From a virus, in the IMG/VR virus record IMGVR_UViG_3300047297_000049, positions 1 through 23,459 of that record: DNA of 23,459 bases; one strand, written 5' to 3'. The notes under the pieces were generated by a model. That model saw only the letters and a list, made by a program, of their open reading frames with translations. It had not been told where the DNA came from and searched no databases. A program made the translations under genes and the position numbers. Shown in pieces: positions 1 through 23,459 of this stretch. Every line of letters begins with the position of its first letter. Position 1 is the first letter of the stretch.

Positions 1-1
1 T

Positions 2-676
2 TTTGAAGAGTATGAGGCCAAACGTAGGGCTGAACTCGATGGTTTGCAGATAGGTCTGGAGTTGACCATTCAACCGCAGCTACAACAAGCAGCGGATGAT
101 TTGATCAAGATTCAGGGCTACAACCAGCAATGGAAGCAGATCCTCGAAAATGCTACAGACGAGGTTCAACGAAGTGAAGCTGAAGCGGCTATCCGTCAGA
201 ACAACGAGTTGATCCAAGAAAAGAGCACGTTCATCCAGACGAACCGTCCAAAAGTTGAGCAGTTCTACCAACAGCGTTCTGCATTCGTGCAGGAACAGTT
301 GGAAAAAGCTAGACAGTCGTTTAGCGACAAAGAATTGAGCAACAAGGCTGTTTTTACCGAGCTTCGGGAAAAGCTGTCTAAGGATTGGAAAGGCGCTAAT
401 GGGTCATTCGTACCCGGAGTACCGAATCTTGATTTGGTATCTAGTGACGAATACTTGTTGGGGTTGATCCGTGACGGTATGAAGTTTAGAGAGGGTCCAA
501 AGGTGAAGAATGCTGGAGGTTCATTAGCTGCTGCTAGTCGACCAACTGCCCGAGCCAAGACCGCTACTGACTCCAAGGTTGAAGAACTTCAAAAGAAAGC
601 ACAAGCTGGTGATAAAGGCGCAACGCGAGATCTTTTGGCAAACCTTTTGATGGCAAACAAACAACGCCGTCGATAA
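2..676 (+). CDS. Putative capsid scaffolding protein, 5' end outside window
   Basis: The reading frame is open from the left edge, so the gene starts upstream; an internal TTG at 44 is not needed as a start. The visible 224 residues are Gln/Glu/Lys-rich and mostly helical with a likely coiled coil in the first half, and end in a basic tail (KQRRR). A charged, Cys-free helical protein directly before the major capsid gene is the usual place and composition of a phage scaffolding protein, which guides procapsid assembly and then leaves. Seen: composition and position. Inferred: function. No protease motif is visible in the part present. An unrelated virion protein is possible. Confidence 0.6.
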   Translation, partial: FEEYEAKRRAELDGLQIGLELTIQPQLQQAADDLIKIQGYNQQWKQILENATDEVQRSEAEAAIRQNNELIQEKSTFIQTNRPKVEQFYQQRSAFVQEQLEKARQSFSDKELSNKAVFTELREKLSKDWKGANGSFVPGVPNLDLVSSDEYLLGLIRDGMKFREGPKVKNAGGSLAAASRPTARAKTATDSKVEELQKKAQAGDKGATRDLLANLLMANKQRRR

Positions 677-692
677 CTCAGGAGTTTTTAAA

Positions 693-1850
693 ATGGCTAC
701 TATCACATCTGCTGCCTTGGGCAATGGTAACGGTTCCTATACAACCGACATCGTCGTTAAAGACCTCGACATGACCGTGTCGAACTATGTTAAGGATCGC
801 ACCCCGATCACTAACATGGCTATGTCTAAAAAGCGCAAAGTTAACTCAACTCTGCACATTTGGCCTAACGACTATTTCCGTGTTCCCGCTTTGAACGCCA
901 AGTTGGAAGGCGCTGCTGTTTCTTCATCAGCTGCTGCTTCTAACACTCGTTCTAACTTGGGTAACTACACTCAGATTTTCACAACTGTGATCGGTGCTAC
1001 TGGTACTGCTCGTGCTGTGGAACAAGCTGGTGGCGACCCACAAGCCTACCAAGAAGTCAAGCAATTGACTGAAATCATGTTCGACGTTGAGTTGCAAATG
1101 GTTCGCGCTGACGGTGCTTCTATCAAGTACTCTGGTCAAGCTGCTACCCAAGGCGCATCACCCAACGACGGTCGTCGTTTTGGTTCTTTGTACTCTTTTG
1201 CTGGCACTCGCTCTGGTAACGACACCGACGGCACTTCTGTGTTGAACTTGGCTACCTCTGACAGCAATGACACCACTTCAGCTACTGCTACCAACACACC
1301 TTTCAACGGTTCGTTGGCTAACGCTGGTTTGGGTTATTTCACTTTCAGCTCAGGCGTGACCTTGCAGCAATTCAGCCCCTACCTGTACAAGCAGTTGGTG
1401 ACTGTTGCTGAACAACGCTTCAACGCCAAGATCACTAACATGGTGGTCCCAACCTCGATGCGTACTCACATCAGCGACATGATGCCTACCAGCCGTAGCA
1501 TCAACCGTTTCAACCCCGCTGACAAAGGCGACACTATCTCGACTTACGAAGGTGACTTCAACTACACCTACCAAATCGACGATAGCTGGGTGATGGACCA
1601 AACTGGTGCTGATAACACCTCTGCCCTGTTCTTGAACCCTGACGTGGTTCAATGGGGTAGCTTGCGTGAACTGGGCCCCAACAACGAAGTGTTCTCTAAC
1701 GCTGACGCTTCTTTGGACCAGTACATCATGGAAGGTACTTTGATCGTTCGCAACCCTGCTGGCGTGGCTGTTTTGGCAGCTATCAGCCCAACAGGTGCAG
1801 CTGTGACAACTCCCCGTCCTTCTGCTCAAGTGCAACGCTACTTGTCGTAA
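693..1850 (+). CDS. Major capsid protein, SU10-like (DUF5309-type)
   Basis: A 385-aa protein that forms the icosahedral or prolate shell. The N-terminal region (STY-rich start, then DRTPITNMAMSKKRKVNST at about 36-54, then HIWPNDYF) and the TARAVEQAGG..AYQEV block around residue 110 are typical of the SU10/DUF5309 major capsid family, and the length fits. The C-terminal third carries the LNPDVVQWGSLRELGPN stretch that I also associate with this family. A strong ribosome site (CAGGAG) lies 10 bases before the ATG. The gene is followed immediately by an intrinsic terminator, as expected for a very highly expressed gene. Codon choice is strongly biased (AAC, GGT, GCT), also consistent with high expression. 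Confidence 0.9.
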   Translation: MATITSAALGNGNGSYTTDIVVKDLDMTVSNYVKDRTPITNMAMSKKRKVNSTLHIWPNDYFRVPALNAKLEGAAVSSSAAASNTRSNLGNYTQIFTTVIGATGTARAVEQAGGDPQAYQEVKQLTEIMFDVELQMVRADGASIKYSGQAATQGASPNDGRRFGSLYSFAGTRSGNDTDGTSVLNLATSDSNDTTSATATNTPFNGSLANAGLGYFTFSSGVTLQQFSPYLYKQLVTVAEQRFNAKITNMVVPTSMRTHISDMMPTSRSINRFNPADKGDTISTYEGDFNYTYQIDDSWVMDQTGADNTSALFLNPDVVQWGSLRELGPNNEVFSNADASLDQYIMEGTLIVRNPAGVAVLAAISPTGAAVTTPRPSAQVQRYLS

Positions 1851-1863
1851 TCGACAATGTGAC

Positions 1864-1890
1864 AAGGGGGACCTTCGGGTCCTCCTTTTC
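1864..1890 (+). terminator. Intrinsic terminator after the major capsid gene
   Basis: A 10-bp stem (1864-1873 with 1878-1887, one G-U pair) is closed by a C(TTCG)G tetraloop and followed by TTTTC. It lies 13 bases after the capsid stop codon. The UUCG loop with a C-G closing pair is exceptionally stable. The T tract is short, so it may be a partial terminator that lets some transcripts reach the tail genes, or an RNA 3'-end stabiliser. Confidence 0.85.
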
Positions 1891-1903
1891 TATGGAGTAA
1901 TGT

Positions 1904-2413
1904 ATGGAATTGAATCTAAACAACGAAGAAGCCAAGGTCAACGAAGACTACTACCTCAAGGGAAACTTGGAGGCTGGTATTGAAGGCGTTGTCCGAAAGA
2001 ATGACAAGTTATACAACGAGGTCAAATCTGGCACTTGGTCGCAGACATTCAAGACCAACAACATTGACTACAAAATTGGTGCTGTTGACGGCGAAAGATA
2101 CGTTCAATACACCCAACACAATACCGATCAGATAAAAGAGTACTGCAAAGGCCGCAGGGAGTTTTATCAGATGATTGGTACAACAGATAACCCAATTTTT
2201 GCTGGCACTTTTGAGGCTATGAGTCTTCCAAAGGCTATTGCACATTCGATCAGTTCCAAGTACTTCAACAACCGTCCGTGGGAGTTGATCAAGATGGACA
2301 AAAAGGACAAGATTTTGTTCTACGCCATTGTGAACGAGTACTACTCTGAGTACGTTTGTCATCCTTCAGGAAAAATCCCTCTACCATATAATCCAGCTAT
2401 ACCGACCAAGTAA
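1904..2413 (+). CDS. Unknown phage protein between capsid and adaptor
   Basis: A 169-aa protein I cannot assign. It is rich in Tyr, Asn and Lys, with no signal peptide or membrane segment, and has two Cys. The most distinctive part is residues 85-160 (REFYQMIGTTDNPIFAGTF, then NRPWELIKMDKK, then NEYYSEYVCHPSGK), a compact aromatic-rich region that looks well folded. GGAG lies 6 bases before the ATG. It is the first gene after the capsid terminator and is 9 bases from the adaptor gene, so it probably serves head completion or virion assembly, but this rests on position only. Confidence 0.7.
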   Translation: MELNLNNEEAKVNEDYYLKGNLEAGIEGVVRKNDKLYNEVKSGTWSQTFKTNNIDYKIGAVDGERYVQYTQHNTDQIKEYCKGRREFYQMIGTTDNPIFAGTFEAMSLPKAIAHSISSKYFNNRPWELIKMDKKDKILFYAIVNEYYSEYVCHPSGKIPLPYNPAIPTK

Positions 2414-2422
2414 GGAAGAGTT

Positions 2423-3409
2423 ATGTCCCTTTTCATTCAATCTGCTAACGCATTGGTAAGTCGTGTAGCACAGTGGGTGGGGGCAATTCCTCAAAGCACT
2501 GCCATCACGGCTACTGCTTATAACTCGACTACTGGTGTCATTACGGTATCTTCTACGCCTGTTGCCACGATCCTTGCTGGTGACTTTATTGGCGTATCCA
2601 AAATGGACTCTTTTACAGCCGTGTTGTCTACAACCAGCACGACTATTACTGTGTCTGACCCTGATGGCGTTTGGAGTAGCGCTACCTATCCTTTGACCAT
2701 TTTAATGCTGCCATCTCAGTCTGCTTTGGAAATCCAGACATCGATTCAGTTGGCAGAGTTGAAGATGCGTACTTTGGAGTTGCCCGGTTTGCGTACCAAT
2801 CCTTATGGCAACACTCCCACTATTTTGACTACTAATTCTCAAGGCATGGCTCCTATCCCTGCGGATATGAACATTCCTATTTTGTTTTTCCAAGAGACTC
2901 CTAACTCAGATGTTGCTCCCGGCACACCTGCTGCCAGCATGGGTCCTTGGATCATTTATGACCGTGTTGGTGACCGTGAGATTATTCGTCGCCGCATGAT
3001 TGACCAACTGTATGTGCGTCCTTTTGGTGTGCCTCGTGTAATTCGTGCCAGCTTTTCTGAAGTTGGACCTAATTACATTTTTACGCCAAACCCCGGTGGT
3101 AACACAACCATCAAGGCTTACTACATTCGCACGTTTTCTTTCTTGTTTAGTCCTACTGAAGACGAACTTGAGCCACTTGTGCAAAGCAATGCTGTGTTGA
3201 CTTCCTTCCCTGAAGGTTATTTGTATGGAACTTTGTGGGCTTATTACGACAAGAATAAGAACACTGCTGAATCACAAAAGTGGTTGGGCAGATTCGATGA
3301 TTCGTATGGTCTGATTGAAGACCAGTACAACAAAGGCCGCTGGAAGGGTGGCGACCAACACTTGACTAGCGAGTTCCAACCTAGGGACTATCGCTATAGC
3401 TTCAGATAA
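2423..3409 (+). CDS. Head-tail adaptor protein, SU10-like
   Basis: A 328-aa protein. The first 100 residues are a beta-rich Ser/Thr region (TTGVITVSSTP, TTITVSDPDGVWSS); after it come LRTNPYGN, PIPADMNIPILFF, then DREIIRRRMIDQLYVRPFG and an aromatic C-terminus (YIRTFSFLF, PEGYLYGTLWAYYDKNKN). The RRRMIDQ-Y block plus the helical ending with ALYYGTL-like residues is what I associate with the SU10/phiEco32-type adaptor that sits on the portal and receives the nozzle. Position after an SU10-type capsid supports this. GGAAGAG precedes the ATG by 4 bases. Assignment from recollection of the family, not from a search. Confidence 0.65.
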   Translation: MSLFIQSANALVSRVAQWVGAIPQSTAITATAYNSTTGVITVSSTPVATILAGDFIGVSKMDSFTAVLSTTSTTITVSDPDGVWSSATYPLTILMLPSQSALEIQTSIQLAELKMRTLELPGLRTNPYGNTPTILTTNSQGMAPIPADMNIPILFFQETPNSDVAPGTPAASMGPWIIYDRVGDREIIRRRMIDQLYVRPFGVPRVIRASFSEVGPNYIFTPNPGGNTTIKAYYIRTFSFLFSPTEDELEPLVQSNAVLTSFPEGYLYGTLWAYYDKNKNTAESQKWLGRFDDSYGLIEDQYNKGRWKGGDQHLTSEFQPRDYRYSFR

Positions 3410-3418
3410 GGAAGAAAC

Positions 3419-5974
3419 ATGGCAACAAGCAGCATTTACACAGCCAGTGAGACTGTTGGTCTGTACGGTATTGGTTCACCCGGTGGCACGTACTTTGAGT
3501 GGTTTATTTTTTATGATTCAGCCACTGCGCCAGCAACTCCTACAGGCGGTTCTTGGAGTTTCTCTACTAATACTGGTACTACTCCAACTGGCTGGGTAGC
3601 TTCTCCACCTCCAAGTCCTACAAACCTTGTATGGGTGTCTATTGCTGTTGTTGACTCACGCAGCACTGGTGACCTGACTTGGTCTACACCCGGTTTGATG
3701 ACAGGTACTGGTTTGCCAGTGTTGACAGGTGCTGGCGTGCCTTCTTCTGGTACTGGTTTAAACACTCAGTTGTATTTGGACACATCTACAACTCCACAGT
3801 CTTTGTATAACAAGCAGTCTGGTACTTGGGTGCAGATTACTGGTTCTACCTTGTACGCTCTTGCTGGCGCTAACGCCAACATTACGTCTTTGACAGGTCT
3901 TACTGGCGGTGTTTCTACTGTTGATTATGTTGACTTTGACACAACTTACTCAACTACTTTAACTGCTGGAAGATTAGGCTGGGATGGTAACAATACGCTT
4001 GGCCTAGGTATGGCAGGTGGTAACGTTGTTCAGCATATTGGTGAAGATGTTTACTATTACGTCAAAGCTTCTGCCACGATTACCAAAGGCCAACTCTGTA
4101 TGTTTACAGGGGCTGTTGGTGCATCTGGTGTAGTGACCGCTGCTCCTGCCACTGGCGTGACAAATGGTCAGTACATTATGGGTGTTGCTGCCGAGGATAT
4201 TGCCAACAATGCATTTGGTTTAATTACTTGGTTTGGTGTTATCCACAACGTAAATACAAATTCGTTTGCTGAAGGCGATATTCTTTATTACAACTCTGCG
4301 GTAGCTGGTGGGTTTACAAATGTATTTCCAACAAGCGGTCCTATTGTTCTTGCAGCTGCTGTAGCCAAATCTGGCACAGGATCTGGAGTTTTGCAAGTTC
4401 GTGTATCTGTAACACAGCGTATTACTTCTGGCACAGGCATTACTGTTACTCAAGGTTCTACAGGCACTGCATTGGCAATTGATAGCACTGTTGCTACTTT
4501 GACAGGCACTCAAACCCTGACAAACAAAACAATCAATGCTGCAAACAACACTATCACCAACATTCCAAATGCTTCATTGGTATATGACAGCGTAAACATT
4601 AACAGTGTTGACTTTACCCTTGGTAACGTTCAGCTGGTGGGTCCTGATTGGATTTTGCCTAGTTATGCAGGTAACGCAGGTAAAGTGTTGACTGTTAACC
4701 CATCTGCCAACGATGTGCAATGGAATGCAGTTAGCGGTACAGGTACTGTAACCAGTATTGATGTATCTGGTGGTACTACAGGTTTAACAACAACTGGTGG
4801 ACCTATTACTGCGGCTGGCACTATTACTATTGGTGGCACTTTGGCTTTGGCAAGTGGCGGTACAGGCGCTACTACAGCCTCTGGTGCTCGTGGCGCTCTT
4901 GGATTGGGCACTGCTGCTGAACTAAATGCTGGTGTGGCAGGTGGCGTGGCTACCTTGGACGGTGGTGGCACTGTTCCTACATCTCAGTTACCTGCTGCTG
5001 TATTGGGCGCTTTAAAGTATCAAGGTACTTGGGATGCAAACGCTAACAGCCCTACCCTTGCTTCTAGTGTTGGCACACAAGGTTACTACTATGTGGTGTC
5101 TGTAGCAGGTTCAACCAACCTAAACGGCATTACAGATTGGAAGATTGGCGATTGGGCTATTTACAGTGGCACTGCTTGGCAAAAGATTGATAACACTGAT
5201 GCTGTTACATCTGTTAACGGCTACACAGGTACGGTTGTACTGTCTTACAGCGATGTAGGAGCTCCTTCTACCTCTGGCACTAATGCTACAGGCACATGGG
5301 GTATTGGTATTACTGGTAACGCAGGTACTGTGACTAACGGTGTATATACAAATGGTTCATATGCTGATCCATCTTGGATTACATCATTATCGACTACTAA
5401 GTTGTCAGGCACTGTAACCAATGCTCAATTGGCAAATAGCTCAGTAACCTTTGGTACAACAACTGTTGCACTAGGTGCTACAAGCTTGTCTTTGGGTGGT
5501 TTGACTACATTAGATGCAACTGGAGATGTAACGTTTACTGCCACATCTGCTGTTCAAATGCCTAAAGGCACAACTGGTCAGCGTCCTACTGGTGTAGCAG
5601 GTAAGTTGCGGTTTAACACAACAACTGCTGAGTTTGAAGGATATAACGGCACTGCTTGGGCAAGTGTTGGTGGTTCTGCAATTAGCAACGACACAAGCAC
5701 ATCGACAAACCTTTATCCCTTGTTTGCTGCTGCTACTAGTGGCACTGCATCAAGTGTATATACAAGCAATGCTCAATATTTGTTTAAGCCTTCTACTGGT
5801 GAGTTGAGTGTCAAAGCTCCAGTGGCAGCAAACGGTATTGTGGTGAACGCAGATTCTGTGACAAGTAACTACACTATTGCAACAGGAACAAATGGTTTCT
5901 CTGTTGGCCCATTGACTGTGGCAAGCGGTGTATCTCTAACTGTTGCAAGCGGTCAACGCCACGTAATCATTTAA
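3419..5974 (+). CDS. Multidomain tail fibre protein
   Basis: An 851-aa Gly/Thr/Ser-rich structural protein with several recognisable phage-fibre modules in order: an N-terminal beta region (1-115); a module at about 206-333 (EDVYYYVKASATITKGQL to the LQVRVSV strand) that recurs in many phage fibres; the LTGTQTLTNKTINAANNTI motif at about 360-378; the tail-repeat motif ASGGTGATTASGARGALGL near 478; a YQGTWDANANSPTL...GDWAIYSGTAWQKID module at about 535-595; and a KGTTGQRP...NTTTAEFEGYNGTAW motif near 716-750. It ends in VASGVSLTVASGQRHVII. It is the first of four fibre genes and probably the largest trimeric adhesin or its scaffold. GGAAGAAAC precedes the ATG. Confidence 0.85.
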   Translation: MATSSIYTASETVGLYGIGSPGGTYFEWFIFYDSATAPATPTGGSWSFSTNTGTTPTGWVASPPPSPTNLVWVSIAVVDSRSTGDLTWSTPGLMTGTGLPVLTGAGVPSSGTGLNTQLYLDTSTTPQSLYNKQSGTWVQITGSTLYALAGANANITSLTGLTGGVSTVDYVDFDTTYSTTLTAGRLGWDGNNTLGLGMAGGNVVQHIGEDVYYYVKASATITKGQLCMFTGAVGASGVVTAAPATGVTNGQYIMGVAAEDIANNAFGLITWFGVIHNVNTNSFAEGDILYYNSAVAGGFTNVFPTSGPIVLAAAVAKSGTGSGVLQVRVSVTQRITSGTGITVTQGSTGTALAIDSTVATLTGTQTLTNKTINAANNTITNIPNASLVYDSVNINSVDFTLGNVQLVGPDWILPSYAGNAGKVLTVNPSANDVQWNAVSGTGTVTSIDVSGGTTGLTTTGGPITAAGTITIGGTLALASGGTGATTASGARGALGLGTAAELNAGVAGGVATLDGGGTVPTSQLPAAVLGALKYQGTWDANANSPTLASSVGTQGYYYVVSVAGSTNLNGITDWKIGDWAIYSGTAWQKIDNTDAVTSVNGYTGTVVLSYSDVGAPSTSGTNATGTWGIGITGNAGTVTNGVYTNGSYADPSWITSLSTTKLSGTVTNAQLANSSVTFGTTTVALGATSLSLGGLTTLDATGDVTFTATSAVQMPKGTTGQRPTGVAGKLRFNTTTAEFEGYNGTAWASVGGSAISNDTSTSTNLYPLFAAATSGTASSVYTSNAQYLFKPSTGELSVKAPVAANGIVVNADSVTSNYTIATGTNGFSVGPLTVASGVSLTVASGQRHVII

Positions 5975-5983
5975 GGAAAACGC

Positions 5984-7090
5984 ATGTCAACGATCAGCGC
6001 ATCAACCACATCCACAACCGCATACAAAGTTACTGCGGATACCACAGGCACATTGGTGCTACAGACAGGTGCTACGCCTACTACAGCGGTTACTATTGGC
6101 ACAGATCAGTCTGTTACAACAGCAGGAACCATCAACGGCTTAACAGTCGGCAAAGGCGCTGGCGCTCAAACAAACTCGACTGCTGTTGGTAATGGCGCTT
6201 TAGCAGCATCAAATAGTGGTCAGTCTACCGCTTTGGGTTTCAACGCATTAACTGCAAACACCACAGGAAGAAACATTGGTGTTGGTCATTATTCGCTGTC
6301 TACAAACACCACAGGAACATTAAACAATGCGTTTGGTGATACTGCTCTTTACTACAACACCACAGGCTCAAACAACACAGCCGTAGGTGTTTCTGCCCTT
6401 CAGTCCAACACCACAGCAAGCAACAACACCGCTGTTGGTTATCTAGCGCTAGCCTCAAGCACCACGGTGAGCAACAACACCGCTGTTGGTTATTACGCTG
6501 GGTATCTCTCAACAGCTAGCGGTACATACGGCAACGTATTCATTGGCGCTGTTGCTGGCTACGGGAACTCTTCTGGCGGGGATAACGTCTACATTGGTGG
6601 ACGGGCAGCAGTAAACGCCAGCACAGGTTCAGGAAACATCGCAATTGGATGGCGTGCGGGTAGTGATGAAACTGGCTCAATTTTTAACATCGCCACCAAC
6701 AACGACCGAATTGTTATTGGTTCAAACAACACGACAAACGCATACATCAAAGTTGCTTGGACAGTCACATCAGATGCTCGTGATAAAGCGGATGTAGCAA
6801 ATGCAGTTTACGGTCTTAACTTTGTAAACGGACTAAGACCAGTAACTTTTGTATGGGATGAGCGTTCCAACTATGACAGCGGAGTGCCAGACGGAAGCAA
6901 AAAGAAAACCAAAACACAAATTGGCTTTTTGGCGCAAGAAGTCATTGCACTTGACTCTGACTTACTTATTGCCGACAACGAACAAGAAGATAAGTTAAAA
7001 ATTACAGAAACAAAACTGATTCCTGCTTTGGTAAAAGCCATCCAAGAACTCAAAGCAGAATTTGACGCATACAAGGAAGCACACCCATGA
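5984..7090 (+). CDS. Tail fibre with YadA-like repeats and C-terminal S74 chaperone
   Basis: A 368-aa trimeric fibre. Residues 1-50 form an N-terminal module shared with the 7306 gene (LVLQTGATPTTAVTIGTDQS). Residues 66-227 hold about ten repeats of 16-19 residues of the type TAVGxxAL-xNTTxSNN, as in YadA-like adhesin heads. Residues 263-368 are an intramolecular chaperone (peptidase S74): the SDARDK motif places Ser263 and Lys268 in the expected S-D-x-R-x-K self-cleavage dyad, followed by QIGFLAQEV and a C-terminal helix. In this family the chaperone folds the trimer and then cuts itself off. Ends with an ATGA overlap to the next gene. Confidence 0.92.
   Translation: MSTISASTTSTTAYKVTADTTGTLVLQTGATPTTAVTIGTDQSVTTAGTINGLTVGKGAGAQTNSTAVGNGALAASNSGQSTALGFNALTANTTGRNIGVGHYSLSTNTTGTLNNAFGDTALYYNTTGSNNTAVGVSALQSNTTASNNTAVGYLALASSTTVSNNTAVGYYAGYLSTASGTYGNVFIGAVAGYGNSSGGDNVYIGGRAAVNASTGSGNIAIGWRAGSDETGSIFNIATNNDRIVIGSNNTTNAYIKVAWTVTSDARDKADVANAVYGLNFVNGLRPVTFVWDERSNYDSGVPDGSKKKTKTQIGFLAQEVIALDSDLLIADNEQEDKLKITETKLIPALVKAIQELKAEFDAYKEAHP
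6419..6493 (+). repeat. Direct repeat inside YadA-like fibre repeats
   Basis: Two identical 24-base copies at 6419-6442 and 6470-6493, offset 51 bases (17 codons), coding for SNNTAVGY in each unit. The copies match at the DNA level as well as the protein level, which suggests recent unit duplication or recombination. Confidence 0.85.
7031..7086 (+). repeat. Repeated S74 C-terminal segment, copy 1
   Basis: The last 56 coding bases before the stop of the first S74 fibre align without gaps to 10112-10167 in the second S74 fibre, with 44 of 56 bases identical. Both encode VKAIQEL..FxAYK..HP. It is a possible recombination site for exchanging fibres. Confidence 0.75.
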
Positions 7091-7302
7091 ACGACTTAAC
7101 TCCTGAACAGCAAATCGCCAAGCACTACGCTGCTTGCATGGACAGCGTGAACCTCATCAATGGTGGCAAGCCTGAACGCATGACAGACGACGAATGGGCT
7201 TACTGCCTTGCAAGGAACAAAGAGCACTTACGTCTGATGCTGGCTAAAGACTTTTGGACGAATGAAGATTTAACACCGCTGCAACAAGCGGCAGGAGAAT
7301 AA
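7087..7302 (+). CDS. Small tail-fibre-linked protein, unknown function
   Basis: A 71-aa acidic, soluble protein (MNDLTPEQQIAKHYAAC at the start, MLAKDFWTNEDLTPLQQA at the end) whose start overlaps the stop of the S74 fibre (ATGA). Proteins with this AKDFWT-ED-TPLQ ending commonly follow S74 fibres in phages I recall; no function is established to my knowledge. Translational coupling and position suggest a fibre accessory or assembly factor. No membrane segment. Confidence 0.75.
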   Translation: MNDLTPEQQIAKHYAACMDSVNLINGGKPERMTDDEWAYCLARNKEHLRLMLAKDFWTNEDLTPLQQAAGE

Positions 7303-7305
7303 ATA

Positions 7306-7989
7306 ATGCCAAGCATCATCCTTTCTGACAATGGCGTATCAAGCGGCTCTGCTGGACTGAAGTCTACGGCTGCAAGCGATGGCTCTTTAGCGTTACAAAC
7401 TACTACGGCGGGTGGTACAGCTACTACTGCTGTAAGCATCGACACAAGCCAGAATGTCACAATGGCTGGAAGAACAACAAACCCAACAACAATTTCTGTT
7501 GGCGGCGCAACACCATCATCTTCTGGTTCTGGTATCACTTTCCCCGCAACTCAATCAGCATCAACTGACGCAAACACGCTGGATGATTATGAGGAAGGGA
7601 CTTGGACACCGATTTACTCTACTGATGGCACACAGCCAACGGTTTCTTATGCCGCGCAAGTTGGTCGATACACAAAAGTGGGGCGGCTTGTGACCTGTTT
7701 TGTTCGTATTGCAAGGTCTTCATCTTCCGGTGGGAGTGGAAGCATTTACATAGGAGGGCTGCCCTTTGCGGCAGCTTCAACATTTACTTACGGGCAACCG
7801 ACTAGAACTGCGTCTTGGAATTGGACTCCAGCAAGCCCTGATTACAAAGTGGAAACGCTTTATGTAGTTCCCTCAGCTACTACTGTAGGCTTGTGGGACC
7901 TTTCAACAAACGTCATTAACGTATCAGTTCTTAATGCTGCAACAAATGCGGCCACGGTTGTCGCTGTGTTTTCGTACATGACTGATTAA
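7306..7989 (+). CDS. Short tail fibre / receptor-binding protein
   Basis: A 227-aa protein. Residues 1-55 (SLALQTTTAGGTATTAVSID..QNVTMAG) resemble the N-terminal module of the 5984 fibre, probably a common attachment part. A linker leads to TDANTLDDYEEGTWTPIYS at about 87-105, a junction motif seen before C-terminal beta domains of phage fibres, followed by a beta-rich Ser/Gly/Tyr domain (106-227) likely to contact the receptor. There is no S74 domain. It lies 3 bases after the previous gene with GGAG 9 bases upstream. Confidence 0.8.
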   Translation: MPSIILSDNGVSSGSAGLKSTAASDGSLALQTTTAGGTATTAVSIDTSQNVTMAGRTTNPTTISVGGATPSSSGSGITFPATQSASTDANTLDDYEEGTWTPIYSTDGTQPTVSYAAQVGRYTKVGRLVTCFVRIARSSSSGGSGSIYIGGLPFAAASTFTYGQPTRTASWNWTPASPDYKVETLYVVPSATTVGLWDLSTNVINVSVLNAATNAATVVAVFSYMTD

Positions 7990-8036
7990 CCCATAGTCAG
8001 ACCAGATTAGTTTGACCAGACACAAAGGAAACAAAA

Positions 8037-8309
8037 ATGTCACTCACCAAAACAAATACTGTGGACCAAATTACAGTAACAGAAAACGGCACAGTTCTAT
8101 ACCGTGAAGCAACACGCATCATGGAAGACGGCAACGAGATCAGCCAAACATACCACCGCACTTCATTGACGCCCGGTCAAGACCTCACAGGTCAACCCGC
8201 CAACGTGGTTGCAATTTGCAACGCAGCTTGGACAAGTGAAGTTGTTGCTGCATACGAAGCTGCACAAGCTGCTGCCGCTGCTGCACGTCAAGCTCCACAA
8301 GGAGAATAA
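8037..8309 (+). CDS. Small tail-region protein, unknown function
   Basis: A 90-aa protein: a beta-rich half (TVDQITVTENGTVLYREAT, then MEDGNEISQTYHR) and an Ala-rich helical end (EAAQAAAAAARQAPQGE). I recall similar small proteins beside phage fibre genes, with the same TEISxTxHR and PGxDxTGQ features, but no function. AAAGGAAAC precedes the ATG by 5-6 bases. The preceding 47-base gap carries two copies of GACCAGA (8000-8006, 8014-8020) and nothing else recognised. Confidence 0.75.
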   Translation: MSLTKTNTVDQITVTENGTVLYREATRIMEDGNEISQTYHRTSLTPGQDLTGQPANVVAICNAAWTSEVVAAYEAAQAAAAAARQAPQGE

Positions 8310-8312
8310 AAC

Positions 8313-8987
8313 ATGGCGCATAGCGTCTATTGGATTCGCTGCCAAGACCACACTGACATGACAAGTCAGGGGTACATTGGCGTGTCTGCTCGATTCAATA
8401 GGCGCATGTGGGAGCATTTAAACCTCAATGGCAATAGGCATCTCACGTTTGCGATCGACAAGTATGGTTGGGATAATTTAATCAAAAGCCAAATCCTGAT
8501 CGCTGATGAAGAATACTGTTTGGACATCGAGCGTAAGTTGCGTCCTGCTGATGGCATTGGTTGGAACTGCGTGTCTGGTGGTGGTAAACCGCCAAGTTCA
8601 TTGGGCAAGCGTTTTGTGCGAACCAAGCCAGCTTGGAACAAAGGCTTGAAAATGTCAGACGAAACCCGCGCAAAGGTCAGCAAGGCGGCTAAAGAGCAGT
8701 GGGAGAGGCCGGGCATGAAGGAACTTTTGTCGTCGCTTAGAAAAGGCAAGCCATGTCCTATGAAGGGCAAGAGGCACAGCCCTGAGTCGATTGAAAAGAT
8801 GCGCCTTGCCAAGATTGGCAAAGTGTCAAAGAAAAAAGGTAAGCTGTTGACTGATGAGCAAAAAGCCAATCTGTCTGCGCTTGCAAGAAAGAATCCGTGG
8901 ACTTGTCCACATTGTCAAACTGTTGGACACCAAAGGGGCGCTGGCAATCGTTGGCACTTCGATAACTGTAAGGAAAAAGTATTATGA
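8313..8987 (+). CDS. Freestanding GIY-YIG homing endonuclease with NUMOD3 motifs and zinc finger
   Basis: A 224-aa site-specific DNA endonuclease that likely spreads its own gene by cutting related phage DNA. N-terminal GIY-YIG nuclease: VYW at 5-7, GYIG at 20-23, Arg residues at 27 and 30 with EH at 34-35, catalytic Glu candidate 73-74 in DIERKLRP, GWNCVSGG at 83-90. Then NUMOD3-type DNA-binding repeats at about 92-125 (GKRF..PAWNKGLKMSDETR) and 145-170 (GKPCPMKGKRHSPESIEKM). The C-terminus is a Cys2-His-Cys zinc motif: C198, C201, H215, C219. All key positions are present, so it looks intact. It sits inside the fibre cluster and overlaps the next fibre gene by ATGA. Confidence 0.93.
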   Translation: MAHSVYWIRCQDHTDMTSQGYIGVSARFNRRMWEHLNLNGNRHLTFAIDKYGWDNLIKSQILIADEEYCLDIERKLRPADGIGWNCVSGGGKPPSSLGKRFVRTKPAWNKGLKMSDETRAKVSKAAKEQWERPGMKELLSSLRKGKPCPMKGKRHSPESIEKMRLAKIGKVSKKKGKLLTDEQKANLSALARKNPWTCPHCQTVGHQRGAGNRWHFDNCKEKVL

Positions 8988-10171
8988 CGGTCATTATTTC
9001 GGGCAGCACAGGCATCACCGATGTAAACGGATCAGCCGCAGCACCTGCTATTACAGGTACAGACACAGACACAGGTGTGTTCTTTGGAACCAACACAGTT
9101 TCGCTTTCAACAGGCGGTACTGAGCGTTTGCAGATTGATTCTTCTGGCAACTTAGGTCTTGGTGTTACGCCTAGTGCTTGGAGTCAGTTAAAAGGTTTTC
9201 AATTAGTTGGTGGGTCTTCTGTAGCATCCCAGACAAATGCGCTGTATCTATTGAATAATGCTTTTTATGATGGCTCTGCTTGGAAATATATAAACACTTC
9301 CGCAGCTACACGACTTGATTTAAGCGGAGGTGCTGCAACTTTTTACAACGCAGCCTCAGGCACAGCAGGTAACACAATCACCTTCACCCAAGCAATGACG
9401 CTTGATGCTAGTGGGAATTTGGGTTTAGGGGTTACAAGCCCTTACTCTTTGGTAAAGCAAGATGTTCAAATTGCGTCAGCCACAACAAATTGGGCATTGA
9501 ACGTCAGATCGTATGACGCAGGTACTGGTGATGGTACGACAACGGCTAAAGTCCTACGCACAGTAAACAGCGGAAACGGTAATTGGGCTGTTGCTCAATA
9601 TGATGCTTGGGCACACATTTGGACTAAAGCAGGAACTGAAACTGCCCGTATCGACTCCAGCGGTAACTTGCTGGTGGGGAAAACCACAACTTCAGGAACT
9701 ACCGTTGGTTTTGCTTATATAAACGGTTCTTCTGTTCAATATGCTCAATCTGCCTCTACAAACGCAAACAGTACTTGGGAAACATACTCAACTGGTGCAG
9801 GTGCGTATCGTTTCTATGTTGGCATGGGTGGAACAATTTATGCCACTAGCACAACGATCACCGCAATTTCTGACCAACGCCTAAAAGAAAACATCCAAGA
9901 CCTTGATGTAGGTCTTGACGCTGTGATGGCGCTCAAGCCTCGCAAGTTTGATTGGAAAGAAGGAAAAGGCAAAAACAAAAAAGGTGATCGTGGCTGGATT
10001 GCTCAAGAGTTTGAGCAAGTCTTTCCTGACATGATTGATGAGTGGCGTGATCCTGCACCAGAAGGAGAGGAGCCTTACAAGGCAGTCAACGCTGATCTTA
10101 TTCCCGTACTTGTCAAAGCCATCCAAGAACTTAACGCTAAGTTTGAAGCCTACAAAGCCACACACCCATAA
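8984..10171 (+). CDS. Second tail fibre with C-terminal S74 chaperone
   Basis: A 395-aa fibre. The N-terminus (ISGSTGITDVNGSAAAPAI) and the recurring SSGNLGLGVT / ASGNLGLGVT / DSSGNLLVGKTT strand-turn motifs at about 53, 142 and 225 mark a beta-structured shaft. Residues 296-395 are an S74 intramolecular chaperone: SDQRLK gives Ser296 and Lys301, then LKPRKFDWKEG, GWIAQEFEQVFPDM and a C-terminal helix very like that of the 5984 fibre. Self-release of the chaperone after trimer folding is expected. Its start lies within the end of the homing endonuclease gene, so translation may be coupled to it; AAGGAAAAAG lies just upstream. Confidence 0.92.
   Translation: MTVIISGSTGITDVNGSAAAPAITGTDTDTGVFFGTNTVSLSTGGTERLQIDSSGNLGLGVTPSAWSQLKGFQLVGGSSVASQTNALYLLNNAFYDGSAWKYINTSAATRLDLSGGAATFYNAASGTAGNTITFTQAMTLDASGNLGLGVTSPYSLVKQDVQIASATTNWALNVRSYDAGTGDGTTTAKVLRTVNSGNGNWAVAQYDAWAHIWTKAGTETARIDSSGNLLVGKTTTSGTTVGFAYINGSSVQYAQSASTNANSTWETYSTGAGAYRFYVGMGGTIYATSTTITAISDQRLKENIQDLDVGLDAVMALKPRKFDWKEGKGKNKKGDRGWIAQEFEQVFPDMIDEWRDPAPEGEEPYKAVNADLIPVLVKAIQELNAKFEAYKATHP
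10112..10167 (+). repeat. Repeated S74 C-terminal segment, copy 2
   Basis: Partner of 7031-7086: an ungapped 56-base alignment with 44 identities, at the end of the second S74 fibre gene. Confidence 0.75.
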
Positions 10172-10182
10172 TAAGGACTGAC

Positions 10183-10260
10183 ATGACTATCGCTATAACA
10201 TGGACAATCAACAACCTAGAACGTCAAACCTCTGATGGTCTTGTAACCGTAGTGCATTGA
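10183..10260 (+). pseudogene. Truncated relic of a small tail-region protein (DUF7936-like N-terminus)
   Basis: A 25-codon frame starting MTIAITWTINNLERQTSDG and stopping right after VVH. I recognise this start from tail-linked proteins of roughly 100 aa in other phages (the TWxIxNLERQTSDGxVTxxHW pattern, a family I recall as DUF7936), where a Trp follows the His. Here the next codon is TGA and the following bases are already the ribosome site of the next gene, so the rest appears deleted. AAGGA lies upstream of its ATG, so the peptide may still be made. The family name is from memory. Confidence 0.6.
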
Positions 10261-10270
10261 AAGGAAACGC

Positions 10271-10420
10271 ATGATTAAACTAGAACTATCCATTGAAGCA
10301 GTTAATTTCATCCTTGGAACCCTTGGTGAGCTTCCTAGCAAAACAGGGGCTTGGCCTTTGATTATGCAGATCAAGGAACAAGCTGAACCTCAAGTTCCCA
10401 AAGATCAGCCAGCCGAATAA
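10271..10420 (+). CDS. Small protein of tail region, unknown function
   Basis: A 49-aa frame (MIKLELSIEAVNFILGTLG at the start, PQVPKDQPAE at the end) with AAAGGAAACGC directly before the ATG. Small proteins beginning MIKLEL-IE-VN-IL-LG are frequent near phage fibre genes in my recollection, with unknown function. Predicted amphipathic helix at 5-22, no membrane segment. It fills the space between the fibre cluster and the nozzle gene. Confidence 0.65.
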   Translation: MIKLELSIEAVNFILGTLGELPSKTGAWPLIMQIKEQAEPQVPKDQPAE

Positions 10421-10429
10421 AATGCTGCC

Positions 10430-12055
10430 ATGAGCGCTCAGTACACCCCAATTCGCACCCCGTTTCCGGTCATGTCCTTTTCTCCGGACATACCGAGTAA
10501 CGCCCTTAGCCCTAATGAGTACAACTCAGGGTTAAACGTTGAGTGCGATGTTCGGGGGGTAAAAAAGGTAGCAGGGGAACAAGCTATTCTTTCTGCCATA
10601 CCCGGTAACCCTGTTTACTGGGAAGGTGGCTTTAGAGGTGCTACTTGGACCTATATTGCTGCCACCCGTGAAGGCAAATGGTATGCCGTTACCTCTGGAG
10701 GTATAACAAACATTACCCCCGGCGTTGGCGCCAATCCTAATGTTGCCTTGTCTGGCTACTCTGATGACGTAAACATTACCTCCTCTTGGGTGGGTAGTGT
10801 TTTCTTTATCAACGATGGTTTGCGTCCTCCAATGTATTTCTTGCCCACTGCGACAGAGATCTACATTTATGACGCTGCACCTGACAACTATGTCTGGAAC
10901 TACGAATCTACTCTGTCTCCAGCCGTTACCTCGGTCACCGCTGGGTTTGTTCGTAACTACTGTTCTCCTAACGTTGGCAACATTTTGGTGGCTGGCAACC
11001 TGACCAAAACTTTCAGCATTGGCACAACAGTTAACTACCCTACGACTATCCGTTGGTCACAGGCGTTTGCTAATACTGGCGTACCTGCCACTTGGTCACC
11101 AACCCTGAATAACGTGGCTAACGAGCAAGAGATTCCCTTGCGTGGCCCGATCATTGATGGCTTTTTCCTTGGGGCTAACTTCTACATTTGCAGCTATTGG
11201 GACACCGTTGTGATGACCCCAATTGCCTACCAAAACAGCACCGCTCCTGTCTTTGGGGTTCGCCTGTTTAACCAAGGTCGTGGGTTGCTAAACAACAACT
11301 GCTGGTCTAACACTGACTCTGAAGTCTACGGTCTAGATAGCCGAGATATCTGGGTTTTTGACGGTTCTAACTTTACCCCTCTGGGCAACCAAAGGGTCAA
11401 GAATTACTTCTATTCAAACTTGAATAAGACGTATTCAACACGCACATTCATGGTCAACAACACCCAGAAGAATCAGATCGAGATCTATTATCCTGACCTG
11501 ACCTCTACTGGCTGGTGCAACAAGATGTTGTCGTACCGTTATGACCTTAAGATTTGGAATGCTCCCAAAGATGTGCAGAATGCCTGTATGGGAACCGAGG
11601 GTCCTGTGTACGAGTCTTCTGCCTTCACATATGCCTCTAGAACGGTCACATACGCCCGTGGAGGCGTGGCAGCACAGCAGCCAGTACAAACAGGTGTAAC
11701 CAATGGATTTAGCGGTTCTGCTATTCCCTGTTTGTTTGAGCGCAAGAATGCTACTTTGCAGACGGAAGAAGGTCCTGTGCCTTATTCTGCCAAAGTGTAT
11801 GTACACCGTGTTTTGCCTGAAGTGTCTGGTACTGGCAAGATCTCTGTGACCGTGGGTGGCGCTAACTCTACGGCTCAGGAACCTACATATGGGACTGCCA
11901 CCACTATGGATATTGTGACCGACAACCCTTGGGTGACCACTACTCAAAACTCTGTACGTACCGTGTCTGTGAAGATTGAATCAAATGATGCTACAGATAC
12001 TTGGAATGTACCTGCCTTGAACTGGCAAGCCACTGTTACAGAGGATGCGTTCTAA
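10430..12055 (+). CDS. Tail nozzle / DNA-stabilisation-like protein
   Basis: A 541-aa virion protein. Early residues SPDIPSNALSPNEYNSGLN, then the GVKKVAGEQAIL block, RPPMYFLP (about 128-135), then NYPTTIRWSQAFANTGVPAT (about 200-220) and a run of beta strands with SYWDTVVM, ending in a Thr/Val-rich domain, resemble the propeller-like nozzle or packaged-DNA stabilisation proteins that close the podovirus tail. An adaptor upstream and the ejection genes downstream fit. There is no clear ribosome site before the ATG at 10430; a nearby start at ATG 10472 (VMSFSPD) has none either. Confidence in a tail protein is high, in nozzle moderate. Confidence 0.7.
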   Translation: MSAQYTPIRTPFPVMSFSPDIPSNALSPNEYNSGLNVECDVRGVKKVAGEQAILSAIPGNPVYWEGGFRGATWTYIAATREGKWYAVTSGGITNITPGVGANPNVALSGYSDDVNITSSWVGSVFFINDGLRPPMYFLPTATEIYIYDAAPDNYVWNYESTLSPAVTSVTAGFVRNYCSPNVGNILVAGNLTKTFSIGTTVNYPTTIRWSQAFANTGVPATWSPTLNNVANEQEIPLRGPIIDGFFLGANFYICSYWDTVVMTPIAYQNSTAPVFGVRLFNQGRGLLNNNCWSNTDSEVYGLDSRDIWVFDGSNFTPLGNQRVKNYFYSNLNKTYSTRTFMVNNTQKNQIEIYYPDLTSTGWCNKMLSYRYDLKIWNAPKDVQNACMGTEGPVYESSAFTYASRTVTYARGGVAAQQPVQTGVTNGFSGSAIPCLFERKNATLQTEEGPVPYSAKVYVHRVLPEVSGTGKISVTVGGANSTAQEPTYGTATTMDIVTDNPWVTTTQNSVRTVSVKIESNDATDTWNVPALNWQATVTEDAF

Positions 12056-13386
12056 TGCCATTCTTCCTTGACGGCAGCCCAACACAGGGAGAGATCTCTG
12101 AAGCCATCAACTATTTGTTGAGCAATTTCTCTGAGAATGTATCTTCTGATCAATCAACTGGTCAGATTATTGGTCCGGGTGGAGAAATTGTTGGCTACTT
12201 GTATAAGTACATGTTTATCAAGTATGCCGATAGTTTTGATGGTTCTGTTGGTTTTTCCAATACGCCTACTAATAAGGGCTACTACGGTTTGCGTAACGCA
12301 GATAGCAGTACTGAGTCTACTAATCCTGTTGACTATATTTGGACGCAAGTAACTGGTGGTTTTGGTACTACCAAATTTCTGTATTACTTAACTACTGGTG
12401 GTCGACAGATCCAGTTTCAAGTAGCTACTGCTGTGCCAAATGCTGGTTGGATTATTGACCCCGGTACTGCGATTGATCTTGATGTTACTTCGGCTACCAA
12501 TGCTGTTGCCAACTTTGTTGTTATCCGTGTGCCAAACAACTCTTCTGCTCCTACTGATGCTGAATGTGTATCAGCTATTGGCAGAACACCTATCAATGGT
12601 GACCTTTGCACGATCAACTACAACAGCGGTTTGGCATCTATCCAGTATAAATACACAACTGGCTGGGCTGTTTTCCAAAAATACATTACTGCTGACATCG
12701 TAGAGGCTCAGACATTGTCTGCCTTTACTGCCAACTTGGGAACTGTAACTGCTGGTGATCTAAGTATTGGATCTAGTCCAGCACTTAGCGGGACCAATAT
12801 GACAGGTTCTGGCGCTCATATTTATAGCAGCGGTAACTTTGTTTTTGGCAATTCATCTAAAAGCATGGTGTTTGATGGTTTTAATGTCTATTTCAATGGC
12901 ATGGGAACATCTGCTCTTGCGTCTGGATCAAACGTTTTGATGTCCACCACACCCGGTGTTCAAGGGGATGTAAACAACGGATGGATTGGTTCATTTACTG
13001 TATCTAAAGATGGTTATGTATCTGTGACCATTAGTGGTTTTATTTATGTTTCTTCAAATACTACTTCATATCCCGGTCTTTATGGAGCAGTAGTACCAGC
13101 AATTTACAGATATACGGGCTCTGGTTCAGGTACTTTGATTGCAAATGAAACCCAGTATATTTTGGTTACAGCGCCTGTGTTTCAACCAGCCTTTGGGTCT
13201 GCCGTAAATAGATATCAAAATGTATATGTATGGACTCGAAATGTTTTTTTAACTGCTGGAACTTATAGCGGTTTCTTAAATAGTTCATTCAATTTCAAAG
13301 ACACTTCTGGTGTCAACCAATATGCCCCTCCAGCTTCAGATCGTCTGTTTTCTGGGTATATCAATTCATTACAACCAGCGGTTTAA
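12055..13386 (+). CDS. Tail tip / fibre-like structural protein
   Basis: A 443-aa protein. The start is ATG 12055, which overlaps the previous stop (TAATG); the frame is open further upstream but that part lies inside the nozzle gene. The N-terminus is MPFFLDGSPTQGEISEAIN, followed by a beta-rich region with PVDYIWTQVTGGFGTTKFL. Residues about 221-240 (LSAFTANLGTVTAGDLSIG) resemble the linker between tail-tip and fibre domains found in lambda J-like proteins. The C-terminal 150 residues (GWIGSFTVSKDGYVSVTISG onward) form a jelly-roll-like beta region, perhaps a carbohydrate-binding tip. It is likely a tail component or second class of adhesin. Confidence 0.7.
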   Translation: MPFFLDGSPTQGEISEAINYLLSNFSENVSSDQSTGQIIGPGGEIVGYLYKYMFIKYADSFDGSVGFSNTPTNKGYYGLRNADSSTESTNPVDYIWTQVTGGFGTTKFLYYLTTGGRQIQFQVATAVPNAGWIIDPGTAIDLDVTSATNAVANFVVIRVPNNSSAPTDAECVSAIGRTPINGDLCTINYNSGLASIQYKYTTGWAVFQKYITADIVEAQTLSAFTANLGTVTAGDLSIGSSPALSGTNMTGSGAHIYSSGNFVFGNSSKSMVFDGFNVYFNGMGTSALASGSNVLMSTTPGVQGDVNNGWIGSFTVSKDGYVSVTISGFIYVSSNTTSYPGLYGAVVPAIYRYTGSGSGTLIANETQYILVTAPVFQPAFGSAVNRYQNVYVWTRNVFLTAGTYSGFLNSSFNFKDTSGVNQYAPPASDRLFSGYINSLQPAV

Positions 13387-13395
13387 GGACAAATC

Positions 13396-13662
13396 ATGGG
13401 TGGATTTTCAGCACAAGTTCAGCAACCTACCAACCGCCCAAGTGGTGGCAAAGGCATTGCAGGTATGGCAGATCAAGTATCTGCTCCTGAACAGCAATAT
13501 CAAGCCCCACAGCCTATGGCAAAAGGTGGGAACTATCAATCAAACGCTACCTCTGGACAGCCAAGGATGGGTCAACAAAACCCGTATCCCAATACTGTCG
13601 GACAATGGGATAATGCGCGTATTCAACCTATAGGCCAACAAGGCAAAGGTAAAGGAGCTTAA
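13396..13662 (+). CDS. Gln/Gly-rich small virion-type protein
   Basis: An 88-aa low-complexity protein rich in Gln, Gly, Pro and Asn (APEQQYQAPQPMAKGG, then GQQNPYPNTVGQWDN, ending GQQGKGKGA). No Cys, no membrane segment, probably disordered. AAGGAC lies before the ATG and the next gene begins 3 bases after its stop. Its place at the head of the ejection-type block suggests a virion role, but nothing in the sequence proves it. Confidence 0.6.
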   Translation: MGGFSAQVQQPTNRPSGGKGIAGMADQVSAPEQQYQAPQPMAKGGNYQSNATSGQPRMGQQNPYPNTVGQWDNARIQPIGQQGKGKGA

Positions 13663-13664
13663 TC

Positions 13665-14387
13665 ATGGGCATCGGCGGCGGTAAATCATCTGGAAGTTCT
13701 GCTCCAGTAGTAACGCAAGAACAAAAAGATCTATTGAAAGCCCAGACTGGGTTTTTGACAGGTACGGCATTCCCTGCTTACCAAAAGACTGTTGGTCAGG
13801 CTTCTGATGTCTATGGTCAGGTAAATCCTGTTGCCACCACAGCAGCCAATACTGCAATGGATGTGGCTGGCAGAACTGGTGCTTTGCAAGAGGTTGCAGG
13901 GGCTGGCGCATTGACTACAGGTCTTACAGGCTTGGCATCTTTGTTTAATCCACAGTACGAAGAAGGTCAGGTTCAAGCTGCTTTGCAAGCTGGCAAAGAG
14001 GCTACTCGTGAACAGATTGGTGAACAAAATGCCATGTTCGGTGGGGCTGGTGGTGCTGGTAGCAGCCGTGCTGCTTTGGCTCGTGAGAACTTGAAGTCAC
14101 TTAGCGATCAGCGTTTGGCTACTGCTGCCGCTGCTGCTCGTGCTGGCGTTCAGGCTAACAAAGCTGCTGCTGCTCAAGCGCTTACTGGTGCTGGTCAAAC
14201 AGGTCTTACCTCTGCTCAGACAGCCGCTGCTGGTCGTGTTGCCTTGGCCCAGACACCGCAAGATGTGTTGGCTAAATATGCCTCTGTGATCTACGGCACA
14301 CCACAACAGTCCACCACTCCAAACTTCCAAGGCACTCAAGGTCAGCTTACTTCTGGCAAGGGTGCTGGTTTCAAATTTGGCGGTTAA
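13665..14387 (+). CDS. Putative internal virion / DNA-ejection protein
   Basis: A 240-aa Ala/Gly/Gln-rich protein. It starts MGIGGGKSSGSSAPVVTQEQ, has a long Ala-rich helical centre (ATREQIGEQNAMFGGAGGAG, SSRAALARENL, then RLATAAAAARAGVQANKAAA) and a Gly-rich end (GKGAGFKFGG). This composition and position (after the tail nozzle, before lysis) match podovirus ejection proteins that leave the capsid and help DNA cross the cell envelope. AGGAGCTTAATC lies before the ATG. Sequence similarity alone would not prove the role. Confidence 0.55.
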   Translation: MGIGGGKSSGSSAPVVTQEQKDLLKAQTGFLTGTAFPAYQKTVGQASDVYGQVNPVATTAANTAMDVAGRTGALQEVAGAGALTTGLTGLASLFNPQYEEGQVQAALQAGKEATREQIGEQNAMFGGAGGAGSSRAALARENLKSLSDQRLATAAAAARAGVQANKAAAAQALTGAGQTGLTSAQTAAAGRVALAQTPQDVLAKYASVIYGTPQQSTTPNFQGTQGQLTSGKGAGFKFGG

Positions 14388-14396
14388 GGAATCAAC

Positions 14397-14714
14397 ATGA
14401 ATAACCCATATGTGATGCCATTTACTCAAGGGCAAGAGTTTGCCAATTGGCAACGCTATGCTGGTGAGACAAACAAACAAACTGGCGAGTTTGAGTTTGG
14501 TATTCCAAAGGCTCCAGAGGCTCCAATACAGCCTCCTAGCGCACCAGAAACTGTTGTTCCTGACTACACTCCTACTGTGGGTGTGGCTCCAACTTCAACA
14601 CTTGGCGTTAAACCTGTGGCATCTTTAGGTGTTCCTCCTTCAACTATGGGGGTGACTAAACCTACATACAACACATCTTTGTTAGATGCTGTTAGCAAAC
14701 ATTTAGGGGAGTAA
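14397..14714 (+). CDS. Proline-rich small virion-type protein
   Basis: A 105-aa protein with a disordered Pro-rich middle: APEAPIQPPSAPETVVPDYT followed by imperfect repeats of the form TxGVxP (TVGVAPTSTLGVKPV, then ASLGVPPSTMGVTKP). Short helix at the end (LLDAVSKHLGE). The first 35 residues (NPYVMPFTQGQEFANWQRYA) may fold. It is framed by the two ejection-type genes with gaps of 9 bases and 1 base; AAGGAATCAAC precedes the ATG. A flexible linker or tether in the ejection apparatus is one possibility. Confidence 0.6.
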   Translation: MNNPYVMPFTQGQEFANWQRYAGETNKQTGEFEFGIPKAPEAPIQPPSAPETVVPDYTPTVGVAPTSTLGVKPVASLGVPPSTMGVTKPTYNTSLLDAVSKHLGE

Positions 14715-14715
14715 C

Positions 14716-16260
14716 ATGGCAGAAGAATTTACTGGAACTGGTTTAACCCCTCCTAAGAGTTTGGGCTGGAATCCTAGCCCTGAGATTTCTGCATTGAACA
14801 CTCAAGCAGCAGAAAAGCACATCCAAGAATACACACCTGTTGTTGAAAAGGTTGCCAAGGGGATTGCTCCTACTGCTACACCTGAAGAGCGTGTGCAAGC
14901 TGTTGACGCTGTAAAAAATGTCAAGAGCGCTGATGAGTTCCGCTGGGCAGACTTGCTTGGCGCTAAAAACTTTGGTGACATTTACAAAGCTGTTACTGGT
15001 GGTAGTGATGTTCGAGTTGAAGCATTTGATGATGCTGGTCGCAAATACTACAAGGTGTTTAACCAACGTACTAGCCAAGCCACTCCTTATGGTGAATTTC
15101 GCCGTTATGAGACTGCTGACGGTAAGCCATTGACTCCCGATGAAGAAGCCAAGATTGGCACGATTACTTCATTGGCTGAAGTGCCTATGTCTCAGCGTCC
15201 TTTCTTTCAAGCAAATAATATTGCTGCCAAGGATGTGATGGTTGCACAAGCTGCCAACTGGAACAAGATGACCAAGGCTGCATCTGCTGCTGCTTTGGGT
15301 GCTAGCGCTTTGCGTGACATTGCTGTTGAAGACAAACAGATCACCAAACAACTGTTGCCTTTTTCTGTGAACCCAGCGATGCGTACTTTGTTGGCAGGTG
15401 CTAACGAGATCCGTACAGGTAACACTCAAGAGATCCAGAAGAATGCTCAAAACTTAAGCAAGTTCTTGACAGGTGAAGCTTCTAACAAAGAGTGGCAAGA
15501 CTTCAAGAAAACTTCTGGTGGCTTTAGTGCTGGTGTTAACTACCAAGAAGGCAAAAGCGCTACCAAGTCTGACGGGTCTAAGCTGACCTCTGAAGACATT
15601 AGCGAGATGGTAAACAGCGCTATGCAAGCTGCCACATCTTCTAATGCTGTGACTGCTCGTAAAGAAGATCTGATGGCTAAGGCTCAGTTGTTGGCTGCTC
15701 AAGGCAAGATTGAGAACTTCGACATGATCCAGCGCTACATCAACAACCAAGCCAAGAAGGCATCTATCATCAAGTCTATTGAAGACAACGGTGGTATTGG
15801 TATTGCCAAGCCTAACTTGGATTTTGCTCAAGGTGACAGCTTTTCATTAGCCTACACCAAGGCTGAACTGGACGAGGCATATGCTGATTTGGCAGAAAAG
15901 TTTGCTGAAAAAGTAGGCATGGCTCAAGCTAAGTATGGCAAGAGTGTGCCCGGCATTGGTGTGATTGAGCGTGAGATTGCTGCTGACAAGACTATTAGTG
16001 AGCGCAAGAAGGCTACTCGTGAAAACATCTCTCGTTTCTTGCAAGAGAATTCTGCCACTTTGGAGCAGTTGAACAAGAGCGAAGTACCTGCTGCTTTGTT
16101 GCAACAGCCCGGAGCATCTAAGGTTGGCGGTGTTGAACCACCTGCAATGCCTTCTGCTCGTAATCCTGCTGCATCTCGTCCACCACCAGCTGCTGCACCT
16201 GTTGATGATCGTGCAAACCGTCTAAGAAACATGTTTGGTGTGCCACAAGGAGTTCGATAA
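14716..16260 (+). CDS. Large helical internal virion protein candidate
   Basis: A 514-aa protein, mainly helical, rich in Ala, Lys, Glu and Gln. An N-terminal third (to about 175) includes a small mixed domain (DVRVEAFDDAGRKYYKVFNQ), the middle carries long amphipathic helices, and the end is a Pro/Ala-rich tail (PPAMPSARNPAASRPPPAAA). No transmembrane segment and no lysozyme or transglycosylase motif is visible. It lies in the five-gene block between tail and lysis genes, and its stop overlaps the next start (TAATG). Candidate ejectosome protein; the job is inferred from context. Confidence 0.55.
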   Translation: MAEEFTGTGLTPPKSLGWNPSPEISALNTQAAEKHIQEYTPVVEKVAKGIAPTATPEERVQAVDAVKNVKSADEFRWADLLGAKNFGDIYKAVTGGSDVRVEAFDDAGRKYYKVFNQRTSQATPYGEFRRYETADGKPLTPDEEAKIGTITSLAEVPMSQRPFFQANNIAAKDVMVAQAANWNKMTKAASAAALGASALRDIAVEDKQITKQLLPFSVNPAMRTLLAGANEIRTGNTQEIQKNAQNLSKFLTGEASNKEWQDFKKTSGGFSAGVNYQEGKSATKSDGSKLTSEDISEMVNSAMQAATSSNAVTARKEDLMAKAQLLAAQGKIENFDMIQRYINNQAKKASIIKSIEDNGGIGIAKPNLDFAQGDSFSLAYTKAELDEAYADLAEKFAEKVGMAQAKYGKSVPGIGVIEREIAADKTISERKKATRENISRFLQENSATLEQLNKSEVPAALLQQPGASKVGGVEPPAMPSARNPAASRPPPAAAPVDDRANRLRNMFGVPQGVR

Positions 16261-17609
16261 TGAGCGCTGAAATCGAAAAAAGCATTGCTGATGCTCTTGC
16301 AGAGGGATACAAGCCTCAAGAGATTCTTGATATCTTGAAAAACTCTCCAGTTGAGGCACATCAGAACTGGTATCAGAATTACTCTACCAACATGCAGGCC
16401 CGTGAAGCCGAAGGTCAGGCAACGGTTGCTGCTGGTCAACCTAATGTTTCTACCTTGGAAAGCTTTAGCGAGTTAACTCCCGCACAAAAGCTTGGCGTTG
16501 GTGCTGGTTTGGTTGCTGGTTCTGCTGGTCTTGGTGCGCTTGGCTACTATGGCAAAAAGCAGATGGACATCAACGCTGCAATCAAGGAGCAGCAACTAAA
16601 GAACGAACTACCTTTGTCTGCCAAAGACTTGGAGTTCCAGCGTCAAAACGATTTGGCTGAAAAGCGTTTGGCAATTGAAGAGCGCCGTCTGGGTGTAGAG
16701 ACTGCACAGCCTCAGTTGTCTCCTTTGGAAGAGATCAAGCTCGAGCGTGAGAAGCTGCGCTTGGAAGCTGAGAAGCAACGCATTGCTCGTGAGAATGAGT
16801 TGCATCAAACAAGAATAACTCAGATGGCTCGTCAGGCTGAGTTGAACGAACAGAAAGCCAAGGCTGCTATGGAAGCCAAGACTGCTGTTCAAAAGCAACA
16901 AAAGGCTGGTGGTGGTCTAAGTCCTATGGATAAGACTATTCTGAACAATCAAATGACAGCCGCTGCCAACTCTGATGTGAAAGCTCAAGTTGAAAGCAAA
17001 GCACCTGTTGCACCTCCAAAAGCTGGTCCTCAGATTCAACTTACACCTAGCCCAGAAGTTCGTGCTGAACTGCCTGTTGTACCTTTGGCGGGGTCTGCAC
17101 CAAAAGGTGAATCGACAGTTGAGAATGCCCCAACGAAGGCTCCAAAGGCTCCTAAAGCTGTTCAGCCTCCCGGCACAGGTGGTGGTGATAACTGGCTACA
17201 CAATACTCTTGGCCCTGAAGGCTATCAAGAGTTCATTACCAAGTACAACGAAGGCAAGCCTATCCCGAACTACGAGAAGGCTAAGTCAATGTTTGGTAGC
17301 GTTTACCAAGGTCCAAAGGTAAGAGAAATTCCTGAAGGTGTTCGCATTGAACGCGGTATTGCACCTCCAGAGAAGGCTGCTAACTTTGGCAAGCTTGGCA
17401 AGATCGCTGCTGTTGCTGCTGCTGGCGCTACTGCTGCTGGTTCTGCTAACGCTCAAGAGATGGCTAGAAACTTAGGTGAAATGTTGTTGCCAATTGGTGC
17501 TACACCTTCAGAAGTCCAGACCGGCACTTTGACTGAGAAACAACTCCGCGCATATGCTGAAGCTCAAAAGCTTGGCAGCCCCTATCGTTCAGTTCCACCT
17601 CCGAGATAA
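16260..17609 (+). CDS. Membrane-anchored coiled-coil virion protein candidate
   Basis: A 449-aa protein. Residues 80-99 are a Gly/Ala-rich hydrophobic segment (LGVGAGLVAGSAGLGALGYY) that could cross a membrane. Residues about 115-215 form a strong charged coiled coil (LEFQRQNDLAEKRLAIEERR, EEIKLEREKLRLEAEKQRIA). A Pro/Ala linker follows, then a Gly-Ala hydrophobic stretch near 380-400 (KIAAVAAAGATAAGSANAQ). Such hydrophobic patches in an otherwise soluble late protein fit an ejection protein that inserts into the inner membrane. The start overlaps the previous stop. Confidence 0.55.
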   Translation: MSAEIEKSIADALAEGYKPQEILDILKNSPVEAHQNWYQNYSTNMQAREAEGQATVAAGQPNVSTLESFSELTPAQKLGVGAGLVAGSAGLGALGYYGKKQMDINAAIKEQQLKNELPLSAKDLEFQRQNDLAEKRLAIEERRLGVETAQPQLSPLEEIKLEREKLRLEAEKQRIARENELHQTRITQMARQAELNEQKAKAAMEAKTAVQKQQKAGGGLSPMDKTILNNQMTAAANSDVKAQVESKAPVAPPKAGPQIQLTPSPEVRAELPVVPLAGSAPKGESTVENAPTKAPKAPKAVQPPGTGGGDNWLHNTLGPEGYQEFITKYNEGKPIPNYEKAKSMFGSVYQGPKVREIPEGVRIERGIAPPEKAANFGKLGKIAAVAAAGATAAGSANAQEMARNLGEMLLPIGATPSEVQTGTLTEKQLRAYAEAQKLGSPYRSVPPPR

Positions 17610-17612
17610 GAC

Positions 17613-17834
17613 ATGGAAGAAGTCACACACGCTCAAATCTATGAACGCCTCGTTGCTGTTGAAAGCAAAGTAGACCACATAGACAAGAACACTAAGGACC
17701 TTATTGATGGCTTTAATGCTGTCCAAGGGGCATTTACTGTTCTTGGTTGGATCGCCAAGATTGCCAAACCTATTCTTTGGATAGCTGCTGCTTGGGCTGC
17801 TACTGCTTTGTTCTTCGCTAGCTGGCGCAAGTGA
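17613..17834 (+). CDS. Small one-TM membrane protein, holin-like (XhlA type)
   Basis: A 73-aa protein: an N-terminal helix of charged heptads (ERLVAVESKVDHIDKNTKDL) followed by one hydrophobic segment at about 42-69 (VLGWIAKIAKPILWIAAAWA) and a basic end SWRK. This is the layout of hemolysin XhlA-like proteins, which assist holins. It lies 3 bases after the ejection block and opens the lysis cassette. It could equally be a small inner-membrane protein for DNA entry. GAGATAAGAC upstream is a weak ribosome site. Confidence 0.65.
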   Translation: MEEVTHAQIYERLVAVESKVDHIDKNTKDLIDGFNAVQGAFTVLGWIAKIAKPILWIAAAWAATALFFASWRK

Positions 17835-17835
17835 T

Positions 17836-18651
17836 GTGGATCCTATCTCAGCAATGCTCATGCTGGGCAGCGCACTCAAGGGCATACGCTCCTGTTGCGA
17901 AATGCTCAACGAGGGTAAAGCTGAGATCCAAAGGATAAAGAAGGGTGTCGAGGATGCCAAGGCCATCATCAAGGATGTGTCTGGTTTCTTTGGGTGGATC
18001 AAAGGTCTTTTTGGAGCGTCAAACGAATCTCAGACTCCACAAGCAACTTTGAAGAGTCCAGAGACTACACAAAAGAAAGAAGAATACGTTGACTTTATCC
18101 CAGACGAAGATGCAATCATTGACCAATTCATTAAACACGTTGGTGACTTCTTTAAAGCACAGGCTTACCTCGTTGCTTACAAAGAAGATCTAGAGCGCAG
18201 GGTGTTTAGTTCAACGCACGGGGATAACAACATCGGAGCATTGGAGTTGATATCGATTGAGACTAAGCTGGTTAAATGCGGTGCTGAACTCAGGGAACTG
18301 ATGAACGAAGCGCCGGCACAGTTAGGTCCGTTGTATAGTCGCTACAAGGCAATGTATTCCAAGATCCTTGACGAGCAAAAGAAGGCACGGGAGCGGGACA
18401 GAAAGAATGAAAAGCAAAGGAGGGTACTCAAGGTGAAGACAGAGAATGATCGTATTGATCGCTGTGTTCCACATTGGGTGACGCTGGGGCTAATCATTAT
18501 TTTCTGGGTGTTCGTATGGCTAATAACATCGCTGAGTACGATGCAAAGATCTACTTTTGGGGAATGGTCTTATTCGCCACCGTCAGTTTTATCGCACTCC
18601 CTACCATTGCCTATATCTTTATGGACAACCAAGCTCTTAGCCAAGAAATAA
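17836..18651 (+). CDS. Helical protein with C-terminal membrane anchor, lysis region
   Basis: A 271-aa protein with a GTG start directly after the previous stop (TGATGTG). It begins DPISAMLMLGSALKGIRSC, has a helical region with FFGWIKGLFG near 51-60, a central helical domain (90-205) and a single membrane segment at about 214-234 (WVTLGLIIIFWVFVWLITSL), then a 37-residue tail. I recall proteins with this start and a KKEEYVD..P-ED centre next to phage lysis genes, but no function. Its last 46 codons overlap another frame carrying the 18516 gene. No catalytic motif seen. Confidence 0.7.
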   Translation: MDPISAMLMLGSALKGIRSCCEMLNEGKAEIQRIKKGVEDAKAIIKDVSGFFGWIKGLFGASNESQTPQATLKSPETTQKKEEYVDFIPDEDAIIDQFIKHVGDFFKAQAYLVAYKEDLERRVFSSTHGDNNIGALELISIETKLVKCGAELRELMNEAPAQLGPLYSRYKAMYSKILDEQKKARERDRKNEKQRRVLKVKTENDRIDRCVPHWVTLGLIIIFWVFVWLITSLSTMQRSTFGEWSYSPPSVLSHSLPLPISLWTTKLLAKK

Positions 18652-18758
18652 AAGAAGACAGGCGAGAGACTAAAAGATTGAAGAAGCAAGTTGAAGAATT
18701 ACTGAAAGGAACCAAAGATGCTACCAATAGTCGCGTCAATCGTAGCGAACCTGATTGA
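18516..18758 (+). CDS. Small membrane protein, possible i-spanin-like
   Basis: An 80-aa protein with one membrane segment at about 10-32 (IYFWGMVLFATVSFIALPTI) and a charged helical tail (IKEDRRETKRLKKQVEELLK). I start it at ATG 18516; the frame is open upstream to a TTG at 18474, but that lies deep in the neighbouring gene and has no ribosome site. It overlaps the 17836 gene by 136 bases and the holin gene by 41. N-in topology with a periplasmic coiled coil would suit an i-spanin, yet no lipobox partner (o-spanin) is seen, so the role is open. Confidence 0.55.
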   Translation: MANNIAEYDAKIYFWGMVLFATVSFIALPTIAYIFMDNQALSQEIKEDRRETKRLKKQVEELLKGTKDATNSRVNRSEPD

Positions 18759-19200
18759 TAACGGAATGCACAAAGTTGCTGACCAAGTCATTGAGAAGGG
18801 CGTAGATGCTGTGCAAGATAAGTTGGGCATGGAGTTAAAGCCACAAGGTCAGGCAACCCCTGAATACAACGCCAAGCTTCAAGAAGAGGCCAACAGGCAC
18901 TCAGAGTTTATGGCTGAGTTAGACGAGAAGTCTACCCAACGTGCTACCGATATGTACATGGCAGATGAGGGCACTCGTAAGTTTAGCCAACACTATGCTT
19001 GGTTTATCACCGTGGTGTCGTTTGCTTACTTCTTCTTGGTTTCTTTTATGCCAATAGAAAACAAGAACCGTGACTTCATCAACATCATCTTAGGTTTCCT
19101 GATTGGAACTGCTGTTAACTCTTTGATCCGCTTTTTCTATGGTTCTAGCAACAAAGCGCAAGAGGACGTTGACAAGAAGCAGAAGGAGCAACAGGCATGA
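18718..19200 (+). CDS. Putative holin of the 3TM family
   Basis: A 160-aa membrane protein. It starts MLPIVASIVANLIDNGMHKV, then VDAVQDKLGMELKP, a charged helical middle, and two clear membrane segments at about 94-113 (AWFITVVSFAYFFLVSFMPI) and 119-140 (DFINIILGFLIGTAVNSLIR), with a charged tail. The N-terminal helix is the possible third membrane-active part. This layout and the KVADxVxxKGxDxVxxKLG pattern match the 3TM holins of phages and gene transfer agents as I remember them. GAAAGGAACC lies before the ATG; the end overlaps the endolysin start by ATGA. It should open the inner membrane for the endolysin. Confidence 0.75.
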   Translation: MLPIVASIVANLIDNGMHKVADQVIEKGVDAVQDKLGMELKPQGQATPEYNAKLQEEANRHSEFMAELDEKSTQRATDMYMADEGTRKFSQHYAWFITVVSFAYFFLVSFMPIENKNRDFINIILGFLIGTAVNSLIRFFYGSSNKAQEDVDKKQKEQQA

Positions 19201-19871
19201 ACGTAGAATTCAAGCACCTGCAAGCCGTTAAGGTGAAGGAGCCTGAGAAGTGGTTGCCCTTCATCCGTGAAACCTGCGAGAAGTATCAGATCAATACTAA
19301 GAACCGTATTGCATCCTTTCTTGCCCAGACATCCCACGAGTCTGGTGGTTACACAATGCTAGAAGAGAACCTGAACTACTCTGATGCCACGATGGCTGCG
19401 GTGTGGCCTAACAGGTTTGCCGTCCAAGAACCTGATCCTAATAAGCCGGGTAAGACTCGTGCAAAGAAAGACGAGAAGGGTAAGAACATTCCCAACGCCT
19501 TTGCCAAAGCCCTGCACCGTAAGCCTGAAGCTATCGCCAACGCTGTTTACTCGAACCGTATGGGCAACGGAACCATTGAGTCAGGTGAGGGGTGGAAGCA
19601 CCGAGGAATGGGTCTTAAGCAATTGACAGGCAAGGACAATCACAAGCGCTGTGGTGATGCCTTGGGTGCTGATTTTGTAAGCAACCCTGAGCTTTTGCTG
19701 GAGCCTAAGTGGGCGGCATTGTCAGCAGGGTGGTTCTGGTCAGCCAACAAACTAGATGTCTTTGCTGACAACGATGACTTAGAGGGTCAAACAAAGAAGA
19801 TCAACGGTGGGTTGATCGGCATTGATGACCGTAAGAAACGTTACAAGGCTTGCCTAGAGTCAATGGACTGA
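19197..19871 (+). CDS. Endolysin, glycoside hydrolase family 19
   Basis: A 224-aa chitinase-class lysin that cleaves the glycan backbone of peptidoglycan. Visible family motifs: SFLAQTSHESGGYTMLEENL at 40-59 with catalytic Glu48 and a second acidic candidate at 56-57; YSNRMGNG at 118-125; EGWKHRGMGLKQLTGKDNH at 131-149; and KKINGG at 200-205. Length is normal for a phage GH19 lysin with no extra binding domain. There is no signal peptide, so it needs a holin; the holin candidate is directly upstream and coupled. RGMG replaces the usual RGRG. AAGGAG lies 9 bases before the ATG. Confidence 0.93.
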   Translation: MNVEFKHLQAVKVKEPEKWLPFIRETCEKYQINTKNRIASFLAQTSHESGGYTMLEENLNYSDATMAAVWPNRFAVQEPDPNKPGKTRAKKDEKGKNIPNAFAKALHRKPEAIANAVYSNRMGNGTIESGEGWKHRGMGLKQLTGKDNHKRCGDALGADFVSNPELLLEPKWAALSAGWFWSANKLDVFADNDDLEGQTKKINGGLIGIDDRKKRYKACLESMD

Positions 19872-20060
19872 TGGTTCGCTGACTAGGAACTCGTAGCCAG
19901 AGTTGAGGCGGTAGTTATTCAAGAGCTTCTCTTGGATTTCTACCATCCTGTAGAGGTAGATAACCTCATCGGTTACCTCTGTAGAGTCGATGATTGTGCC
20001 CTCTGCGTCCCTCTGTAGCAGTACATAGGACCATTCTTTTACTGCATTGCTATTAGACAT
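19860..20060 (-). CDS. Small protein, last gene of the leftward operon
   Basis: A 66-aa soluble protein: MSNSNAVKEWSYVLLQRDAE, then STEVTDEVIYLYRMVEIQEK and LNSGYEFLVSEPSVH. I start it at ATG 20060; the frame is open to a TTG at 20075, without a better ribosome site. Its start lies within the 20039-20131 microgene, so it is probably translated by coupling. Its stop overlaps the end of the convergent endolysin gene by 12 bases. Function unknown. Confidence 0.6.
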   Translation of the reverse strand: MSNSNAVKEWSYVLLQRDAEGTIIDSTEVTDEVIYLYRMVEIQEKLLNNYRLNSGYEFLVSEPSVH

Positions 20061-20131
20061 TTGACTATTACCCAAACTGTTAAAGCAAGCACAGCACCTA
20101 CGCCTAGGCAGAATAAGATTAGTTCAATCAT
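20039..20131 (-). CDS. 30-aa membrane microprotein
   Basis: A 30-residue frame that is nearly all hydrophobic: MIELILFCLGVGAVLALTVW followed by VIVKCLIAMQ. One predicted membrane helix (about 3-24). Support as a real gene: a strong ribosome site GGAGG 5 bases before ATG, an ATGA overlap with the preceding gene's stop, and a 22-base overlap with the next gene. Function unknown; small phage membrane peptides can act on host membrane proteins or in lysis control, which is only a possibility here. Confidence 0.65.
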   Translation of the reverse strand: MIELILFCLGVGAVLALTVWVIVKCLIAMQ

Positions 20132-20415
20132 AGAACCTCCGCTGATTTTAGTTTGCCTGTTTCACCATCAAAAGTGAACCTAACATTTGGTTCCGCTAAA
20201 GCAACGCGATCAACACATCCTCTTGCAAACCATAAACATAGTTCTTCTACAACATCAGGCCTTGTCTCTTGTGGCTTGATGCGGTATTGATACTCAGGAT
20301 TCCAAGCTGGCGTATCGTTTTCTCGATAATCAAGCCAAGTTCCATGATCAAAGATTTGAATCTGATGACCATCAGCCCAAGCCTTGATTAGTTCAGCGTG
20401 TTTGTGTGGTTTCAT
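20128..20415 (-). CDS. Conserved phage protein of unknown function
   Basis: A 95-aa protein: MKPHKHAELIKAWADGHQIQ, FDHGTWLDYRENDTPAWNPE, YRIKP, then a C-terminal half of ALAEPNVRFTFDGETGKLKS. I have seen the KPHKHAxLIKAWADGxxIQ...W..P.W....YRIKP pattern in many unrelated phage early regions; no function is known to me. Soluble, one small mixed domain. Its ATG overlaps the stop of the 20412-20630 gene (ATGA), and its own stop overlaps the microprotein start. Confidence 0.8.
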   Translation of the reverse strand: MKPHKHAELIKAWADGHQIQIFDHGTWLDYRENDTPAWNPEYQYRIKPQETRPDVVEELCLWFARGCVDRVALAEPNVRFTFDGETGKLKSAEVL

Positions 20416-20630
20416 TTTGGCATCCCCGCACGGCTGTAGACCGCAAATGTTTTAGGCATCAGCATGGCATCATTCTTTGTAACGCCATGAATCGTGCCGT
20501 GGTTAGGTTTCTCAAGACGTTTCTTCTCTACGTATTGAGTCATTGCCATACTGCCCTTAGAAGACGTTATATGGTCTTTCATGAAGTCTGGGTAGTGTGT
20601 CTTGATGAAGTCAGGGTGGAACGCATTCAT
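20412..20630 (-). CDS. Small basic protein, unknown function
   Basis: A 72-aa basic protein rich in His, Lys and Met: MNAFHPDFIKTHYPDFMKDH, then TQYVEKKRLEKPNHGTIHGV and DAMLMPKTFAVYSRAGMPK. The start is ATG 20630, which overlaps the stop of the winged-helix gene (ATGA); a GTG at 20642 is also in frame. No recognised domain. The net positive charge and early-operon place allow nucleic-acid binding, which is a guess. Confidence 0.6.
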   Translation of the reverse strand: MNAFHPDFIKTHYPDFMKDHITSSKGSMAMTQYVEKKRLEKPNHGTIHGVTKNDAMLMPKTFAVYSRAGMPK

Positions 20631-20914
20631 ACCAAACCCCACTCACGTTCTGATCGACCTGCTTTAGAAGTAACTGTCTGACCTGTGGTGTCAACCACGC
20701 CCAGCTTTTTCATCTCTGGTAGTCTGCGTGATATCTGATTCGGATCCAACCCAGTCCGACTGGCGATCCCGTCTTTCCCCAGAGGTCCATGCTCTAACAG
20801 ACATTGATAGATCAAGTCCATATGTTGGGGAGCCGCCTCCTTTATCTGCTCTGCTGCCTGATGACTTGTAACTGGATCGGACTTTCGTGACCGCCAAAAC
20901 TGTAATAACTTCAT
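20627..20914 (-). CDS. Winged-helix-like DNA-binding protein
   Basis: A 95-aa protein. After a basic start (MKLLQFWRSRKSDPVTSHQA) comes a helix-turn-helix-like run at 33-75 (LIYQCLLEHGPLGKDGIASR, TGLDPNQISRRLPEMKKLGV), then a wing VDTTGQTVTSKAGRSEREW. The DPVTS-QAA start followed by a MarR-like HTH is common in phage regulators I recall. Perfect ribosome site AAGGAG 7 bases before ATG. It may regulate phage genes, perhaps through the palindrome at 23295, which is an inference. Overlaps the previous gene by 224 bases in another frame. Confidence 0.75.
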   Translation of the reverse strand: MKLLQFWRSRKSDPVTSHQAAEQIKEAAPQHMDLIYQCLLEHGPLGKDGIASRTGLDPNQISRRLPEMKKLGVVDTTGQTVTSKAGRSEREWGLV

Positions 20915-21188
20915 CGGTTAACTCCTTTTCTTTGCGTCTACTATAAACAATGCCATTGTCTCTAGTCCATTCCTCGTGGCAACGGCCTTGAGCTTTCATC
21001 TTTGCTTTGTATTCATTCGTGCAGTCTTCACAAATGAATGTTTGTTCTTTAGCCCTGTAGGCTTCGTGTAGCCATTGCTGATATTGCAGGTGGCTGACAA
21101 AACAATCGGGGGTGTATTTACTTTTGTTGGGATTCATAGGGGCGACATGAGAATCAATGAACAAGTCTAGTTGGTCATCGAATCCCAT
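20691..21188 (-). CDS. Cys-rich putative zinc protein with overlong C-terminus
   Basis: A 165-aa frame starting at ATG 21188 (AAGGTGA 5 bases upstream; a GTG at 21197 is also in frame). Residues 1-80 look like a normal phage protein: GFDDQLDLFIDSHVAPMNPN, KYTPDCFVSHLQYQQWL, then FICEDCTNEYKAKMKAQGRC, with C51, C54 and C68 plus a nearby His as a possible zinc site. From about residue 92 the frame overlaps the winged-helix gene by 224 bases, and this part (SVRAWTSGERRDRQSDW) looks like read-through rather than a folded domain. Function unknown. Confidence 0.6.
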   Translation of the reverse strand: MGFDDQLDLFIDSHVAPMNPNKSKYTPDCFVSHLQYQQWLHEAYRAKEQTFICEDCTNEYKAKMKAQGRCHEEWTRDNGIVYSRRKEKELTDEVITVLAVTKVRSSYKSSGSRADKGGGSPTYGLDLSMSVRAWTSGERRDRQSDWVGSESDITQTTRDEKAGRG

Positions 21189-21198
21189 GCCTGTCACC

Positions 21199-21330
21199 TT
21201 ACATGCCGCAACCGCAAATCATCTTGCCGTTGTATCCTGGGACACAGCGATAAGGCTGAAATTGTGGGCAAGAAGCAGCCGCATAACTAGCCACAAACAA
21301 AAGCGTAATTGCCAAAACAAATTTTTTCAT
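21199..21330 (-). CDS. 43-aa secreted Cys-rich peptide
   Basis: A 43-residue frame with a textbook signal peptide (MKKFVLAITLLFVASYAAAS) and a short mature part CPQFQPYRCVPGYNGKMICG ending CGM. Four Cys (21, 29, 39, 41) could form two disulfides in the periplasm; AASC at 18-21 is a weak lipobox alternative. GGAG lies 7 bases before the ATG. It sits between the SSB-like gene and the Cys-rich 20691 gene, 10 bases upstream of that gene's start. Too short for usual gene finders. Function unknown; an envelope role is suggested by export. Confidence 0.7.
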   Translation of the reverse strand: MKKFVLAITLLFVASYAAASCPQFQPYRCVPGYNGKMICGCGM

Positions 21331-21348
21331 CAAAAATCTCCGGTTAAT

Positions 21349-21645
21349 TTACCAAGGTATATCTGACTCCATATCCTGCACGGCTTTACCAGCAGGGGCT
21401 TTGGTTACCTGAGCAGCCTTTGCTTTTTCAAGAACCACGGCGTTGAACTTTTCGTTCGCGTAGATGTAATTGAACCAATTACCGTTGTCCATCTTCTTAG
21501 ACGGATACTTTACAAATTCACCTTTAGAGCCTTGCATGATGCCGCAGCCCTTGATGGTGATGAAAGGGTCTACGCCCTCTTTAGATGCCAACATTAAATT
21601 GAAGGAGGGGTACTTGCCCTCTTTCCATTCGATTGAGATTTCCAT
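21349..21645 (-). CDS. Small single-stranded-DNA-binding-like protein (SpoVG-like core)
   Basis: A 98-aa protein. The core ITIKGCGIMQGSKGEFVKYP, SKKMDNGNWFNYIYANEKFN resembles the G-x-K-G-x-F-V-x-x-P-S-R/K-K pattern of SpoVG and of small phage ssDNA-binding proteins. A flexible Ala/Lys linker leads to an acidic end ESDIPW, like the DIPF tail of SSB that docks partner proteins. It lies directly after the ERF gene with AAAGGAAG before the ATG. Likely covers ssDNA for recombination or replication. Assignment rests on motif and neighbourhood. Confidence 0.6.
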   Translation of the reverse strand: MEISIEWKEGKYPSFNLMLASKEGVDPFITIKGCGIMQGSKGEFVKYPSKKMDNGNWFNYIYANEKFNAVVLEKAKAAQVTKAPAGKAVQDMESDIPW

Positions 21646-21654
21646 TTTCTTCCT

Positions 21655-22272
21655 TTAGGCGGGTTTCGCCTTCTTTATCGCTGATCGAATACCAGCACTC
21701 ATTTGGTTAGACAACCAAATCTCTTGATCAGACTCAAGGGCAGACTCCTTGATCATCTGATATGCCTCGAGGGCTTTACCTGCGTTGACTAGGTCTATGC
21801 AGGATTGGGCCATCTCGCGCAAAAACTCTTTCTCTTCTTCTGGCAGATCGTCACCGATACCATGTCTTGGGGTCACCGTGGATGCGCCATTCTTGCTGCC
21901 TGTTGTAGCGTCCAAGGCATCGTGTTCAACGATTTCAAGCGCTGCAACCCACAAATAGCGTCGGAGGTATGTTTGTACCGCCCCAAGGTTTTGGACCTCG
22001 TGACAGCCCTTTAAAGCCGCTGTAGACATGGGTGACGATATAACGATAGTCTCTTCTGGCTTTTCGGTGTTGACAATCGTCATTGTGGCGTACTCAGAGT
22101 CGAAGCTGATGATCGATGTTAAACCAACGTCCTTAAAAATTTCGAGGGCGGGGATAACAAAGTCACCCAGTTCAAAGTAGTTGTAGCCAGCAAACTTGTT
22201 GTGGCCTGACTTCTTTAGCTGACGGCTGTGGAAACGCTCACGAGCGTGGTTGAGTTTTGTGTAGATGTTCAT
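21655..22272 (-). CDS. erf: ERF-family single-strand annealing recombinase
   Basis: A 205-aa protein that pairs complementary DNA strands in phage recombination or genome circularisation. Start at ATG 22272 (AAGGAAATCC upstream; overlaps the previous stop by ATGA). Family features: MNIYTKLNHARERFHSRQLK, SGHNKFAGYNYFELGDFVIP, ALEIFKDVGL, then the strand TMTIVN and the hallmark GAVQTYLRRYLWVAALEI at 97-114, matching the G-A-x-TYARRY-x-L pattern. The C-terminal third is acidic and helical. The partner SSB-like gene lies 9 bases downstream. Confidence 0.88.
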   Translation of the reverse strand: MNIYTKLNHARERFHSRQLKKSGHNKFAGYNYFELGDFVIPALEIFKDVGLTSIISFDSEYATMTIVNTEKPEETIVISSPMSTAALKGCHEVQNLGAVQTYLRRYLWVAALEIVEHDALDATTGSKNGASTVTPRHGIGDDLPEEEKEFLREMAQSCIDLVNAGKALEAYQMIKESALESDQEIWLSNQMSAGIRSAIKKAKPA

Positions 22273-22514
22273 TGGATTTCCTTTATCTTTGCATCGATTT
22301 GGCTTTGCGTTAGACCATCCTGAAGGAAGGCGCATTCAATTTCCCAGTTAATGATGTTGCGCTGGTCATCATCATCCAAGTCAGCAAACGTGACGAAGTG
22401 GTTTTCACCACAGCACCCGACACCGCTACGAACATCACCGCAGTAGCAGCAATACTCTTGGCTGGATTGCATGAATTCTTGTTTGTACTCTTCGTACAGG
22501 CTTTGCATTTTCAT
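22269..22514 (-). CDS. Small Cys-rich putative zinc-binding protein
   Basis: An 81-aa acidic protein. Residues 22-41 (CCYCGDVRSGVGCCGENHFV) hold five Cys and a His in a tight cluster that could bind one zinc; the rest is helical with DLDDDDQRNIINWEIECAFL. I recall similar YCGD-x5-GCCGENHF proteins next to phage recombination genes. It overlaps both neighbours by ATGA. Function unknown. Confidence 0.75.
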   Translation of the reverse strand: MKMQSLYEEYKQEFMQSSQEYCCYCGDVRSGVGCCGENHFVTFADLDDDDQRNIINWEIECAFLQDGLTQSQIDAKIKEIQ

Positions 22515-22732
22515 TTGAAGTCCTTTGCTAACATTCTTTCGATTACTGTGATTGCTCTGTCTCGCACCAAGTCAATGATGTTTTGACCGTCAAGGGTTTG
22601 TATTTGCTCAACAATCAATACATCCTCATAGATGCGGTTAAACACGACTACAAGCTTGATATCTTCGTACTGGATGTGCTTGGTATACCTGCCTGTTTTC
22701 ATGTCCCACATTGCTTGTTGTTCAACCCACAT
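22511..22732 (-). CDS. Small early protein, unknown function
   Basis: A 73-aa soluble protein. Start chosen at ATG 22732 because GAGGGTGAT lies right before it and it follows the previous stop by one base (TGATATG); the frame is open further upstream (ATG 22804) but that would overlap the previous gene. Sequence: MWVEQQAMWDMKTGRYTKHI, then YEDIKLVVVFNRIYEDVLIV and a helical end. Probably a small alpha-beta fold. No family recognised. Confidence 0.65.
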   Translation of the reverse strand: MWVEQQAMWDMKTGRYTKHIQYEDIKLVVVFNRIYEDVLIVEQIQTLDGQNIIDLVRDRAITVIERMLAKDFK

Positions 22733-22733
22733 A

Positions 22734-22916
22734 TCACCCTCGGTAGTAGTAATACGCGACTCCTGCGTAGATGCAGAGTGAAATGATAATGAGGATGATG
22801 TCATATAGTCCAATCGTTTCTTCTGGTTCTTCAAACCATGTTGTATTTACTGGGAACTGCTCTGAAGCTGCTTCTTGCAAGGTACGGGGGAAGGTTCTGG
22901 TTGTGTCGTTAATCAT
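22734..22916 (-). CDS. Small tail-anchored membrane protein
   Basis: A 60-aa protein with a soluble N-terminal part (MINDTTRTFPRTLQEAASEQ, PVNTTWFEEPEETIG) and one membrane helix at the very end (LYDIILIIISLCIYAGVAYY, then YYRG). ATG 22916 is preferred over 22922 or the frame opening at 22940 because GGAG lies 6 bases upstream. It overlaps the previous gene's end by 8 bases. Function unknown. Confidence 0.65.
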   Translation of the reverse strand: MINDTTRTFPRTLQEAASEQFPVNTTWFEEPEETIGLYDIILIIISLCIYAGVAYYYYRG

Positions 22917-23118
22917 CGTCATCTCCAAAAGGGTCACCAAAATTTGAATGCACCCCTGTCTTGAGGTTCATCCAGCCGTCACCTTGTTTTTGTATCACAT
23001 CCCCATCTTGGCTGAACCAAGAGTTGCCACAGCGGGTAAATGTCTCGCCTGTGTCTGAGGTCTTGAAGTTGCCTGTGGTCACATATGTGTGGCCTGAAAA
23101 CGGATTAGTCTTGATCAT
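22909..23118 (-). CDS. Small early protein with acidic tail
   Basis: A 69-aa protein starting at ATG 23118 (GGAG 7 bases upstream): MIKTNPFSGHTYVTTGNFKT, FTRCGNSWFSQDGDVIQKQG, DGWMNLKTGVHSNFGDPFGD followed by DDD. Beta-rich with a WF/W-containing core and a strongly acidic C-terminus. The frame is open 14 codons upstream into the previous gene. Acidic tails like this can mimic DNA or bind basic partners; no family recognised. Confidence 0.65.
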   Translation of the reverse strand: MIKTNPFSGHTYVTTGNFKTSDTGETFTRCGNSWFSQDGDVIQKQGDGWMNLKTGVHSNFGDPFGDDDD

Positions 23119-23257
23119 CTTTTTGCTCCAATTCTTTGATGTACTGCACAAGTTGGGCAACAGTCTCTACCTTGCCCTGACACCACCTGTTGACTAGGTC
23201 TAGAACCATCTGCTGACCAGCCCTGTGACCTTCTCTGTATGACTCTACTGCGTCCAT
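23105..23257 (-). CDS. 50-aa first gene of the leftward operon
   Basis: A 50-aa helical protein: MDAVESYREGHRAGQQMVLD, LVNRWCQGKVETVAQLVQYI, then KELEQKDDQD. Start at ATG 23257 with a strong AAAGGAG 5 bases upstream. It overlaps the next gene by 14 bases. The SD lies at the edge of three tandem CTTTG units on the plus strand (23265-23279). Function unknown; being promoter-proximal it should be among the earliest products of this operon. Confidence 0.65.
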   Translation of the reverse strand: MDAVESYREGHRAGQQMVLDLVNRWCQGKVETVAQLVQYIKELEQKDDQD

Positions 23258-23289
23258 AAAACTCCTTTGCTTTGCTTTGGTGTAGGAGG

Positions 23290-23317
23290 ACTGTACATTA
23301 ACTTAAGTTGATGTCTA
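23290..23317 (-). promoter_or_regulatory. Candidate leftward sigma70 promoter
   Basis: Minus strand: TAGACA (23317-23312, five of six to TTGACA), a 16-bp spacer and TACAGT (23295-23290, four of six to TATAAT). It would start transcription about 25 bases before the first leftward gene. The match is moderate; its main support is that it is the only gap upstream of the operon and it encloses the palindrome. Confidence 0.45.
23295..23314. promoter_or_regulatory. Palindromic operator candidate
   Basis: A 20-bp inverted repeat, ACATTAACTT then AAGTTGATGT, with nine of ten half-site positions matching and no central gap. It fills the spacer of the candidate leftward promoter, where a bound dimeric repressor would block polymerase. 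Confidence 0.55.
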
Positions 23318-23361
23318 CACAATTATTTGTATCAAAACAACAAAACGAATAGATTTTTACA

Positions 23362-23391
23362 ATGACATGTTGCTGTCGTTTGGGATATTAT
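23362..23391 (+). promoter_or_regulatory. Candidate rightward sigma70 promoter
   Basis: ATGACA at 23362-23367 and TATTAT at 23386-23391, each five of six to consensus, with an 18-bp spacer. It would start about 20 bases before the 23418 ATG. Confidence 0.5.
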
Positions 23392-23417
23392 CGCCACGTT
23401 GTTTAGAAAGGAAAGAA

Positions 23418-23459
23418 ATGACTGTTGATCAACTATTGAAGAAGGCATCGCTGTATCAG
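23418..23459 (+). CDS. Start of a rightward gene, truncated by the window
   Basis: Fourteen codons (MTVDQLLKKASLYQ) run off the right edge. AGAAAGGAAAGAA directly before the ATG is a strong ribosome site, and a promoter candidate lies 26 bases upstream. Because it is transcribed divergently from the leftward operon, it may be a regulator or the start of a second early operon; the fragment is too short to tell. Confidence 0.6.
   Translation, partial: MTVDQLLKKASLYQ

Follow-up and report, generated by a model that had tools for sequence, protein, structure and literature searches.

A free-standing GIY-YIG homing endonuclease family probably specialised on the starts of phage tail-fibre genes

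Free-standing GIY-YIG homing endonuclease genes (HEGs) such as the seg genes of phage T4 lie outside introns and inteins beside their target genes, occur sporadically and probably spread by cutting and repair (PMC2988022), all of which applies to the family described here. The T4 seg genes are located between genes, and their cut sites are described at distances of hundreds to thousands of bases (PMC2988022), whereas the present family lies in the first codons of its target and, unlike seg, appears to take over the target's start signal and to carry a replacement start. I-TevI of phage T4 shares the GIY-YIG catalytic fold and a zinc site (PMC10448857), but it is intron-encoded, whereas in the HEG studied here the zinc site is C-terminal and the linker consists of NUMOD3 repeats. 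The mobE gene in nrdA of phage Aeh1 is likewise a HEG within a phage coding gene whose function is kept, but nrdA is split into two reassembling parts (PMC2988022), while here a new start would restore one whole protein. The HEG islands of ICP1-like phages resemble our case in that HEGs mark exchange borders beside essential genes; these HEGs are mostly of the T5orf172 or HNH type, and the available part of the source contains no stubs or start regeneration for them (PMC10448857). In the mobile ORFs of fungal mitochondria (Allomyces atp6; Glomus atp6, atp9, cox2, and nad3), an endonuclease gene and a foreign gene end are inserted into a coding gene, and the displaced native end is kept as a duplicate that is conserved in protein and diverged in DNA, e.g., 63.5% at the nucleotide and 91% at the amino acid level for Glomus atp6 (PMC3630166). 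The fungal elements replace the C-terminus, whereas the phage HEGs described here would replace the N-terminus together with start codon and ribosome site, i.e., a mirror image.

The DNA analysed (the window) is a 23,459-base IMG/VR virus record. It belongs to a tailed phage whose head genes are 79% identical in DNA to those of a related Manatee Spring Podoviridae genome, and its HEG lies in a hypervariable fibre island with fixed borders. The relevant features are as follows:

2423-3409, head-tail adaptor gene, flanking the fibre island on one side
3419-10430, fibre island, 3.9 to 8.1 kb in 27 relatives
5984-7090, plus strand, S74 fibre gene with unoccupied start (PF13884, E=1.9e-9)
7306-7989, plus strand, adjoining fibre gene with unoccupied start (MPSIILSDNGVSSGSAG)
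8037-8309, plus strand, small gene upstream of the HEG (PHROG 6228, unknown function, E=1.4e-21)
8299-8304, plus strand, AAGGAG Shine-Dalgarno sequence, presently used by the HEG (read from the sequence)
8313-8987, plus strand, HEG with GIY-YIG domain, NUMOD3 repeats, and CCHC zinc site
8319-8537, plus strand, GIY-YIG catalytic domain (Pfam PF01541, 23.4 bits in the DNA search)
8718-8804, plus strand, best NUMOD3 repeat, residues 136-164 (Pfam PF07460, E=3.2e-9), with NUMOD3-like repeats on both sides
8904-8969, plus strand, CCHC zinc site (C198, C201, H215, C219)
8970-8974, plus strand, AAGGA Shine-Dalgarno sequence in the HEG 3' end, serving the fibre gene (read from the sequence)
8984-10171, plus strand, host fibre gene with C-terminal peptidase S74 chaperone domain (PF13884, E=1.1e-16; tail-fibre PHROGs)
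8984-9010, plus strand, putative regenerated fibre start, codons 1-9 (MTVIISGST), from comparison with stubs ending at the same codon and with the L308/L311 junction
10430-12055, tail accessory gene, flanking the fibre island on the other side
21655-22335, minus strand, ERF-superfamily single-strand annealing recombinase (E=8e-10)

The PHROG 6228 protein encoded at 8037-8309 is very common (561 confirmed stretches). Its gene usually stands directly 3' of a fibre C-terminal part like that at 7306-7989 in unrelated freshwater phages, and is a partner in a mobile fibre module. In one relative (L320), the HEG is placed inside a fibre start of the same type as that of the adjoining gene at 7306-7989.

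With respect to the protein, the first-pass annotation had described an intact GIY-YIG/NUMOD3/zinc-finger homing endonuclease, and the ORF of 224 amino acids was found where it had been placed. This description is borne out by the domain searches, the catalytic residues, and a structure model, with the correction that motif A reads VYW instead of GIY (VYW...YIG). The GIY-YIG score was slightly below the Pfam cut-off of 22.6 bits when searched as protein (21.8 bits), but above it in the DNA search, and the Pfam match is present in 43 of 49 family members. Two NUMOD3 stretches pass the 0.01 threshold and a third is weaker. The zinc ligands are retained in 47 to 48 of the 49 relatives, while the catalytic positions Y6, G20, Y21, G23, R31, H35, E73, and N85 are invariant in all 49, i.e., a loss of catalytic residues among relatives, which would have spoken against the early description, was not seen. 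PHROG 314, 'homing endonuclease', was matched with E=8e-25. The AlphaFold model (pLDDT 83.9) has the I-TevI catalytic domain (1mk0) as its top Foldseek match, with a probability of 1.00 and a target TM of 0.63, but with E=0.022. Residues and modelled fold thus point to membership in the GIY-YIG nuclease superfamily. Purifying selection acts on the whole protein (dN/dS 0.06 to 0.32). The HEG is a continuous ORF between two genes, and the fibre ORF is intact from 8984, which places the HEG outside an intron or intein.

Of 80 loci from the phage's own family, 27 have a fully covered fibre island, and none of these related phages carries the nuclease, while one scan of virus contigs yielded 191 confirmed stretches of the nuclease family; the presence of the HEG is hence sporadic and horizontal, in line with a selfish nuclease. 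For comparison, a set of 63 non-redundant family HEGs was compiled via their own protein and not via their flanks. All 63 end between -28 and +2 nucleotides from the downstream start codon, and in 62 the downstream gene has a fibre-type N-terminal motif, e.g., MSLILDGTTG, MASIVIAGDTSG, or MASTINASTSG. One scan of genome contigs gave two HEG matches, one of them without a fibre gene downstream; this locus, L402, is a family HEG in the contig of a Burkholderiales metagenome-assembled genome and the only one of the 63 with a non-fibre downstream gene. Shine-Dalgarno-like sequences are present in the nuclease 3' ends, and the HEG tails of L244, L245, L247, and L248 contain the same AAGGA element as the window. 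In the window the HEG stop codon (8985-8987) and the fibre start (8984) form an ATGA overlap; this fusion to a receptor-binding gene, pointed out in the first-pass annotation, is real and part of a family-wide layout, the exact 4-nucleotide form of which occurs in 13 of 63 HEGs. As a background rate, junctions this close were counted for 15 of 31 pairs of adjacent genes in two phages. The linkage of the HEGs to fibre genes is far above chance. Two scans with fibre bodies, which were blind to the nuclease, found a HEG in front of 14 of 207 fibre-type starts, query contigs included.

Alleles without the HEG reveal where the element sits. In four HEG-free loci with the gene order of the window (L162, L211, L221, and L177), the upstream gene is directly followed by the fibre start. 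The ribosome site borne by the 3' end of the small upstream gene serves the fibre directly in such relatives, and in L162 the sequence CAAGGAGAATAACC-ATG of the fibre gene stands at the same place as the Shine-Dalgarno sequence at 8299-8304, which was probably captured from the fibre gene by the HEG. Both flanks of 21 HEGs could be aligned to HEG-free loci, resulting in 67 pairs. In 25 pairs the ATGs of HEG and fibre fall on the same nucleotide, and in 49 they are at most 5 nucleotides apart, while two-flank offsets far from zero (13 to 32 nucleotides) were observed in L285, L291, and L262. For HEGs lacking a stub, permutation support for start capture is modest (p=0.016). Between the HEG-bearing L009 and the empty L305, the first 120 nucleotides of the fibre gene are 68% identical in DNA, compared to 97% for the next 510. 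HEG-free alleles, the absence of which had been named as a potential objection, are therefore documented. The insertion point was to be sought between 8037 and 8984; empty loci were indeed found, but the point proved to be the fibre start. A separate scan with the fibre body of the window itself found no relative and hence no close empty allele of its site, so that the empty counterparts of the window match in gene order and type only.

About a quarter of the members retain an upstream copy of the first 7 to 25 fibre codons, which ends where the regenerated start meets the remainder of the gene. In these loci, which are metagenome contigs and possibly chimeric, stubs score at least 20 in 17 of 63 cases (16 of them credible) as opposed to 1.4% at random places (p=1e-17). 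Of the stub and regenerated codons for the same amino acid, 65% differ in DNA. In L248, for instance, MTVTINGTT precedes the HEG and MTVTISGTT-G follows it; further stubs are present in L257, L253, L259, L287, L319, L320, and others, and those of L320 and L319 continue in frame into the nuclease. A seeming stub in L308 was rejected as spurious, since the match was shifted. Apart from the start codon itself, the window HEG retains no stub. Fibre codons 1-9 of the window end at the same codon as the stubs in L248, L253, L257, and L259, which leads us to predict the homing and junction region at about 9008-9013. Together with the cultured phage MEP301 (see below), the 16 credible stubs among 63 HEGs indicate that the HEG brings along a replacement end for the gene it occupies, the native end of which persists as a duplicate, the replaced end apparently being the N-terminus and not the C-terminus.

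Overall, we consider it likely that these genes form a family of free-standing GIY-YIG HEGs that has specialised on fibre gene 5' ends in phages and homes in with capture and regeneration of the start. The enzyme would target the conserved DNA coding for the fibre N-terminal motif and cut it near fibre codon 9 (about 9008-9013 in the window) in HEG-free alleles of co-infecting phages, and repair would copy the HEG into the first fibre codons, possibly aided over short homologies by the ERF recombinase encoded at 21655-22335 on the minus strand. The HEG would then begin at the fibre start codon or a few codons later on the ribosome site of the fibre, and its 3' end would supply the fibre with another ribosome site and start codon and with recoded first codons, while the old fibre start would remain as a stub or shrink to the first codons of the HEG. 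Due to the recoded replacement start the whole fibre would still be made and the enzyme's own target presumably be destroyed, and because this start is supplied behind the HEG, the element could spread through changeable fibre genes without breaking them.

It is unlikely, albeit compatible with such homing and not exclusive of it, that the nuclease is retained mainly as a weapon against the fibre genes of competitors, with mobility being secondary. Purifying selection across the whole protein would suit this role, and so would the fact that the target is conserved and the gene essential; a precedent is the intron endonuclease of PhiPA3, which interferes with a competitor phage (PMC11620839). 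However, the absence from all 27 close relatives, i.e., the sporadic presence, the many sites, and the recent jumps are better suited to selfish spread.

The first-pass annotation had proposed that the nuclease could carry the neighbouring fibre allele into competing phages, with host range and homing being inherited jointly. The HEG is always physically linked to fibre genes, and co-conversion of flanks and marker exclusion are established for phage HEGs (PMC2988022), but the fibre body is nearly uncoupled from the HEG. The HEGs of L308 and L311, loci from different metagenomes, differ by 2 nucleotides (99% identity), and the identity spans the first HEG codons up to fibre codon 8; both outer flanks are unrelated and the fibre bodies are 34% identical, i.e., the HEG has recently moved between unrelated contexts. 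A shared block up to fibre nucleotide +90 was considered for this pair and discarded, as the alignment puts the end of the identity at codon 8. In the pairs L274/L279 and L012/L284 the left boundary is the same and the right boundary lies 30 to 40 codons into the fibre gene; with right-hand junctions ranging from about 8 to 40 codons, the transferred unit is not sharply fixed. The closely related phages L266, L267, L268, and L271 share the upstream gene, the HEG, and an identical fibre N-terminus, with bodies 38 to 55% identical, which represents a body exchange immediately 3' of the HEG. Near-identical HEGs occur on fibre bodies with 26 to 55% identity, and HEG identity correlates much better with the fibre N-terminus (Spearman 0.34) than with the body, which it barely follows (0.14). 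On the HEG tree the N-terminal motif types change 6 times compared to 26 in shuffles, with labels that were assigned by pattern and are arguable in three to four cases (L257, L012/L284, L320). HEG identity and tree follow the N-terminal motif, which indicates that specificity resides in the conserved anchor-coding DNA and that the body is not co-inherited over evolutionary time. The constant linkage to fibre genes was accordingly retained from the proposal, whereas only the N-terminal motif is tracked and host range is not shown to travel with homing. As a general explanation, the joint spread of nuclease and fibre allele is rather improbable, but more of the fibre gene may be co-converted in a single co-infection in the short term. 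An ordinary intergenic free-standing HEG, whose fibre overlap would reflect the usual compact packing of phage genes, is very improbable. In its favour, roughly one in two pairs of adjacent genes is as tightly spaced in two of these phages, and several T4 seg/mob genes between genes overlap a neighbour (PMC2988022), but it is disfavoured by a stub frequency 20 times that at random places, by the recoded duplicates, by HEG ATGs on fibre ATGs, and by the same gene class in 62 of 63 cases.

Fibre-start homing is also relevant for the cultured OM43 phage MEP301 (L243, MW452941), whose HEG gp20 (4971-5552) is fused in frame to a fibre stub. The product of gp20 begins with MASIKLQGDTS-LYW... (stub MASIKLQGDT) and that of the fibre gene gp19 with MASIKLQGDVSG... 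(MASIKLQGDV), and phage MEP402 has a HEG-free homologue. The authors of MEP301 proposed that gp20 assists in host DNA degradation (PMC8024684); judged from the sequence, its anatomy favours a homing element over such a role. Distant GIY-YIG/NUMOD3 relatives (27 to 37% identity) have a stub and a regenerated start at non-fibre genes (L051, L045, L070, L072, L054, and L018), e.g., with 13 of 13 amino acids repeated in L051 (5235-6192) and with the HEG before an SmpB-like start in L045 (5559-6372). Stub and restart at other genes suggest that this mode is general for such phage HEGs, although the distant cases were scored without a formal null. In L060 (429-920), a HEG relative with 28% identity is located directly 5' of a homologue of the window gene 1904-2413, with an ATGA overlap and in the same phage family.

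The enzyme family is already known, while a description of start-replacing phage HEGs was not found in searches of open-access papers in PMC, which is not proof of their absence. On balance, we lean towards a large, unnamed class of phage homing elements at translation starts, which would capture the start signal, block re-cutting by recoded codons, and spread among genes that share only an N-terminal motif, fibres above all. If true, the class would mirror, at the N-terminus, the mitochondrial HEGs that replace the C-terminus. Annotators should be aware that a start region is common to many fibre genes and HEGs, and that a short stub upstream is a relic rather than a gene. A selfish nuclease can inhabit an essential, fast-changing gene without an intron or intein. 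Double-strand breaks would fall where the conserved anchor of the fibres meets their exchangeable receptor-binding part, and with such a targeted break where fibre modules join, nuclease-driven fibre shuffling becomes directly testable in culture with MEP301 and its HEG-free relative MEP402.
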